Source: Psychroserpens mesophilus (GTDB taxonomy: Bacteria > Bacteroidota > Bacteroidia > Flavobacteriales > Flavobacteriaceae). From it: DNA of 64,000 nucleotides. The stretch covers positions 1-64,000 of the forward strand of contig NZ_JXJP01000020.1 of NCBI RefSeq assembly GCF_000826645.1. Reading direction: 5' to 3'. The position numbers were made by a program, and so were the translations under genes. Under the pieces are notes generated by a model that saw nothing but the letters and a program-made list of their open reading frames with translations, searched no databases and was not told the DNA's origin. This document shows positions 1 through 64,000 of the stretch, piece after piece (within the stretch, counting starts at the first letter, position 1; each line of letters begins with the position of its first letter).

Positions 1-55
1 TTGCACTATGGTTGGTAACTGGTTATATACAAACAAATATAACATATTTTGGGAC

Positions 56-1207
56 CTAAGATCCGGATATGACAACTTTTTGGTTGCTATGTTCCGTAGC
101 TGTAAATTGCTTAACAGCAATGTCTAACGGACTCTTAATTGCTAACAAATCTTTCTGTGCAACATGCGTATATATCATCGTAGTTTCTGGTTTCGCATGT
201 CCTAATAATGCCTGAATGTATCGCAAATCGATTCCGTTTTCCAGCAAATGCGTAGCATAGCTATGTCTCAAGGTATGCGGAGTTACTCGTTTATAAATTC
301 CTGCTCGTTGGCAAGATGTCTTAAGAAATTTTCGTATACTTTCTGCACTGTAACGATTGCCTTTTTGACCTTCAACAAAAAATCGGGTAGGTTCATATGT
401 TGTCATGTAATTATGAAGTAAGGGCATAAAACTTTCCGCAATAATCACATATCTATCCTTTCTTCCTTTGGCATTTTTTATATGAAGTTGTTTTCGGTTT
501 ATATCTATATGTCTTATTTCCAAATTAATTAATTCGCTAATCCGAAGTCCGCACGAATAAATAAGCGCAATAATAGCACGATGTTTGAGATTTTTTGTTA
601 AACGAATTAAATTTATAATTTCTTCTTTTGATAATACAACTGGCAGCTTTCTGTCCTTTTTTGGTCGCTCTAATTCTATGGCATCATATCCAACTTCAGG
701 ACAAAAACTTTTAAATAGTTTTAAAGTACTTACCAACTGACGCTGCGTACTAATAGAGTACTTTCGGTTTAAGAATACATCTTCAATATAAAGTTCCACT
801 TGCCGTAACGTAAGTTCATGTAGTTCTTTTGATTTGCTATATGTTAAAAAATCGGTTACTAAAAATAAATAGCTATCTATGGTGCTTTTACTGTAGCGTT
901 TTCCGCTGAGATATTTTGAATAATAAGTTGTTAGCGTCTTGTATTTTTTTGGAAGTATTGAATGATCTAGATAATGACGCTTGTTAAAATCTGAACTGTC
1001 AACATTATAATTCTTTAGTGTAGCCTGAACATTTTTTAAAGCACTTTCCGAATATGGAACATACCAGTGTTTCAAGATTTGACTCCATCGTCTACCTGGT
1101 ATTGTTTTTACCAACGAAATAAGCTCTTCGTCAAATGGAAAATCAATTATGATTTGTTGTTTATTGCGATGTACTCTTTTACTCAGCTTTATTTTTGTTG
1201 AAGTCAT
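56..1207 (-). CDS. Tyrosine recombinase/integrase with a HARP-like N-terminal region
   Basis: A 383-residue site-specific tyrosine recombinase that cuts and rejoins DNA through a covalent 3'-phosphotyrosine. The catalytic set is complete by eye: Arg222 (in CGLRISEL), Lys248 (KGRKDR), His311-x-x-Arg314 (HTLRHS), His337 (LLGH) and Tyr346 (MIYTHV). A SAM-like core-binding domain occupies about residues 90-175. Residues 15-65 form an extra N-terminal module (fpfDeeLi..k.iPGRRWs...khWyVP) that resembles HARP-type DNA-binding domains; this is my reading, not a search result. The insertion typical of integron integrases between the Lys and HxxR motifs is absent, so I call it XerC/D-like rather than IntI. 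The gene stands alone beside the window edge with no visible phage or transposon genes, so its target is unknown. Confidence 0.88.
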   Translation of the reverse strand: MTSTKIKLSKRVHRNKQQIIIDFPFDEELISLVKTIPGRRWSQILKHWYVPYSESALKNVQATLKNYNVDSSDFNKRHYLDHSILPKKYKTLTTYYSKYLSGKRYSKSTIDSYLFLVTDFLTYSKSKELHELTLRQVELYIEDVFLNRKYSISTQRQLVSTLKLFKSFCPEVGYDAIELERPKKDRKLPVVLSKEEIINLIRLTKNLKHRAIIALIYSCGLRISELINLEIRHIDINRKQLHIKNAKGRKDRYVIIAESFMPLLHNYMTTYEPTRFFVEGQKGNRYSAESIRKFLKTSCQRAGIYKRVTPHTLRHSYATHLLENGIDLRYIQALLGHAKPETTMIYTHVAQKDLLAIKSPLDIAVKQFTATEHSNQKVVISGS

Positions 1208-1339
1208 AGTTGTATATTTTCAAATTAAACCAATGTATTAATATAGAAAATAATCTAAACAAAAGCAAATAAAGTGAGCTGCAATTTGTTAAAAAATGAT
1301 ATATAATTTAATCAAAAGAGAAGTTTGTGAAAAATAAAA

Positions 1340-1693
1340 TTACAAATACCACCAAGCCCAATACATCAATCCGAATTGTAACGGAATGCGTATCACTAGA
1401 ATCCATTTCGGGATACCTGCACTTTCTTTTTCTCCAAAAAGCATATAAAAATGGACAAGTAAAAAGACTAACAACATTGCTATTATGCCATACACAGCGA
1501 AAGTCTTCAAAGCAGGAATACAGAGCGCCAGACCTAAACCTATTTCGGCAATACCACTTAAATAAACTAATAATTTGTGATATGGTAAATAGCGAGGCAT
1601 AATTCGCAAATAGACTTTAGGTTTTATAAAATGCATAATACCTGCCAAAACCAGTACAATAGGCAACACATAAAAATGCCATGAACTATTCAT
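1340..1693 (-). CDS. DoxX-like small membrane protein
   Basis: A 117-residue protein with four hydrophobic segments (about residues 7-24, 40-62, 64-86 and 97-116), matching the size and layout of the DoxX/DoxD-like family of inner-membrane proteins. It contains the family-like GIMHFIKP and SGIAEIGLG stretches. The family has been linked to thiosulfate:quinone oxidoreductase subunits and oxidative-stress complexes, but many members, including short flavobacterial ones, have no assigned role. The start overlaps the end of the upstream gene by 8 bases, so the two are probably cotranscribed and translationally coupled. Confidence 0.82.
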   Translation of the reverse strand: MNSSWHFYVLPIVLVLAGIMHFIKPKVYLRIMPRYLPYHKLLVYLSGIAEIGLGLALCIPALKTFAVYGIIAMLLVFLLVHFYMLFGEKESAGIPKWILVIRIPLQFGLMYWAWWYL

Positions 1694-2675
1694 CTTTGTA
1701 GATATTTAATGAGATGCCAACACCATAATTATTGAGGTCAGACCTGAGTAAACTCGATTCAATACCATTACCTTTTTTAAATTGAACCCAACCATTGCCA
1801 TTAATAAACACACGTTTTATATAGGTTCGATAAGTATTTATCTCATCTGTGAAAGGAAGTAAAGGTCTAAAGTTAGTCGGAATTTTTACCGTACCCGTTT
1901 TGGTTTTGATTTCCTTGTATTTCTTATTCGGTAAGAGTTTACCGTTGTCGTCAGTGTAACCTAATACCTGAAGTGATACAAAAAAACCACCATCTGGAAC
2001 CATCAAATCATGCTCTGAAACATGTAGTTCAAATTCATCGCCATTTTTTTCAGTAGCTCTAAAAACAATATTAGAATAGGTTAGTGGATCTCCAGGCAAA
2101 CCATTATTATTTTTGTAGAATTTCACTTTAAACAAGGTCGAAAATGCTCTCTTGTCGGCATTACTACGTTTGCGCTTATTCCAGTCTCGCGATTCTAAAG
2201 TTATAGGAAATAATACAGAAGCAATCTTTTTTAGCCGATCATCTTCATTTGGAAAATAAACCGCAATTTCACTCTCTATAGTCGGAAGCCAGCATTTGTA
2301 ATAATCGTCATCTAAATAGGGTTCAATGGTTTCGGTTTTAAACTTTCGATCTACTGTGGCACGAATTACAACTTCATCTAAAGTATTGGTTTCTGTTTCT
2401 AGATATAATTGTTCAGGAAGATTCGAACTCGCAACTGTTTTTTCTTTAAACCCTAAAGCCGAAATGTAAAGCGAATCGACATCTGGATATAACTTCTCAG
2501 TAAAGTAGAAATAACCTTCTTCATCCGCAAAAATCCCTTGTCCGTCACCAAATGAAATTGTAGCATACGATACAGGATATTCGGTTTCAATACTCAGTAC
2601 TTTGGTTTGCGAAAAACCGTTAGTCACAAAGCATGAAACTAATAATAATATTAAATATTTATTTAATTGATGCAA
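1686..2675 (-). CDS. Exported protein with carboxypeptidase-regulatory-like domain
   Basis: A 329-residue protein with an N-terminal signal peptide (hydrophobic residues 7-20, ending near GFSQ). Residues 25-105 look like the beta-sandwich carboxypeptidase-regulatory-like domain (PF13715 type) that often precedes TonB receptors in Bacteroidota: YATISFGDG..GIFADEEGYF, then a closing L-DEVVI motif like that linking to a plug. No receptor follows; residues 106-329 are a conserved-looking but unrecognised domain. The start overlaps the stop of the DUF885 gene by 17 bases and the end overlaps the DoxX-like gene, so the three form one operon. Probably periplasmic or outer-membrane associated; function unknown. 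Confidence 0.75.
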   Translation of the reverse strand: MHQLNKYLILLLVSCFVTNGFSQTKVLSIETEYPVSYATISFGDGQGIFADEEGYFYFTEKLYPDVDSLYISALGFKEKTVASSNLPEQLYLETETNTLDEVVIRATVDRKFKTETIEPYLDDDYYKCWLPTIESEIAVYFPNEDDRLKKIASVLFPITLESRDWNKRKRSNADKRAFSTLFKVKFYKNNNGLPGDPLTYSNIVFRATEKNGDEFELHVSEHDLMVPDGGFFVSLQVLGYTDDNGKLLPNKKYKEIKTKTGTVKIPTNFRPLLPFTDEINTYRTYIKRVFINGNGWVQFKKGNGIESSLLRSDLNNYGVGISLNIYKDE

Positions 2676-4446
2676 TCCAGTTGTCTATTTTAGTTTCTAA
2701 TAAGGCTAAAGGCATACATCCCGATTCTAATACCTGATTGTGAAACTGAGCAACATCAAATTTGTCGCCCAATTCTTTTTCAGCTTTAGCACGTAATTCA
2801 AGTAATTTTAGCTGACCTATTTTATAGGATAAAGCTTGTCCTGGCATAGCCATATAACGTTCTATTTCTGAAGTAATACTTGCTTCGCTTTCAGCTTCAT
2901 TTTTAAGAGAATATTTAATGGCTTGTTCGCGAGACCAACCCTTTGTATGAATTCCTGTATCAACCACCAAACGAATAGCACGATGCATTTCCATACTTAA
3001 CATTCCAAAATACTGGTAAGGATCTGTATATAAACCTAATTCTTTTCCTAAAGATTCACAATATAAAGCCCAACCTTCACCATATGCACTATACCAAAGT
3101 GTTTTTCTGAAACTTGGTAACTCTTTATTTTCTTGTTGTAATGAAATTTGAAAGTGGTGACCTGGAATGGCTTCATGTAAAAACAAGGCTTCATCTGAAA
3201 ACACATTGTATTTTGTAGCATCAGGAATTGGTGTGTAAAAAATACCTGGTCGAGAACCATCTAAAGATCCAGGATTGTATTCTGCACTGGCTGAAGCTTC
3301 TCTAAAGGCTTCCGTACGTCGCACTTCAAAATCGGTTGTAGGTTGCAAATCGAATAATTTGTCGATTTGAGGCTTCATTTTATCATGAATTTCATTAAAA
3401 TTATGGATTACTTTCTCAGGTGTTTTAAACGGCATTAAATCCTTATTCGTTCTAACAAAATCAAAGAAGGATATAATATCACCTTCATAACCAACTTCTT
3501 TTTTTACCGCTTCCATTTCAGATAAAATACGCGCAACTTCCTTTAAGCCTAATTCATGAATTTCGTCGGCAGTCATATTGGTTGTTGTAAATTTTTTAAT
3601 TTGATGACTATAATAGTTATCACCATTTGGAAGGTCTGATACACCACTCGTTGCTCGCCCTTGTTCCAAGTAGGTTGTACTCATAAAATCATGTAATTTT
3701 TTGTATGCTGGAGCGATTTCTTTTGTTATTTTTTCAGTATAGGCTTCAGTAAGTTTTGCTTTATCACCTTCGGAAAACGTGTCTGGTAAATTTTTAATTG
3801 GATTGTAAAACAAATGGTCGTCCATATTCGTAGTTGTTAAAGCTTCTAACTGCGGAAGTACTTTAACAATTAATGACTTTGGTAATACATAACCAGTTTC
3901 AATACCTTTTTTCATGTTGTCTTCAGCAGAATTCATCCACTCCAGATAACCATCCAGACGTTTTAACCAATTGCTGTAATCTTCAACGGTTTCAAAAGGT
4001 TGAGAACTTGCACCACTAGCCAATTGCCCAATTGTTAACTGTAGCGTCCACATTTGATTGATAGGTGTCAAATCTTCATTGTATTTGAAGCCTGCAAGAT
4101 TGATGTCGCATTCCCAGTTTAAAATTTGTTTGCTCAATTGCTGACTTTCAGAAAGCTCAGAATCGTCAAAACTGTTGACTTTATTTTTGTAATTGGTATA
4201 GTAGTCTTTTACCTGTTGCGTGAAATCATCAGATAAAAAGTTTGGTAATTGATCGTTGTATCTATTGTCTCCAGCAGCAGTTGCATTTAAAGGATTTAAC
4301 TTTAAGCCTTCTTCGTGGTAACTTTCTAAAACGGTTTCAAAAGAAGCGTTTGTTTCAGTCAAGACCTCAGTTTTAGTAGTGTCTTTGTCTTTTTTACAGG
4401 CAGATAGTGTCATTGTAATTACAATAAGAGCGAATATTTTTTTCAT
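2659..4446 (-). CDS. DUF885 family lipoprotein, putative metallopeptidase
   Basis: A 595-residue protein with a lipoprotein signal peptide (LSAC, Cys17), so it should be anchored in the cell envelope. The DUF885 family hallmark is seen at residues 424-431 (HEAIPGHH), a variant of the HExxH zinc-peptidase motif, and the C-terminal part contains family-like blocks such as EGWALYCE and GMLSMEMHRAIRLVVDTGIH. DUF885 proteins are predicted zinc peptidases/carboxypeptidases; substrates are mostly unknown. Length is normal for the family. It is the first gene of a three-gene minus-strand operon and is followed by overlapping reading frames. Confidence 0.88.
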   Translation of the reverse strand: MKKIFALIVITMTLSACKKDKDTTKTEVLTETNASFETVLESYHEEGLKLNPLNATAAGDNRYNDQLPNFLSDDFTQQVKDYYTNYKNKVNSFDDSELSESQQLSKQILNWECDINLAGFKYNEDLTPINQMWTLQLTIGQLASGASSQPFETVEDYSNWLKRLDGYLEWMNSAEDNMKKGIETGYVLPKSLIVKVLPQLEALTTTNMDDHLFYNPIKNLPDTFSEGDKAKLTEAYTEKITKEIAPAYKKLHDFMSTTYLEQGRATSGVSDLPNGDNYYSHQIKKFTTTNMTADEIHELGLKEVARILSEMEAVKKEVGYEGDIISFFDFVRTNKDLMPFKTPEKVIHNFNEIHDKMKPQIDKLFDLQPTTDFEVRRTEAFREASASAEYNPGSLDGSRPGIFYTPIPDATKYNVFSDEALFLHEAIPGHHFQISLQQENKELPSFRKTLWYSAYGEGWALYCESLGKELGLYTDPYQYFGMLSMEMHRAIRLVVDTGIHTKGWSREQAIKYSLKNEAESEASITSEIERYMAMPGQALSYKIGQLKLLELRAKAEKELGDKFDVAQFHNQVLESGCMPLALLETKIDNWIASIK

Positions 4447-4509
4447 TTTGAGTTTTACATTTTCAAATTTAAAGCCTAAAGGTACATAAAGTTAGGTTTA
4501 AAAAAAGCA

Positions 4510-4540
4510 TAAAAAAACTGCTATTGATTGAATAGCAGTT
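4510..4540 (-). terminator. Rho-independent terminator downstream of the DUF6249 gene
   Basis: A perfect 10-bp inverted repeat (4516-4525 and 4531-4540, AACTGCTATT/AATAGCAGTT) with a 5-base loop. Read on the minus strand it is followed by a run of T, so it should end transcription of the DUF6249 gene that stops at 4566. Confidence 0.75.
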
Positions 4541-4565
4541 GTAAAATTGGTTGGTAGGACTGTTA

Positions 4566-4913
4566 TTATTCCTTGTCTAAATTTTTGGTCATAGTAAATC
4601 CAGTAAAAAGACCAATTCCAGCCATTAAGAAAATGGTACCTGGAAATGCGACATCTTCTTCCACACCAAGGTTATAGTGTAATATTGATGCAATAAAAAT
4701 ACCAATTCCAATTCCCATTAGTAAGAGCGCAAAATTTAAAATAAGTACTTTCCAGATTGGTGCAGTATGACCTTTACCTTTCATAAAAATTGTGGCATCA
4801 GCACCTTTTTCAATAAGTGCTAAACGTTCTTTATTTCTTGTAGATAAGTATAAATAGATTACTCCAAAGAGTGCAAGAAACATGCTAATTGGTATGAGAA
4901 TTTCTCCGTCCAT
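4566..4913 (-). CDS. DUF6249-like small membrane protein
   Basis: A 115-residue protein with three hydrophobic segments (about 6-23, 54-78 and 88-107) and a conserved cytosolic stretch between the first two (RNKERLALIEKGADATIF), which matches the layout of DUF6249 membrane proteins common beside ECF sigma factors in Bacteroidota. No enzymatic motif is visible. It is transcribed divergently from the sigma factor gene at 5056 from a shared 142-base gap holding mirrored promoter elements, which suggests membership of the sigma factor's regulon. The name rests on recognition of the pattern; function is unknown. Confidence 0.75.
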   Translation of the reverse strand: MDGEILIPISMFLALFGVIYLYLSTRNKERLALIEKGADATIFMKGKGHTAPIWKVLILNFALLLMGIGIGIFIASILHYNLGVEEDVAFPGTIFLMAGIGLFTGFTMTKNLDKE

Positions 4914-4954
4914 AATGTTGTTTTTTAATTGATTAAATTTATTTGTTCTGAGCT

Positions 4955-4988
4955 TATGACGATAGGTTTTAGATTTTGGTTACACAAT
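4955..4988 (-). promoter_or_regulatory. Predicted ECF sigma promoter for the DUF6249 gene
   Basis: On the minus strand TGTAACC (4984-4978) is followed after exactly 16 bases by CGTCATA (4961-4955). The AAC-type -35 and CGTC-type -10 are characteristic of ECF-sigma promoters. It mirrors the element on the other strand at 5018-5047. The predicted leader to the DUF6249 start is roughly 35 bases. Confidence 0.6.
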
Positions 4989-5024
4989 TACTTAAAAAAA
5001 TGTTTTTTCCACCATTGTGTAACC
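4978..5024. repeat. Perfect 11-bp inverted repeat in divergent promoter
   Basis: GGTTACACAAT at 4978-4988 is the exact reverse complement of ATTGTGTAACC at 5014-5024, with 25 bases between the arms. Each arm contains the TGTAACC -35-like element of one of the two diverging genes, so the symmetry probably reflects two copies of one promoter rather than an operator. Confidence 0.8.
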
Positions 5025-5047
5025 ATACACATACTAATGTCGTCTTA
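5018..5047 (+). promoter_or_regulatory. Predicted autoregulatory ECF promoter of the sigma factor gene
   Basis: TGTAACC (5018-5024), a 16-base spacer, then CGTCTTA (5041-5047). Spacing and motif are the same as in the mirrored element at 4955-4984. The sigma factor ATG is at 5056, only 9 bases past the -10 element, so a transcript from here would be leaderless or nearly so. Autoregulation is inferred from the matching promoters and general behaviour of ECF systems. Confidence 0.6.
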
Positions 5048-5055
5048 GATTAAAA

Positions 5056-5643
5056 ATGACCAACAACGATCAAATACTCATCAATCAAATTGTTGAAGGC
5101 GATACTCATGCATTTGCTTTGCTGGTAGATCGCTACAAAGATCTGGTGTTTACTTTAGCACTGCGAATGCTGAAAAACAGGGAAGAAGCGGAAGAGGTTG
5201 CTCAGGATACATTTATTAAAACGTATAAATCACTTGAAAAGTTTAAAGGCGATTCTAAGTTTTCAACATGGATTTACAGAGTGGCATATAATACGAGTCT
5301 TGATAGAATTAAAAAAAATAAAAAACATTTCAACGAAGTTGAAATCAATGAATTTACAGCGCATCAGGTTATTACCATTGATAATGCATTAGATCGATTG
5401 GAAACCAAAGAACAAGAAGAAGTGATACAAAGATGTATAGCCTTATTACCAAGCGAAGAAAGCTTTTTGTTAACTTTATATTATTTTGATGATTTATCTC
5501 TGGATGACATATCGAAGATTGTTGGTATTACAGCCAATTCAATAAAAGTAAAATTATTTAGAAGCCGAAAAAAGTTAGCTACCATTTTAAAGTCACAATT
5601 AGAACCTGAAACCATTGCTTATTATGAAAGAGAACGCAGATAA
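5056..5643 (+). CDS. ECF-type RNA polymerase sigma factor
   Basis: A 195-residue ECF (RpoE-like) sigma factor. Region 2 spans about residues 22-90 (FALLVDRYKDLVFTLALRML, EAEEVAQDTFIKTYKSLEKF, FSTWIYRVAYNTSLD) and region 4 about 125-180 (LPSEESFLLTLYYFDDLSLDDISKIVGITANSIKVKLFRSRKKL), the latter a helix-turn-helix for the -35 element. There is no region 3 or 1.1. The start codon lies just after a CGTC-type -10 element, implying autoregulation and a very short leader. It overlaps the following gene, a probable membrane anti-sigma factor, by 20 bases. Confidence 0.94.
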   Translation: MTNNDQILINQIVEGDTHAFALLVDRYKDLVFTLALRMLKNREEAEEVAQDTFIKTYKSLEKFKGDSKFSTWIYRVAYNTSLDRIKKNKKHFNEVEINEFTAHQVITIDNALDRLETKEQEEVIQRCIALLPSEESFLLTLYYFDDLSLDDISKIVGITANSIKVKLFRSRKKLATILKSQLEPETIAYYERERR

Positions 5644-6040
5644 ATATTTAGATGACTTATCACGAAAGGTGATAGGCAAATCATCCGTTGAATCTACATC
5701 ATCAGATTTTACAATTCATGTAATGTCTCAGGTAAAAGCAATAAGTAGCTCGAAGGCTACCACTTATGTGCCGTTAATTTCTAAACGTATTTGGGCTCTT
5801 ATTGGTCTGGGATTTGCAGCGATTGTGGTGTATTCCTTTTATATGGTTCCTACAGCCAATAGCAGCTGGTTGAAAACATGGAATATAGATCAGTTTCAAC
5901 TTCCAAATTTTGAATTTTCAAGTCCGTTTTCAAATCTGGACATATCTCAAGTAACTCTCTATGCAACTTTATTATTGGCAGTAATGTTGTGTATTCAAAT
6001 ACCAATTTTAAAGTATTATTTTAATAAGCGAATGGTTTAA
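5624..6040 (+). CDS. Short membrane protein, probable anti-sigma factor
   Basis: A protein of about 138 residues with an N-terminal cytosolic region of about 50 residues and two hydrophobic segments (about 55-75 and 110-130). No zinc-binding anti-sigma motif is visible. An earlier TTG at 5615 is in frame, but the ATG at 5624 is the better start and still overlaps the sigma gene by 20 bases, which indicates translational coupling. Position directly after an ECF sigma gene, with cytosolic head and membrane segments, is the usual arrangement of a cognate anti-sigma factor; that role is inferred. The stop overlaps the convergent gene's stop within TTAA at 6037-6040. Confidence 0.72.
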   Translation: MKENADKYLDDLSRKVIGKSSVESTSSDFTIHVMSQVKAISSSKATTYVPLISKRIWALIGLGFAAIVVYSFYMVPTANSSWLKTWNIDQFQLPNFEFSSPFSNLDISQVTLYATLLLAVMLCIQIPILKYYFNKRMV

Positions 6041-7353
6041 TCTTTGAAATACCAAAACGGAATTCTGCATACAGCGTGTTTAACTGTGTCTCCTTCTTTT
6101 ATACGTTTCCTAATAACCTTCAACAGATGTTTGCCGTCTTCTAAGTCTTTAAGGCTAAGGTAGGTTTCAAAGCCAATATCTTTGACTTTTATTTCAGATA
6201 AGATAAAATCTGCATCATAATCAGTGCTGTCAATTCTAACATTGTACACCTGATTTAAAGTATTTAAATAGTGTTTTTGTTGCTTTCTAATGGTTGACCA
6301 ATTGATGTCATTCGTGACAATAATATTACTTCTAAGCCCTCTTCTATCTTTTTCCGGAACTAAATCAGGATTAAAATTAAATACATTGTCTTCAACATTG
6401 TCGGTGAGTTCCATAAAGACATTGAGGTATGGTGTTGTAATCACTTTTGAGGCAATAGCAAATTCGTCAACGTGCTCATTTTCATCTAATAAATCAAGAT
6501 AACTCGTTCTGCTCGCAGCAATTTCCGAAGAATAATCAACAGCATCAAAATAGTTTGATGGCTGATATTGAAATGAAGTTAAAATTAAAATTGCAATGTA
6601 AATAGGTAAAAGCACGAAACTTAATCGCCTTCCGAATTTATTATCTAAAAAATTATAGACTAATGGTCTGTATAAGAAGGATAAGGTTATAAAACTAAAC
6701 ACCCAATACACAGGGAAGTAGATTTTAGAAATCCATTTCTTTTTTTTAAGCCAACCTTGCGTGATGAAATCTATAAAGGTGAGAATCATCCCAAAAACTA
6801 AAAACACAATTAGCGAAATACCTAGAATCAATCTTAAAGTTTCAGGTAAATTGTCATTATCAATTATTTTAGAAGCAATAAGCGCGATAGAGAGAATCGT
6901 AAATGTTAAAGCCAGTACGTAGAAGATGAGCAGAAAAGAAATAGCAAAAATCACACTGCAATAATTCTCTAAGGTAGCGACATACTTGTCGAAGGATCCT
7001 ACTTTTTTCTTAAGGTATTTGGTGAACTTTTCACTATAGTTTAAAGAATCGTAATCAATATCTCCAGATACGTAGCGTAAGCCGAGTGTGCCAATCCAAA
7101 GTCCTCTAAGAACCACATGAAGTAGTAAATTAAAAATAAGAATCGCGCAAGAAACGACTCCAATACTCAGTACAATGGTCAAGGCCAATTGCTGTTTTAA
7201 TTGTGCAAGATTAGCTGCATCACTAATAGGTCCAACAGCCGTAAACAGACCGAAAATAGCAAAACCAGAAATAATTAATTCCAATTGCCAGCTTTCTTCT
7301 TGTAGTCGTTTAAGTAATTTTTTAAACGCAGGATTATTATAATCTGAGCTCAT
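6037..7353 (-). CDS. Polytopic membrane protein of unknown function
   Basis: A 438-residue protein that I do not recognise. Six hydrophobic stretches are visible: about residues 22-42, 53-87, 133-161, 173-195, 207-232 and 243-262. The last 175 residues are soluble and rich in charged residues, presumably a periplasmic or cytosolic domain, with no known motif. It is a single gene, with its stop overlapping that of the convergent anti-sigma gene by three bases, so no terminator space exists between them. Nothing in the sequence points to transport or catalysis. Confidence 0.8.
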   Translation of the reverse strand: MSSDYNNPAFKKLLKRLQEESWQLELIISGFAIFGLFTAVGPISDAANLAQLKQQLALTIVLSIGVVSCAILIFNLLLHVVLRGLWIGTLGLRYVSGDIDYDSLNYSEKFTKYLKKKVGSFDKYVATLENYCSVIFAISFLLIFYVLALTFTILSIALIASKIIDNDNLPETLRLILGISLIVFLVFGMILTFIDFITQGWLKKKKWISKIYFPVYWVFSFITLSFLYRPLVYNFLDNKFGRRLSFVLLPIYIAILILTSFQYQPSNYFDAVDYSSEIAASRTSYLDLLDENEHVDEFAIASKVITTPYLNVFMELTDNVEDNVFNFNPDLVPEKDRRGLRSNIIVTNDINWSTIRKQQKHYLNTLNQVYNVRIDSTDYDADFILSEIKVKDIGFETYLSLKDLEDGKHLLKVIRKRIKEGDTVKHAVCRIPFWYFKD

Positions 7354-7413
7354 AAAGGTTGGATTTGAGATTAAAGATAACCACTTTTATTGAAATAACT
7401 GATTAGATCAAAA

Positions 7414-7800
7414 TTAGGTAAAAAACACCTCATGCAAATAGCGACCTGGAGTAAATGTAAAAGCACCTGCTATAACAATAGCGCCAAAGTAGAGTAAAAC
7501 CATTTTTCGTTTGTGCGATTTCACATTGCCTTTCTTTATGGCTAAATACGCTGTAGGAACTGTCCAAAGCGTTAGAAAACTAAACAAATGAATCCATCCG
7601 AAATGATTCAAAATGCGACCACCAACTGCTGCAGGCATAAAAAGTGTAACAATGGCGGTAAAAAGCATCAGTATCATATAGATTCGACCTAGTCGTTTAT
7701 GAATTAATGTTCCCTTTTTTATAATCAAAAGAAAACCACCAATAAAGACACAAGGAACAACTGTGTATAAATGCAAAAACATTAAAGTATCGTAAAACAT
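7414..7800 (-). CDS. DUF2306-like small membrane protein
   Basis: A 128-residue protein with four predicted membrane segments (about 8-25, 40-60, 66-84, 100-116). The HKRLGRIYMILML and SHKRKMVLLYFGAIVIAGAF stretches match the conserved His/Arg-rich helix starts of DUF2306 membrane proteins. Function unknown; the conserved histidines are compatible with a heme- or quinone-related role but that is speculation. Its upstream region is occupied by a perfect 7-bp tandem repeat that starts 28 bases before the start codon. Confidence 0.76.
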   Translation of the reverse strand: MFYDTLMFLHLYTVVPCVFIGGFLLIIKKGTLIHKRLGRIYMILMLFTAIVTLFMPAAVGGRILNHFGWIHLFSFLTLWTVPTAYLAIKKGNVKSHKRKMVLLYFGAIVIAGAFTFTPGRYLHEVFFT

Positions 7801-7827
7801 AGTTTATTTATCTTTTAAGATTATTTT

Positions 7828-7899
7828 CACCTAACACCTAACACCTAACACCTAACACCTAACACCTAACACCTAACACCTAACACCTAACACCTAACA
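7828..7899. repeat. Perfect heptamer tandem repeat, ten copies
   Basis: The unit CACCTAA (TTAGGTG on the minus strand) is repeated ten times without a mismatch from 7828 to 7897, followed by a two-base partial unit. It fills the gap between the stop of the helicase gene (7903) and the start of the DUF2306-like gene (7800), both on the minus strand, so it lies in the 5' region of the latter. Confidence 0.97.
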
Positions 7900-7902
7900 A
7901 TA

Positions 7903-9141
7903 TCAATACCAGCGCTTTTTTTTCTTTTTAGAACCTTCACCTTTACGTCCTTTTTTGTATTTACTGCCTTGCTTTTTATGCACAATAGGCTTGGCTTTAG
8001 GATCTAACGGATAAGGATGATTGTCTTCTACAGGAATCTGCACATTAATCAATTGCTGAATGCTTTTGACATAGCTTTTTTCATCAGCAGAACACAGGGA
8101 ATAGGATTTTCCAAAATTACCAGCACGTCCTGTTCTTCCAATACGATGCACATATGTTTCAGGAACGTTAGGCAAATCAAAATTCACTACAGCATCTAAT
8201 TCGTTAATGTCAATACCACGCGCAGCAACATCAGTCGCAATTAAAATATTGACTTCAGCATGTTTGAATTTATTAAGAGCTGTCTGACGTTCGCTTTGTG
8301 TTCTGTCGCCATGTAAACGTTCAACACTATAACCATTATTGGTAAGCGTCTGTTCTAATTTATCAACACCAAATTTTGTACGTCTGAAAATCAGAATGCG
8401 TTTGCCTTTGATTGTATTTCTCAACAAGTGTAAACACAGTTCTATTTTATTTCGCTTCGGAACATAATATAATATCTGACTCACATTTTTTGCTGCAGAT
8501 GAGGTAGGAGTGACTTCAATGCGTTCAGGAGCATTTAAAATAGAGTTGGCTAACTGTTCAACTTTAAAAGGCATCGTAGCCGAAAACAGTAAATTCTGTT
8601 TAGTTTCCGGACATAAACGCTCGATTTTTTTGACGTCATCTATAAAGCCCAAATCCAACATTAAATCGGCTTCGTCGAGCACTAAAATTTCTACATAATC
8701 CAGATTTAAAACATCTTGCTTGTGTAAATCTAATAAGCGTCCAGGTGTTGCAACAACAATATCCACGCCTTTTTTTAGAATATCTATTTGAGGTTCAATA
8801 CCTGTGCCTCCAAAAACTACAGTCGTTCTCAAATTGGTATATTTCGAATAAGTATTGAAACTTTTTCCAATTTGAACTGCGAGTTCTCGTGTCGGACTCA
8901 CAACCAATACTTTTATCTTCTTTCCTTTTTTTGGCGCATCTTGTTTATCGAAAAGCAATTGCAAAATCGGAAGTGCAAAAGCAGCTGTTTTTCCTGTTCC
9001 GGTTTGTGCCGAAGCAATGACATCCTTTTTTTCTAAAACTAACGGAATGGTCTGCTCCTGGATTAAAGTGGGTTCGGTATAACCCGCTTCATCAATAGCT
9101 TTTACTATAGCTTTGTTAAGATTAAGTGTTTTGAAAGACAT
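7903..9141 (-). CDS. rhlE: DEAD-box RNA helicase, RhlE-like
   Basis: A 412-residue ATP-dependent RNA helicase. The Q motif region (FKTLNL..AIVKAIDEAGYTEPTLIQEQTIP), motif I (AQTGTGKT, about residue 44), PTRELA, DEAD (in VLDEADLML), SAT, ARGID and HRIGRTGR are all present, so the enzyme should be active. It has a short basic tail (KKGRKGEGSKKKKKRW), as in RhlE-type proteins acting on structured RNA and ribosome assembly intermediates. The stop is immediately next to the heptamer repeat. It is a single gene; the preceding DUF349 gene lies 56 bases upstream on the same strand. Confidence 0.95.
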   Translation of the reverse strand: MSFKTLNLNKAIVKAIDEAGYTEPTLIQEQTIPLVLEKKDVIASAQTGTGKTAAFALPILQLLFDKQDAPKKGKKIKVLVVSPTRELAVQIGKSFNTYSKYTNLRTTVVFGGTGIEPQIDILKKGVDIVVATPGRLLDLHKQDVLNLDYVEILVLDEADLMLDLGFIDDVKKIERLCPETKQNLLFSATMPFKVEQLANSILNAPERIEVTPTSSAAKNVSQILYYVPKRNKIELCLHLLRNTIKGKRILIFRRTKFGVDKLEQTLTNNGYSVERLHGDRTQSERQTALNKFKHAEVNILIATDVAARGIDINELDAVVNFDLPNVPETYVHRIGRTGRAGNFGKSYSLCSADEKSYVKSIQQLINVQIPVEDNHPYPLDPKAKPIVHKKQGSKYKKGRKGEGSKKKKKRWY

Positions 9142-9197
9142 GTGTGTACGTTTCTTGTAAAGATAGTTGTTTTGTTAAGGTTTCACCTAGAAAAACA

Positions 9198-11279
9198 CTA
9201 GTACATACTTTTCACCTTTCTAAGCTTATCTTTCCAAGTTTGTAGATTGTCTTTGTGATTCTTAATATTTTTTATCACATCTCTTACTAACGGATTGGTT
9301 TCATCAACATTTGAAAAAAACTGCATGTTATTTTCTAACTGATTTATTTCACCTTTAATTTCGCTAATCTTCTTTCTGATGTAATTCTGTTCGTTATCTA
9401 AAAGTCGGGTGTCATCTGGTTTAGATAAGGTTTCAAGTTTGTTTTCAAACTTTATCATGTCTAATTTCGCCTTATCCATATCTAACTTTCCAAAAAGAGC
9501 ATCAATCGCTTTGTTGAATTTACCTTCAATAAAACGCTTGTTGGATGGAATATGTCCAATGGACTTCCATGCATTAATTTGGTCTTTAATCGTTTCGATA
9601 TCCTTCTCAGGCTTTCCGGTAAGTTCAATAGCCTTTACAGTTTCTAATAACGCAGATTTTTCTTCAAAAGCAGCCATTTCTTCCTTACTGGCAGCATTTT
9701 TTTCTTCATGCATTCTATCGAAGTAATGGTTGCAGGCTTTTTTAAATTGCTTCCAGATTTTGTCGCTGTCTTTTCTGGGAACATGACCAATATTTTTCCA
9801 GTCTGCCTGAATTTTTTTCATTAAAGACGTTGTCGTTTCAAAATCTTCACTGTCTTTATTGTCTTCAGCAATTTTGATAAGTTCAAGCTTCTTATTAAGA
9901 TTATCATATTGATCTTTTTTAAGCGACTTGTAAAAGGCATTTTTATTTCGGTTAAAGTTTCTAACAGCTGTTTTGAACTTCGTCCAAGTAGCATCGTTAA
10001 CTTTAATTGGAACTTTACCAGCATTAAAGAAATCCTGACGTAAGGCTTCAATTTCTTTGATCTTTTTTTGCCATGCCTGATGACTTTTTGGCTGATCTTG
10101 AGAGATTTCATCTATTTTGGCAATAATTTCTTCCTTTTTTACCAGATTAGCTTCGTGAGCTTTATCTAAATCGGCATAGTAGGCCTGACGCTTATCATGG
10201 ATTGTTTTGGTTGCATTACTAAAACGTTCCCAAATATCTTCTCTGTATTCTCTGTCAACAGGTCCTAATTCTTCTTTCCAAAGTTTATGAAGCACTTGTA
10301 ATTCTCTGAAGGCTCTATTGATATTATCATCTTTAGCTAATTCTTCGGCACGTTCTATAATTTTGGTTTTCTGATCGAGATTATGTTTAAAATCCATATC
10401 GCGTAAGTCGCGATTTAAATGTAAAAAGTCATAAAACACTTCGACATGGTGATGATACGAATTCCAGGCGTTGTTGTAACGGTCTCTAGGAATCGGACCA
10501 GCATTTCGCCATTGTTCCTGTAAATCTTTAAAATGCTTATACGTGGTGTTGATGTTCTCTTCAACATTTATCAACCCTTTGATTTCCTCAATAATCGCAA
10601 GCCTGTTTTCTAAGTTTTGCTTTAAGTTAGACTCCAGGTTTTTATAATAAGCGTTGAGGTTATTTCGGTAGGTTTTATAAGCGTCGTTAAAACGCTTTTT
10701 TACAGGTGTCGTAAAATAGAAATCTATTTCGTTTCCACCTTCACTTAAAAACTCCTCCTTCTTTTCATCGAGAAGTTCTCCAAATTTAGAGTGAAACTCA
10801 GATTTGATTTCATCTACCTGAGATTTTATCGTTTGTATTTTTTTATCACTTAGAAGTGTCTCAAATTCATCAACCAATTGCTCCATAGACATGGCGTGAT
10901 AGTCTTTGCTTTCAACTTCATGACGCTCTGCATTGGTTTCATCTTCAGCATCTTCAGCATTAGACTCTTCAATTTCTTCAACGTGAGCATCAGCTTTTTT
11001 AGTAGATTCAGAAACCGTTTCAGTAACGTCTTTTGTCTCTTCTAAAGGTTCTTCAGTTGTATCTTCGGAAACAACCTCCTTTTCAACTTTAGCTTGTTCA
11101 TCTTTGATCTCTTCGGAAACCGTTTCCTTTTCGGGAGTATTTTCGGTTTTTTCGGAAGCTTTAGGTTCTTCGGAAGTTGAGGTTTCTGCAACTTGAGATG
11201 CCTCAGTATTTTGAGGTGTTTCAGTAGTATTTAGTTCAATCTTTCCATCTGCATCTTGCAGGTTATCGTTCTCAGACAT
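9198..11279 (-). CDS. DUF349 repeat protein with acidic N-terminal tail
   Basis: A 693-residue cytosolic protein. Residues 1-130 are a low-complexity Glu/Thr/Ser-rich acidic tail. Residues 145-650 carry about five DUF349 helical repeats, recognised by the recurrent W+..G..PR....+W..F pattern (QEQWRNAGPIPRDRYNNAW, HKLWKEELGPVDREYREDIW, RQDFFNAGKVPIKVNDATW, QADWKNIGHVPRKDSDKIW, INAWKSIGHIPSNKRF). DUF349 proteins are widespread in Bacteroidota and predicted to be coiled helical; their biochemical role is unsettled. The C-terminus adds a coiled-coil (about 640-690). Confidence 0.88.
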   Translation of the reverse strand: MSENDNLQDADGKIELNTTETPQNTEASQVAETSTSEEPKASEKTENTPEKETVSEEIKDEQAKVEKEVVSEDTTEEPLEETKDVTETVSESTKKADAHVEEIEESNAEDAEDETNAERHEVESKDYHAMSMEQLVDEFETLLSDKKIQTIKSQVDEIKSEFHSKFGELLDEKKEEFLSEGGNEIDFYFTTPVKKRFNDAYKTYRNNLNAYYKNLESNLKQNLENRLAIIEEIKGLINVEENINTTYKHFKDLQEQWRNAGPIPRDRYNNAWNSYHHHVEVFYDFLHLNRDLRDMDFKHNLDQKTKIIERAEELAKDDNINRAFRELQVLHKLWKEELGPVDREYREDIWERFSNATKTIHDKRQAYYADLDKAHEANLVKKEEIIAKIDEISQDQPKSHQAWQKKIKEIEALRQDFFNAGKVPIKVNDATWTKFKTAVRNFNRNKNAFYKSLKKDQYDNLNKKLELIKIAEDNKDSEDFETTTSLMKKIQADWKNIGHVPRKDSDKIWKQFKKACNHYFDRMHEEKNAASKEEMAAFEEKSALLETVKAIELTGKPEKDIETIKDQINAWKSIGHIPSNKRFIEGKFNKAIDALFGKLDMDKAKLDMIKFENKLETLSKPDDTRLLDNEQNYIRKKISEIKGEINQLENNMQFFSNVDETNPLVRDVIKNIKNHKDNLQTWKDKLRKVKSMY

Positions 11280-11357
11280 TTTTCAATGTTTTTATGTTAG
11301 AGGGCTAAGATACTAATCGATGACTGATTTACAAAAAAGTAGCTCTATTTAGACGAG

Positions 11358-12098
11358 TTAAAGCGTTGAATTCCAAATTTTCCATGCCTTTTCAGCCTGA
11401 AACTCCAGCATTTTGAGTCCGTTACAAATTTGAGCACCTTGTGATTTTCCCAATCTTAAAAACTTGGTTTCCTCAGGATTGTAAATTAAATCGTACAATA
11501 AATGCTGGTCTGTAATACCATCGTAAGGAATCTCCGGACAACTATTAACTTCAGGATGTGTGCCAACAGGAGTACAGTTGATGATGATTTTGTAGTTTTG
11601 AATGTCTTTAACAGTTAATTCATCGTAAGTAAATTTAACGTTTACTTTAGGAGTTCTTGAGACATAATCAAACTTAATCTTCATCTTTTTTAAGGTGTAA
11701 GCGATCGCTTTGGAAGCGCCTCCAGTACCAAGAATCAATGCTTTTTTATGGTGTTTTTTAAGAAATGGTTGTAACGATTTTTTAAATCCGTAACAATCGG
11801 TATTATAGCCTTTGAGTTTTCCTTTAGAATTAATGGTAATGGTATTTACAGCTCCAATTTTTTTGGCTTTTTTGTCGAGTTTATCTAAATAAGGAAGGAC
11901 TTGTTCTTTGTAAGGAATAGTTACATTAAGGCCTGAAATATCTGGATGGTCTTGAAGCAATTTAGGAAACATGGCAATGTCTGCGAGATCAAAATTTTCA
12001 TAAGTAAACGGCAATTGTTCGGCTTCAAACTTAGCTTTAAAGTAGCCACGTGAGAATGAATACGCGATGTTTTTTCCTAACAATCCGAATCTAGACAT
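11358..12098 (-). CDS. aroE: Shikimate dehydrogenase
   Basis: NADPH-dependent reduction of 3-dehydroshikimate to shikimate, the fourth step of aromatic amino acid and folate precursor synthesis. With the start at 12098 the protein has 246 residues, near the short end of the family. Seen: shikimate-binding SFS (14-16), NVTIPYKE with catalytic Lys64, GAVNTI, GYNTD with catalytic Asp101, and the Rossmann loop GTGGASKA (124-131). A longer frame opens at 12122, but MSRFGLLGKNIAYSFS is the normal N-terminus and that start overlaps the upstream gene by only 8 bases. Translationally coupled to the DUF368 pair upstream. Confidence 0.93.
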   Translation of the reverse strand: MSRFGLLGKNIAYSFSRGYFKAKFEAEQLPFTYENFDLADIAMFPKLLQDHPDISGLNVTIPYKEQVLPYLDKLDKKAKKIGAVNTITINSKGKLKGYNTDCYGFKKSLQPFLKKHHKKALILGTGGASKAIAYTLKKMKIKFDYVSRTPKVNVKFTYDELTVKDIQNYKIIINCTPVGTHPEVNSCPEIPYDGITDQHLLYDLIYNPEETKFLRLGKSQGAQICNGLKMLEFQAEKAWKIWNSTL

Positions 12099-13110
12099 GA
12101 GTTTTGTTTGTTCGTTGACCATACCATTCTAAACCGAGAACGACTAAAATACCTAAGATGGTATAAGCAAATGCAAAATAGGTTTCACCATTTAGTTCTG
12201 GCAAAAAACGTTCGTAATTGGCTATTATTTTTTCACCTCTTGAATCCAATAACAAGGAACCATCGTCATGGGTTTTAAATATCGTTTTTTTCCAAGGCCA
12301 AACTACACCTAAAGATCCAATAATAAAACCAATAATGGACGCTGTGGTAATACTTTTATAGTGTTTGAGCACATAACTCAAAAGATGAGAAAATGTAACT
12401 AAGCCAGTAACAGAGCCTAAGGTAAACACACCTAAGACTTTCAGTAATCTTAATCGAACTTCGTTCTTAACGAAGCTAAAATCACCAGTAATGATTTCAG
12501 AAAAGGTGTCATAAAGTGCATTCACAGAATCCACTAATAGCAATACATAATTTCCTAAGAGTATCAGAATAAATGAGCCTGAAAATCCGGGAAGTGTCAT
12601 TCCAGAAACGCTAATGATTCCGCAGAAAAATACAAAAAACAAGTTGTCGTTTTCTTTTGCAGGATCTAAAAAGCTGATGCCGACGCCTAATAGAATTCCG
12701 ATGCTTAAGGCGATGATACTTTTATAATTCCAGTCGTTAAAATCTTTATTGATGTAATAAATAGAACCGATAATCATTCCGAAGAATAAACTCCAGACAT
12801 ATAGCTCGTAATGTTGAAGGAAATAGTCCAGAATTTTAGAAACACTAAAATAGCTGATAATCATTCCCGAGAATAAAAGGGCTAAAAATCGTCCGTTAAT
12901 ATATCTGTAAAAGCTCTTAAACCGACCATTAAATAAAAGTTTGAAAGCTGTTTTGTTGACACGTTGTAAAGAATAAATGAATTCTTCGTAAAAACCAGCA
13001 ACGAAAGCCACAACACCACCAGAAACTCCTGGTACTTTGTTAGCTGCTCCCATACCAAGTCCTTTAATGACCAGGAAAAATCGATCTTTAAAGGTTCTGG
13101 TTGCTTCCAT
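12091..13110 (-). CDS. DUF368 membrane protein, putative undecaprenyl-phosphate transporter (copy 2)
   Basis: A 339-residue polytopic membrane protein of the DUF368 family. The signature GMGAANKVPGVSGGVVAFVAGFYEEFI is at the N-terminus (about 15-42), and a second related half begins at about residue 165 (SGMTLPGFSGSFILILLGNY), giving the internal two-fold repeat of the family. DUF368 proteins (PopT) have been shown in other bacteria to recycle undecaprenyl phosphate across the inner membrane for cell-wall and glycan synthesis. Its ATG overlaps the stop of the preceding DUF368 gene as TAATG. Compared with copy 1 it has Asn in place of Asp in the AADVVPG-type motif (AANKVPG). Confidence 0.88.
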   Translation of the reverse strand: MEATRTFKDRFFLVIKGLGMGAANKVPGVSGGVVAFVAGFYEEFIYSLQRVNKTAFKLLFNGRFKSFYRYINGRFLALLFSGMIISYFSVSKILDYFLQHYELYVWSLFFGMIIGSIYYINKDFNDWNYKSIIALSIGILLGVGISFLDPAKENDNLFFVFFCGIISVSGMTLPGFSGSFILILLGNYVLLLVDSVNALYDTFSEIITGDFSFVKNEVRLRLLKVLGVFTLGSVTGLVTFSHLLSYVLKHYKSITTASIIGFIIGSLGVVWPWKKTIFKTHDDGSLLLDSRGEKIIANYERFLPELNGETYFAFAYTILGILVVLGLEWYGQRTNKTHV

Positions 13111-14078
13111 TACACGTTTGCTTTTTTGCTGCCTAACGTTTCAAGAATGAGAATAGTCGCAAATCCGATAACTATAAAAACAATGGCTAAGACCAGTTCT
13201 GAATCTCCAGCGTAAGACGATGGTAAGATACTTTCATCGAGTACAGTAACTTCTAATCCTTCAGAATTAATTCGAGTTTTCAACGTGTTTTTCCACGGCC
13301 AAATTTTGTTTAAGGATCCAATCATGAAACCGGTAAGTATAGCTAAGGTTAGATTTTTATGGTGTTTAAACATCCAATTTAAAACTTTTGAAAAGACCTT
13401 CAAGCCAACAATAGCTCCAATTCCAAGCAGAAAAAAGTTGATGAGTGCGTCTTTTAGAATATCCCAATTACCAGTGGCTACACCTTCAACCAAATTATTA
13501 ACGGTATTGATCGCTGTTTCATAAGCACCAAGAATAAGCAATATGAATGCTCCAGAAACGCCTGGTAATATCATTGCAATTATGGCTATGAAACCACAAA
13601 AAAGCAAATAATACGGACTGTCAGGCGATGCAAACGGTTCTGCTAATGTGATGTAATAGGATAGGAGAGACGTCATAATTATAGCTATGATAATCTTTGG
13701 TGACCACGACCTAATTTGTTTTCCGATGTACAGAATACTTGCTAATACGAGTCCGAAAAAGAAAGCCCAAAGTAGTATTGGTTCGTTATGCAAAAGCCAT
13801 TTAATCAATTTAGCTAAGGATAAAATACTGATGGCAATTCCCGAAAATAAGGCTAAAAGAAAGCTTCCGTTTATGGAGGTCCATGCCGTTTTGAATCCTT
13901 CATTTTTCCAGACTTTAAACACATTGAAGTTTAGGTTTGCGATGCTTTCAATGAGTTCTTCATAAATCCCAGAAATAAAAGCAATGGTTCCACCTGAAAC
14001 GCCAGGAACCACATCTGCGGCTCCCATCGCAATCCCTTTCAGTAGAATAACTAAGTAATCTTTAACTTGTCTAATCAT
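13110..14078 (-). CDS. DUF368 membrane protein, putative undecaprenyl-phosphate transporter (copy 1)
   Basis: A 322-residue polytopic membrane protein, the first of two adjacent DUF368 genes. The N-terminal signature is canonical (GAADVVPGVSGGTIAFISGIYEELI, split here by family position 20-44) and the second half has IIAMILPGVSGAFILLILGAY. Family members carry undecaprenyl phosphate, the lipid carrier for peptidoglycan and O-antigen precursors, back across the inner membrane. The adjacency and similar C-terminal ends (both with a TGFMIGSLNKIWPWK-type block) point to an old tandem duplication. Coupled by a 1-base overlap to copy 2 and then aroE. Confidence 0.88.
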   Translation of the reverse strand: MIRQVKDYLVILLKGIAMGAADVVPGVSGGTIAFISGIYEELIESIANLNFNVFKVWKNEGFKTAWTSINGSFLLALFSGIAISILSLAKLIKWLLHNEPILLWAFFFGLVLASILYIGKQIRSWSPKIIIAIIMTSLLSYYITLAEPFASPDSPYYLLFCGFIAIIAMILPGVSGAFILLILGAYETAINTVNNLVEGVATGNWDILKDALINFFLLGIGAIVGLKVFSKVLNWMFKHHKNLTLAILTGFMIGSLNKIWPWKNTLKTRINSEGLEVTVLDESILPSSYAGDSELVLAIVFIVIGFATILILETLGSKKANV

Positions 14079-14171
14079 TTTTAGAAATAAGAAAAGTAAA
14101 GGTATGAAATAGGAATGAGTATTCTAAAACTAAAGTCGAAATGATTTTAAAACTTTAGACCTCACAGCGAA

Positions 14172-15575
14172 TTACTTTTTTATTTGAGAAATTAGTTTCT
14201 GAACGGAAGGTTTTTGCAATACAATTGGAAACAATTCATCAAGAATAAAATTAAATTCATGATCTAACAACAGTGCGTTTTTTAGGTGATAATGACCTTT
14301 GCTGCTTTCGTGCATGGTAAAATGTAGTCCTGCTAAACGAAACTCTATTTCAGCTGTTTCCGGATAAAATTCTGCCGCTTGTATTAAGTTTAAAACAGAA
14401 GCTTCATATTCGCCTAAGGCAATAAGAATGTCTGTTCTTGATAACCAAGTTTGAAGCTCGTAATTTCCTAAATCTAAAGTTTTTTTGTAGCCACGTTCGG
14501 CCTCTTCCAAGAAATTTAAGCGATGATTTATTTGCGCATATAATTTCCAATAGATGACATTTTCACCATCAATATTAATAGCCTTATTGATATAGAATAA
14601 AGCCTTCTGGAAATTGTGTTTTTTATTGTAGAACTTCGTGATGGCAATCCATCCTTTATCTAATAATGGATCTTCATGCACTGTTTTGTAAAAATACTGA
14701 ACTGCTAAATCATCTTGACCTAGTTTTTCGTGACAATGCCCAATTCTGAGCAATGCGAACGACGTTGGTTCATCTAAAGCTAAGGTGATTTTGTAGTTTT
14801 CAATAGCTTCGTTGTAAAGTTTTTTCTTTTCTAGAACCTTTCCTTTTTCGAGGTAAGCACCTACAAATTTGTCATCAGAGATAATTGCAAAATCAAAAGC
14901 AGCTAATGCTTTATCGTAATCTTTAATTGTAAAATATTGTCGACCCAACTGATGCCATGCCACTTCGCAATACGGATTTTTATCTAAATAAATATTTAGA
15001 AAGTCTATAGCTTCCTGGTTTTGATCTAGAAAATCATAGCAATAAATGATGTTGTACAAAGCCGAATAATCTTCAAGATCGATATCAAGGCATTTAGTAA
15101 AATAATCTCTTGCATTTTCAAATTGATCCAGAAATAAGTATTCCATACCAATTAGCGCAAACAAATCGGTTAAACCTTCATCATCTTGATTGAGGGTTAA
15201 AGCAATTTTTAAAGTGTCTATGGCTTTTTCATGTAAATCCTGCTTTGAGAATACACTGGCTTTTTGAATATAGATTTCTTCATTAGACGGTTCTACAATA
15301 TGGATTTCATTTAAAATCTCATCAGCTTCAGTAAACTTGTTTTCCATGATGTAGATTTCTGTCAAGAACAATTTTAAATTCACAGAAGTTGGATGCTGTT
15401 CTAAGCCAAGTTTGATCGCTTTTTTTGCTAAAGCGATTTTGCCACTTTCAAGATAGTGATGGATGATGTTTTCAAATTCGCTTGAATCAAAGAACAAAAC
15501 ATGATTGGTTTTGAGCATGGATTCAAAGCGGGTAAGCGAAAAATTGTTGTTGTCGTCAGGTTGACTAAACTCCAT
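14172..15575 (-). CDS. Tetratricopeptide repeat protein
   Basis: A protein of about 467 residues composed almost wholly of TPR helices (about twelve repeats from residue 40 to the end; e.g. AIDTLKIALTLNQDDEGL, ALAAFDFAIISDDKFVGAYLEKGKVLEKKKLYNEAIENYKITLAL, here abbreviated by repeat cores). There is no signal peptide or membrane segment, so it should be cytosolic and act in protein-protein interaction. A TTG at 15581 is in frame, but the ATG at 15575 gives the more usual N-terminus (MEFSQPDD). It precedes the DUF368-DUF368-aroE operon by 93 bases. No specific function can be assigned. Confidence 0.87.
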   Translation of the reverse strand: MEFSQPDDNNNFSLTRFESMLKTNHVLFFDSSEFENIIHHYLESGKIALAKKAIKLGLEQHPTSVNLKLFLTEIYIMENKFTEADEILNEIHIVEPSNEEIYIQKASVFSKQDLHEKAIDTLKIALTLNQDDEGLTDLFALIGMEYLFLDQFENARDYFTKCLDIDLEDYSALYNIIYCYDFLDQNQEAIDFLNIYLDKNPYCEVAWHQLGRQYFTIKDYDKALAAFDFAIISDDKFVGAYLEKGKVLEKKKLYNEAIENYKITLALDEPTSFALLRIGHCHEKLGQDDLAVQYFYKTVHEDPLLDKGWIAITKFYNKKHNFQKALFYINKAINIDGENVIYWKLYAQINHRLNFLEEAERGYKKTLDLGNYELQTWLSRTDILIALGEYEASVLNLIQAAEFYPETAEIEFRLAGLHFTMHESSKGHYHLKNALLLDHEFNFILDELFPIVLQKPSVQKLISQIKK

Positions 15576-15728
15576 AAGCAAATTTGGATTAATCGTTATT
15601 TAAAATTACTCTTATCAGTTCAAAAACATCATTTTTAGTGCCAATCTTTTCAACAAAGTAATTAACAGTTGGAGTTTTGTTTTAGATAAAATGTGTTTTA
15701 ATATTGGTAATCAAATAATTACATGTGA

Positions 15729-16925
15729 TTACAAAAGTTTGTTCTTGGAGAGAATATCGTCTAAAATTTGAGTTATAATCAGGCAACCTTTTACTATTTC
15801 TTCATTTGAAATGGTTAATGGAGGTGTAATTCTGATTGCTTTTGGCTCAAAAAGTAGCCAAAATAAAACCAAGCCTAGGTCTTTTGATCTTAAAACAACT
15901 TCATTTGTGATTTCTGATGAAGGCGTCATTGCAGCTAACATTAATCCGCGACCACGAATTTCAGAAATGAGCGGATGATTTAAATGTTTACGGAATACTT
16001 GTTCCTTTTCAAGAGCTTGAACCATCAAATCAGATGTAGTGATTTCTTTAACTGTTGCCAAAGCTGCAGCAGCGATTACAGGATGACCACCAAAGGTTGT
16101 AATATGGCCTAATTTTGGATTATCCTGTAGTAAATCCATCATCGCTTTTGAAGCTGTAAATGCACCAATCGGCATTCCGCCTCCAAGACCTTTTCCAGTC
16201 ACTAAAATATCTGGAATACAATTAAAATGCTCAAAACCGAAAAGTTTACCAGTTCTTCCGAATCCTGGTTGTATTTCATCTAAAATAAGTAGCGCTCCAA
16301 CCTCATTACAACGTTCTCTGACATGCTTTAAATAGTTGTTTTTCGGCTCAATAAAACCAGCTCCACCTTGAATAGTTTCTAAAATTACAGCAGCCGTTTT
16401 AGTTGTAATATACGACAAATCATCTGCACTATTAAAGCGAATGAATCTTACATCGGGAATTAAAGGTCTAAAGGCATTTTTGCGTTCTTCAAAACCCATT
16501 ACGCTCATTGATCCCATCGTGTTACCATGATAGGCATGATGTGCTGCAATAATTTCACTTCTTCCAGTTACACGTCTTGCAAGTTTTAAAGCACCTTCAA
16601 TAGCTTCTGTACCAGAATTTGTGAGGTATGTGGTTTCCAATGGTTTTGGTAAGTGTTTAGCAAGTAGTTTAGCTAAATCTACAGCTGGCTCTTGAATATA
16701 TTCGCCATAAACCATAACATGCAAATATTTGTCCAGTTGATCTTTTATAGCATTAATAACCTTAGGATGCTTATGCCCTAGACTACACGCTGAGACACCA
16801 GCAACAAAATCTAAATACGCTTTATTATCGGTATCGTAGATGTAGGAACCTTCGGCATGCGAAATTGACATTGCCAAAGGATGAGGAGTCGTTTGTGCTT
16901 GATATTTAAAAAAATCATCACGCAT
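15729..16925 (-). CDS. Class III PLP-dependent aminotransferase
   Basis: A 398-residue fold-type I aminotransferase of class III (acetylornithine/GABA/ornithine group). Seen: TNSGTEAIEGALKLAR (PLP phosphate binding, about 102), HHAYHGNTMGSMS, the Asp-containing LLILDEIQPGFGRTGKLF, and the Schiff-base lysine in VTGKGLGGGMPIGA. Substrate cannot be read from the sequence: NCBI-type labels would be 'aspartate aminotransferase family'. Its ATG overlaps the stop of the OstA-like gene by 1 base (TAATG), so they are cotranscribed, although no pathway link between them is obvious. Confidence 0.88.
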   Translation of the reverse strand: MRDDFFKYQAQTTPHPLAMSISHAEGSYIYDTDNKAYLDFVAGVSACSLGHKHPKVINAIKDQLDKYLHVMVYGEYIQEPAVDLAKLLAKHLPKPLETTYLTNSGTEAIEGALKLARRVTGRSEIIAAHHAYHGNTMGSMSVMGFEERKNAFRPLIPDVRFIRFNSADDLSYITTKTAAVILETIQGGAGFIEPKNNYLKHVRERCNEVGALLILDEIQPGFGRTGKLFGFEHFNCIPDILVTGKGLGGGMPIGAFTASKAMMDLLQDNPKLGHITTFGGHPVIAAAALATVKEITTSDLMVQALEKEQVFRKHLNHPLISEIRGRGLMLAAMTPSSEITNEVVLRSKDLGLVLFWLLFEPKAIRITPPLTISNEEIVKGCLIITQILDDILSKNKLL

Positions 16926-18718
16926 TAGTTTCCTTTATTAATAAGCGGTTTAGGTAAATTTTGATTTTTTACAGCATCTCTTTTTTTCTTGACCTCTTTA
17001 ACAGATTCTGGCAAGTTTCTAGAGGCTTTATTCACGTCATCTTTATCCTTTTCTCTGGCTGTGTCTATACGATCAAATAAGGCTTCATCAAAAAATTCTT
17101 CCTCAGGAATATATTCATCCAGGCCTTTAATAACTGGAAGTTCTAGAGGAGGATCATCGCTAAATAAATCCTCAACACTGTTTGGACGTTCTTCTTCACG
17201 CCAATCAAAACCTCTAAATTTTCGTGCGTTTTCGGGAAAACGAGATTCAGGATAAATTTCACCATCTACTTGATTGATTAGTGTGACTATTTTATAACCT
17301 TCATCGAATTTCATGTTGATTTTACCAGATTTCGATTTATTGATACCTATAAGCGAATCTTCATCATTTCTTGAATAAAAAATGATTTCTGCATTTTTGA
17401 TAATGTCGATGTTATACAATTCATTATTTTCAAATAAACCAATGAGTCGCTGACCTTTGATTTGATTGAAGCCACCTCCAATCGTATCTTTACTTATTAA
17501 AAACGCATTATTAAACACCTTTAAAGAATCGAGTTCCTCTTTTTCAACATTAGAAATGAGATGAATTGAATCTCCAGTCATTTGATTCCCTAGATTCCAC
17601 ATAATAGGCCTTCTTTTGATACTATAAGCATCACCTGATGAAAACCGATCTAAATTGATAAGTTGTGTTAACCCCGTTTTATGATCTGCATGAATGGAAT
17701 CTGCTTTTCCACTCATATCACTCTTGTACATTTTGGCATTGTAAAAAGCTCGTGTGATACGATGTTCAGGTTGTCCTGTAATCATTAATGTATCGGCATG
17801 AATATAGACAGAATCTTTCTCCTGAACTGTAATCGCTAAAGCACGTTTGGTAATAAAAACAGAATCTTGAGCTCTGAATACTTCCGCATAATGCCCTTTG
17901 ATGATACTTTTGTTGATGGTATCGGTTACTACTATATTATTGGTGGCAGATGCGAAACTTCGATTTCTGTCAAAATATAAGCTGTCACCAACAACTTCTC
18001 TATTATTATAATTGATTTTTGAGTTTTTAATGAAATAACCTGTGTCATTATTCGTATTGTAAAAACCACGTTCACAATATATTTTACTAGAATCACCAAC
18101 TATGGTTGATGGTCCATACATATAAGAATGACCAGTTTCAGAATAAAAATCGAGTTGATTGGTATTGAGCGTATATTCAGGATTTACCAAAACGACATCT
18201 TTGAGAAACCTGTATTTACTCGAATCCATATAATAGCGACCAACCTGACTTGTAATGGTTCCTGAAGAATCTCTGACTACCTTTCCCTTAGTCCTGTAAT
18301 ACGCTTCTTGTTTAGTTCTGTCAAAGTATAGCGTATCTGTTGTTAAAACAGATTGAGGTTCGGTAAGTACCACATCGCCTGCAGCAAAAGCCATTTTAGT
18401 AATGCCACTATATTCGACATACTTCGACGTCATGTTTATAGTGTCACCTTGCTTCAAAACCACATCACTAAAGGCTTCAATAAAATCTTCATCCTGATAG
18501 TAAATGGCTTTATCGCACCACATATCAATACCCTCGTGAACCACATGTATTTGCGCCTGATCACTTCTTACAAACGTGGTTATGTTATCACCTTTAAGTG
18601 AATCTTTTACCGTAAAGCCAGAATATTCAATTCTGATTTTTTTTGGTTGCTGCGAATAGGAGAGCAGTGTTGAAAAACAACAGGAAAATAAAAGGATGTA
18701 TCTGAAAACTAGATTCAA
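16925..18718 (-). CDS. OstA/LptA-like exported protein
   Basis: A 597-residue protein with a signal peptide (residues 5-22, ending SYSQ). Residues 30-330 contain repeated beta-strand units typical of the OstA/LptA beta-jellyroll (e.g. ADKAIYYQDEDFIEAFSDVVLKQGDT, LTTDTLYFDRTKQEAYYRTKGKVV, given here as landmarks), a fold that carries lipopolysaccharide across the periplasm. The C-terminal third is charged and less conserved. In Flavobacteriaceae such proteins are annotated as OstA-like; a role in LPS transport is likely by fold but not shown. It is the first gene of a two-gene unit with the aminotransferase. Confidence 0.82.
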   Translation of the reverse strand: MNLVFRYILLFSCCFSTLLSYSQQPKKIRIEYSGFTVKDSLKGDNITTFVRSDQAQIHVVHEGIDMWCDKAIYYQDEDFIEAFSDVVLKQGDTINMTSKYVEYSGITKMAFAAGDVVLTEPQSVLTTDTLYFDRTKQEAYYRTKGKVVRDSSGTITSQVGRYYMDSSKYRFLKDVVLVNPEYTLNTNQLDFYSETGHSYMYGPSTIVGDSSKIYCERGFYNTNNDTGYFIKNSKINYNNREVVGDSLYFDRNRSFASATNNIVVTDTINKSIIKGHYAEVFRAQDSVFITKRALAITVQEKDSVYIHADTLMITGQPEHRITRAFYNAKMYKSDMSGKADSIHADHKTGLTQLINLDRFSSGDAYSIKRRPIMWNLGNQMTGDSIHLISNVEKEELDSLKVFNNAFLISKDTIGGGFNQIKGQRLIGLFENNELYNIDIIKNAEIIFYSRNDEDSLIGINKSKSGKINMKFDEGYKIVTLINQVDGEIYPESRFPENARKFRGFDWREEERPNSVEDLFSDDPPLELPVIKGLDEYIPEEEFFDEALFDRIDTAREKDKDDVNKASRNLPESVKEVKKKRDAVKNQNLPKPLINKGN

Positions 18719-18827
18719 GGTATTATGTTTTGCTCCAAAAATAACTATTATCCCTATGGAATAGTATGCCTTAACAGATTTTTAATAGTGAAATAAAATC
18801 CATTGATTATTAAGATTCTTCATTTTG

Positions 18828-18854
18828 CACTTCGACTGCGCTCAGTGTGACACT
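18828..18854 (-). repeat. Dispersed intergenic repeat, copy 1 (GTCACACTGAGCGCAGTCG type)
   Basis: On the minus strand this stretch reads TAGTGTCACACTGAGCGCAG and continues TCGAAGTG. It matches 24142-24166 at nearly every base but in the opposite orientation. It lies a few bases beyond the purA stop codon. Similar short intergenic elements are common in flavobacterial genomes. Confidence 0.65.
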
Positions 18855-18858
18855 AAGA

Positions 18859-20130
18859 TTATCTATTGATTGTTTGTGTTCTATCTGGTCCTACGGAAAC
18901 AATTGTAATAGGAATTTCTAATTCTTTTTCAAGAAATTCGATGTACTCATTAAGTTCTATTGGAAATTGAGACACCTCTCTCATTTTGGTTAGATCTTCT
19001 TTCCAGCCTTTGAATTCAGTATAAATTGGTGTTACATTTTCAGGCTCTATGTTAAAAGGCAAATGCGTAATAGTTTCTCCTTTGTATTTATAGGCGGTAC
19101 ACACTTTTAATGTTTTAAAACCAGAAAGCACGTCACCTTTCATCATGCTTAATTGTGTCACACCATTGACCTCACATGCATATTTAAGAGCCACCAAATC
19201 TAACCAGCCACAACGACGAGGTCGTCCAGTAACTGCGCCAAATTCATGACCAATTCGCGCCATTTCGGCACCAGTTTTATCAAATAATTCAGTTGGAAAT
19301 GGTCCTGAGCCAACACGAGTTGTGTATGCTTTAAAGATTCCGAAAACTTCTCCAATTCTATTTGGAGCCACGCCTAAACCAGTGCAAGCTCCTGAGGCTG
19401 TGGTGTTTGATGAGGTTACAAACGGATATGTTCCGAAGTCGATATCTAATAAAGAACCTTGAGCGCCTTCAGCTAAAATAGATTTTCCGGTTTTTAACGC
19501 CTGATTTAAATAGTGTTCACTATCTATAAATTGCAATGCTTTTAAACGTTCAACCGCAGCAAAGAATTCATCTTCCATTTCTTTTAGATCGTATTGAATA
19601 TCTACGTTATAGAATCCAATCATGGCTTCATGCTTATTTGCTAAAGCTCTGTATTTTTCTTTCCAGTTCTCTAATTCAAGATCTCCAATTCTAATGCCGT
19701 TACGACCAGTTTTGTCCATGTATGTCGGACCAATACCTTTAAGTGTTGAACCAATTTTAGCCTTACCTTTAGCTGTTTCGGAAGCAGCATCAAGCAAACG
19801 ATGTGTTGGTAAAATAACGTGAGCTTTTCTTGAAATGATTAACTTAGATTTATAATCTAAATTAAACTGATCTAAACCATCTAATTCCTGTACAAAAACA
19901 ACAGGATCAATAACAACACCATTACCAATGACATTAATTGAATCTTTATGAAAAATACCTGAAGGAATTGTTCGTAATACATGTTTAATACCATCAAATT
20001 CTAAAGTGTGACCTGCATTAGGACCACCTTGAAAACGCGCAATAATATTGTATTTGGAAGTGAGTACATCAACAATTTTTCCTTTGCCTTCGTCTCCCCA
20101 TTGTAATCCTAGTAGTAAATCTACTGCCAT
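18859..20130 (-). CDS. purA: Adenylosuccinate synthetase
   Basis: GTP-dependent ligation of aspartate to IMP, the committed step to AMP. The 423-residue length and motifs are standard: GDEGKGK at residues 12-18 with catalytic Asp13, a GGPNAGHT block with the catalytic His, IGTTLKGIGPTY-like (GSTLKGIGPTY), EGAQGSLLDIDFGTYPFVTSSN, and GRPRRCGWLD. Cytosolic. It is transcribed after fur with only an 8-base gap, so purA and fur share a transcript with relA/spoT probably upstream. Confidence 0.97.
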   Translation of the reverse strand: MAVDLLLGLQWGDEGKGKIVDVLTSKYNIIARFQGGPNAGHTLEFDGIKHVLRTIPSGIFHKDSINVIGNGVVIDPVVFVQELDGLDQFNLDYKSKLIISRKAHVILPTHRLLDAASETAKGKAKIGSTLKGIGPTYMDKTGRNGIRIGDLELENWKEKYRALANKHEAMIGFYNVDIQYDLKEMEDEFFAAVERLKALQFIDSEHYLNQALKTGKSILAEGAQGSLLDIDFGTYPFVTSSNTTASGACTGLGVAPNRIGEVFGIFKAYTTRVGSGPFPTELFDKTGAEMARIGHEFGAVTGRPRRCGWLDLVALKYACEVNGVTQLSMMKGDVLSGFKTLKVCTAYKYKGETITHLPFNIEPENVTPIYTEFKGWKEDLTKMREVSQFPIELNEYIEFLEKELEIPITIVSVGPDRTQTINR

Positions 20131-20138
20131 TGTATAAT

Positions 20139-20594
20139 CTAATTAGTTGGTTTGTTCTTTGTTCCGTAAAAGTAGAGTGAATGATTAGAAATTGAAATAT
20201 CAAAAACTTCCTCAATGGTCTTTTTTATAGACTGTATTCGAGGATCGCAAAATTCGATAACTTCACCTGTATCAGTTAGAATCACATGGTCGTGTTGCTT
20301 ATCGAAATATGACTTTTCATAATGTGCTTGATTTTGGCCAAACTGATGTTTACGAACCAATGCACATTCCAGAAGAATTTCAATGGTATTATAAAGTGTA
20401 GCACGACTTACACGATAGTTCTTGTTTTTCATTTTGATATATAAAGATTCAATATCAAAATGCTCTTCGCTATCATAAATTTCTTGAAGTATAGCGTAGC
20501 GCTCAGGTGTTTTTCTGTGGCCTTTTTCTTCTAGAAATTTTGTAAAAACGTTCTTTACAATGTCTTGATTACTCTGTTCTGTACTTGTACTCAT
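20139..20594 (-). CDS. Fur family transcriptional regulator
   Basis: A protein of about 151 residues with the Fur winged-helix domain ([48 protein letters not shown]) and a dimerisation domain with metal-site histidines ([29 protein letters not shown]). The CxxC structural zinc pair that usually follows HHH/HDH (C..CG) is replaced by TDTG, and there is no C-terminal cysteine pair, so structural zinc is probably lost as in other Bacteroidota Fur proteins. An upstream ATG at 20618 is in frame, but [10 protein letters not shown] at 20594 fits better. Which metal it senses cannot be told. Confidence 0.88.
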
Positions 20595-20618
20595 AATTTG
20601 TGTTGCGAATTTACGCAA

Positions 20619-22823
20619 TTATACTCTTGTCACCTTATCTATTCCATTAATTTTTTTAAGGTTATCCATAAGTTTTTTCAACATTGTATTGTTAGTAACT
20701 ACCACATTTATCTTTCCAGAAAAGATACCACCATCAGTATCAAAACTGATGCTTTTCATATTGACATGCATGTTTGAAGAAATTTCTTTAGTAATATTAT
20801 TTACCAAGCCTAAATTGTCAATTCCTGATAAAGTGATTTGAGCTGAAAATTCCTGCTGAGATGAATCTATCCATTTGGCCTGCATAATGCGATAGGCGTA
20901 ATTAGATTGCAAGCTTAAGGCATTCGGGCAGTTTTTTTTATGAACTTTTATACCTTCGTTAATGGTGAGAAATCCAAACACGGGATCACCAGGAATAGGG
21001 TTGCAACATGTTGACAGCTTATAGTCGAGCTTTTCTTCTTCTTTACCAAAAACAAGCATATCATATTTGGCAGTAATTTCATCTTTATCAAGGTCTGGAG
21101 CAACAGATGGCTTACGAATTTTACTTTTAATGTAAGTCATAAACATATTGCTACGGGAAGCTGCGTATTCCTTGAGCATTTTGTTGTCTATTGTACCAAT
21201 ACCAACTCTGTAAAATAGATCGAGACTAGTTTTTAGTTTGAAGTGATTTACCATTTCGTTAATCGACTTCTCATCCAGACTAATTTTAAGTTGTTTAAGT
21301 TTCCGTCTTAAGATCTCTTTTCCATCTTCAGCTACTTCCTTCTTTTCATCTTTTAAAGACGATTTGATTTTGCTGCGAGCTCTAGCTGTAGTGGCATAAT
21401 CAAGCCAGTTGCTGTTGGGTTTTATGTTTTCCGAAGTTAAAATCTCTACCTGATCACCACTATTGAGTTCATGGCTTAAAGGCACTAATTTACCATTGAC
21501 CTTCGCGCCACGAGTTTTCATGCCAACTTGAGTATGTACGCTAAATGCAAAATCTAAAGGTGTAGCTCCTTTTGGTAAGGACTTTAAATCACCATTAGGA
21601 GTAAACACATAAATCTCTTTGGCATAGAGGTTAAGTTTAAATTGCTCAACAAAATCGACGGCATTTGTTTCATTGCTTTCAAGCGCTTCTTGTAATTTGT
21701 CAATCCATGTGTCTAAGGCATCTTCGGCATTACCTTGTTTATATTTGTAGTGTGCAGCGTAACCTTTTTCGGCAATTTCATTCATTCGCTCACTACGAAT
21801 TTGCACTTCTACCCAACGTCCTTTCGGACCCATTACTGTGATGTGTAAAGCTTCATAACCGGTAGATTTTGGCGATGAAATCCAGTCACGCAAGCGAATT
21901 GGATTGGGTGTAAAATGGTCTGTGACGATGGAATAGATTTTCCAAGCGATAAATTTTTCGTTACCTAGATCGGATTTGTATATAATTCTAACGGCAAACT
22001 TGTCGTACACCTCTTCGAAGGAGACCCCTTGTTTAACCATTTTTCGTCTTATGGAATAAATAGATTTTGGACGACCTTTGATTTCATAGTTTAGGCCTTC
22101 GCTATCTAAGGAATCGACAATGACTTTAGAAAACTCCTTGATGTATTTATCCTGTTCTTCTTTACTCTCCTGAATTTTTTCAAGAATATCATGATACACT
22201 TCAGGTTCGGTATATTTTAATCCTAAGTCTTCGAGTTCAGTTTTAATATTATAAAGCCCAATTCTATGCGCTAGAGGTGCGTAGATGTAAAGGGTTTCAG
22301 AAGCTATTTTTTCCTGTTTATCTGGTCGCATCGAATCCATAGTTTGCATGTTATGGAGTCGGTCTGCGATTTTAATAATAATTACTCGCACGTCATCATT
22401 TAGTGTGAGTAACATCTTTCGGAAGTTCTCTGCTTGCGTCGAAACGTCTTTATCCTTATTTAGAGATGAAATTTTTGTAAGTCCGTCAACAATACGAGCA
22501 ATCGTTTCACCAAACATGCGTTCGATGTCAGCGAGTTTATAATCTGGATTATCTTCTACTACATCATGAAGTAGTGCCGCAGCAATACAGGTCGCATCTA
22601 ATCCTATCTCACTGGCTACAATTCTGGCAACAGCAATAGGATGAAAAATATAGGCTTCACCAGATTTCCGACGTTGATCTTTATGCGCATCAACAGCTAC
22701 CTCAAACGCCTGACGAATTAATTTTTTGTCAGTGGTTGAAAGTGTCTGGTAGCTCACTTTAAGAAGGTCTTTGTAAGCTTTTGCAATCTCTGCATTTTCC
22801 TTTTCGATGTCTACTTCTGCCAT
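20619..22823 (-). CDS. Bifunctional (p)ppGpp synthetase/hydrolase (RelA/SpoT family)
   Basis: A 734-residue Rel/SpoT homologue that makes and degrades the stringent-response alarmone. The hydrolase HD domain is intact (His61 in FHPIAVA, HD at 86-87 in LLHDVVEDN, and a second conserved block IIIKIADRLHNMQTM). The synthetase domain (about 245-360) has KGRPKSIYSIRRKM and RDWISSPKSTGYEALH. TGS (about 410-470, IYVFTPNGDLKSLPKGATPLDFAF) and a C-terminal ACT domain (about 660-734) follow. With HD residues in place it should be bifunctional like Rel, the single long RSH of most Bacteroidota. It precedes fur in the same direction. Confidence 0.95.
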   Translation of the reverse strand: MAEVDIEKENAEIAKAYKDLLKVSYQTLSTTDKKLIRQAFEVAVDAHKDQRRKSGEAYIFHPIAVARIVASEIGLDATCIAAALLHDVVEDNPDYKLADIERMFGETIARIVDGLTKISSLNKDKDVSTQAENFRKMLLTLNDDVRVIIIKIADRLHNMQTMDSMRPDKQEKIASETLYIYAPLAHRIGLYNIKTELEDLGLKYTEPEVYHDILEKIQESKEEQDKYIKEFSKVIVDSLDSEGLNYEIKGRPKSIYSIRRKMVKQGVSFEEVYDKFAVRIIYKSDLGNEKFIAWKIYSIVTDHFTPNPIRLRDWISSPKSTGYEALHITVMGPKGRWVEVQIRSERMNEIAEKGYAAHYKYKQGNAEDALDTWIDKLQEALESNETNAVDFVEQFKLNLYAKEIYVFTPNGDLKSLPKGATPLDFAFSVHTQVGMKTRGAKVNGKLVPLSHELNSGDQVEILTSENIKPNSNWLDYATTARARSKIKSSLKDEKKEVAEDGKEILRRKLKQLKISLDEKSINEMVNHFKLKTSLDLFYRVGIGTIDNKMLKEYAASRSNMFMTYIKSKIRKPSVAPDLDKDEITAKYDMLVFGKEEEKLDYKLSTCCNPIPGDPVFGFLTINEGIKVHKKNCPNALSLQSNYAYRIMQAKWIDSSQQEFSAQITLSGIDNLGLVNNITKEISSNMHVNMKSISFDTDGGIFSGKINVVVTNNTMLKKLMDNLKKINGIDKVTRV

Positions 22824-22875
22824 AAAACTAAAGTAGCAATAAGAAATGTAATGTGCAATGTGTTAGAGTAATTTA

Positions 22876-24108
22876 TTATTTCCTCAAATTTTTAATACGC
22901 TCCAAAAGTGTAGGATGTGAATAATGCATCCAAACATACGATGGATGAGGTGTTAAATTACTCAAACTGTTTTTAGATAATTTTTTAAGCGATGTAATTA
23001 AAGGTTCAGCTTTATACGTTGTCTTTGCGTAGTCGTCAGCCTGATATTCAAATTGTCTTGACATATAGTTCATGGCTAATCCTATAAGTTCTGAAATTGG
23101 AGAATACAACATTCCGAAGGCAATTAAACCGACATGAAAACTTGGAATTTTAACACCTAGCGCATTTGATAACAACGGATTAGAAATAAACACAGATAAA
23201 ACAAACAGCATAATTCCTGTTAGCAGAATAGAGGTAGCCAAATTGAAAATGATGTGATTTCGTTTGTAATGACCAACTTCATGAGCCAGAACAGCAACGA
23301 TTTCTTCTTCCTCTAAATCATTAATCAGTGTGTCATATAATGTAATTCGTTTTTCACTTCCGAAGCCTGAAAAATAGGCATTGGCTTTAGTGCTTCGTTT
23401 AGAACCATCGATTACAAAAATATGCTTTAAGCTGAAGCCAACCGATTGCGCATACTCTGAAATCTGCTCGCGTAAGGTGCCATCTTCTAAAGGTGTTTGT
23501 TTATTAAATAATGGAACGATAAGTCTGGCATAAAATAAGTTCATAAAAATGGTAAATACCGTTATAATTGCCCAAGCATAGAGCCAGAACTGTTCCTGTG
23601 TTTGCTGGTAAAACCAAATGATTAAAGCTAAAATGCCACCACCTACAAGAGCCATCATGAGCAATCCTTTTAGTTTATCAATAATGAAGGTTTTAATTGT
23701 GGTCTTATTGAAACCAAATTGCTCTTCAATAACAAAAGTTTTATATATTGAAAAAGGTGTCGAAATGATATCACTTCCAAGCATAATTATCCCGAAGAAG
23801 ATTAGCGCTATAACAATCGGATTTTCACTGTAGCTTCTGGCGATATTATCGACAAATTCAAAACCATCAAAGAATAAAAAAGCGAGTGTCAATATAAATG
23901 AAAAGGTAGAACTCAAAATCCCGAACGTATAATTCGTTTTTTTATAAGCTTGTGATTTGTTGTAATCAGCTGCATCATACACATCGCTAAGTTCAACTGG
24001 AATGGCATCATTATAATGTTTGGCATTAAGTGCATTAAGTACTTTATCGATAATAAAATTAATAACGATGATACTTATAATGGTATAAAATAGGATCTCT
24101 GAGTTCAT
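22876..24108 (-). CDS. M48 family zinc metalloprotease (Ste24-like)
   Basis: A 410-residue integral membrane protease of the CAAX prenyl protease 1/Ste24 type. Several membrane segments flank the catalytic motif HEVGH at residues 276-280 (zinc ligands His276 and His280, catalytic Glu277). The third ligand is probably the Glu in the block SELIGLAMNYMSRQFEYQAD around residue 350. Bacterial members degrade or mature membrane proteins; CAAX substrates are not expected here. Monocistronic, bounded by a dispersed repeat on its 5' side. Confidence 0.93.
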   Translation of the reverse strand: MNSEILFYTIISIIVINFIIDKVLNALNAKHYNDAIPVELSDVYDAADYNKSQAYKKTNYTFGILSSTFSFILTLAFLFFDGFEFVDNIARSYSENPIVIALIFFGIIMLGSDIISTPFSIYKTFVIEEQFGFNKTTIKTFIIDKLKGLLMMALVGGGILALIIWFYQQTQEQFWLYAWAIITVFTIFMNLFYARLIVPLFNKQTPLEDGTLREQISEYAQSVGFSLKHIFVIDGSKRSTKANAYFSGFGSEKRITLYDTLINDLEEEEIVAVLAHEVGHYKRNHIIFNLATSILLTGIMLFVLSVFISNPLLSNALGVKIPSFHVGLIAFGMLYSPISELIGLAMNYMSRQFEYQADDYAKTTYKAEPLITSLKKLSKNSLSNLTPHPSYVWMHYSHPTLLERIKNLRK

Positions 24109-24141
24109 TTGATGTTTTTCGATTGCAAATATAAGTCTTCA

Positions 24142-24166
24142 TGTCATACTGAGCACAGTCGAAGTG
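24142..24166 (+). repeat. Dispersed intergenic repeat, copy 2 (GTCATACTGAGCACAGTCG type)
   Basis: TGTCATACTGAGCACAGTCG continuing AAGTG, nearly identical to the reverse complement of 18828-18854. It lies between the M48 protease start (24108) and the methyltransferase stop (24212). Confidence 0.65.
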
Positions 24167-24211
24167 TTTATTATGGTATAATCTTTATTGCTGTTTAAAC
24201 GGGTTATTATT

Positions 24212-25012
24212 TTATTTAAAATGTCGCTGTCTTTTTGCTTCGAAAATAAGAATTCCTGCAGCAACAGAAACGTTCATGCTATCAATTTTACCTTGCATTG
24301 GAATTATGATATTTTGAGTTGAGGCTTGAAGCCATTCGCTGGTTAATCCGTCAGCTTCTGTTCCTACAACAATTGCAGTAGGTTTGGTGTAATCTTGGGT
24401 GTGGTATGATTTTGAAGCTTGCAATGCAGCGCAATACATCTGGATATTATTTTTAGTAAGAAACTCTATAATTTCTGATGTAGAAGCCATCGCGATTTGA
24501 TTAGTAAAGACACAACCAACACTAGAACGAATAATGTTTGGATTGTATAAATCGGTTTTAGCATTTGCAATAATCACTGCATCAACATGAGCGGCATCTG
24601 CAGTTCGAAGTAAGGCACCAATATTACCTGGTTTTTCTGGAGCCTCTGCTACTAAAATTAAAGGATTTTTTTGTTCAAATTGTAGCATGTCTAACGTATG
24701 AGATTTACTTTTTACAACTGCTATAATGCCTTCAGTTGTATCTCTGTAAGCTAACTTTTGAAAGACCTCTTTTGAAATTTGTATGGTGTCAAATTGCTGT
24801 GTTGTAAATTTGTTTAGTTCTTTTTCTGAAAGAAGCTCGGGATAGAATAATAGTTTTTCAATGTGATAACCACCATTTAAGGCTAACGACAACTCGCGCT
24901 GACCTTCGATTATAAATAGACCTGTTTTTTTACGTTCACGCGATTTTTCTCTTAAAACAAGAATTTGTTTTACCAATGTATTTTGAGTACTGGTAATTTC
25001 TTTATATTGCAT
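24212..25012 (-). CDS. TrmH/SpoU family RNA 2'-O-methyltransferase
   Basis: A 266-residue SAM-dependent methyltransferase of the SPOUT superfamily, which adds 2'-O-methyl groups to tRNA or rRNA. The three family motifs are clear: motif 1 PGNIGALLRTADAA (N, G and R conserved; about residue 131), motif 2 IVVGTEADGL (about 217), motif 3 IPMQGKIDSMNVSVAAG (about 238). An N-terminal substrate-binding domain (residues 1-100, with ERKKTGLFIIEGQRE) is of the SpoU_sub_bind kind. The actual RNA target cannot be inferred. A good sigma-A-type promoter lies just upstream. Confidence 0.93.
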   Translation of the reverse strand: MQYKEITSTQNTLVKQILVLREKSRERKKTGLFIIEGQRELSLALNGGYHIEKLLFYPELLSEKELNKFTTQQFDTIQISKEVFQKLAYRDTTEGIIAVVKSKSHTLDMLQFEQKNPLILVAEAPEKPGNIGALLRTADAAHVDAVIIANAKTDLYNPNIIRSSVGCVFTNQIAMASTSEIIEFLTKNNIQMYCAALQASKSYHTQDYTKPTAIVVGTEADGLTSEWLQASTQNIIIPMQGKIDSMNVSVAAGILIFEAKRQRHFK

Positions 25013-25044
25013 TTGATAATATATTCAGTATATTTGAATACCCA

Positions 25045-25074
25045 CAAATTTACACTTTTCTAGTGCAATTGCAA
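25045..25074 (-). promoter_or_regulatory. Bacteroidota housekeeping promoter of the TrmH-family gene
   Basis: On the minus strand TTG (25074-25072), a 19-base spacer, then TAAATTTG (25052-25045), matching the Bacteroidota -33 TTG / -7 TAnnTTTG consensus with ideal spacing. The start codon at 25012 would give a leader of about 25-30 bases. Confidence 0.6.
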
Positions 25075-25216
25075 TGTGATTCGCTTATTTGAATTTCCGA
25101 TATTTTAGAACTAAAGGTAGGGAATCAAGGAACTTACTTGTTATAGTATTGACATCAATTGATTTAGCTTAAGGAGTTAATTTCAGAGTCAAAATAACTA
25201 ATCAAACTCTTTATTT

Positions 25217-28200
25217 ATGAAAGTAAAATTACTACTTCCGCTTATTGCCCTGTTTTTTTCAATCTCTATTTTTTCTCAAGACATGCCAAATACACCAATT
25301 GATATCGAGGTGTGTGATGCAGATGGCGATGGTACTGCAGAATTTGACTTGCATTCGAATGATGCAGTAATTCTGGCAGGACTCAATAATCCTGAGGAAT
25401 ATATTGTAAGCTATCATTTAAATGGCTCTGATGCTGCCAGTGGGATTAATCCGTTAAGCTCGCCATATACTAATGTTACAAATCCGCAAGATATAAGAAC
25501 CAGGACTGTTCATTCTAGTGGAGGAACGGTATATATATCCCAATTCTTTTTAAGAATTAGTGAATTGCCAGTTCCTAGTTTACAGGATGTTTATGAAATC
25601 TGTGATGGGTCTAATTTAATTGTGGAAACAGGATTAACAGATCAAGGGTTGCTTTTTTCTTGGTATTTAGACGGTATTTATTTACAAAATGAAACGTTTC
25701 CTTATTTATCTGTGACTCAAACCGGGTTTTATCAATTAGAAATTTCTACAATTGATGGTTGTTCTTCTTTTTATGATTTTCAAGTGACCTCAGGCACATT
25801 TGAAAACCTGGTAACCCCTTCGGCTCAAGTGGTTTGTGATGATGATGGAGATGGTTTTAGTTCCTTTAATTTGTGGGATGCAATTAATGAAATTGGTTTA
25901 GCATTAGGAATACCAACTCAAATGACCATACATGAAACACTGGCAGATGCCGAAACTGGTGTAAACGCAGTAAATCCTGTATATAACAATATAGTGCCTT
26001 TCACTCAAACTTTGTATGTAAATGTATCCACTGTAAATACAGATTGCTTTGGTATTACAACTATAGATCTTATTGTAGATACCGATTGTGTGTCTGCATC
26101 ATCTGTAGAGGTTGTCGTATGTGGAGATGATCCCAATATTCCAGTAGATTACGATTTAACGTTGCAAGAAAGCAATATGGTAAACGGTCAAAATACATCA
26201 GACTTTTCATTTGCGTATTATCTCACTCAGGCAAATGCCGATAATCAGACAAATCCTTTAGTGGATCCTATGTCATATTCCGTTAGTGGTAATTCTTCAA
26301 CAGTATTCGTACGTATTGAAGATAACCAATCTGGTAATTTCACTATTGTTCAAATATTCGTGAACTTTAGTTTAAATCCGCAAGTCGATTTTAATGGTCC
26401 TTATTCAATATGCAGTGGTAACGAAGTTTTACTTGTGCCGTTTATTAATAACGATATTGGTGCTTACAATTATGTTTGGAATACAGGAGAAACCAATCCA
26501 GAACTAATAGTTTTTACAGGTGGCACTTATACCGTAACGGTTACTGATTTAATTTCAGGATGTAGCACTACGGCCAGTGTTGATGTGCTAGAAGGGAGTG
26601 ATGCTCCAGCACTTGCAGATGTGGTTGATTTATTTAGTTGTGTGCCAAACTCATTTTTTGATTTAACAACTACGTTACCTGAGATTTTAAACGGACAAGA
26701 TCCTAGTTTATTCAATATCAGCTTTTTTGATAATGCTAATTCGGCATTTTCAAATACCAATGCCATATTTGATCCTACTAATTTTATTGCATTAGAGGCC
26801 ATTGAAACCATTTTTGTGAGAGTTCAAAATAGTGATGACGCTTGTTTTTCAATTATTGACTTTAATATCATTACTGAAAACAGTTGTGTTATTCCATTCG
26901 ATTGTGCAGAAGGACCAGTAAATGTAAACTTTTGTTATGTAAGTAGTCAAGTGACTGAATATTATTACGAAAGCACAGATAACTCACAGTTACAAGTCTT
27001 TTTTAACGCAGGACAGATTGAAGTTAATTATGATGAATTGGTTGTTTTAGATTCAGATGGTGTGACTAACTTAAATCCTACTGAAACAACTTACGGTAAT
27101 AATGGTGATCTCACTGGTTTAAGTTTTACATCTTCTGGAAATAGCATACGCATCGCTATTAATGCTGATGATAGCATATCCTGTTTTAATCAAAACTATA
27201 CACCCATTGATTTTGATGTAAGTTGTGTCGATCCTAATGCACTTCCTGGTTGTAATACAAGTTTAGTGCAACCTTTGGATGAAGCCGTAAATGTTGAAGA
27301 ATTTACAGATTTAATATGGACAGCTTCTTCAGGAATCGTAAATGGCTATAAACTTTCGCTAGGCTTAACTTCTGGAGGAACTGAAGTATTAAATGCTGTT
27401 GACGTCGGAAATGTTTTAAGTTATGATTTAGACACTTTAGATTATGAAGTGACTTATTATGTAAACATTACACCATATAACGATAATGGAGATGCAGAAA
27501 ATTGTGAGGAATTTAGCTTTACAACTAGAGCAAATCCTAATCAAGTTGTTGTGTGTCAAGATGGAGCAGTGAATACCATGTATTGTTATGAAAATAATGA
27601 TACATCAGAATTTAGTTTTGAAAGTTCAGACGGGTCACCATTGACCTTAATTTTTAATGCTGGAGCAACAGAATCAAATTTTGATGAAATTTATATTGTT
27701 GATTCTGATGGTTCAATTCTGAACCCTAATTTACTCTATGGAAATGGAGGTGATTTTTCTGGATTGATTTATACATCTACAGGAAGTACAATTACAGTCC
27801 GATTTGATACAGATGGAACAATTAACTGTGCTGGAGGCAATTCATGTTGTACAGAACAATTTGATTTTGATGTCTTCTGCGCGTCTTCAGTTGGATTTAT
27901 TCAAGTGAATGCTTTTTTTGATGCCAATGCGAATAGTATTTACGATACTAACGAATTTAGTTTTTCTAACGGCTACTTTACCTATGAGGTTAATGGAGAT
28001 GGTATGATTAATACAGTGAATTCTTCTACAGGACATTTTCAGATTATAAGTGGTAACGAAACCGATGTATATGACATTACGTTTAATTTATATGATGAGT
28101 CTGAAGCTTGTTACGATATAACAACCGCTAGTTTTGATAATATTTCAGTTGCTACGGGAAATACGGTTACCTTAGATTTTCCAGTAGTTGAAGAACAAAG

Positions 28201-29272
28201 TTGTGAAGATCTAGCTGTGTATTTAGTTAACTACTGGACACCACCTAGACCAGGTTTTTCACATGATAATTTCTTGGTATTAGAAAACTTAGGGTTTACA
28301 ACAATTTCTTCAGGGACAGTGGAATATACAACAGATCCTCAACTAATCTACAATGGTGTAACCAATGTTAACCCTAATTATACTATTACAACAACAGCAA
28401 CAGGTTTTACAGTTGATTTTGTAAATCTACAGCCAGGTGATGTAGAATATATTGATATCTCATTAACCTGTCCTGTCACTGTAGAATTAGGAGATATCGT
28501 GACAAATACTGCAACCTATATAACAGATTCCAACGATTTGGTAGCGAGTAATAATTTTTCTACAATTTCTGAAGTAGTCGTAGGTTCATGGGATCCAAAC
28601 GATAAGATGGAAGCTCGTGGTCCTCGAGTGGTATATGACGATTTTGTAGTATCAGATCAATGGCTCTATTACACCATTCGATTCCAAAATTTAGGAACAT
28701 TTCCAGCGACGTTTGTACGAATAGAAGATGAGTTAGATATTCAATTAGATGAAACATCATTCCAGATGTTACGATCTAGTCATGATTATGTGGTTACAAG
28801 AACTGAAAACAGTTTAGAATGGTATTTTGAAGATATCAACTTACCTGCTGAACAAGATGACGCTGAAGGAAGCAACGGATTTGTTTACTTTAGAATTCAA
28901 CCAAAACCAGGTTATGCTTTAGGAGATGTCATTCCAAATACAGCTGCCATTTATTTCGATTTTAATGCACCTGTTATTACAAATCGTTTTGAAACACAGT
29001 TTGTAGATGATGCCCTTTCAGTAGCTGATTTTGATTTCAACGGATTCAATATGTATCCAAATCCTGCAACAGATGTCTTAACTATTAAGTTAAATAATAT
29101 CTCATCTGCTAATCTTAGCATTTATAATATTCAAGGAAAATTAATTAAAGAACGTACTATTTCTAATGAGCAAAACCTTGAGTTAAGTGTTTCAGATTTA
29201 CAAAGCGGAATGTACTTTGTGAAACTGAATACAGCGACTAAAGAAATGGTTAAAAAGTTAATCATTGAATAA
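25217..29272 (+). CDS. T9SS-exported multidomain cell-surface protein
   Basis: A 1351-residue secreted protein with a signal peptide (residues 4-21, SISIFSQ). Four repeats of about 90 residues open with a Cys-Asp-x-Gly-Asp and FDL signature (about 30-120, 200-290, 298-385, 465-555), interleaved with two Ig-like units. Then come a CUB-like domain (560-670), a fibronectin-like unit (685-765), a second CUB-like copy (770-885), an SdrD-B-like region with FDANANSIYD (890-990), a DUF11-like region (1000-1110) and a DUF7619-like block beginning SWDPNDK (about 1115-1260). The C-terminus (about 1275-1351, MYPNPATDVLTIK...GMYFVKL...KKLIIE) is a type A T9SS sorting domain, so it should be exported across the outer membrane and anchored. 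Likely adhesin; ligand unknown. Confidence 0.92.
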   Translation: MKVKLLLPLIALFFSISIFSQDMPNTPIDIEVCDADGDGTAEFDLHSNDAVILAGLNNPEEYIVSYHLNGSDAASGINPLSSPYTNVTNPQDIRTRTVHSSGGTVYISQFFLRISELPVPSLQDVYEICDGSNLIVETGLTDQGLLFSWYLDGIYLQNETFPYLSVTQTGFYQLEISTIDGCSSFYDFQVTSGTFENLVTPSAQVVCDDDGDGFSSFNLWDAINEIGLALGIPTQMTIHETLADAETGVNAVNPVYNNIVPFTQTLYVNVSTVNTDCFGITTIDLIVDTDCVSASSVEVVVCGDDPNIPVDYDLTLQESNMVNGQNTSDFSFAYYLTQANADNQTNPLVDPMSYSVSGNSSTVFVRIEDNQSGNFTIVQIFVNFSLNPQVDFNGPYSICSGNEVLLVPFINNDIGAYNYVWNTGETNPELIVFTGGTYTVTVTDLISGCSTTASVDVLEGSDAPALADVVDLFSCVPNSFFDLTTTLPEILNGQDPSLFNISFFDNANSAFSNTNAIFDPTNFIALEAIETIFVRVQNSDDACFSIIDFNIITENSCVIPFDCAEGPVNVNFCYVSSQVTEYYYESTDNSQLQVFFNAGQIEVNYDELVVLDSDGVTNLNPTETTYGNNGDLTGLSFTSSGNSIRIAINADDSISCFNQNYTPIDFDVSCVDPNALPGCNTSLVQPLDEAVNVEEFTDLIWTASSGIVNGYKLSLGLTSGGTEVLNAVDVGNVLSYDLDTLDYEVTYYVNITPYNDNGDAENCEEFSFTTRANPNQVVVCQDGAVNTMYCYENNDTSEFSFESSDGSPLTLIFNAGATESNFDEIYIVDSDGSILNPNLLYGNGGDFSGLIYTSTGSTITVRFDTDGTINCAGGNSCCTEQFDFDVFCASSVGFIQVNAFFDANANSIYDTNEFSFSNGYFTYEVNGDGMINTVNSSTGHFQIISGNETDVYDITFNLYDESEACYDITTASFDNISVATGNTVTLDFPVVEEQSCEDLAVYLVNYWTPPRPGFSHDNFLVLENLGFTTISSGTVEYTTDPQLIYNGVTNVNPNYTITTTATGFTVDFVNLQPGDVEYIDISLTCPVTVELGDIVTNTATYITDSNDLVASNNFSTISEVVVGSWDPNDKMEARGPRVVYDDFVVSDQWLYYTIRFQNLGTFPATFVRIEDELDIQLDETSFQMLRSSHDYVVTRTENSLEWYFEDINLPAEQDDAEGSNGFVYFRIQPKPGYALGDVIPNTAAIYFDFNAPVITNRFETQFVDDALSVADFDFNGFNMYPNPATDVLTIKLNNISSANLSIYNIQGKLIKERTISNEQNLELSVSDLQSGMYFVKLNTATKEMVKKLIIE

Positions 29273-29293
29273 GAAAGATTGAAAGTAGCTATG

Positions 29294-29325
29294 AAAGCCT
29301 CATACAATGCTGTGAGGCTTTTTTT
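29294..29325 (+). terminator. Rho-independent terminator after the T9SS surface protein
   Basis: Perfect 9-bp stem AAAGCCTCA (29294-29302) / TGAGGCTTT (29313-29321), 10-base loop, followed by a run of seven T. Confidence 0.85.
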
Positions 29326-29353
29326 GTAATCAATTTTCAATATCTTCGTCTTA
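29325..29353 (+). promoter_or_regulatory. Possible variant ECF or housekeeping promoter of the DUF6503-like gene
   Basis: TGTAATC (29325-29331), 15 bases, then CGTCTTA (29347-29353). This differs from the 5018-5047 promoter by one base in the -35-like element and by one base of spacing. An alternative reading is TATCTTCG (29341-29348), one mismatch from TAnnTTTG. The two overlap and cannot be separated by eye. Confidence 0.3.
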
Positions 29354-29377
29354 GTAGACAACCAATCTAAAAATTAC

Positions 29378-30184
29378 ATGAAATTCAAAAGCATAATCGT
29401 AATTATAGCAGTAATCCTATTATCTTGTAAAAATGATAAATCTTCTGAAGGTGTTGAATCTTCAATTGATTATTCTGAAACAGAATTAGATGTCACAACC
29501 AGCACGTATCCAGAATCCATTTCTAAAGTGTTTGATGCTCACGGAGGATTAGATACTTGGAAAGCGATGCAAACCTTGAAATTCAAAATGGCTAAAGACG
29601 CTGGTGATGAGGTGACACTTACAGATTTGCATAATAGGAAGTCTCTAATTACAATGCCAAAACATACTATGGGTTTTGATGGCGAAAAGGTTTGGTTACA
29701 AAAAAAGGATACAACAAGCTATAAAGGGAATCCGAAGTTTTACTACAATTTGATGTTTTACTTCTATGCTATGCCATTTATTCTGGCTGATGATGGCATA
29801 ATCTATGAAGATGTAAAGCCTTTGGAATTTGAAGGAAAAAGCTATCCTGGAATTAAAATTGCATATGAAAGTGGCGTAGGAGAATCTCCTGAAGACGAGT
29901 ATATTTTATATTATGATTCTGAAACTCATAAGATGGCGTGGTTAGCGTATACAGTAACTTTCTTCTCAAAAGAAAAAGGGAAAGAATTTCATTTTATAAA
30001 ATATAGTGATTGGCAGAACGTTGCAGGCTTACAACTGCCCAAAACACTAACCTGGTACAATTATGAGAATAATTTACCAACAACAAAGCGCAATGATTTG
30101 GAATTTTCTGAAGTGACACTCACTAAAATGAAGATGAATTCTGAAGTATTCAGCAAACCTGAAGATGCTGAGGTTATAGAATAA
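29378..30184 (+). CDS. DUF6503-like outer-envelope lipoprotein
   Basis: A 268-residue lipoprotein (LLSC, Cys17). The body (residues 40-268) has a single beta-rich domain: HGGLDTWKAMQTLKF near the start, then GFDGEKVWL and a DGIIYEDVKPLEFEGKSYPGI block, resembling the DUF6503 group of flavobacterial lipoproteins and, more distantly, LolA/LppX-like lipid-binding folds. No catalytic residues are obvious. It stands alone between two terminators. The family name is from memory of the pattern and should be treated as tentative. Confidence 0.72.
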   Translation: MKFKSIIVIIAVILLSCKNDKSSEGVESSIDYSETELDVTTSTYPESISKVFDAHGGLDTWKAMQTLKFKMAKDAGDEVTLTDLHNRKSLITMPKHTMGFDGEKVWLQKKDTTSYKGNPKFYYNLMFYFYAMPFILADDGIIYEDVKPLEFEGKSYPGIKIAYESGVGESPEDEYILYYDSETHKMAWLAYTVTFFSKEKGKEFHFIKYSDWQNVAGLQLPKTLTWYNYENNLPTTKRNDLEFSEVTLTKMKMNSEVFSKPEDAEVIE

Positions 30185-30212
30185 AAATGGTTTCTTTAAC
30201 TCTATATTTTAC

Positions 30213-30240
30213 GTCATGCTGAACGTGTTTCAGCATCTCA
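30213..30240 (+). repeat. Dispersed intergenic repeat (GTCATGCTGAAC...TTTCAGCATCTC type)
   Basis: Contains an 8-bp inverted repeat ATGCTGAA (30216-30223) / TTCAGCAT (30229-30236) with a 5-base loop. The general form, GTCATnCTGAAC..GTTTCAGnATCT, recurs in intergenic DNA of many flavobacteria. Only one copy was seen here. Confidence 0.45.
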
Positions 30241-30307
30241 CTATTATAAATTTTATAGGTGCTAATTTGGCTTAAGTTCAGATAAACAAACACATCATCC
30301 TTAACTA

Positions 30308-30339
30308 AAAGCGTCGTAATTATTTAATTACGACGCTTT
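30308..30339. terminator. Bidirectional terminator between convergent genes
   Basis: A perfect 15-bp inverted repeat AAAGCGTCGTAATTA (30308-30322) / TAATTACGACGCTTT (30325-30339). It separates the lipoprotein gene ending at 30184 (+) from the metallophosphoesterase gene ending at 30350 (-). Confidence 0.8.
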
Positions 30340-30349
30340 GTGTTTAATG

Positions 30350-31369
30350 CTATTCAAAGTCTTTTCGGGTGCCATCTTTCAAGCCTCTGGAATACGTGCC
30401 GTTTTCAATAAATAATACTTCGCCATATTCTCCCTTTTTGATACTAGAATCTACACCGAAAATTTTTCCGTTATAAACACGAATAATTTCATCAAAGGAG
30501 CAATGCCCAACGACAATATGTTCAGAATTGGTTTTTGATAACACATCATCAATAGCATCATGTTCTAAGTCGTCTGTAAAATAACCTCTATACCAAATCG
30601 GACCAGTTTTACCATAGTAATTAGTATAGAAATCTGTAGATTTTAATTCCGTTTTACTAATATCAATGGAAGCTCTCATCGTAGCATTAATAACTTCAAT
30701 ATCGAAACTTATTTTAGATAAAAACTCCTGAGAAATGCCACCATGTACAAAAACATGGTTGTTAATTCTTAAAATTGTAGGCTTTGAACGTAGCCAACGC
30801 CCTAAAACGGTATTATTATCGTACAATTCGTCATAGTCTAAGCCAAGTAATTTGCCAGCTTCCAGATAACGTTCATGAACATATCTCAGGTCTTTTTTCA
30901 AGACCATATATTCATGATTTCCGAGTAAAAAATGTAAATGACCTCCTTTGTCTTTCGCCTGTTGTTCAAGTTTGTATATAAGCCAGAGCATTTCATTTAC
31001 TTTAGGACCTCTATCAAAAATATCGCCTACAATCACAAAATGACCATCACCAAAACTCCAATTCAAATCCTGGTCTATAATGCTATTGTTTATTAAGATT
31101 TCAATAGCCAAATCGTACTGACCATGAATATCACTCAATACAGCCATTTTTTCCACACCAGAGAAAGAAGAAGCTTCAGGAACGAACGTTTTCGGAAAAG
31201 CTGTACGCTTCAATTTTTTTGTAATCACCTTTCCATCGACAATGCTTTTTTGAACGAGTTTATTGTTCTCTATAAACACATAAGGTCCATCGTTTAATGC
31301 CTGACTAAAACCTGTAAAGCCAATTAAAGCAACGAGAAGTTTTAATACAATGTTTTTAGCTTTCAACAC
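30350..31369 (-). CDS. Exported calcineurin-like metallophosphoesterase
   Basis: A 339-residue protein with an N-terminal signal peptide (about residues 5-25, ending GFSQA). The dinuclear-metal phosphoesterase motifs are complete: SDIHGQYD (D-x-H), GDIFDRGP (GD-x-x-DRG), LLGNHEYM (GNHE), an FVHGG block, and GHCSFDEI near the C-terminus. This is the serine/threonine phosphatase-like (ApaH/PrpE-like) subgroup; substrate is not deducible. Export suggests a periplasmic or envelope phosphatase. The convergent terminator at 30308-30339 ends its transcript. Confidence 0.9.
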   Translation of the reverse strand: MLKAKNIVLKLLVALIGFTGFSQALNDGPYVFIENNKLVQKSIVDGKVITKKLKRTAFPKTFVPEASSFSGVEKMAVLSDIHGQYDLAIEILINNSIIDQDLNWSFGDGHFVIVGDIFDRGPKVNEMLWLIYKLEQQAKDKGGHLHFLLGNHEYMVLKKDLRYVHERYLEAGKLLGLDYDELYDNNTVLGRWLRSKPTILRINNHVFVHGGISQEFLSKISFDIEVINATMRASIDISKTELKSTDFYTNYYGKTGPIWYRGYFTDDLEHDAIDDVLSKTNSEHIVVGHCSFDEIIRVYNGKIFGVDSSIKKGEYGEVLFIENGTYSRGLKDGTRKDFE

Positions 31370-31378
31370 TTGAATGAA

Positions 31379-32686
31379 TTAATTTTGCTGTTCAAATTTT
31401 TCAGAATAACGTTTCCATAGTTCTGTTTGGTGCGTTTCTAAGCTAATAAGTCGGCCGTCGATAAATGCATGTGAAATGATGTTAGTTCGCATATCTAAGG
31501 CATCACCTTCACTAATAAATAGTGTTGCACTTTTACCTTCTTCTAAAGAACCATAATTTGCATCAATACCTAAAATTTTAGCCGTATTTAAAGTGATAAG
31601 CTGCAAGGCTTGTTCTTTTGATAATCCGTGAGCAACTGTAGTTCCTGCGTAAAAAGGTAAATTACGTGCATTCATACGTTCCATTTGTCCGCTACCTTCA
31701 AGTGCAACAACAACACCTTTATCTACTAATAGTTTTGCCATTTTAAAGGGTAAATCATAATCATCATCCGTTTGTCCAGGTCTGGAATGTACACGTTGCA
31801 ATAACACAGAAATATTATGTTGTTTTAGTAAATCTGCAACTTTATAGGCATCATAACCTCCAACGATGGTCATATTTTTCACTCCGTTTTCTTGAGTAAA
31901 ATTGACAGCATCAATAATGCCTTTCTCATCATCGACATGAATGTAAAGTTTTTTTGAACCATCAAAAAGTCCTTCTGTAGCTTCATAAGGTAGATTAAGT
32001 GTTTGATTTGTCCCTTTGGCATACGCTTTGGTTGCATTAAAGAAATCTGTTATTTCCTTAACTTGTTTTTCGTAATTTTTATTTGGTTTCATACCAGAAT
32101 CTTCACCCAACCACCAGCGACCTCTACTAAAGCTGCTAGGCCAGTTTAAATGAATACCATCATCTTCTTTTACAACGGCATCTTCCCAGTTCCAGGCATC
32201 TAATTGTACGATGGAAGACGTTCCAGAAAGTCGTCCACCACGAGGCGTAATCTGAGCCAAAAGCACACCATTTGGTCGCATAGATTCTACGACTTTAGAT
32301 TCAGTATTATAAGCAATTAAACTTCTAATATGTGGATTCCATGAGCCCAATTCTGAATCGTCATCAGTAGCACGAACAGCGTCAATTTCCACCAGTCCCA
32401 AAGTTGTATTCGGAATAATAAAACCTGGATACACATGCTTTCCTGTCGCATCTATAACATCCATATCTGTTAATTTCATTTTTACAATTCTAGAATCAAC
32501 GACATTAAGTAATTTTCCATCCTTTATAATAATGATACTATTTTCAATAATCTCTCCATTTCCCAAATGGGCTGTGGCTCCTTTGATAGCAAAAGTGCCA
32601 ATCTGTTTTTTTGCAGGTGTTTGTTGTGCATTTGAAAAGCCAAATGTTAGTAACAACAATACGATATATATAGTTTTGTTTTTCAT
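31379..32686 (-). CDS. Exported amidohydrolase-like protein lacking the HxH metal motif
   Basis: A protein of about 435 residues with a signal peptide (KNKTIYIVLLLLTFGFSNAQ). It shows the imidazolonepropionase-like amidohydrolase layout: N-terminal beta-sandwich (ATAHLGNGEIIENSIIIIKDGKLLNVV), ATGKHVYPGFI where catalytic members continue D-x-H-x-H, and a C-terminal NTAKILGIDANYGSLEEGKSATLFI. After PGFI the sequence is IPNTTLGLVE, so the first two metal ligands are missing. It is therefore probably inactive as a hydrolase or a partner of the larger protein upstream. ATG 32686 is chosen over 32710 because it gives a proper signal peptide and has AAAGAAG just upstream. The longer frame overlaps the preceding stop. 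Confidence 0.85.
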   Translation of the reverse strand: MKNKTIYIVLLLLTFGFSNAQQTPAKKQIGTFAIKGATAHLGNGEIIENSIIIIKDGKLLNVVDSRIVKMKLTDMDVIDATGKHVYPGFIIPNTTLGLVEIDAVRATDDDSELGSWNPHIRSLIAYNTESKVVESMRPNGVLLAQITPRGGRLSGTSSIVQLDAWNWEDAVVKEDDGIHLNWPSSFSRGRWWLGEDSGMKPNKNYEKQVKEITDFFNATKAYAKGTNQTLNLPYEATEGLFDGSKKLYIHVDDEKGIIDAVNFTQENGVKNMTIVGGYDAYKVADLLKQHNISVLLQRVHSRPGQTDDDYDLPFKMAKLLVDKGVVVALEGSGQMERMNARNLPFYAGTTVAHGLSKEQALQLITLNTAKILGIDANYGSLEEGKSATLFISEGDALDMRTNIISHAFIDGRLISLETHQTELWKRYSEKFEQQN

Positions 32687-32696
32687 CTTCTTTAGT

Positions 32697-35693
32697 TTAA
32701 TGTGATTCATGATCGATGTAATCGCAATGCATTTGATCTTTCTCTTTCTTTTTAATAGGTTGCGTTTTTAACCCTTTATTTTTTGCCAAAAGCATCTCAT
32801 TAATGAGTTCTGCTTTTTCTTTTTTAATCTGAGAACGCATCATTTCATCACGTTTGATATCGAAGTAAGTCACACCTTCAATAATGGTTTTTTCTGCTTT
32901 AGCATAAATTGAAAGTGGATGATCAGACCACAATACCAAATCGGCATCTTTTCCAACTTTAATACTTCCTACTTTATCGTCGATATGAAGTAATTTTGCC
33001 GGATTTAAAGTGACAAACTTCCAAGCGTCTTCCTCTGAAATTCCACCATATTTAACAGATTTTGCAGCTTCCTGATTCAAACGACGTGACATTTCACCAT
33101 CATCACTATTGATAGCAACGACAACTCCTGCATTGTGCATGATAGCAGCATTGTAAGGAATAGCATCATTTACTTCATATTTATAAGCCCACCAGTCACT
33201 AAATGTTGAACCTCCAACGCCATGTTCAACCATTTTATCAGCAACTTTATAGCCTTCAAGAATGTGCGTAAATGTGTTGATGTTAAAGTTGAATTGTTCT
33301 GCAACTTTCATTAGCATATTAATTTCACTTTGTACATACGAATGGCAAGAAATAAAACGCTCTTTATTCAGGATTTCTGAAAGCACTTCCATTTCAATAT
33401 CTTTTCGGTAAGGTTTTCCGCTTTTCTTTAAAGCATCATAAGCTTTTGCTCTACTGAAATAATCGATGTACAATTGTTCAACACCCATTCTAGTTTGTGG
33501 AAAACGTTCAAAACTAGACCAGTTGGATTGCTTCACATTTTCTCCTAAAGCGAATTTGATAAACTTCGGACTGTCCTTGAATATTAAATCCTGAGCATCT
33601 TCTCCCCATTTTAATTTAATAATTGCTGAACGTCCACCAATTGGGTTTGCTGAACCATGTAAAATTTGAATGGTTGTAACACCACCTGCAAGATTTCGGT
33701 AGATATCAATGTCTTCATCATCAATTACATCTTCAATACTAACTTCAGCTGAAGAGTTCTGACCACCTTCATTAATTGAAGCTGCAGCAATATGAGAATG
33801 CTCATCAATAACGCCAGATGTTAAGTGCTTACCTGTGGCATCAATAACTGTAGCACTAGAATCTGAAAGGTTTTTTCCTATTTTGACAATCTTTCCGTTT
33901 TTGACTAAAACATCTGTTTGCTCTAAAATGCCTTCCGATTCATTCGTCCAGACCGTTGCATTTTTGAATAATAAGGTTTCCTGTTTTGGTAACTCTTTGA
34001 AGCCGTAAGCCATATTAGGATAGGTTACAGGAATGACTTTTTTAACCTTTATGTCATCATCTTCATCATCGTCTTTTTCTTGATCATCATCCGTTTTGTC
34101 TGTTGATTTGGAACCTAACTTCTTAGCGTAAAAGGTCATTTCATTTCCATTAGGAAACAACGCTTTTCCATTTAAATTATTTCCTTGAGAAACATTAGCG
34201 ACTAACCTCACAAACTCTTGTGTTGTAGAGTCTTTGGTTGTCATAGCTATAGATAACCAATCATCATCATAACTCACTTTAGAACCACGTTTCTTATCGT
34301 CACTTGTAATTTCTGAACTTAATTTGCTCAACTCACCTTTTAAGGTCATTTTGTAAGATTCTCCAGCTAAATTAAATTCGTAGTCTCCTCTAATATCTTT
34401 AGAATTCATATCGTTTACAACTGTTTGCGTTCCTTGAACCCAATTTTCGTAAACTTTAGTTTTCTTGTCAAATATATCTCCAGAGGTAATTAAAAAATTA
34501 GCATAAGCTCCTTTGTTGAGATTTCCAATTTCTGAAGACTTTCCTAATAATTTTGCAGGAGTAGTGGTAAGCGCTTCTAAGGCTTTTTCTTTAGATAAGC
34601 CATACTCAATAGCTTTCATAAGTTTTGCTTTGAACTCTTTAGGCGATTTTAAATCGTGTGTTGTAAATGCAAAAGTAATATTGTTATCAGCTAGTACTTT
34701 TGGGTTTGAAGGTTCTTGATTCCAAGCTCGCATGTCGCTTAAGGCTAGTGATTGTGATAAATATACATTCTCCACATCGTAAGCATCTTGAAAATCTACA
34801 GGAAGAATAAAAGCCGCATTCGTAGCTTTTACTTCATTGATTCGTTCGTATTCGTCGCCACCTCCAAGAATAATGTATTGAATTCCAAACTGGTCGCCAA
34901 CTTTATCTGCTCTCAATGCATTTGCTCTGCTTCCTGCATCGAAGATTTGAACTAAATTTTTGTTTTGATTTAAGGCTTCAATGGATAAATCTTTAGTACT
35001 ACTATTGCCTTTGGCATACCATTCAGCATCTAAATATAATTGTCTCAGTAATGCCATACTTCCCATAATAGAACCAGGATACGACTGACGAGAAGTTACA
35101 CTTTTACTAAATGAAAAATATTGTCCAGAGTTTTGCTCCAGAATGGTCATATCGTTGCCACCTTCAGTATTTAGAGCGACAAGTGTTCCTGTTCCTCTAA
35201 CAATTCCGTCCTGGATATGTGTGTTTACAACACCAAAACCAGCTTCAAGTAATTCTTTGGCTTTTTTACTGTCAAAGCTAAATTTTGAAATGGCATGGTT
35301 TTCAGGCATTACATGATCGTTCCAGTAATATCCTGTTCTGGTCGGATTGTATTGCGGACTTCTACCACCTCCACTTTCTCGTTTTGGTTTTTCAACGCCA
35401 AAATCGGAAAAAATATCAATGAAAGAAGGGTATATACTTTTACCCTCAATATTCACGATAGTTGTATTTTTTGGAATGGTCACTTGTGAGCCTGATGCCA
35501 CAACTTTACCATCTTTAATTAGAAGTGTTCCGTTGTCAATAATCTGACTTGGAGTGATGTAAATTTTAGCATTTGTGAATGCTGTGTAATTGGAGTTTGT
35601 GGTTTTGACACCATCATTTTTTGGAAAATACTCTTGTGCCAGTAGCGAGAAGCTGCATAAAAACAGCAAGAGTCTTAGAGGAATTCTTAACAT
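32697..35693 (-). CDS. Exported two-domain amidohydrolase
   Basis: A 998-residue exported protein (signal peptide to about residue 19, FSLLAQ) with two amidohydrolase-like units. The first (about 20-420) has the sandwich and IEGKSIYPSFIDIFSDFG, where the D-x-H-x-H is degraded, but keeps the C-terminal ITTPAKLLGKSSEIGNLNKGAYANFL-type end. A spacer with a very acidic stretch (about 545-560, DDDQEKDDDEDDD) follows. The second (about 570-985) keeps IDATGKHLTSGVIDEHSHIA with H-x-H and the AINSDDGEMSRRLNQEA block, so it should be catalytic. Both this and the next gene look like one paralogous set. Exported location suggests action on peptide- or ring-amide compounds in the periplasm; substrate unknown. 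Confidence 0.85.
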   Translation of the reverse strand: MLRIPLRLLLFLCSFSLLAQEYFPKNDGVKTTNSNYTAFTNAKIYITPSQIIDNGTLLIKDGKVVASGSQVTIPKNTTIVNIEGKSIYPSFIDIFSDFGVEKPKRESGGGRSPQYNPTRTGYYWNDHVMPENHAISKFSFDSKKAKELLEAGFGVVNTHIQDGIVRGTGTLVALNTEGGNDMTILEQNSGQYFSFSKSVTSRQSYPGSIMGSMALLRQLYLDAEWYAKGNSSTKDLSIEALNQNKNLVQIFDAGSRANALRADKVGDQFGIQYIILGGGDEYERINEVKATNAAFILPVDFQDAYDVENVYLSQSLALSDMRAWNQEPSNPKVLADNNITFAFTTHDLKSPKEFKAKLMKAIEYGLSKEKALEALTTTPAKLLGKSSEIGNLNKGAYANFLITSGDIFDKKTKVYENWVQGTQTVVNDMNSKDIRGDYEFNLAGESYKMTLKGELSKLSSEITSDDKKRGSKVSYDDDWLSIAMTTKDSTTQEFVRLVANVSQGNNLNGKALFPNGNEMTFYAKKLGSKSTDKTDDDQEKDDDEDDDIKVKKVIPVTYPNMAYGFKELPKQETLLFKNATVWTNESEGILEQTDVLVKNGKIVKIGKNLSDSSATVIDATGKHLTSGVIDEHSHIAAASINEGGQNSSAEVSIEDVIDDEDIDIYRNLAGGVTTIQILHGSANPIGGRSAIIKLKWGEDAQDLIFKDSPKFIKFALGENVKQSNWSSFERFPQTRMGVEQLYIDYFSRAKAYDALKKSGKPYRKDIEMEVLSEILNKERFISCHSYVQSEINMLMKVAEQFNFNINTFTHILEGYKVADKMVEHGVGGSTFSDWWAYKYEVNDAIPYNAAIMHNAGVVVAINSDDGEMSRRLNQEAAKSVKYGGISEEDAWKFVTLNPAKLLHIDDKVGSIKVGKDADLVLWSDHPLSIYAKAEKTIIEGVTYFDIKRDEMMRSQIKKEKAELINEMLLAKNKGLKTQPIKKKEKDQMHCDYIDHESH

Positions 35694-35772
35694 ATATAAT
35701 TGTTGCTTATTAATTTGTTCTAAAGATAAAAATTAAAGACAAAGGTCAGTTGTAAATTTTAGTACTTTAACG

Positions 35773-36843
35773 TTATTCTAACGGATGTGATTTATGATAA
35801 TTCACGAGTAAAGCAACTACGTAACTGTAACTTTCCATACCATCAGATTGATTGTTTGCTTTTAGGAAATTGTTATAAGTCTCCTTAAATAATGGTTCGG
35901 TAATATTTTCATAACCATCCCAAAAATCTCTGACTTCCTGATAATTTTTTAAAACACCTTTATTTAATTTTAAAAAAAAAGTTTCATACATGTCTGGATC
36001 CCTTCTGTAAATTTCATTTAAACAATGTCTCAATGCAAAGGCATGACCTGAATATTGAAAATAGATGTTCGGATGGTTCATTGCAGCCATGCTGCCAATA
36101 AAATTTGCTTCATTTTCAGCAGCATAACCTAATTGATGGGCAACTTCATGACTGCCTGTTGTTGGGAATTTATAAGAAGGTATCAAACCGTCAACCTGAG
36201 CTTCATTGGTAAACGGATTTAAATAGCCTGAAAATCCCATATACGTTAACGGCAAACTGTAAATCGATTTTTTAATGCTTCGTGGATGATATTCCAGATA
36301 GGGAAATGTTTTAGACAGTTGATCGTAACCATCAGGTATCATTTTTAATAACTCCGACTTAGAGAACGGCATCTCAACTTTTACAGAATCGTTTTCAGTA
36401 ATGCTTAAATGAATGTCATTCACTTTTAATATTATTTGGTCTGTAAGTGTGATTAACTCTTCGGTTGTATAATCTTTATCAATGTTTAAAGATTCATGAA
36501 GTGGTAAGCGATAATAGTTAAAAGCCCATAACATATGAAAGGCAAAATACCCAATTGATATGGCAGAAAGTACATCGAGACACCAATGTTTTGTGTCTTT
36601 TGTAATCCGTTTTCGATTAATTATTAGCCATCTAATAACATACAAGCCTAAAAGTGTATAGAGCAAATCACCAACTGAAACAGGCAACCATCCAAAGACA
36701 TATCGCATACCTCTTGAAATGTAGATGTAAAGACCATGACTGTAAACAGATTCAACAAAAGCAGGATAATTGGCCAATACCTTCAGCAATAAAATCTGAG
36801 GAATGATAGAGAAGGCTATGAGACTTTTTTTGTAGTTCTGCAT
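35773..36843 (-). CDS. DUF3810 membrane protein, putative zinc peptidase
   Basis: A 356-residue protein with hydrophobic segments near residues 8-24, 42-72 and 95-112, then a large extracytoplasmic part. It carries SHEVAHQLGYAAENEANFIGS (about 232-252), an HExxH motif with a downstream E-x-x-A, the feature of the DUF3810 family. Membrane anchoring and HExxH suggest an envelope protease, but no activity has been shown for the family to my knowledge. Single gene, divergent from pepD across 51 bases. Confidence 0.86.
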   Translation of the reverse strand: MQNYKKSLIAFSIIPQILLLKVLANYPAFVESVYSHGLYIYISRGMRYVFGWLPVSVGDLLYTLLGLYVIRWLIINRKRITKDTKHWCLDVLSAISIGYFAFHMLWAFNYYRLPLHESLNIDKDYTTEELITLTDQIILKVNDIHLSITENDSVKVEMPFSKSELLKMIPDGYDQLSKTFPYLEYHPRSIKKSIYSLPLTYMGFSGYLNPFTNEAQVDGLIPSYKFPTTGSHEVAHQLGYAAENEANFIGSMAAMNHPNIYFQYSGHAFALRHCLNEIYRRDPDMYETFFLKLNKGVLKNYQEVRDFWDGYENITEPLFKETYNNFLKANNQSDGMESYSYVVALLVNYHKSHPLE

Positions 36844-36866
36844 GACTCAAAAATACTAAAAAGATG

Positions 36867-36874
36867 TACCTTTG
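36867..36874 (+). promoter_or_regulatory. -7 box (TACCTTTG) of pepD
   Basis: Matches the Bacteroidota TAnnTTTG element, 20 bases before the pepD start codon. No clear TTG -33 element at the expected distance. Confidence 0.5.
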
Positions 36875-36894
36875 CGAAACTTAAAATAAATATC

Positions 36895-38358
36895 ATGAGC
36901 GCAGAAATAAGAGCCCTAGAACCAAATGCACTTTGGAATAAATTCGCAGATTTAAACGCCGTACCACGACCTTCAAAAAAAGAAGCACGTGTGATTCAAT
37001 TTATGAAGGATTTTGGAACTGGTTTAGGTTTAGAAACTATAGAAGATGAAGTAGGAAACGTTATCATTAAAAAACCTGCAACGTCGGGAATGGAAGACAG
37101 AAAAACCATTGTCATGCAATCGCATTTAGATATGGTACACCAAAAAAATAATGATACAGATTTCGATTTTGATACGCAAGGTATTGCAATGTATGTGGAT
37201 GGTGACTGGGTAAGAGCTAAAGGGACAACTTTAGGAGCAGATAATGGATTGGGAGTCGCGACCATTATGGCCATTTTAGAAAGTACAGATATTGAACATC
37301 CAGCAATTGAAGCTTTATTTACAATCGATGAAGAAACCGGAATGACTGGAGCAATGGGTTTAAAAGGAGGGATTTTATCAGGAGATATTTTATTAAATCT
37401 GGATACCGAAGAAGATGATGAAATTGGAGTTGGTTGTGCAGGAGGTGTTGATGTGACTGCAATACGAACCTATGATCAAGAAGAAACACCTGAATTTAAA
37501 ATTGGATATAAGATTTCTGTCAAAGGTCTTCAAGGAGGTCATTCAGGGATGCAAATTCACGAAGGTTTAGGGAATGCTAATAAAATGATGAATCGTTTAT
37601 TATTTGACGGTTTTGAAAACTTCGGATTGCGTATTTCTGAAATTGATGGTGGAAGTTTACGAAATGCAATTCCGAGAGAAAGTAATGCTATTGTCGCTAT
37701 TGATGCCATTCATGAAGAAGCTTTTGTTTCAGAAATGAACGATTTGGCAAACGAAATAAAGGTGGAATACAAAACCATGGAACCTGATTTAGTGATTGTA
37801 ATTTCTAAAGTTGAAACGCCAAAACAGATTATGGATTTAGGTGTTCAGGAAGGGTTAACCAGAGCGTTATATGCAGCTTTAAATGGTGTGTACAGAATGA
37901 GTCCTGATATTCCAGGTTTAGTTGAAACCTCTAATAACATTGCTCGAGTTTTAGTTAAAGATGGACATATTAAAATTGGATGTTTAACACGTAGTTCAGT
38001 TGAGAGTGCTAAATGGGATTTGGCCAATGGCTTAAGAGCAACCTTTGAGTTAACAGGTTGTGAAGTTGAGTTTAGTGGTGATTATCCAGGATGGAAACCT
38101 AATATGGATTCTGATATCTTAAAAGTGATGGTGCCTATATATAAAGAATTGAATAATGGCGAAGAACCTCACGTTGCGGCTTGTCACGCAGGTTTAGAAT
38201 GTGGAATACTAGGAACGAATTATCCTGATATGGACATGATTAGTTTTGGACCAAACATTAAAGGTGCACATTCACCAGATGAACGTGCTCAAATTTCATC
38301 AGCACAGAAATACTGGAAGTTTGTTTTAGAAATATTAAAACGTATTCCGAAGAAATAG
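36895..38358 (+). CDS. pepD: Aminoacyl-histidine dipeptidase (M20 family)
   Basis: A 487-residue cytosolic M20 metallopeptidase (PepD, cytosol non-specific dipeptidase) that splits Xaa-His and other dipeptides. Metal-site motifs: MQSHLDMVHQ with the first His-x-Asp, GADNGLGVA with the bridging Asp, FTIDEETGMTGA with catalytic Glu-Glu, and LDTEEDDEIGVG. A GGHSGMQIHEG block lies at the start of the dimerisation insert. Length is close to the E. coli enzyme (485). Single gene with a -7 box at 36867-36874 and a strong shared terminator after it. Confidence 0.95.
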   Translation: MSAEIRALEPNALWNKFADLNAVPRPSKKEARVIQFMKDFGTGLGLETIEDEVGNVIIKKPATSGMEDRKTIVMQSHLDMVHQKNNDTDFDFDTQGIAMYVDGDWVRAKGTTLGADNGLGVATIMAILESTDIEHPAIEALFTIDEETGMTGAMGLKGGILSGDILLNLDTEEDDEIGVGCAGGVDVTAIRTYDQEETPEFKIGYKISVKGLQGGHSGMQIHEGLGNANKMMNRLLFDGFENFGLRISEIDGGSLRNAIPRESNAIVAIDAIHEEAFVSEMNDLANEIKVEYKTMEPDLVIVISKVETPKQIMDLGVQEGLTRALYAALNGVYRMSPDIPGLVETSNNIARVLVKDGHIKIGCLTRSSVESAKWDLANGLRATFELTGCEVEFSGDYPGWKPNMDSDILKVMVPIYKELNNGEEPHVAACHAGLECGILGTNYPDMDMISFGPNIKGAHSPDERAQISSAQKYWKFVLEILKRIPKK

Positions 38359-38375
38359 AACGCCGTTTTGTTTAT

Positions 38376-38409
38376 AAAAAAAGCCTTTCAAATTTGAAAG
38401 GCTTTTTTT
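38376..38409. terminator. Bidirectional terminator between pepD and the PPIase gene
   Basis: A perfect 17-bp palindrome (38376-38392 / 38393-38409) with GCCTTTCAAA/TTTGAAAGGC at its core, flanked by A and T runs on either side, so it terminates both the + transcript of pepD and the - transcript of the PPIase gene. Confidence 0.88.
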
Positions 38410-38428
38410 ATGTTGTAAATTAATCTAA

Positions 38429-39652
38429 TTATTGAGCTATTTCTGTCATTTCAAGAACGAATGTTAAATCAGCATTTGGTGGAATTCCACCTCTTCCACG
38501 TTCGCCATATGCCAAATGTGAAGGAATGTAGAAAAATGCTTTTTCGCCAACTTTCATTGATGCAATAGCTTCTTTAAATCCAGATATCATTTGTTCATCT
38601 GGGCTAATTTTCATTTTAGTTGGACCATAAGCTCCTGCAGCTTTTCGTTGTGGATTCAGCATGCCATATTTATCAGCAACAGCTTCCAGATTGCTATCAA
38701 ATAATCGTCCGTCAAGAAAATAACCTTCATAAGCAATCATTGCAAATTGACCTGTTTTCGGTTTTGCTCCCGTACCTTCTTTAATAACATATTTCTTTAA
38801 GCCTGAAGCTAAAGTTTTGCTTTTAGATTGGTAATCATCTAATAAAGGTTTTGTGTCTTCAGCAGCAGCTGTAATTTTTGCTTCACGTTCCTTACGTTCT
38901 TGTTCTGCCTTCTTTTGTGCCTCTTCTTGAATACTGGCAATTTCTTGTTCAACTTTAGGTAATCCTTCTTCAAAAACTTTTGCAGCATTAAATGCTTTAG
39001 CTGCAGATCCTTTTCGTATGATATTCAGTTTTGTAATCACAACATCTTCAACTGGTTTGTTGCCTGGTCCAGTTTTTACATTAGAGATAGAATCTTGTAC
39101 TTCAATCCCTTTTACTAATTCTCCAAAAACAGAATGACAACTTACTCTAGGTTGATCGCAAGGTTTTAAGGTACCATCAGGATTGTAGGCATCCAAGCTA
39201 GGATAAGGTACTTCAGTTATAAAAAACTGTCCACCATTGGTATTAAAACCACCACCATTTGCCATAGACAATATGCCAGGTTTATCATGTTTTAGTTCAG
39301 GACTAAAATCTGCTGTAAATCTGTATCCAGGAGTTCCAGAACCAGTACCAGTATGATCACCACCTTGAATCATGAAGTTATCCATAACTCTATGAAAAGT
39401 CAATCCATCATAATACGGTTTTCCTTTGAATTCTTCGTCAGCCATAGGATGTGTTCCTTCAGCTAAAGCTACAAAATTCGCTACAGTCACAGGTACCTTG
39501 TCGTAAAACAATTTAGCAATCATGGTATCTTTGGTTGTTATGAATTCAGCATAGAGTCCATCTTCCAAATCAGGATATTCTTCATTGCATGAGGTTGCCG
39601 TTAAAAGTAAAAACAGCACAAAAAGTTGTAAGGTTTTGCTAATCAATTTCAT
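38429..39652 (-). CDS. Lipoprotein with cyclophilin and FKBP peptidyl-prolyl isomerase domains
   Basis: A 407-residue envelope lipoprotein (TATSC, Cys22) that fuses two unrelated prolyl isomerase folds. Residues 30-220 are a cyclophilin (ITTKDTMIAKLFYDKVPVTVANFVALAEG, LTFHRVMDNFMIQGGD, FSPELKHDKPGILSMANGG). Residues about 235-285 are a charged linker (RKEREAKIT), and residues 290-407 are an FKBP domain (AMIAYEGYFLDGRLFDSN, GFKEAIASMKVGEKAFFYIPSHLAYGERG, TFVLEMTEI). It follows gldI by 7 bases and so probably works in the same envelope folding process. Such fusions occur in Bacteroidota. Confidence 0.93.
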   Translation of the reverse strand: MKLISKTLQLFVLFLLLTATSCNEEYPDLEDGLYAEFITTKDTMIAKLFYDKVPVTVANFVALAEGTHPMADEEFKGKPYYDGLTFHRVMDNFMIQGGDHTGTGSGTPGYRFTADFSPELKHDKPGILSMANGGGFNTNGGQFFITEVPYPSLDAYNPDGTLKPCDQPRVSCHSVFGELVKGIEVQDSISNVKTGPGNKPVEDVVITKLNIIRKGSAAKAFNAAKVFEEGLPKVEQEIASIQEEAQKKAEQERKEREAKITAAAEDTKPLLDDYQSKSKTLASGLKKYVIKEGTGAKPKTGQFAMIAYEGYFLDGRLFDSNLEAVADKYGMLNPQRKAAGAYGPTKMKISPDEQMISGFKEAIASMKVGEKAFFYIPSHLAYGERGRGGIPPNADLTFVLEMTEIAQ

Positions 39653-39659
39653 AAGAGTT

Positions 39660-40196
39660 TTATTGGTTTTGTATAATTGTGTTTACAGTTACTTTACAAA
39701 TTAATGGAATATTTGTGCCTATTCGATTGGCATCTCCATAGTAGCCATAAGCTTTTTGAGACGGAAATAAAAAAGTAACAACTTCACCAGGTTTCATAAG
39801 TTTTAAGCCTTCTCGAAGTCCTGTAAATAATTCCTCTTTGTCCATGGCATAATTTTGAATACTAATTTCATCTTCTGTATAAATAGTATTCTCATTTAAA
39901 TCTTTAACATTGTATTTAAAACTAACAATATCACCAAACTGAGGCGTAATGGTGTCTTGTTCAATTTTAGTATTGTAATAATACCAAAATCCGCTTTCCG
40001 AAGCAATATAGTCTTGTTCAGGATTGTTAGCTATTATCTTTTGAATTAATGCTTGCTCTTTCTTATTGAGCTTAATATTTCTTTCAGCTGAAGCTTTGAT
40101 AAATGAACCAGATTGAACCGATTCTGGTCGTCTTGCATCTGGCGACTTGCAACCAAAAATAAAACTTATTAATAGTAAGTAAAGTATAGGTTTCAT
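39660..40196 (-). CDS. gldI: Gliding-motility-associated peptidyl-prolyl isomerase lipoprotein
   Basis: A lipoprotein of about 178 residues (FGCK, near residue 16) with an FKBP-type domain in its second half (SFKYNVKDLNENTIYTED, GLREGLKLMKPGEVVTFLFPSQKAYGYYGD). In Flavobacterium johnsoniae GldI is a lipoprotein required for gliding and related to FKBP isomerases, and the neighbouring order nrnA-like, gldI, PPIase is typical of Flavobacteriaceae. An upstream in-frame ATG at 40235 would put 13 extra residues before the signal peptide, so 40196 is chosen. Its presence supports a T9SS/gliding lineage but not proof of motility. Confidence 0.9.
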   Translation of the reverse strand: MKPILYLLLISFIFGCKSPDARRPESVQSGSFIKASAERNIKLNKKEQALIQKIIANNPEQDYIASESGFWYYYNTKIEQDTITPQFGDIVSFKYNVKDLNENTIYTEDEISIQNYAMDKEELFTGLREGLKLMKPGEVVTFLFPSQKAYGYYGDANRIGTNIPLICKVTVNTIIQNQ

Positions 40197-40283
40197 GTGT
40201 AAATATCTATAATTTGATAAGGTCACATGTAACATCTTGCATATGGTTTTTCAGAGAATTTAGAAAATAATCAAGATGTTTCA

Positions 40284-41300
40284 TCATGGATTTAGGTCTT
40301 TTTTATATTGAGGCAAGATACTAATAAATTTATCAATTGTTTTACTCAGACTTAATTCACTTTTTCCACCTGCAGCATTTGTATGTCCACCACCTTGAAA
40401 ATGGGTTCGGGATACTTCATTCACAGAAAAATCACCCTTACTCCTCAAGGATATTTTAATAATTTCGTCTTGATGGCTTTCAATAAAAATAGCAGCAAAA
40501 ATAATGCCTTTAAGTGATAGGCCATAATTTACAAAACCTTCAGTGTCTCCTTTTTTGAAGTCGAAAGCGTTCAATTCTTCCTGAGACAAGGTAATGTAAG
40601 CAGTTCTATATTCAGGAATCACTTTTAAGTTGCTTAATGCTCTACCGAGTAATTGCAATCTGGCGTAACTATTAGTATCATAAATCTGATTATGAATGTC
40701 AGCATTATTTGCCCCTTTTTTAATCAACTGACCAATTATATTGTGAGTTTTGCTTGTTGTTGACGGAAAACGAAACGAGCCTGTATCAGTCATGATACCA
40801 GTATATAGACAAGTGGCAATGTCGCTATTAATTTTATCAAGATCGTCAAGCATTTCAATAAAATTAAAAACCATTTCACATGTTGAGGACATCGAAACAT
40901 CAGAATACATGTAAGTTGCATAATCATCAGGTTGTTGATGATGATCAATCATGATCTTTACAGCTTCAGAATGCGACACGATAGCTTCCATATCTCCAAT
41001 ACGACTTAGAGCATTAAAATCTAATGTAAAAATAAGGTCAGCATTAGTAATCACTGCATCACAATTTTCTTTTTGATTGTCATATTTCAAAATTGAAGCT
41101 TCAGCAGGCATCCATTTCAAAAAATCAGGATAATCATTAGGAGCTATAATAATGACATTGTGATTGAATTGTTTTAAATAATGATACAATCCAAGGGAAG
41201 AGCCAATAGCGTCTCCATCTGGATTTTTATGCGGAATGATTACAATGGCTTTTGGTGAACTTAAAAGCGTTTTAATTGAATTGATATCGTCTTTATTCAT
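40284..41300 (-). CDS. nrnA: DHH-family phosphoesterase (NrnA-like)
   Basis: A 338-residue protein of the DHH/DHHA1 family: IIPHKNPDGDAIGSSLGL (about 20-37), IFTLDFNALSR, IMIDHHQQPDDYAT with the DHH triad, and GIMTDTGSFRF. The DHHA1 domain follows, ending in FQGGGHTNAAGG. Family members of this type (NrnA) degrade short RNAs and 3'-phosphoadenosine-5'-phosphate. Cytosolic. It starts the run towards gldI, with an 87-base gap between them, and is divergent from ndk. Confidence 0.9.
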   Translation of the reverse strand: MNKDDINSIKTLLSSPKAIVIIPHKNPDGDAIGSSLGLYHYLKQFNHNVIIIAPNDYPDFLKWMPAEASILKYDNQKENCDAVITNADLIFTLDFNALSRIGDMEAIVSHSEAVKIMIDHHQQPDDYATYMYSDVSMSSTCEMVFNFIEMLDDLDKINSDIATCLYTGIMTDTGSFRFPSTTSKTHNIIGQLIKKGANNADIHNQIYDTNSYARLQLLGRALSNLKVIPEYRTAYITLSQEELNAFDFKKGDTEGFVNYGLSLKGIIFAAIFIESHQDEIIKISLRSKGDFSVNEVSRTHFQGGGHTNAAGGKSELSLSKTIDKFISILPQYKKDLNP

Positions 41301-41359
41301 AGATGACGAAGATACAATTTTTTAATATTGGATTATACCGAATTATTAAAGAAATATAT

Positions 41360-41367
41360 TACTTTTG
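41360..41367 (+). promoter_or_regulatory. -7 box (TACTTTTG) of ndk
   Basis: Exact TAnnTTTG match, 21 bases before the ndk start codon. A TTG at the usual spacing is not visible. Confidence 0.5.
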
Positions 41368-41388
41368 CAGCAAAATTAATAAATACAA

Positions 41389-41808
41389 ATGGCAACAAAT
41401 AGAACATTTACAATGCTTAAGCCAGATTCTGTTGAAAAGGGGAATATTGGTGCAATTTTAGAAAAAATTACTGCTTCTGGTTTCAGAATCGTAGCTATGA
41501 AATTAACTCAAATGACAACTGCAGACGCACAAGCGTTTTATGCTGTTCATAGCGAAAGACCATTCTTTGGAGAACTGGTAGAGTATATGACACGTGGACC
41601 AATTGTAGCTGCAATCTTAGAAAAAGACAATGCTGTAGAAGATTTTAGAACCTTAATAGGTTCTACTAATCCTGCAGAAGCTGCTGAAGGAACTATTCGT
41701 AAATTATATGCTGCTTCAATTGGAGAGAATGCAGTTCACGGAAGTGATAGTGATGAAAATGCAGCTATTGAAGGTGCTTTTCATTTTTCAGGAAGAGAGA
41801 TGTTTTAA
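41389..41808 (+). CDS. ndk: Nucleoside-diphosphate kinase
   Basis: A 139-residue enzyme that transfers the gamma phosphate between nucleoside triphosphates and diphosphates. Conserved residues are present: [14 protein letters not shown], with Lys and the Asp-Ser stretch near the N-terminus; [22 protein letters not shown]; and the active-site histidine in the [17 protein letters not shown] block near residue 118. Cytosolic. Single gene, followed by an intrinsic terminator. Confidence 0.97.
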
Positions 41809-41830
41809 TAAGATTGACCTCATAAAAATT

Positions 41831-41863
41831 AAAAAGCGTAACTCGATGAGTTGCGCTTTTTTT
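41831..41863 (+). terminator. Rho-independent terminator of ndk
   Basis: AAAAAGCGTAACTC / GAGTTGCGCTTTTT, with one G-T wobble pair, a 4-base loop and a run of seven T. Confidence 0.85.
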
Positions 41864-42027
41864 ATGGTTCAAACTATTAATCTAAAAGTTGTTCTTACAT
41901 GAGGATAACCAAGAAGTAATGTAATACATGATTCATAAATATAAAGTATTGTAGTAGGCTATTGCTTCATAACTCAATTGATTTATACCAATTTTTATGT
42001 TTCATTTTAGAATCATGATTACCAAGC

Positions 42028-42056
42028 TACAATTCATCCATAAAAAATTACAATTC
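42028..42056 (+). promoter_or_regulatory. Twin direct repeat, candidate LytTR operator
   Basis: TACAATTC occurs at 42028-42035 and again at 42049-42056, a 21-base period that equals two helical turns. LytTR regulators typically bind two direct repeats of about 9 bases spaced by 12-13. It is 70 bases upstream of the operon whose last gene is a LytTR regulator. Autoregulation is inferred. Confidence 0.45.
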
Positions 42057-42126
42057 GGTAATTCCCTTTTTATAAATAGACACTTGTGATAGATATTTGT
42101 CTCATCAATACTAAATTATTAGAATC

Positions 42127-42552
42127 ATGAACACACTAGCCAAAATTTTAGTTTTCTTTTTATTAAGCCATTCCTTAGTAAATGCACAAGAACAAAACGG
42201 ACAAGAAATTACAGTAGTCATTGAAAATCTTAAAAGTAATAAAGGACATATTTATATTTCATTATATAATACCGAAGCTTCATTTTTAGGAAAAGGATTT
42301 AAATCAACAATAAGTCGAATTGAAAATAATAGTTGCACCATCAAGTTTGAAAATGTTCCAAATGGTATATATGCTATTTCCTTTTTTCACGATGAAAACG
42401 AAAACAAAAAAATGGACTCCAATTTTTTAGGAATTCCAAAGGAAGATTATGGATGCTCTAATAATGCCAGAGGTTTTATGGGACCGCCTAAGTGGGAAGA
42501 CGCTAAATTTGAAATAAATAATACATCAATAACACAAACTATAACACTTTAA
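42127..42552 (+). CDS. DUF2141 exported protein
   Basis: A 141-residue protein with a signal peptide (about residues 5-20, LVNAQ) and a single beta-rich DUF2141 domain. Recognisable are the NGIYAISFFHDENENKKMDSNFLGIPKEDYG segment, where HDENENKKMD resembles a calcium-binding loop, and GFMGPPKWEDAKF near the end. Function of the family is unknown; it is periplasmic or surface exposed. It is the first gene of the 2TM/LytTR operon and starts 5 bases before the next gene, so it shares its control. Confidence 0.88.
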   Translation: MNTLAKILVFFLLSHSLVNAQEQNGQEITVVIENLKSNKGHIYISLYNTEASFLGKGFKSTISRIENNSCTIKFENVPNGIYAISFFHDENENKKMDSNFLGIPKEDYGCSNNARGFMGPPKWEDAKFEINNTSITQTITL

Positions 42553-42556
42553 AATC

Positions 42557-43180
42557 ATGAAAAATCTTATAATTATCGCAATTGTATTAGTATCAGGAGT
42601 TGTAACTGCTCAAACTAATTTTGAAAAAGGCATGCAAAAAGCATTTTCGCTTTGGCAGGAAGGCAATATGGATGAAGCCGAAAATATGTTCGAACGTATT
42701 TCTAATGCTGAAATTGATGAATGGTTACCTCACTATTACATCGCACAAATTAATAGCTTAAAAAGCTGGAATGAGAAAGACGAAGCTAAATTGAAATCTC
42801 AACTAGACAAGGCTCAAGAACATCTAAATTCTGCAATGGCTATCAGCAAGGATAATCCAGAGCTTATGGTAATGCAAGCACACGTACTAACCAATTGGGT
42901 TGCTTTTGACGGTATGACCTATGGGATGAAATATTCTGGAAAAATTACAGAGTTATACAGTAATGCTTATGCCATGGCTCCTAACAATCCAAGAGTCGTT
43001 TTTAGTAAAGCAGAATGGGGAATGGGAAGTGCTAAGTACTTCGGACAAGATACCAAGCCGTTTTGCTCAGAGATTGAGAAATCCTTAGAACTTTTTGCTA
43101 ACTTTAAAGCTGAAAGTGATTTCCATCCTAATTGGGGAAAAGAACGTGCTGAACAAATTATGAATTCTTGTAAAGAGTAA
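42557..43180 (+). CDS. Exported small TPR-like protein
   Basis: A 207-residue protein with a signal peptide (about 3-18, GVVTAQ). Residues 25-190 are helical, with TPR-like pairs (KAFSLWQEGNMDEAENMFERI, LPHYYIAQINSL, AQEHLNSAMAISKDNPELMVMQA). It may gauge something in the periplasm for the neighbouring sensor kinase, but no known domain other than TPR is apparent. It is 4 bases after DUF2141 and 6 before the kinase gene. Confidence 0.8.
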   Translation: MKNLIIIAIVLVSGVVTAQTNFEKGMQKAFSLWQEGNMDEAENMFERISNAEIDEWLPHYYIAQINSLKSWNEKDEAKLKSQLDKAQEHLNSAMAISKDNPELMVMQAHVLTNWVAFDGMTYGMKYSGKITELYSNAYAMAPNNPRVVFSKAEWGMGSAKYFGQDTKPFCSEIEKSLELFANFKAESDFHPNWGKERAEQIMNSCKE

Positions 43181-43186
43181 TTTATC

Positions 43187-44536
43187 ATGACAAAATCATC
43201 TAAAAATATCATCATCACAATTATCATTGGATCTGTTGTATTTGTAATAGGTAATATGCTCCAAGGAGGATTTCATTTTGAATCGGTTAATGAGTTTTTA
43301 GTTGATTTTGGATTTTACCAATTGTATTCTTTTGTTCTTGGGTATTCTAACATGGCTTTTTTCGACTACATGGAACGTCGCAACTGGAGAAAAGGTGATA
43401 CCATCAAACGAATCGTTATTGGAATTTTGGGATCAACCATAATTACCTTATTAGGATTATTCTTTTTAAGAACTTTTACTTCAGTAATTATATATGATGT
43501 TCCTTTTGATACATTTATTCAAAATGAAACATGGAGAGGTTATTCCTTCGGATTATGGATTACGCTAACCATTGTCTCAATATTTCATGTCATATTTTTC
43601 TATAACAGATATCAGAAGAATAAAATTAAAGAGCAAAAGGTCATTGCAGGTGCAGCAAGTGCAAAGTTCGATGCATTGAAAAATCAGTTAGATCCGCATT
43701 TTTTGTTTAATAGCTTGAATGTATTAACCAGTTTAATTGAAGAAAATCCAAAGAATGCTCAAAAGTTCACCACATCATTATCAAAAGTATATCGATATGT
43801 TTTGGAGCAAAAAAATAAGGATTTAATTACTGTAGATGAAGAATTAGATTTTGCCAGAACTTATATGTCGCTTCTAAAAATGCGTTTTGAAGATAGTATT
43901 GTTTTTGAAATTCCAGATAGAGCGTCTGATCCTGAAAGTAAAGTAGTGCCATTATCGTTGCAGTTGCTTTTAGAAAATGCTGTAAAGCATAATATGGTTA
44001 CAAGTAGTAAACCATTGCACATTAAAATTTATGAATCTGAAGGCATGCTCATTGTAGAGAATAACCTTCAACCAAAACAAATTGTGAAAAAAAGTAGTGG
44101 TGTTGGACTTGAAAATATCAAGCAGCGTTACAACTTATTATCAAATAAAAAAGTATCAATCAATCAACAAGCAAGCCGTTTTGCAGTAGCAATACCAATG
44201 CTTACAAAACAAGTATCAATTATGAGAGCAATAGAACCAAAATCAAATTTTGACGACAGATATGTGAGAGCACGTAAACGTGTTGAAGAACTTAAGGAGT
44301 TTTATTACAGTTTAATCTCTTACTGTTTAGTGATCCCATTTTTAATATTTATCTGGTTTCGTTATACACCACATACCATTCAATGGTTCTGGTTCCCAAT
44401 GTTAGGTTGGGGAATGGGATTAGCATTTCACGCCTATAAAGTTTTTGTAAACGATGGTGTACTTGGAAATGGATGGGAAAAACGTAAAATTGAAAAATTT
44501 ATGCGTGAGGAAGAAGAACAACAACGTTGGAATTAA
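43187..44536 (+). CDS. LytS-type sensor histidine kinase fused to a 2TM domain
   Basis: A 449-residue membrane kinase. Four hydrophobic segments fill residues 8-28, 42-58, 75-102 and 120-140. The His_kinase/HATPase part starts at about 152 with FDALKNQLDPHFLFNSLNVL (phospho-acceptor His171) and includes an N-box (LLLENAVKHN, about 262) and a G-box (SSGVGLENIKQRY, about 305). After residue 350 a 2TM domain is attached (VRARKRVEELKEFYYSL, then two hydrophobic helices and GWEKRKIEKFMREEEEQQRW). The same 2TM domain is encoded twice more as separate genes just downstream, a link that is probably functional. The ligand sensed is unknown. A LytTR response regulator closes the operon. Confidence 0.92.
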   Translation: MTKSSKNIIITIIIGSVVFVIGNMLQGGFHFESVNEFLVDFGFYQLYSFVLGYSNMAFFDYMERRNWRKGDTIKRIVIGILGSTIITLLGLFFLRTFTSVIIYDVPFDTFIQNETWRGYSFGLWITLTIVSIFHVIFFYNRYQKNKIKEQKVIAGAASAKFDALKNQLDPHFLFNSLNVLTSLIEENPKNAQKFTTSLSKVYRYVLEQKNKDLITVDEELDFARTYMSLLKMRFEDSIVFEIPDRASDPESKVVPLSLQLLLENAVKHNMVTSSKPLHIKIYESEGMLIVENNLQPKQIVKKSSGVGLENIKQRYNLLSNKKVSINQQASRFAVAIPMLTKQVSIMRAIEPKSNFDDRYVRARKRVEELKEFYYSLISYCLVIPFLIFIWFRYTPHTIQWFWFPMLGWGMGLAFHAYKVFVNDGVLGNGWEKRKIEKFMREEEEQQRWN

Positions 44537-44548
44537 AATTTAACAATC

Positions 44549-44887
44549 ATGGAACGCAATACAGAATATAATCAAATGGCAAGCGCCGAAAATAAGTTTC
44601 TAAGAGAAGAAGCTTACTTGCGAGCTCAGAAAAAAGTAAAATCACTACTCGGATTTTACTGGCACCTCGCATCTTATATAATTGTCAATGTAATCATCAT
44701 CATTTTAATTGTATCAAATGGAGGAAGACTCTTTAGTTTTGGAACCTTTGCTACAGCTTTATTTTGGGGAATCGGACTCTTTTTTCATTTTTTAGGTGTG
44801 TTTGGTCCAGACTTCTTATTTGGTAAAAACTGGGAAAAGAAAAAGATTGAAAAGTATATGGAAAAGGAGCGTCAGCGCTGGGAGTAA
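44549..44887 (+). CDS. 2TM domain protein (first free copy)
   Basis: A 112-residue protein that consists of little more than the 2TM domain: an amphipathic N-terminus (LRAQKKVKSLLGFYWHLASY), two hydrophobic helices (about 38-58 and 65-87) and the C-terminal signature NWEKKKIEKYMEKERQRWE. It is similar in layout to the end of the upstream kinase, from which it is 12 bases away. These proteins are common in Bacteroidota and of unknown function. They may form heteromers with the kinase's 2TM domain, but this is inference. Confidence 0.88.
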   Translation: MERNTEYNQMASAENKFLREEAYLRAQKKVKSLLGFYWHLASYIIVNVIIIILIVSNGGRLFSFGTFATALFWGIGLFFHFLGVFGPDFLFGKNWEKKKIEKYMEKERQRWE

Positions 44888-44907
44888 TCATAAAAAAGTT
44901 TAGACCA

Positions 44908-45234
44908 ATGAAATCAAATACCGACGACGAAAAACATCTAATCAAAGCACAACATAAATTAAGACAACTCAAGATCTTCTATATTCATTTAGCATTGTAT
45001 ATTGTAGTTGTAGCTTTAATTTCACTTAATTTTTATGTGATGGAGGAAGGTCCATATACAGATAATATCACAGCATTAAATATTGTAGTTTTAGTATTAT
45101 GGACACTTTTCATTTTAATACATGCCTGGAGTGTTTTTAAAGGACGATTCCTTTTTAATAAGACATGGGAAGATAAAAAAATAGAGAAAATTTTAAAGGA
45201 GAAAGACAAAGAGGAAACCACTCTTTGGGAGTAA
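44908..45234 (+). CDS. 2TM domain protein (second free copy)
   Basis: A 108-residue protein with the same plan as its neighbour: AQHKLRQLKIFYIHLALY, two hydrophobic helices (about 31-47 and 60-78) and TWEDKKIEKILKEKDKEETTLWE at the C-terminus. Together with the kinase tail this makes three 2TM domains in one operon, most simply by duplication. Function unknown. Confidence 0.88.
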   Translation: MKSNTDDEKHLIKAQHKLRQLKIFYIHLALYIVVVALISLNFYVMEEGPYTDNITALNIVVLVLWTLFILIHAWSVFKGRFLFNKTWEDKKIEKILKEKDKEETTLWE

Positions 45235-45265
45235 AGTATATGTACAATAAATTACATTTGAAGCA

Positions 45266-46021
45266 ATGAATGTTATCATAATAGAAGACGAAAAGCCATC
45301 AGCAAGACGATTACAACGTATGTTGACCGAATTACAAATGGAAGCTGAAACCATGTTGCATTCTGTTGAAGAATCTATAGACTGGTTTCAAAATAATGAG
45401 CATCCTGATCTGATTTTTTTAGACATTCAACTTAGTGATGGTCTGTCGTTCGAAATCTTTGAAACAATTGATATTAACTCAGCAGTGATTTTTACTACAG
45501 CCTATGATGAGTATGCACTTCAGGCATTTAAACTCAACAGTATAGATTATTTGTTAAAACCGATAGACGAGGATGATCTGGCTAGAGCAGTTTCAAAATT
45601 TAAAGAACGTGCACCTAAGCAGCAATCTGTGACTTTAGATTTTAATGACATAAAGAAATTGCTGGTTAATCCAATTGAACGTGAATATAAAAAGCGATTT
45701 TCGGTAAAGGTTGGTCAGCATTTAAAACTTATTAATATAGATGATATTGAATGCTTTTACAGCGAAAATAAAGGCACGTATGCTTATACATCTGAAGGCA
45801 GAAATTATTTGCTCGATACAACTTTAGAGCAGCTAGAAGAGGAGTTAGAACCTCATAAGTTTTTTAGAATCAGTCGTAAGTTTTTTGTCAATGTGAATGC
45901 TATTAATGATATGGTAAGTTATACCAACTCAAGATTGCAAATCAAATTAAATACATATAAGGAACAAGACGTCATAGTGGCTAGAGAACGCGTGAAAGAA
46001 TTTAAAGACTGGCTGACTTAA
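45266..46021 (+). CDS. LytTR-family response regulator
   Basis: A 251-residue transcription regulator. The REC domain (1-115) has the acid pocket EDEK, the phospho-acceptor Asp53 (DLIFLDIQLSDG) and FTTAYDEYALQAFKLNSIDYLLKP. The LytTR DNA-binding domain (about 145-245) contains KVGQHLKLINIDDIECFYSENKG and FRISRKFFVNVNAINDMV. It is the natural partner of the LytS-type kinase in the same operon, and a twin repeat of LytTR type lies upstream of the operon. Its stop overlaps the convergent DnaJ gene. Confidence 0.94.
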   Translation: MNVIIIEDEKPSARRLQRMLTELQMEAETMLHSVEESIDWFQNNEHPDLIFLDIQLSDGLSFEIFETIDINSAVIFTTAYDEYALQAFKLNSIDYLLKPIDEDDLARAVSKFKERAPKQQSVTLDFNDIKKLLVNPIEREYKKRFSVKVGQHLKLINIDDIECFYSENKGTYAYTSEGRNYLLDTTLEQLEEELEPHKFFRISRKFFVNVNAINDMVSYTNSRLQIKLNTYKEQDVIVARERVKEFKDWLT

Positions 46022-46458
46022 AAAATATCGAAGATGTCTCCTAGTGAATCTTCTAAGCCTTCAATTAAGTTGTCAGTTCCTGAAAACAAGCTACTCAATC
46101 CAACATCCAAAAACAAGTCAAGTAAGAGTAAATCTGATAAATCGGTAAGCCTAAAGGTATCCGATTTTTTCTTTGCATCCTTTTTCCACTCCGTGTATTG
46201 TTCCTGTTTTTTAGGTTCAATAAGTACTGGTTTGTTAGATGCTGAAGCTTTCAACATCTCATCGTAAGCCTTTCTTTTTTCAACGTTAGATAAAATATCA
46301 AAAGCTTCTACCAGTAAATCAAAATGTGCTTTTGCGCCTTCAGATTTGTTTTTATCGGGATGATATAAAGCGATTTCATGTCTGAAAGATTTCTTAATTG
46401 TATCTAAATCTGCTGAAGGTTCTACCTTTAATATGTGGTAGTAATTAACTAATTCCAT
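46018..46458 (-). CDS. DnaJ-domain protein
   Basis: A 146-residue protein with a complete J domain in residues 4-70 (YYHILKVEPSADLDTIKKSF, the HPD motif in LYHPDKN, and a FDLLVEAFDILSNVEKRKAYDE tail). The remaining 75 residues have no known domain and end in an acidic, hydrophobic patch. J domains stimulate Hsp70 ATPase; substrate range is unknown here. The gene is convergent with the response regulator, overlapping at the stop codons, and 7 bases from the next upstream gene. Confidence 0.93.
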   Translation of the reverse strand: MELVNYYHILKVEPSADLDTIKKSFRHEIALYHPDKNKSEGAKAHFDLLVEAFDILSNVEKRKAYDEMLKASASNKPVLIEPKKQEQYTEWKKDAKKKSDTFRLTDLSDLLLLDLFLDVGLSSLFSGTDNLIEGLEDSLGDIFDIF

Positions 46459-46465
46459 AATGACA

Positions 46466-47488
46466 TTATTTTGAAAGTAATCTTGCTACTTGTGCTTTGA
46501 ATGATTGGTGATTATCAACAAACAATAAGAGTTTGGTGTAACTTTTTGGCTTTCCGTAGATAAATTGTAATTGTTGAGGTGTCTTTAAATGAATTATGAC
46601 ATTGCTGTGTTCTAATTCGCCTAAAAGAGATAAAGTTTTCGTGCTTTTCGCTTTATCAAAATCTGAAGCGTTTGCTAACGCAATTTTTTCAATAGCTTCA
46701 ATTGGGATGGTAGTTTCGCTCAACATTCCGAAGCGTAAAATCAATTCAGTTTTATTAATTATAAGTGGTCGTTTTGGGATTGATCTGATAATTCCAAAGA
46801 TCTGGATAGCAGAATATATACTTAAACCTGTTAGAATCCATGCTAAGATAGAACTCCATTTTGCAGCCAAAATATGAATGCTTACCATTTCAATAGCAAC
46901 TAAAAAAATGACAGCACCAAGTGTCGATAAAATCCCAGAGCCTCTGTAATTACTGAATTCGTTAGGTTTTAAAACAGATCGTTTAAAATTGAAAAACCCA
47001 TAATAAATGAGTGCAATTTCATTAGCTGCTAATTTAGCAGGAACTGTTGGTAATACTGAAGCACAAGTCTCTTGAAGAATACTATAAAAGTCCTGATGCT
47101 GGTTTGCTGCAACTTTGTATTGCGAAATTGCTTTCCTAACTTTCAGAATAATTATAGTGATGACACTCAATTCAACTATTGGTATCAACCATGTTTTGGT
47201 CAATGTTAAGGTGTCTTGATGTGTTTCAGGAATCACATAAGATGCTATTACAATACATGCGATTAAAAAAGGAGCAATTGTAAGATTTGATACCTTAGTT
47301 TTCCGTATTAATAAGAAATAGACCAACGGAATTGTTAGAATAAAATCAATAGTGATGTAAGGAGATAATGTGTGTTGATGCGTTATAAACAGCGTTGAGT
47401 TTAATATAAAAACTAGTATTAAAAGTAATGTAACTGGTATTAAGAAAGCAATTGTATTGGTCTTAAAAAATGAAGTTTTACTTATCAT
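46466..47488 (-). CDS. Membrane protein with a PH-like C-terminal domain
   Basis: A protein of about 340 residues with four N-terminal hydrophobic segments (within the first 125 residues), a 60-residue soluble stretch, two further segments (about 190-235) and a C-terminal domain (about 245-340) that resembles bacterial PH-like modules (IINKTELILRFGMLSETTIPIEAIEKI). An in-frame start at 47515 would add nine residues before MISKTSFF; 47488 places the start next to the first hydrophobic segment. I do not recognise a function. It lies 7 bases upstream of the dnaJ-like gene. Confidence 0.72.
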   Translation of the reverse strand: MISKTSFFKTNTIAFLIPVTLLLILVFILNSTLFITHQHTLSPYITIDFILTIPLVYFLLIRKTKVSNLTIAPFLIACIVIASYVIPETHQDTLTLTKTWLIPIVELSVITIIILKVRKAISQYKVAANQHQDFYSILQETCASVLPTVPAKLAANEIALIYYGFFNFKRSVLKPNEFSNYRGSGILSTLGAVIFLVAIEMVSIHILAAKWSSILAWILTGLSIYSAIQIFGIIRSIPKRPLIINKTELILRFGMLSETTIPIEAIEKIALANASDFDKAKSTKTLSLLGELEHSNVIIHLKTPQQLQFIYGKPKSYTKLLLFVDNHQSFKAQVARLLSK

Positions 47489-47558
47489 TAATATCGCATT
47501 TTCTATTGGACGCAAATTCTAGATAATTGTTACCAGATGAGTAGTTTAATTTAAAAAT

Positions 47559-48743
47559 TTACTTCTCAATACGATTATCATCAAAAGATGATGGTAGTAA
47601 ATTAGGAATTAGTTTTGCGAAAATGGGCAATAAAATAGCGCCTCCAGGAAGAAGAAAAATTGCTAAACTAGGAATCGTTTTTAACACATCAATAAGTTGG
47701 GCCTGAAGTTTTTTCTGTTCGTCTTTACTTAAATCAGAATGTGTAGCTTTTGTAATAAGAAGCATTAATTCTTTACTCTGCTGTACTTCTTTAACGATAC
47801 GTTTGCTATTTCGCCTGATAAGTTTTGTAACCAGTTGCGAAGAGTTTTCGTAAAAGTTTGAAATAGGATTTTTTTGCTGAAATAAGAGAACTTCTTTTTT
47901 ATGGGCTGTGTGAAAATTGAATACACATAAAATAGAATCTTGAATCTCATTGGCTTCCATATCAAGTCGTTTAGCCAGTTGCATTAAAAATTGATATTCT
48001 GATTTTTCAAGAATTTCATCATCCCAAATAGACAAGCACATGAGATCAACCAGATATTTTTTTTCATTCATGTTAATTGAATAATCAATATCATAAATCA
48101 AATCTTCCATGTCAACATCATAATCTGGTATTGAAGTTGAAGCTTCAATTATGTCGATAATTTGCTTGTCGTAATCTGTAATTTTACTTTTAGAATTAAG
48201 CGATTGATATAAGGTCCCAATAATGATGCTCTCAAGGTTTGCAGCATAGGATTTTGGTTCTATAGTTTCAGATAAATAACTATCAAACGTTAATACATCA
48301 ACAAATAATAAGGAATTGGTAATTGACTTATTAAAATTTCTAGTGATGACATTATCATCGATTTGAACTCTATCATGAATTAAGCGTTCTAACATTGAAG
48401 ATTCACTTTTACCAATAAATAATTTGTCCCAAAGAGATAAATCTGAAACCTCAAGCGATTTATAAAATTCTAATAAAGTTTTAATAAAGATGTTTGTGTT
48501 AACTTCTCCTTTTCTAAAAAAATAGATGTGATATAATCCCGTAATTAGATTCATCTTGGCGAGCTCATCCTCAGAATAGGTTAGTGTTCTATCAATCTTA
48601 TCAGTTATATTGATGTTAACACCGTAAATAAATCCGTAGTCCTTTAAGCTCGTGTACAAGCTATGGTAATTCTCAAACGGAATACCCTTCTTAGAAATTT
48701 GCGAGCAAAATTTTTCTATCCAGCCAGCTGTAGATGGATTCAT
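47559..48743 (-). CDS. LETM1-related protein
   Basis: A 394-residue protein. Residues 200-270 resemble a TerB-like helical domain (YLVDLMCLSIWDDEILEKSEYQFLMQLAKRLDM). The last 90 residues have the LETM1-like segment (LSKDEQKKLQAQLIDVLKTIP followed by LAIFLLPGGAILLPIFAKLIPNLLPSSF), a likely membrane-associated helix. Flavobacterial relatives are named LETM1-related biofilm-associated proteins; actual role is not known to me. No signal peptide. Monocistronic or loosely linked to the next gene downstream. Confidence 0.82.
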   Translation of the reverse strand: MNPSTAGWIEKFCSQISKKGIPFENYHSLYTSLKDYGFIYGVNINITDKIDRTLTYSEDELAKMNLITGLYHIYFFRKGEVNTNIFIKTLLEFYKSLEVSDLSLWDKLFIGKSESSMLERLIHDRVQIDDNVITRNFNKSITNSLLFVDVLTFDSYLSETIEPKSYAANLESIIIGTLYQSLNSKSKITDYDKQIIDIIEASTSIPDYDVDMEDLIYDIDYSINMNEKKYLVDLMCLSIWDDEILEKSEYQFLMQLAKRLDMEANEIQDSILCVFNFHTAHKKEVLLFQQKNPISNFYENSSQLVTKLIRRNSKRIVKEVQQSKELMLLITKATHSDLSKDEQKKLQAQLIDVLKTIPSLAIFLLPGGAILLPIFAKLIPNLLPSSFDDNRIEK

Positions 48744-48866
48744 ACTTATGTTTTAAAAGACCTTGCAAAGTTAATTTTTTATCGGTTCTTTTAACGATTT
48801 AATTTAATTATCAAAAAAATATAATCTAAAAATGAATCAAATTAAAGCAAGGTTGAAGTATTTTAA

Positions 48867-49688
48867 TTATCCAGTGATATGATAACCACCATCAACGTGT
48901 CTAATTTCTCCTGTTATAGAAAGATCTGGTCTAAATAAATGCGTGATTTCATGAGCAAGGTCCATTGGTTTGGCATTTCCTAAAGGACTCATTTTATTTG
49001 AAATTTGAACATCTTCTTCATTCAAGGTGGCATTACCAGCTTTACTTCCCATATAAGGAGAAAATCTAATTGTATTTACTCTTATGTTGTGTGATCTTCC
49101 AAGTTCGTCAGCCAGTTCAATTGTAATTCTCTCTAAAGCAGCTTTAGCAATGCTAATATTTCGGTATGGATGAAAGGTTACTTTGGCAGCAGCTATATAA
49201 CTAAGAGCACAAATTGATGCACCAGTTTGTAATACGTTATATTTTAGTAAATAATGAGATAACCTTATAAATGAATAAGCTGAAACGTCCATAGTATCAC
49301 AAAATTCCGCTTTTGTGACCTCTAATAAGGGTTTTACTTCTTTATTACGAATGGTTTTATCCATAGCAATAGCGTGAAGAAATCCATTTAATTTAATGTT
49401 TTTGTCTGAAAGATTTTTTGCAAAAGATTCTATGTTTTCATCCAGTGTAACATCTAGAATTTCTACGGAAGCGTCACCTAATTCTTCTGAAACGGCTTGC
49501 TTGAAATCCTGATAGTTTTTAGTTAAAAATGTTTTTGCTTTTTCTGATAGATTTTCATGATGAGCACTCACACCCAAACCAGTACAAACCACTTTGCCAC
49601 CTTGTTTAATAATCTCTTTTGCAACATACATGGCAAGTGAATGTTTATCGGCAATACCAGTAATTAAAAATGTTGTTTTTGAAAGCAT
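48867..49688 (-). CDS. fabI: FabI-like enoyl-ACP reductase
   Basis: A 273-residue NADH-dependent short-chain dehydrogenase of the FabI type, the last reductive step of a fatty acid elongation round. Features: the FabI-style cofactor loop ITGIADKHSLAMYVAKEI, LHAIAMDK, the SALSY-like ALSYIAAAKVTFHPYRNISIAKAALE segment with catalytic Tyr and Lys in Y-x6-K spacing, and the C-terminal EIRHVDGGYHITG. The sequence is somewhat divergent from housekeeping FabI (start LSKTTFLITG, long insertion before the DVTLDE strand). It is next to a FabH homologue with a 35-base gap. Confidence 0.86.
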   Translation of the reverse strand: MLSKTTFLITGIADKHSLAMYVAKEIIKQGGKVVCTGLGVSAHHENLSEKAKTFLTKNYQDFKQAVSEELGDASVEILDVTLDENIESFAKNLSDKNIKLNGFLHAIAMDKTIRNKEVKPLLEVTKAEFCDTMDVSAYSFIRLSHYLLKYNVLQTGASICALSYIAAAKVTFHPYRNISIAKAALERITIELADELGRSHNIRVNTIRFSPYMGSKAGNATLNEEDVQISNKMSPLGNAKPMDLAHEITHLFRPDLSITGEIRHVDGGYHITG

Positions 49689-49723
49689 AGTTTTAATGTG
49701 TTAATCAAAAAGATAATTAGTTT

Positions 49724-50695
49724 CTACCATTTGTATAATGCAGTTCCCCAAGTCCAACCAGCACCAACAGCTGCAAATAGTAATAAATCACCATTTTCAA
49801 ATTCGTTCGTTTTTAAAGTTTCATCAAGAATGATAGGAATTGTTCCTCCTGAAGTATTTGCATATTTATCCATATTGGTTTTTACCTTTTCAAATGGCAT
49901 CTCCACGCGTCTTGCAACTTCCTGAAGAATTTTTATGCTAGGCTGATGAGGCAATAAGTATTTGACTTCTTCTATAGTACGTTCGTTTTTTGAAAGTATT
50001 TCATTAATACATTTAGGAAGTACATCTATTGCAGTTTTGTAAACTTCAGGGCCATTCATTTGAAAAAAGTGTCCTCCAGAATTGGCTGTTTCAGTAGAAG
50101 CTGGTTGTTCAGAACCACCTGCTGGAATTGTAAAATGCTCCTTACCACTGCCATCAGTGTGTAAGATGAAATCAATAAAACCTTTGTCTTCTGTTGTAGC
50201 AGAAATCACTATGGCGCCAGCTCCATCTCCAAAAAACACAGCATCTCTTCGTGACCAATCTGTAATATTAGAAAATGTATCTGCGCCTATTACTAGAACA
50301 TTTTTATACATTCCAGATTTTATATACTGAACAGCAGTTGATGTAGCAAACAAAGCACCAGAACATACCGCAGAAATATCAAAGGCGACTGCATTTTTAG
50401 CATCGAGTTTATCTTGAACAAAGCAAGCACAGGAAGGTGCTAGCCTATCTGCTGTTGCTGTTGCTAAAATAATAAGATCAATATCATTAGGAGATAAATT
50501 GGCGTCTTCAATAGCCAGCAATCCGGCTTTATATGCTAAATCACTTGTGGTTTCTCCGGTTGAAATTCGACGTTCTTTAATTCCGAGATTTTCAAAAATC
50601 CATGTGTCAGATGATCCTACAGTTTCAAAAAAATCGTTTTTCACAATATTTTCAGGAGCATAAGAACCTGTTCCTTTTATATAAGCATTAATCAT
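49724..50695 (-). CDS. fabH: FabH-like 3-oxoacyl-ACP synthase III
   Basis: A 323-residue thiolase-fold enzyme that condenses acyl-CoA with malonyl-ACP to start fatty acid chains. The catalytic triad is visible: Cys in ISAVCSGALFAT, His in LLPHQPSIKIL, Asn in YANTSGGTIPI. The NTSAASIP motif of typical FabH appears as NTSGGTIP here. N-terminal IKGTGSYAPENIV is normal. With the FabI-like gene downstream, it could supply a dedicated acyl starter rather than bulk lipids, but this is a guess. Confidence 0.9.
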   Translation of the reverse strand: MINAYIKGTGSYAPENIVKNDFFETVGSSDTWIFENLGIKERRISTGETTSDLAYKAGLLAIEDANLSPNDIDLIILATATADRLAPSCACFVQDKLDAKNAVAFDISAVCSGALFATSTAVQYIKSGMYKNVLVIGADTFSNITDWSRRDAVFFGDGAGAIVISATTEDKGFIDFILHTDGSGKEHFTIPAGGSEQPASTETANSGGHFFQMNGPEVYKTAIDVLPKCINEILSKNERTIEEVKYLLPHQPSIKILQEVARRVEMPFEKVKTNMDKYANTSGGTIPIILDETLKTNEFENGDLLLFAAVGAGWTWGTALYKW

Positions 50696-51120
50696 AGGCT
50701 AATTTTGGCCTTCAAAAATCTATAATATATTCATAGAATGCGCCTAAATACTGAATTAGTTGAATATTATTATGACATACTTAAAATTGAGGCGCTAATA
50801 AAATCAATATGATAAAATCGGCTATATTTTCAGCCTTCATTTGCAGTATTCGTAATTGAATTTTTCAGCATTTGCCATGTTTTGATTACAATTTGATTTA
50901 AATCGAGATATAATTGTTAAAAAACTGAATATGTTTCAATTGTATAAAATAATAGTGTAAGCCCTTTATCAGCCTGAAGTAATCAGTATTTCTTCTCGAG
51001 GTTTCAATCTTAATTATTCGAAAGGTTTTGTCATTTTCTAAACTTTTATAAAACCACAACTGTAATAATTGCGTAAGTGTTAGCAGAAACAAATTAATAA
51101 TTAACAAAAACCTCATTATT
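50696..51120. other. Intergenic gap of 425 bases between fabH and the DUF4331 operon
   Basis: Divergent promoter region, strongly AT-rich. A minus-strand frame of 72 codons ends the region but has no supporting features. No terminator or RNA structure is evident. Confidence 0.6.
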
Positions 51121-51813
51121 ATGAAAAAATCAAAAATTTTAATTGGAGCTGCGGTTATCGCAATTGCTGGCTTTTTTACAATTGCAGCCGATCATATTGA
51201 CGCTCCTGCAGTTGCTGGTGGTACAAGTGATATCACAGACATCTATGGATTTCAAGGACAAGACAGTGATAATATTGTATTTGTCGCGAATGTACAAGGA
51301 CTAATAAGTCCAGCAAATACGGCTTCGGCAGCATTTGATGAAAATGTTCTCTTCGAATTTAATATTGACAACAATGGTGATGCGATTGAAGATTTAGTAA
51401 TTCAAGCTACAGCAAGAAATGGCAAAATGTATTTCTTTGGTCCAACGGCACCAACACAAACAGGATTGAATAGTACGATTGCAACTACAGCAGCTACAAA
51501 TTCTGTAGATATTACATCTTACGGAAGCAGTGCCATCGTAGAATCAAACAATGATATGCGCTTTTTTGCAGGACCTAGAGATGATCCTTTCTTTATGGAC
51601 TTTGTACGTTACACACAAATTGTAACACCTGGTGATGATGATGGTGATGGCATGGAAGAAGGTGCTTTTTTACCAGAAGGAACAGGTGATGGTTTTGCAT
51701 CAGATACGTTTGCAGGTACCAATGTACTTTCAATAGTCATTGAATTACCAAAATCAATGGTTGGTAGTGGTGACTCTGTAAACTTTTGGGTTGAATCAAA
51801 AAGAAAGCAATAA
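51121..51813 (+). CDS. DUF4331 protein, N-terminal-type half
   Basis: A 230-residue exported protein (signal peptide to about residue 21). It begins with the DUF4331 signature AADHIDAPAVAGGTSDITDIYGFQG and keeps VLFEFNIDNNGDAIEDLVI, RFFAGPRDDPFFMD and LSIVIELPKSMV. Full-length DUF4331 proteins are about twice this size, and the missing C-terminal portion appears in the following gene, so the family's two halves are on separate genes here. The acidic DDDGDGMEEG stretch may bind calcium. Role unknown. Confidence 0.88.
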   Translation: MKKSKILIGAAVIAIAGFFTIAADHIDAPAVAGGTSDITDIYGFQGQDSDNIVFVANVQGLISPANTASAAFDENVLFEFNIDNNGDAIEDLVIQATARNGKMYFFGPTAPTQTGLNSTIATTAATNSVDITSYGSSAIVESNNDMRFFAGPRDDPFFMDFVRYTQIVTPGDDDGDGMEEGAFLPEGTGDGFASDTFAGTNVLSIVIELPKSMVGSGDSVNFWVESKRKQ

Positions 51814-51841
51814 TAATATGAATCTCTTAAAAACAAAAATT

Positions 51842-52411
51842 ATGAAACTTAATAATATAAAATTAATAGCAATTGCAATGCTTGTATCATTTACTGCATA
51901 CAATTGTAGTAACGACGACGATAATAACTTTGTGCCAATGCAACAAACACCGCTTGATTTTAGTGGAACGTATGTGCAAGAAGATCAAATGGGAAGACCA
52001 GCAATAAATACCGTTTTTGTATCTCCTGAAGATAAAAACACATTTAATGTAACTGTACCATCAGGTCAAAATGCGGTGTTTCAGAGTAAATTTCAAGACA
52101 AATTAGAAGCTTTAAATCCTGCACATACAGATCCTATGTACACAAATGCTTTAGGTTTTAATGCTGAACAATTTACAGGAGCTTTAGCTACAGATGTATT
52201 AACCGTGTCTCTAACAGGAACGACTACATTTTTTGACGGAACTAATGTATTAACAGGTCGTGCTCTAGGTGATGATGTAATTTCTACAGAATTACTTCTA
52301 ATCTTTGGTGGCCCAACAGGAGCTGATAATCCTGGCTTAACTAATGACAATGTAAGTGCAAATGATAAACCATTCTCTGCTTCATTTCCGTATCTAGCTT
52401 CGCCTTGGTAG
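51842..52411 (+). CDS. Lipoprotein corresponding to the C-terminal DUF4331 half
   Basis: A lipoprotein of about 190 residues (AYNC, near residue 22). The body starts with FSGTYVQEDQMGRPAINTVFV, the part found late in DUF4331 proteins, and includes PAHTDPMYTNALGFNAEQFTG and PNDNVSANDKPFS-like (TNDNVSANDKPFS) segments. ATG 51842 is chosen because it opens the lipoprotein signal; earlier starts at 51791 and 51818 overlap the first half or lack a signal. It is 28 bases after the first half, so the two could assemble as one unit at the outer membrane. Confidence 0.82.
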   Translation: MKLNNIKLIAIAMLVSFTAYNCSNDDDNNFVPMQQTPLDFSGTYVQEDQMGRPAINTVFVSPEDKNTFNVTVPSGQNAVFQSKFQDKLEALNPAHTDPMYTNALGFNAEQFTGALATDVLTVSLTGTTTFFDGTNVLTGRALGDDVISTELLLIFGGPTGADNPGLTNDNVSANDKPFSASFPYLASPW

Positions 52412-52497
52412 AATAAAAAACACACCATATATAAAAATCTCTGATTTCTGTTTATGGTGTGTATTAACAAAAAAACACTCACTCAAAACAGCTCGTT

Positions 52498-53796
52498 ATG
52501 AACTCTAAATACAATATACTCACTCTGGTTATAGTTCTGTTGCTATTGGCAAATTGCAAGGAAGGGACAACCACACAAATCACAAATTCAAATGACTATA
52601 ATGCATACTTAAATATTTCGAAGAATGAAACACTTGAGCGTGCCAAGAAAAATGAAATGTTTTGGTCCCAGAAATTGGAGCAAACTCCAAATCAATATCC
52701 TTACAAAGGAAAATTAGCAACTACATATTCAAATTATTTTTCAGCAACAGGACAGGTTGAATACCTTAAAAAAGCTGAAGATTATTTAAGAGAATTAAAT
52801 GATAATACAAAATATAATAATGCTTCATACCTTAAAAGCTTGGCTTATAATTATATTTCTCAGCACAAATTTAAAGATGCGCTTTTACATTTAACAAAAG
52901 CAGAACTCATAGCTGAAGATCTTCAGGAAACAAGAAAAATGTTATTTGATGTTCATCTTGAACTTGGAAATTATGAAATGGCACATACTTATCTCAATAC
53001 TTTTGAGAATTTTAGTGATTTCGATTACCTTATTCGTTTATCTAAGTGGAGTGATCACAAAGGTGATTTGGTTGCAGCCATTAAATACATGGAAAAAGCG
53101 TTGACTATCGCTGAAACATCTAATCTTGCACCTTTAAAACAATGGTCGTACACCAATATTGCAGATTTTTACGGACATGCAGGAAACATACAAAAATCTT
53201 ATGATCATTATTTAAAAGCATTAGCTCTAGATCCAAATGATGCTTACGCAAAAAAAGGTATTGCATGGATTGTTTACTCATACGAAGATAATCCTCAAGA
53301 AGCTTTACGAATATTAGATGCAGTTACTGACTCCTATTTTGCTCCAGATTACTTCTTGTTAAAAGCAGAAATTGCTGAATATTTAGGCAATGAAATACTT
53401 AAGAAAGAGCAATTGGCTTTATATGATAATGCCATGCAAAACGAATCTTATGGCGACATGTATAATAAATACAATGTCTTACTTCATGTTGAAGCTAATA
53501 CAACCATTGAAAAAGCCATTTCTATAGCCAAAACTGAAGTTCGTAACAGGCCAACACCACAATCATACGACCTACTGGCTTGGGCTCATTTTAACAACGG
53601 AAATTTAGAGGAAGCTCTACACATAGTAGACCATCATATCATAAATAAAACTTTTGAGCCAGAGACCTTATATCATGTTGCAGAAATTTATAAAGCAGCC
53701 GGAAATTATGAAGATGTAACCCCTTTAAAAGAGGAATTGTTAGCAAGTACTTTCGAATTAGGTCCATTAATGAAAGCTAAAATTTTAAATCTGTAA
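52498..53796 (+). CDS. TPR-repeat lipoprotein
   Basis: A 432-residue lipoprotein (LLANC, Cys18) with TPR helices over residues 65-420 (LKKAEDYLRELN, ALLHLTKAELIAEDLQETRKM, YTNIADFYGHAGNIQKSYDHYLKALALD, YDLLAWAHFNNGNLEEALHIVDHHI). It sits between the DUF4331 pair and the TonB-dependent receptor, 3 bases from the latter, so its partners are probably those. Periplasmic face location of the outer membrane is likely; no enzyme motif. Confidence 0.87.
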   Translation: MNSKYNILTLVIVLLLLANCKEGTTTQITNSNDYNAYLNISKNETLERAKKNEMFWSQKLEQTPNQYPYKGKLATTYSNYFSATGQVEYLKKAEDYLRELNDNTKYNNASYLKSLAYNYISQHKFKDALLHLTKAELIAEDLQETRKMLFDVHLELGNYEMAHTYLNTFENFSDFDYLIRLSKWSDHKGDLVAAIKYMEKALTIAETSNLAPLKQWSYTNIADFYGHAGNIQKSYDHYLKALALDPNDAYAKKGIAWIVYSYEDNPQEALRILDAVTDSYFAPDYFLLKAEIAEYLGNEILKKEQLALYDNAMQNESYGDMYNKYNVLLHVEANTTIEKAISIAKTEVRNRPTPQSYDLLAWAHFNNGNLEEALHIVDHHIINKTFEPETLYHVAEIYKAAGNYEDVTPLKEELLASTFELGPLMKAKILNL

Positions 53797-53799
53797 CCG

Positions 53800-56031
53800 A
53801 TGAAAACGAAACTTTTTACATATTTGATAATTGGTCTTAGTTTCTGTCAGCTGTTTTCACAAGATTTAAAAGGGAAAATTGTTAACGATTTAAATCAACC
53901 TCTTGAAGCTGCTTATATTTTTAATTTAGATTCTGAAAGTCATGCGCATTCTGCAGAAGACGGGTTTTTCATTCTTAAAAATACTAAAGCAGGAGACTCT
54001 ATAAAGGTTGGAATACTGGGTTATCAAACAAGACAACTAATAGTTGATGATTCTAATCTAACAACGCAATTGATTATTGTTCTAAGTGAAAAAGCATACC
54101 AATTGGATGAACTTATTATCACCGAAGAGCTTAATGCTATGCGAACCATATCTAAACTTGATTTACAAACAAGTCCTGTGAATTCATCGCAAGAAATATT
54201 ACGGAAAGTTCCAGGTTTAATCATTGGTCAGCATGCTGGAGGAGGAAAAGCAGAACAACTTTTTCTTCGTGGTTTTGATGTCGATCATGGAACAGATGTT
54301 TCCATTTCGGTAGATGGCATGCCTGTCAATATGGTGTCTCATGCTCACGGACAAGGGTATAGCGATTTACACTTTTTAATACCTGAAACTATTCAGAAAA
54401 TTGATTTCGGAAAAGGACCTTACTATGGCCAACAAGGTGATTTTAATACTGCAGGTTATGTTGATTTTTCTACCAGAGATTATTTGAAAGATAGTCAAAT
54501 CAGTATGTCAGTTGGAGATTTTAATTCTCTTAGAACCTTAGGATTATTTAATTTACTAGGTAATACGAAACGTCAAAATGCTTATCTGGCAGCTGAATAT
54601 ATCGCAACTGACGGACCTTTTGAATCGCCTCAAAATTTTAACCGCTTGAACCTATTTGGAAAGTATGTTGTGTATACTCCTGAAAATGATAAACTAAGTC
54701 TAACAGCGTCACATTTTACAAGCCGTTGGGATGCTTCAGGTCAAATACCACAACGTGAAGTTGATAATGGAAATATAACACGTTTTGGAGCTATCGATGA
54801 TACGGAAGGAGGTCAAACTGAACGCACTAATTTTAATGTAGAATTCAGTAAATATATCTCTGATGACACTCGGTTGAAAACCAATGCCTTTTACACTAAT
54901 TATAACTTTGAGTTGTATTCTAACTTTACTTTCTTTTTAGAGGATCCGGTTAATGGAGATCAAATTAAGCAACAGGAAGAACGACATATTTTTGGGGTAA
55001 ATACAGTCATTTCAAAAACAACTTATTTGGGCAAAACAGAAGTCAGTTTAGATGCTGGTTTAGGATTGAGACACGATATTATTAATGACGTTGAATTATC
55101 TAGAACATTAAACCGTCAAACTACATTAGATAACATTCAGTTAGGCGATATAAATCAAACTAATATTAACGCATTTGTAAATGCGACTTTCCATTTAGGA
55201 AAGTTTAGAATTGCACCTGCATTACGATTGGACTATTTCAAGTTTTTATACAATGACAAACTTCAGCCAACTTATACAGTACAATCGGAAACAAAAACAA
55301 TTGTGAGTCCGAAATTGAATATTTTCTACGATGCTCAAGACAATTTACAATTCTTTCTGAAGTCTGGTATAGGATTTCATTCCAATGACGCGAGAGTGGT
55401 CGTTAATAATGTAGGAAAGGATATTTTGCCTAAAGCTTACGGATTAGATATTGGAAATATTTGGAAGCCAACTAAGAGTTTAATAGTAAATACAGCCATG
55501 TGGTATCTGTTTTTAGAACAAGAATTTGTTTATGTTGGAGATGCCGGAATAGTTGAGCCAAGCGGTAAAACAGAACGTTTCGGTATAGATTTAGGGTTAA
55601 GATATCAAATGAATGACTGGCTGTATCTTGATACAGACGCAACCTATACCAAAGCAAGAAGTATTGAAGAAGCAAAAGGTGAAGATTATATTCCTTTGGC
55701 ACCAGATTTCACCATAGCTGGAGGTTTATCTGTTACGGATCTGGAAGGGTTTTCTGGAGGAATAAGGTACAGATATATTGATGACAGACCAGCAAATGAA
55801 ACCAATAGTATTATTGCTGATGGCTACTTTGTTACAGATTTTAATGTCAATTACAGCTTTAATAGCATGACTTTAGGTCTAGTGATTGAAAATTTGTTTG
55901 ATGTGGATTGGAATGAAACTCAGTTCGCCACTGAATCAAGATTACAAAATGAAGCTCAATCTGTTGAAGAAATACATTTTACACCAGGAACTCCCTTTTT
56001 TATAAAAGGAAGTATCACTTATAATTTTTAG
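53800..56031 (+). CDS. TonB-dependent outer-membrane receptor with carboxypeptidase-regulatory domain
   Basis: A 743-residue protein. A signal peptide (to about 20) is followed by a carboxypeptidase-regulatory-like domain (about 22-95, DLKGKIVNDLNQPLEAAYIFNLDSE), the plug (about 110-230, SPVNSSQEILRKVPGLIIGQ, FLRGFDVDHGTDVSISVDGMPVN), and a 22-strand beta barrel ending at ITYNF. The substrate is not deducible; HAHGQGYSDLHFLIPE is a conserved feature of a subgroup. It ends the operon of DUF4331 halves and TPR lipoprotein, so ligand capture may involve those. Confidence 0.93.
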   Translation: MKTKLFTYLIIGLSFCQLFSQDLKGKIVNDLNQPLEAAYIFNLDSESHAHSAEDGFFILKNTKAGDSIKVGILGYQTRQLIVDDSNLTTQLIIVLSEKAYQLDELIITEELNAMRTISKLDLQTSPVNSSQEILRKVPGLIIGQHAGGGKAEQLFLRGFDVDHGTDVSISVDGMPVNMVSHAHGQGYSDLHFLIPETIQKIDFGKGPYYGQQGDFNTAGYVDFSTRDYLKDSQISMSVGDFNSLRTLGLFNLLGNTKRQNAYLAAEYIATDGPFESPQNFNRLNLFGKYVVYTPENDKLSLTASHFTSRWDASGQIPQREVDNGNITRFGAIDDTEGGQTERTNFNVEFSKYISDDTRLKTNAFYTNYNFELYSNFTFFLEDPVNGDQIKQQEERHIFGVNTVISKTTYLGKTEVSLDAGLGLRHDIINDVELSRTLNRQTTLDNIQLGDINQTNINAFVNATFHLGKFRIAPALRLDYFKFLYNDKLQPTYTVQSETKTIVSPKLNIFYDAQDNLQFFLKSGIGFHSNDARVVVNNVGKDILPKAYGLDIGNIWKPTKSLIVNTAMWYLFLEQEFVYVGDAGIVEPSGKTERFGIDLGLRYQMNDWLYLDTDATYTKARSIEEAKGEDYIPLAPDFTIAGGLSVTDLEGFSGGIRYRYIDDRPANETNSIIADGYFVTDFNVNYSFNSMTLGLVIENLFDVDWNETQFATESRLQNEAQSVEEIHFTPGTPFFIKGSITYNF

Positions 56032-56067
56032 ATACTAACATTACTAAATTTTTAATTTATAAGGGTT

Positions 56068-56095
56068 TACCATATGGAGATATGGTATTTTTAGA
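56068..56095 (+). terminator. Rho-independent terminator after the TonB receptor
   Basis: Stem TACCATAT (56068-56075) / ATATGGTA (56080-56087), loop GGAG, then a T-rich run. Confidence 0.7.
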
Positions 56096-56111
56096 GTTTT
56101 TTTGTTAGTGG

Positions 56112-56145
56112 AAACACCTGCTTTTTTAAGTGGGTGTTTTTTATT
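56112..56145. terminator. Second hairpin between convergent genes
   Basis: AAACACCTGCTT / AAGTGGGTGTTT with two mispairs (wobble), preceded by A and followed by T runs; it can act in both directions between the receptor and the Cys-rich lipoprotein gene. Confidence 0.6.
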
Positions 56146-56193
56146 AGACTTTACTTTCCTTAGAAATTATTAATCAATTAGATAGACTCAATA

Positions 56194-56685
56194 TTAATGA
56201 TATGCTGTATTATGTGCTAATTTACCACTACAAGTACTGCAAGTTCCAGCGGCACCAGCACCACCAGCACATCCGTTTGTACAAGTGTAATGCCACACTC
56301 CAGCTGAATTTTGAGCAGGTTCAGGAGTTGTAGGTGTTGGAGCAGGAGTGGTAGATGGATTTGCAAAAGGTGCATTTGATGTAGTATTAGCATTTCCATG
56401 ATACGCAGTATTATGTGCTAGAATGTTCCCACAATTTGTACATTTCTCAGCTGTTCCAGCGCCTCCAGGACAACCAATTCTGCATGTATAATGCCAAACT
56501 CCAGATGCATTTTGAGCAGGCTCGGTATTTGCAGCTTTTGGAGTAGTAGTAGGATTGGTAGCAGGATCTACTGTTTTAGTAGTCGCAGAATTATCGGTTT
56601 TTGAAGTTTTGCTAGCATCATTACAACTACTTAAAAAAAGTAATGAACTAAATAGTAATATGGTAAGAACCTTAAATGATTTCAT
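56194..56685 (-). CDS. Lipoprotein with two Cys/His-rich heavy-metal-binding-like repeats
   Basis: A 163-residue lipoprotein (LSSC, Cys21). Residues 22-55 are a Thr/Pro-rich linker. Two copies of a domain follow (56-96 and 123-163), each VWHYTC-x3-C-GG-x-G-x4-C-x-x-C-x4-LAHNTAYH, separated by a second Thr/Pro linker. The Cys set is 68, 72, 82, 85 and 135, 139, 149, 152. The order YTC...C..CG..L resembles the heavy-metal-binding domain (HMBD) of copper efflux proteins, but with distinct spacing and a terminal AHNxAYH. Metal binding is inferred. Exposure on the outer membrane would suit metal capture. Confidence 0.82.
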   Translation of the reverse strand: MKSFKVLTILLFSSLLFLSSCNDASKTSKTDNSATTKTVDPATNPTTTPKAANTEPAQNASGVWHYTCRIGCPGGAGTAEKCTNCGNILAHNTAYHGNANTTSNAPFANPSTTPAPTPTTPEPAQNSAGVWHYTCTNGCAGGAGAAGTCSTCSGKLAHNTAYH

Positions 56686-56791
56686 AATAGTTTAGGCTTG
56701 ATTAATAAATTATTTTTTAGGATGTGAAATTACATTAAATTTTTAAGCATTGGGTATTATATGTCACCTGTGAATTAATTTTTGCAATTAC

Positions 56792-57208
56792 TTATTGAAT
56801 ACGATAGAGTTTAATTGAATTTCCCGAATTAAATTCAGTTGGCCTTGTATTGTTAAAATCACTAGCTATAGTCATTGTATTATCACCATCGAATTCGGCT
56901 ATCATTAACATTCTCATTTCAATATGTGTTTCAAGTGAGGTTATGATGAAATCAATTTCAACAGGTTTAACCTCTCTATTAATGGAGTAAGTCATTGAGG
57001 CTTTATTGCCATTTACATCAAACTCTTTTCCACCAAATGCTTGTCCATCGATTTGTATGGTTGCGTAGCCTTCATTATCAAAAATGATAGTTCCCACTTT
57101 GTTTTTCTCGTCTTTTCCTTCCCATTTCCCAATAAGTTGTTTGTCTGCCAAACTAGTATTAAAAGAAAACAAAGGTATTAGGATAAAAAGTAGAAAGATT
57201 TTTCTCAT
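56792..57208 (-). CDS. Exported small protein, lipocalin-like
   Basis: A 138-residue protein with a signal peptide (residues 1-20, NTSLAD). The body is beta-rich: QLIGKWEGKDEKNKVGTIIFDNEGYATIQIDG is characteristic of lipocalin-like and calycin domains. No conserved cysteines. Function unknown; it is a single gene between the Cys-rich lipoprotein and the anti-sigma gene. Confidence 0.78.
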   Translation of the reverse strand: MRKIFLLFILIPLFSFNTSLADKQLIGKWEGKDEKNKVGTIIFDNEGYATIQIDGQAFGGKEFDVNGNKASMTYSINREVKPVEIDFIITSLETHIEMRMLMIAEFDGDNTMTIASDFNNTRPTEFNSGNSIKLYRIQ

Positions 57209-57397
57209 GACTTATGATGTTTTGAAAGTTTTTGTAAGCGTTCGGACTAAGTTAATAAAAGAAAATGAATCTAAGAGAAAGCTAATTTTTTTAATAGGAA
57301 TATAATGAGTTATTGGCCATCAATGCCGACACATAATTGACTTTTTAGACTAAATCAGTTTATTTTGATATTTAATACAATTTTGGAAAAAAGATGG

Positions 57398-58198
57398 TTA
57401 TGGTGCCACTACACCTAAAGTATGAAGCTGTTCCATAGTAGGAGATTCGCTTCCACCTGCTGGTTCAAGCGTAATACCAAAGGCTTCACTTTCATTGGCA
57501 TTAGCAATCGTGAAAATTTTGTTTTCATCACTGTTAAAGTCTTCAATAGTACCTAGACTGGTTGGTGTTAATGGGTTTAGGGTTAAAGACCATACTTGCC
57601 ATACTTTACCTTCTGGAGCATCTGGTAAACCTTGCGCATCTAAGTAAATACTATTGTCAGCTTTATTCCAATATACTTTGGCATAAGAGTTTGCAAAATT
57701 ACCTTGACCACCTAGTGGCACTGATATGATATCTTTATCACGTAAGATGTTCAGTAAATTTTCTTTCGCAGCTAAATCGGTTTTAGCATCTTCAATTTGC
57801 GTTTCTAAATAAGCGTTTTCAAGATCAGCATCACTTAACTGAATTTCCAGTTGTTTATTTTGGTTAACAGTCCATAACAACCCAACTCCGGCAATAAGCG
57901 CTGCAGCCCAGCCTGTATAAGTAAACCAATTTGTTCTAGATTTTGGTAATTGCACAACTTTAGAACTTTCTGAAGTAAATTCAAGTTGTTGTTTTATTAA
58001 TTGTATGGTTGTTTTACTAACACCAGGAGACACAGAAGCACCAAGCTTGATTAACGCAGCTTCAATAGCTAAAACTTCATCAAGTATTTCAGGATATTGT
58101 TGCATAAGCTCATAGACCTCCTGATTTTCTTGTTCAGAAAGCTGACCTGTAACGTATAGTTCCAAAATCCCAGAGTCTATATATGCTTTTATATCCAT
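57398..58198 (-). CDS. RskA-type anti-sigma factor
   Basis: A 266-residue single-pass membrane protein. The cytosolic N-terminal region (residues 1-85) has the anti-sigma helices (ELYVTGQLSEQENQEVYELM, ILDEVLAIEAALIKL) but no zinc-binding HxxxCxxC set. A membrane segment (about 94-113) is followed by a periplasmic RskA-like domain (about 150-260, KVWQVWSLTLNPLTPTSLG, FGITLEPAGGS). It should hold the ECF sigma factor encoded just upstream; the genes are separated by 1 base. A signal-dependent proteolysis of it is usual in this family. Confidence 0.9.
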   Translation of the reverse strand: MDIKAYIDSGILELYVTGQLSEQENQEVYELMQQYPEILDEVLAIEAALIKLGASVSPGVSKTTIQLIKQQLEFTSESSKVVQLPKSRTNWFTYTGWAAALIAGVGLLWTVNQNKQLEIQLSDADLENAYLETQIEDAKTDLAAKENLLNILRDKDIISVPLGGQGNFANSYAKVYWNKADNSIYLDAQGLPDAPEGKVWQVWSLTLNPLTPTSLGTIEDFNSDENKIFTIANANESEAFGITLEPAGGSESPTMEQLHTLGVVAP

Positions 58199-58199
58199 G

Positions 58200-58733
58200 T
58201 TATGAGCCTAATACCATTTGGCGTAATTCTTTTATACAGTTTCTATTTCGTGTTTTTATAGTGCCTATTGGCATATTTAAAGTTTCAGAAGCTTCCTTTT
58301 GAGTATATCCTTTAAAATAAAGGAGCTCTATAACTTCAATACATTTTTTTGCCAACTTCCCAACAAAATTTTTGATACCGATGGCATCAGTTTTGTCGTT
58401 TAAGCTTTCACTTGTTTCTAAAATATCTACGAAAAATTGGGCGTCAAGGTTTTTACCAGAATTTTTAAAAGCCTTTGAGCGTGTTTTGTCTATAGCTGCG
58501 TTTCTGGAAATATTGAGAATCCAAGTGAAAAACCGACCTTTACTGGCATCATAACTACTGGCTCTATGCCATATTTTGATAAAAACATCTTGCATGACTT
58601 CTTCTGCAATGTCATGATCTCTCACAATATTATATATCACACCATGCATACTATCACTATACATATTGTATAATTCCTCAAAAGCTTTCTCGTCTTTCTG
58701 TTGAAATCGAGAAATGAGTGTTTCTAGTTGCAT
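58200..58733 (-). CDS. ECF-type RNA polymerase sigma factor (SigK/RskA type)
   Basis: A 177-residue sigma factor. Region 2 (about 10-80: DEKAFEELYNMYSDSMHGV, AEEVMQDVFIKIWHRASSY, FFTWILNISRNAAID) and region 4 (about 125-172: KCIEVIELLYFKGYTQKEASETLNMPIGTIKTRNRNCIKELRQM) are both clear. Unlike the sigma at 5056, it lacks a TGTAACC/CGTC promoter, and its 89-base leader includes a terminator of the preceding gene. It pairs with the RskA-type gene, next to sodC, suggesting an oxidative- or envelope-stress role by context only. Confidence 0.93.
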   Translation of the reverse strand: MQLETLISRFQQKDEKAFEELYNMYSDSMHGVIYNIVRDHDIAEEVMQDVFIKIWHRASSYDASKGRFFTWILNISRNAAIDKTRSKAFKNSGKNLDAQFFVDILETSESLNDKTDAIGIKNFVGKLAKKCIEVIELLYFKGYTQKEASETLNMPIGTIKTRNRNCIKELRQMVLGS

Positions 58734-58768
58734 GTAATAATTGTAATTAGTTGCGTAAATATATAAAG

Positions 58769-58801
58769 AAAAAAGCTACAATGTTATATTATAGCTTTTT
58801 T
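58769..58801 (-). terminator. Terminator between sodC and the ECF sigma operon
   Basis: Perfect 10-bp stem AAAAAAGCTA (58769-58778) / TAGCTTTTTT (58792-58801), 13-base loop; T run on both sides. It separates the transcripts of sodC and the sigma factor gene. Confidence 0.8.
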
Positions 58802-58822
58802 CATATTATTTCGTTAGTGGTA

Positions 58823-59449
58823 TTATTCTATAATACCACCACAGCTCACTCTGGCACCAGCAGCACCTGAAGGCTGAGAAGTAAAGTCATCTGCACCTTG
58901 ATGCACGATTATAGCTTTTCCAACAATATTTTTATTCGTGTCATCACAACCAATACACCATTCGTCAGTAATTTTAGTAATGGTTCCATGTCCGTTTTCG
59001 TCAGCTATAAAATTTCCTATATCACCTTTGTGATAACCTTTAGCATCTCCCCATTTTCCATGAGGTTCAGCGGTAGGATTCCAGTGTCCTCCAGATGATG
59101 AGCCATCATCAGCAGAACAATCTGCTTTTTCATGAATATGAATAGCATGTTCTCCAGGAGTCAATCCACTAAACACAGCTATCATAGTAACAATGCCATC
59201 CTCTTGTTTAAATACAACACTACCAGTTGCACTACTTCCACTTTTGGAATCTAAGCGCATAGTAAGTTTGCGGTTGTCTGAAAAGTGAGCTGGTTTTTCT
59301 CTTGTTTGAGTTGCTGTAGATGATTTAGTGGTTGCCTCAACTTCTGTAGTTTTATCTTCAACATCAGCTTTTGTTTCCTTTTTATCGCTTTTACAAGATA
59401 CAAAAAGACATAACGTCATAATTGCAAGTCCTAAAATTTTGTGTTTCAT
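58823..59449 (-). CDS. sodC: Cu/Zn superoxide dismutase lipoprotein
   Basis: A 208-residue lipoprotein (FVSC, near residue 19) with a Ser/Thr/Glu linker and a Cu/Zn-SOD domain (about 55-208). Metal ligands are seen: HIHEKADC, GGHWNP, HGKWGDAKGYHKGDIGNF with the bridging His and Asp, and IIVHQGADDF. The disulfide pair is ADC and VSCGG. It scavenges periplasmic superoxide. A short terminator follows; a 9-bp inverted repeat lies in its promoter. Confidence 0.95.
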   Translation of the reverse strand: MKHKILGLAIMTLCLFVSCKSDKKETKADVEDKTTEVEATTKSSTATQTREKPAHFSDNRKLTMRLDSKSGSSATGSVVFKQEDGIVTMIAVFSGLTPGEHAIHIHEKADCSADDGSSSGGHWNPTAEPHGKWGDAKGYHKGDIGNFIADENGHGTITKITDEWCIGCDDTNKNIVGKAIIVHQGADDFTSQPSGAAGARVSCGGIIE

Positions 59450-59481
59450 TGTTTAGTGTTTTTAGTAGTTAATTTAAATTG

Positions 59482-59523
59482 AAAGGTAATGAATATTTAA
59501 TTCGCATTAAAATAATTACCTTT
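59482..59523. repeat. 9-bp inverted repeat in the sodC/usp divergent promoter
   Basis: AAAGGTAAT (59482-59490) and ATTACCTTT (59515-59523), perfect complement with a 24-base spacer. It starts 33 bases upstream of sodC. It may be an operator or paired promoter elements. Confidence 0.5.
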
Positions 59524-59647
59524 AAAAATATGTATGAGAATTATCATTTTTATTCTGAGCTAAAGTCAATATCTTTACGGAATAATTAAAAGGTTAGTTT
59601 GCCGTTATTGGTAAATAACTTTAATACAAACCAATTAAAACCTAATC

Positions 59648-60481
59648 ATGAATAAAATTATTGTACCAATTGATTTCTCCAAACATTCTGAATATGCGCT
59701 TGAAACAGCAGCAATTCTGGCAAAGAAAAATAATTCTGAAATTATCGCATTGCACATGTTGGAAATGGCTCATAATGTGCTCACAGATTCTGATGATGAT
59801 CAACAAATGCAAACGGTATTCTTTTTAAAACTTGCCGAGACAAAGTTTCAAGAGTTTTTGGAACGAGATTACTTAAAAGGAATCAATGTTACTCCAGTTG
59901 TAAAGCACTTCAAAGTATTTCGAGAAGTTAATGATGTTGCCGAACAACACCATGCTGATTTAGTGGTTATGGGTTCTCATGGTTCTAGTGGTCTCACCGA
60001 GATTTTTGTTGGATCTAACACCGAAAAAGTTGTAAGACACTCAAATATACCAGTCCTTATTGTCAAAAAAGAGCCAGTTAATCTACAATTCGATACGGTT
60101 GTTTTTGCTTGTGATTTTTCTGAAGAAATGGTTGAGCCATATTTAAAGGCTTGTCAGTTTTTTGACAATTCAAGTTCTACCTTAAAACTGTTATATGTTA
60201 ATTTGCCTGGCGAACGCTTCAAAAGTTCTACAGAAATGGAAGCTACTGTAGCAAAGTTTCTTGAAAAGGCAGATGGAAACTTAGATAAAATTAATGACAT
60301 TCATTACATATCAGATTATACTGTGGAAGAAGGCGTGTTGACCTTTGCTAACATTGTTGGTGGTGATTTAATCGCTATTCCTACTCATGGACGACGAGGT
60401 ATCTCTCATTTTTTTAGTGGAAGTATAGGTGAAGACATTGCTAATCATTCAACTTTGCCAGTGATTACTTTTAAGATTTAA
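59648..60481 (+). CDS. Universal stress protein with two UspA domains
   Basis: A 277-residue protein made of two UspA folds in tandem (about 1-140 and 148-277). The first is complete with KIIVPIDFSKHSEYALETAA and the ATP-binding VMGSHGSSGLTEIFVGSNTEKVV; the second has VVFACDFSEEMV and IPTHGRRGISHFFSGSIGEDIANH. Cytosolic, probably a nucleotide-binding stress factor. It is divergent from sodC and convergent to a CBS gene, close to other CBS and nucleotide-related genes. Confidence 0.92.
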   Translation: MNKIIVPIDFSKHSEYALETAAILAKKNNSEIIALHMLEMAHNVLTDSDDDQQMQTVFFLKLAETKFQEFLERDYLKGINVTPVVKHFKVFREVNDVAEQHHADLVVMGSHGSSGLTEIFVGSNTEKVVRHSNIPVLIVKKEPVNLQFDTVVFACDFSEEMVEPYLKACQFFDNSSSTLKLLYVNLPGERFKSSTEMEATVAKFLEKADGNLDKINDIHYISDYTVEEGVLTFANIVGGDLIAIPTHGRRGISHFFSGSIGEDIANHSTLPVITFKI

Positions 60482-60495
60482 ATGGTATCGTATGT

Positions 60496-60530
60496 AGAAT
60501 AAAAAAGAGAGTTACTCTCTTTTTTATTCT
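60496..60530. terminator. Bidirectional terminator between usp and the CBS gene
   Basis: A perfect 16-bp inverted repeat AGAATAAAAAAGAGAG (60496-60511) / CTCTCTTTTTTATTCT (60515-60530), with a three-base loop. Confidence 0.85.
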
Positions 60531-60542
60531 AATCTTTTGCCA

Positions 60543-60962
60543 CTAAAATTGTTCAATTAAATAATTTATTAAGTCTGTAGATGTAACGATACCTACTAGT
60601 TGACCGTCATCCACAATTGGCAAGGCGTGAAATTCATTTTTAGTTATGATTTCTGCCACATCTTTAATAGTAGTTTCAGAACTTACAGTAACTACATTTT
60701 TCGTCATAACCTGATCAATAGTAAACATGTTATAAACTACAGTATCAACTTCTGTTTCATCTTCGTTTATAGCATCTGCAAAACTTATTCGTAGTAAATC
60801 GGTATAACTTAACATGCCAATAATTACATCTCCAGAAACTACAGGAATGTGTCTTATGTGGTGTTGTTTGAATAATCGTTCAGCAGTTTCTAAATCATCA
60901 GTTCTATTTACTGCAATAATATTCTTTGTCATAATTTGTGACACTGGGATACGCTTTCTCAT
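60543..60962 (-). CDS. CBS-pair regulatory protein
   Basis: A 139-residue protein with two CBS motifs (residues 8-65, VSQIMTKNIIAVNRTDDLETA, and 75-135, IDQVMTKNVVTVSSETTIKDVAEI), a nucleotide-binding module. No catalytic partner is fused to it. A matching CBS pair ends the GCS2-like protein encoded divergently 118 bases away. It may sense adenosine nucleotides; target unknown. Confidence 0.9.
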   Translation of the reverse strand: MRKRIPVSQIMTKNIIAVNRTDDLETAERLFKQHHIRHIPVVSGDVIIGMLSYTDLLRISFADAINEDETEVDTVVYNMFTIDQVMTKNVVTVSSETTIKDVAEIITKNEFHALPIVDDGQLVGIVTSTDLINYLIEQF

Positions 60963-61053
60963 AATGGTTTAGGTTTTGATTTCTTATTAAAGATAGCTAT
61001 ATACCATACTGAAAACTATGATAAATATCATATAACCTACGGAAGTAATAGCT

Positions 61054-61061
61054 TAAATTTG
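61054..61061 (+). promoter_or_regulatory. -7 box (TAAATTTG) of the GCS2-CBS gene
   Basis: Exact TAnnTTTG match 19 bases before the start codon; no clear -33 TTG. Confidence 0.42.
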
Positions 61062-61080
61062 AGGATATTGCATAGATATC

Positions 61081-62943
61081 ATGGGATCACAATCGGTAAA
61101 ACCAATCACTAATAAAACTGAGCGGAAGGCCTTTATAAATCATTTATTAAATGATATCGAGGCTCTGGACATGATGATTAAAGCTGGCGTCTTCGAAAAA
61201 GGTATTCAGCGTATAGGTGCCGAACAGGAACTATGTATTGTTGATCGGTATTTCAGACCTTCATTTAATGCTTTAGAAATATTAGAGAAAATTAATGATT
61301 CTCATTTTACTACAGAATTAGGACTTTTTAATCTGGAAGCGAACTTAGATCCTTTGGAATTAAAAGGAAAATGTTTTTCTCAATTAGAAAGCGATCTCTA
61401 TAACTTAATTGATAAGGCACACAAAGCCGCAGAATCAATAGATTTTAATAAAATCATACTAACGGGAATTCTACCCACATTTAAACGAAAAGATCTAGTA
61501 TTTGAGAACATGACACCTCACCAGCGCTATAAGGTGCTCAACGATGTGATGAGAACTGTTAGAGGTGATGATTTCAGAGTTAAAGTTAGAGGCATTGATG
61601 AACTCATTTTAGATCATGAATCAATTCTTTTTGAAGCTTGCAATACCAGTTTTCAAGTGCATTTGCAAATAGATTTAGATCACATTATCGATCAGTATAA
61701 CTGGTCTCAGGCAATAGCTGGTCCTGTGTTATCTGTAATGACCAATTCACCCATGTTATTGGGTAGAGAATTATGGAGTGAAACACGTATTGCCTTATTT
61801 CAGCAAAGTATAGATTTACGAAATACATCCCAATTACTAAGAGAGCAGAAAGCGCGTGTGAGCTTCGGAAATGATTGGGTAAGAGATTCAATTTTAGAGG
61901 TCTTTACAGATGATGTAGCACGTTATGCACCTTTAGTTACTGCAGATTTATCTGGCAATCCCATTGAAGATCTAAAAAAAGGAATTAAACCAGAATTGAA
62001 AGCCATCGGTTTGCACAACGGCACTTTGTATAAATGGAATAGAGTCTGCTATGGTGTTCATAATAATGTTGCTCATCTGAGAATAGAAAACCGATACATT
62101 CCATCGGGACCAAGCATTAAAGACGAAATTGCTAATGCTATGTTTTGGGTTGGTGTGATGTTAGGTATGCCAGATGATTGTAAATCCATATGGAAGCGTA
62201 TGGCTTTTAAAGACGCCAAAGGAAATTTTATAAAAGCAGCAAGAACAGGAATGGATACTTATTTCAATTGGTTTGGCAGAGGAATTTCAGCAAAAAAACT
62301 GGTAAGACAAATTTTGTTACCTATGGCTCATGACGGACTCATAAAGGCTAATGTTGACCCTGTAGATATTGCATTTTACCTTAATATCATTAAACAACGT
62401 ATCGAGAATAATATTTCTGGAAGCAAGTGGTTGGTGAGAAGCAGCAGAATGCTACAAGAAACCGTTTCCAGAGAAGAAGCAAATATTTTATTAGCCTATC
62501 ACATGCATAAAAACCAAATGGAAGATTTGCCTGTGCATGATTGGGAATTAGCAAAACCTTTAGCAAGGAAAGAAGCCAGTTCCAATGATAAAGTCCATAA
62601 GGTAATGTCTACACAAATTTTTACCGTTGATGAGAATGACTCCATGAGACTCATTAAAAACATCATGCAATGGAAACGAATTCACCATATTCCTGTTATT
62701 AATTACAAGCATAAAATTGTTGGAATTATTTCAGCGAGTGATGTTTCTGATGTTGATAAATTTGATGACTACTCTGCAAGTCAAGTGATGCAGAGCGATA
62801 TAAAAACTGGATATCCAGACATGTGTATCAAAGAAGCGAGTAACTTAATGCTTAAACATCACATTAAATGTTTACCAATAGTCGATCATGACGAATTGGT
62901 TGGGATACTAACCAAAACAGATTTGGAAAAACTTAATCTATAA
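61081..62943 (+). CDS. Glutamate-cysteine-ligase-like (GCS2) enzyme fused to a CBS pair
   Basis: A 620-residue protein. Residues 40-440 belong to the GCS2 family of carboxylate-amine ligases: RIGAEQELCIVD (the G-x-E-x-E nucleotide/metal motif, about 45-55), ELGLFNLEANLDP, FEACNTSFQVHLQID, and NSPMLLGRELWSETRIALFQQSIDLRN. Residues 505-620 are two CBS motifs (VMSTQIFTVDEND, VMQSDIKTGYPDM). A CBS-fused GCS2 is not the form used for glutathione. Together with the AstE-like zinc hydrolase starting 3 bases after it, it may make and recycle an amide-linked amino-acid compound. Substrates are unknown; CBS suggests control by adenylate nucleotides. Confidence 0.9.
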   Translation: MGSQSVKPITNKTERKAFINHLLNDIEALDMMIKAGVFEKGIQRIGAEQELCIVDRYFRPSFNALEILEKINDSHFTTELGLFNLEANLDPLELKGKCFSQLESDLYNLIDKAHKAAESIDFNKIILTGILPTFKRKDLVFENMTPHQRYKVLNDVMRTVRGDDFRVKVRGIDELILDHESILFEACNTSFQVHLQIDLDHIIDQYNWSQAIAGPVLSVMTNSPMLLGRELWSETRIALFQQSIDLRNTSQLLREQKARVSFGNDWVRDSILEVFTDDVARYAPLVTADLSGNPIEDLKKGIKPELKAIGLHNGTLYKWNRVCYGVHNNVAHLRIENRYIPSGPSIKDEIANAMFWVGVMLGMPDDCKSIWKRMAFKDAKGNFIKAARTGMDTYFNWFGRGISAKKLVRQILLPMAHDGLIKANVDPVDIAFYLNIIKQRIENNISGSKWLVRSSRMLQETVSREEANILLAYHMHKNQMEDLPVHDWELAKPLARKEASSNDKVHKVMSTQIFTVDENDSMRLIKNIMQWKRIHHIPVINYKHKIVGIISASDVSDVDKFDDYSASQVMQSDIKTGYPDMCIKEASNLMLKHHIKCLPIVDHDELVGILTKTDLEKLNL

Positions 62944-62946
62944 GAA

Positions 62947-64000
62947 ATGATAAAAGAAGCTGTCAAACCTATGACATATACGGATAAGGATAGAATTTTC
63001 TACAGCCAGAATAATGATGTCCATGCAACCACTTTAATCTGTATTGGAGGGATTCATGGTAATGAACCTGCAGGTGTTTATGGATTGCAAAAAGTTATCA
63101 GTGAAATTATTGTAAATGACATTACATTTAAAGGTAATTTTTATGCGCTGTTTGGCAATATGGATGCTCTAAAAGCTAATGTGAGATACAAAGATTTTGA
63201 TTTGAACAGGCTCTGGACCAAAGAGGAAGTTGAATCATTGTGCAGTGCAGATGATAGTTATGAGTTTGATGAGCAAAAAGAACAATGTGAACTTTACGAA
63301 ACGATTAAAGACATTTGTAATGCTAATAAAGGCGATTTTGTATTCGTAGATTTACATACCACATCATCACCAACTGTACCTTTTATAACCATAAGTGACT
63401 CGTTAAATAACAGAGCACTAGCAGATAAATTTAATATTCCAATTGTATTAGGTATTGAAGAATATCTCGACGGACCATTATTATCATTTATTAACGAATA
63501 TGGCCATGTATCTATTGGTTTTGAAGCTGGACAACACAATGATGAAAAATCAGTACTGTATTGTGAGGCATTTATTTGGATGGTTATGGAAAAAACAGGT
63601 TTGGTATCAAAGCACGATTTTGAATATAAGGCTTTCAACCGAGTTCTGAATATTGAAAAAGGATTTTATGAAATTATTTACAGGCATTCTTTATCTGAAT
63701 CCAATCAGTTTAAGATGAAGCCTGGTTTCAAAAATTTTAAGCCCATTCTGAAACATCAATCACTGGCTTTCGACGGCATTTGCGAAGTTAAAAGTCCGTT
63801 AAACGGATTGATATTTATGCCTTTATACCAAAAGCAAGGTGAAGATGGTTTCTTTGTGGTTAGAAAACTTTCCAGATTCTGGCTTGTGGTATCAGCAGTT
63901 CTAAGGCATTTAAAATTTCATCAACTCTTAAGATTACTTCCAGGAATTAAACGCCATCCAGAAAATGAATATTGCTTAGTTGCAAACCGAAGAATTGCCT
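62947..64000 (+). CDS. AstE/aspartoacylase-like M14 zinc hydrolase, cut by the window end
   Basis: The first 351 residues of a protein that continues past the window. The succinylglutamate desuccinylase/aspartoacylase signature is present: GGIHGNEPAG with zinc ligands His37 and Glu40, KDFDLNRLW, FVDLHTTSS with zinc ligand His137, and GFEAGQH with the catalytic Glu193. The enzyme removes acyl groups from amino acids or peptides. It starts 3 bases after the GCS2-CBS gene, so they are one transcript. Start ATG 62947 is the first in frame and sits by an AAGAA Shine-Dalgarno-like stretch. No stop codon is met to 64000. Confidence 0.87.
   Translation, partial: MIKEAVKPMTYTDKDRIFYSQNNDVHATTLICIGGIHGNEPAGVYGLQKVISEIIVNDITFKGNFYALFGNMDALKANVRYKDFDLNRLWTKEEVESLCSADDSYEFDEQKEQCELYETIKDICNANKGDFVFVDLHTTSSPTVPFITISDSLNNRALADKFNIPIVLGIEEYLDGPLLSFINEYGHVSIGFEAGQHNDEKSVLYCEAFIWMVMEKTGLVSKHDFEYKAFNRVLNIEKGFYEIIYRHSLSESNQFKMKPGFKNFKPILKHQSLAFDGICEVKSPLNGLIFMPLYQKQGEDGFFVVRKLSRFWLVVSAVLRHLKFHQLLRLLPGIKRHPENEYCLVANRRIA

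Follow-up and report, generated by a model that had tools for sequence, protein, structure and literature searches.

A GCS2-type ligase and an AstE-type zinc hydrolase of Psychroserpens mesophilus as a candidate pair for making and breaking a gamma-glutamyl-type amide under oxygen limitation

Ligases of the GCS2 type link a carboxylate of glutamate to an amine, and enzymes of the AstE type cleave N-acyl amino acids. Three motifs are described for the carboxylate-amine ligase superfamily, GhExE on strand 1, [HDQ]x[NH] on strand 4 and Ex[RK]x2D on strand 6, and the Q form of the strand-4 motif is the one given for PafA (PMC2588565, in excerpt). AstE-type enzymes encoded beside cyanophycin synthetase cleave beta-Asp-Arg (PMC10206079, in excerpt). 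Among the publication titles listed, none dealt with a GCS2-CBS fusion or with a pair of such a ligase and a hydrolase. Here we describe a locus of Psychroserpens mesophilus where both occur. The window analysed comprised 64,000 nt of contig NZ_JXJP01000020.1, and the flanking contig DNA after 64000 was examined as well. The features of interest were:

59648..60481, + strand: universal stress protein (Usp) gene adjoining the unit
60543..60962, − strand: stand-alone CBS-pair protein, divergent from the ligase and sharing its operator region
61017..61032, no strand: CRP/FNR-type palindrome TATGATAAATATCATA between the divergent CBS gene and the ligase, based on conservation in relatives
61054..61061, + strand: TAAATTTG, a match to the Bacteroidetes −7 element, its centre 33 nt from the operator centre
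61081..62943, + strand: GCS2-type carboxylate-amine ligase with C-terminal CBS pair, 620 aa
61081..62520, + strand: ligase domain used as search query, residues 1-480, based on invariant motif residues
62590..62928, + strand: CBS pair of the ligase, residues 504-616, based on two Pfam CBS stretches
62947..64110 in the contig (62947..64000 in the window), + strand: AstE/AspA-type zinc amidohydrolase, 387 aa

A sequence-only reading of the window had placed the ligase and the hydrolase at these positions, with 620 residues for the former and 3 bases between its stop and the start of the latter, all of which proved correct, as did the separate CBS and Usp genes next to the pair. It had also let the operon run on beyond the window. 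This held only for the hydrolase, whose final 110 bases lie outside the window; the next gene is convergent and begins 2 bases past the hydrolase stop, so that the operon consists of ligase and hydrolase only. Past the convergent gene follow a pyridoxamine-oxidase-type gene, a Usp gene, cbb3 oxidase genes, hemN, a P-type ATPase gene and a gene for an FNR-like regulator. The RimK-like ATP-grasp gene that had been expected past 64000 was absent from the neighborhood of the pair in the contig DNA inspected there. RimK-type operons were found elsewhere in the genome and belong to other systems: a RimB-RimK-AstE operon separate from the ligase–hydrolase pair, and a second one in which a longer RimK-like gene is joined by a YbdK-type gene and by one resembling N-formylglutamate amidohydrolase (the last read by eye). 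Co-occurrence of PF02955 was dropped as evidence for RimK, because the matches in 125 of 296 genomes mix RimK, GshB-like and longer proteins.

The proposed GCS2 nature of the ligase was borne out at the level of its family. The first 480 residues of the window copy matched no Pfam model; 32 of 39 family members matched GCS2 (PF04107) at E<=1, with a best E of 2.2e-10, and the family profile aligned to four YbdK-type GCS2 proteins with an hhalign probability of 96.4 (E 1.3e-9). The superfamily motifs were readily located. Strand 1 carries G46-A-E48-Q-E50, with G46, E48 and E50 invariant in 39/39 aligned sequences, and the strand-4 motif is Q192-V-H194, with Q192 and H194 equally invariant. The strand-6 motif, E336-N-R338, likewise keeps E336 and R338 in all 39, but the expected Asp is Pro341. 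The superfamily further has acidic residues on strands 2 and 3 and a pair of arginines in the active site; possible counterparts, E86, R321 and R334, are invariant in the 39 aligned ligases too, their assignment to strands leaning on a poor structure model: the predicted ligase core had a mean pLDDT of 64.7, and residues 223-291 and 301-342 fell below 50. Searches by sequence for a solved structure, with the ligase or the family profile as query, gave no useful match.

At about residues 500-616 the ligase carries the CBS pair that had been read from its sequence. With the ligase model as query, the first Foldseek matches were AcuB with AMP/ADP, and the CBS part dominated the top of the 50 PDB matches listed. 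Each CBS copy contains a G-hydrophobic-hydrophobic-S/T-x-x-D stretch, which we take to be the nucleotide motif of such copies. Given these stretches and the matches to AcuB, adenine nucleotides are the probable ligands of the CBS pair. The CBS scan covered the window ligase; in relatives the presence of CBS is deduced from protein length and, for ten of them, from alignment.

The second gene was confirmed as a zinc hydrolase of the AstE/aspartoacylase type. It matched AstE_AspA_cat (PF24827) at E 1.5e-16, and H37, E40, H137, R80, N87, R88 and E193 were invariant in the 49 hydrolases compared, window copy included. By roles taken from aspartoacylase, HxxE and the further H presumably are the zinc ligands, N-R the substrate residues and the Glu the catalytic residue. 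A predicted structure of the hydrolase from a relative (L004, about 90% identical to the window copy; pLDDT 80.9) had solved AstE as its nearest fold, followed by DoeB and others including aspartoacylase, with TM-scores of about 0.5. Against the NCBIfam models of the named enzymes AstE and aspartoacylase the window hydrolase remained below both cut-offs, with scores of 51.7 vs 180 bits and 42.3 vs 305.65 bits.

How regularly do the two genes occur together? A single draw of 296 Bacteroidota genomes, counted without correction for kinship, had the ligase in 88, the hydrolase in 49 and both in 47 (Fisher 1.5e-27, ignoring relatedness). The hydrolase lay directly downstream of the ligase on the same strand in 42 of the 47 two-gene genomes; in the remaining five, all of family f5, the genes were unlinked. 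Only G053 and G273 had the hydrolase without the ligase, and there it adjoins MATCAP/QEGLA-type and GshB-like genes, names checked with Pfam/NCBIfam for G053 only; in G273 the hydrolase lies on the opposite strand. Family f17 contributed 16 ligase genomes, and the FMO protein of green sulfur bacteria was found in 3/3 tested. Its ligase frames span 478-540 codons, which leaves no room for a CBS pair, and in 15 of the 16 the ligase is followed by a distant AstE-type gene (domain match checked for one). By these searches 62/88 ligase genomes have a partner. The pairing is thus conserved as the sequence-only reading had supposed; a constant co-occurrence, which it had also raised, was not observed, and since no partner was found in 26/88 ligase genomes, we regard the hydrolase as frequent and not obligatory. 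Among the 25 partnerless ligase genomes outside f17, 14 had a match to AstE_AspA_cat at E<=0.001; five of these lay beside RimK by position, the remainder being mostly weak or short matches. Plasmids yielded ligase homologues in 4 of 72,556 records, of which three came from actinobacteria and one from a haloarchaeon. No such hydrolase was annotated within 7 kb at the three annotated plasmid loci, nor was one seen in the unannotated fourth.

Both gene trees were quick ones, one carries a long-branch warning, and we did not rely on their deep forks. The ligases formed two clades, one with Flavobacteriaceae (f1), f8 (another family of the same class), f21 and one copy of the tandem pairs in f23, the other with f5 and the remaining f23 copies. 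The hydrolases grouped into a clade of f5 with short f23 proteins, an f1/f8 clade and a clade of long f23 proteins, the RimK-linked (13 compared, a clade of their own) and f17 hydrolases standing apart. In L067-L069 the second ligase type occurs together with the long hydrolase. Because ligase and hydrolase types are mixed in this way, it seems that the pairing persisted while its members were swapped or lost in different ways.

Within the window, TATGATAAATATCATA was the sole match with at most one mismatch. At a chance expectation of 1.20 a single site proves nothing, and support for the operator therefore comes from its conservation. In nine close relatives the stretch that separates the CBS gene from the ligase holds TATGAY-N4-RTCATA or a similar sequence. 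We surveyed the 250 bases upstream of 77 ligase genes at 71 loci (61 of the 88 ligase genomes of the draw plus 10 other contigs). The core TGAY-N4-RTCA was present before the ligase in 19/19 loci of Flavobacteriaceae and f8, which are not independent, nine being close relatives (L002, L004-L011) and two near relatives (L056, L057), and in 0/58 other ligase genes. Assignment to Flavobacteriaceae followed the sequence titles for L004-L013, where L005 is named only to the order Flavobacteriales, and the code f1 for the remaining loci. Shuffled versions of the 19 promoters had the core in a mean of 0.39 and a maximum of 3 of 19 (1000 trials). Among other upstream regions it occurred in 38/655 across all loci and in 27/210 at the same 19 loci, and 20 of these 27 precede Usp, SodC-like, CcoI, CoA-transferase or hemN genes, as read by eye. 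The f8 loci L045 and L046, without hydrolase, still carry the core. Since the operator is missing from the 58 other ligase promoters examined, low-oxygen control would be a trait of the lineage; ligase genes without the box may be transcribed from farther upstream. The classical form, TTGAN-N4-NTCAA, had no site within 200 bases upstream of nine ligase genes.

Activators that bind next to a promoter show a characteristic geometry of box and promoter. An element like TAnnTTTG, which we take to be the consensus of the Bacteroidetes −7 element, was found with 5-6 of 6 positions matched exactly 33 nt from the box centre in 11/19 loci and was absent in 8/19; the chance per locus was 0.054 for a wider window, and 9 of the 11 loci are close relatives. 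This spacing fits an activator adjoining the promoter.

Which other genes carry the box? In the P. mesophilus genome, ATGAY-N4-RTCAT had 51 sites vs 17 for a reversed control. We picked 20 stretches with 22 sites out of 50 listed, favoring A+T-rich spacers, an uneven sample in which 12 sites were intergenic and 10 lay within genes. Intergenic sites stood upstream of hemA, PPK2, HPF, genes for a CBS protein and a thioredoxin, a sulfide-quinone-reductase-type gene and a TonB gene; others preceded tilS-like, transporter-like, ABC-type and helicase-like genes with no plain link to oxygen. The P. mesophilus locus itself (L002) had four sites of the 16-base form with at most one mismatch, vs 0.39 by chance and in 0 of 200 shuffles. 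The core stands there 56 nt upstream of a Usp gene, 253 nt upstream of ccoN and at the start of the fnr gene. Elsewhere in the genome (L157) a box precedes the nosZ operon. In relatives the core was found before ccoN in L006, L007 and L010 and before hemN in L010. The adjoining Usp gene has the core in its own promoter in L004-L007, and it is missing there in the window. Of the five exact 16-base sites of the genome, three (L158-L160) had no low-oxygen link, two of them lying inside genes and one at the start of an unrelated gene. The FNR-like protein scored 100.8 bits, with the cut-off of the Fnr model at 228. An operator common to the ligase and low-oxygen genes was found for f1 and f8 only. 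On balance the distribution of the box points to oxygen limitation. Because the same box precedes cbb3 oxidase, fnr, nosZ-operon, hemA, HPF, PPK2 and Usp genes, the ligase–hydrolase pair looks like a part of a low-oxygen, energy-stress regulon.

Taken together, the computed gene structure, family membership, catalytic residues, pairing, operator and presence of the box at low-oxygen genes are best explained, in our opinion, by one operon that, with an adenylate-gated ligase, would make and break a gamma-glutamyl-type amide under oxygen limitation, an explanation to which, as a whole, we attach about even confidence. From family knowledge, GCS2 enzymes join and AstE-type enzymes cut amides, and a maker and a breaker of such an amide is therefore the simplest reading. 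The ligase would phosphorylate a carboxylate, for which the gamma-carboxylate of glutamate is the likeliest candidate, and then couple it to an amine. If the CBS pair binds adenine nucleotides, its occupancy would set the activity of the ligase according to the energy state. The zinc hydrolase would cut the same amide and return the building blocks, and the amine part should then bear a free carboxylate. In Flavobacteriaceae and f8, a regulator presumably of the CRP/FNR type would turn the operon on, along with cbb3 oxidase, haem synthesis, universal stress proteins, a ribosome hibernation factor and PPK2. Such a division of labor between ligase and hydrolase has a precedent in the AstE-type enzymes that adjoin cyanophycin synthetase (PMC10206079).

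Other explanations have to be weighed against this one. If the ligase were a gamma-glutamylcysteine synthetase, it would yield gamma-glutamylcysteine, or glutathione if a GshB-like ATP-grasp enzyme acts as well, and the hydrolase would recycle the peptide. We consider this unlikely, although the ligase does fall into the GCS2 family and a GshB-like gene (PF02955, E<1e-45) was present in 6/6 ligase genomes of Flavobacteriaceae vs 2/24 other genomes of that family (Fisher p 4.7e-5, ignoring relatedness). Outside Flavobacteriaceae, however, the match was found in just 2/82 ligase genomes (f23 2/35, f5 0/5). In P. mesophilus the GshB-like gene sits with rhodanese-like (by eye) and QEGLA-motif genes, and in the seven loci whose GshB-like genes were tagged, the 250 bases upstream of these genes held no box core (two more loci untagged). 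BshC of bacillithiol synthesis was present in 290/296 genomes, P. mesophilus included, which makes gamma-glutamylcysteine less likely as the main thiol and, together with the lack of strong GshB-like matches in 80 of the 82 ligase genomes outside Flavobacteriaceae, glutathione less likely as the product. Bacillithiol-type thiols in this bacterial group are in agreement with PMC6282198, in excerpt.

Ligase and hydrolase might also have different substrates and be mere neighbors under one promoter, as the 26 partnerless ligase genomes and the two hydrolase genomes without ligase could suggest. This is improbable in our view: the pairing is found again in two clades of ligases and in several of hydrolases, the five f5 ligase genomes keep both genes even though they are unlinked, and green sulfur bacteria pair the ligase with a distant hydrolase. 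Very unlikely, finally, is that the unit tags and untags a protein or peptide with glutamate in place of a free metabolite. RimK is a ligase of the protein- or peptide-modifying kind, and an AstE-type gene follows it in P. mesophilus. PafA is another such ligase (PMC2588565). No small partner gene stood out beside our unit, however, on maps of open reading frames of at least 70 aa. To our knowledge, moreover, the AstE/AspA enzymes with established substrates work on small molecules.

Should the make-and-break reading be right, a ligase family so far unassigned would be tied to a physiological condition, and the expected response to oxygen limitation indicates where to look for the product. The answer would reach many lineages, as the family is present in 88/296 sampled Bacteroidota genomes. 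A bolder and rather unlikely extension is that marine Bacteroidota hold an undescribed low-oxygen amide of the gamma-glutamyl type, built by an adenylate-gated ligase while energy lasts and released by the co-transcribed AstE-type hydrolase, within a hypoxic dormancy regulon that includes ribosome hibernation and PPK2.

In conclusion, the unit combines traits of several known systems. In its apparent control it is like the Myxococcus NmpR low-oxygen regulon, where a Usp and a CBS protein are controlled in an oxygen-linked manner (PMC11841059, in excerpt); neither 'glutamate-cysteine' nor 'ligase' appears in the main text of that paper. With GCS2/YbdK-type ligases (PF04107) it shares the family profile and the GhExE, QxH and ExR motifs, but it adds a C-terminal CBS pair, its ligase part exceeds the four YbdK-type proteins compared by about 70-110 residues, Pro replaces the strand-6 Asp of the superfamily, and the window copy matches no Pfam ligase model. 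The hydrolase has the fold and zinc-site residues of AstE, aspartoacylase and DoeB (PF24827), yet lies far under the curated cut-offs and has a GCS2-type ligase as partner. The RimB-RimK-AstE operon also places an amide ligase beside an AstE-type hydrolase; there, however, the ligase is of the ATP-grasp and not the GCS2 type, and the 13 RimK-linked hydrolases form their own clade. The cyanophycin system serves nitrogen storage and is not part of a low-oxygen regulon, and cyanophycin synthetase has another fold than the GCS2-type ligase described here. Nevertheless, cyanophycin synthetase with CphZ (8eip) and the present pair are alike in joining an amide ligase with an AstE-type hydrolase that cleaves, or here would cleave, its isopeptide unit.

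At loci L044 and L047-L051, one hydrolase gene was preceded by two tandem ligase genes, the upstream copy at L050 having only 487 codons. Where both copies were in the tree, they fell in different clades; these tandem ligases may form a heterodimer or serve two ligation steps. Further loci held the following features:

L108:3879-7786, AstE/AspA-type hydrolase as in the window pair, MATCAP/QEGLA-type gene and GshB-like gene; GCS2 ligase absent
L109:2490-6358, the same three gene types, hydrolase on the strand opposite to the other genes; GCS2 ligase absent
L105:6971-8449, shorter ligase homologue without a CBS-sized end, on a Streptomyces plasmid
L157:3641-9213 (own genome), nosZ operon; the CRP/FNR-type palindrome of the window ligase also lies 5' of its first gene
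L145:3845-8024 (own genome, C23), grouped GshB-like ATP-grasp, rhodanese-like and QEGLA-motif genes
L003:7603-10966 (own genome, C12), operon of a longer RimK-like ATP-grasp gene, a YbdK-type GCS2 gene and a third gene
L126:6447-8716 (own genome, C1), single operon of RimB-like, RimK and AstE-type genes

According to the record's annotation, the plasmid homologue is flanked by xanthine-dehydrogenase-type and nickel-hydrogenase genes. As at L145, QEGLA genes were close to GshB-like genes in some other Flavobacteriaceae genomes with the ligase.

We read the third gene of the YbdK-type operon as putatively N-formylglutamate-amidohydrolase-like; NCBIfam gave no match for it. The RimB-like/RimK/AstE-type operon is an amide-ligase system separate from the window pair.
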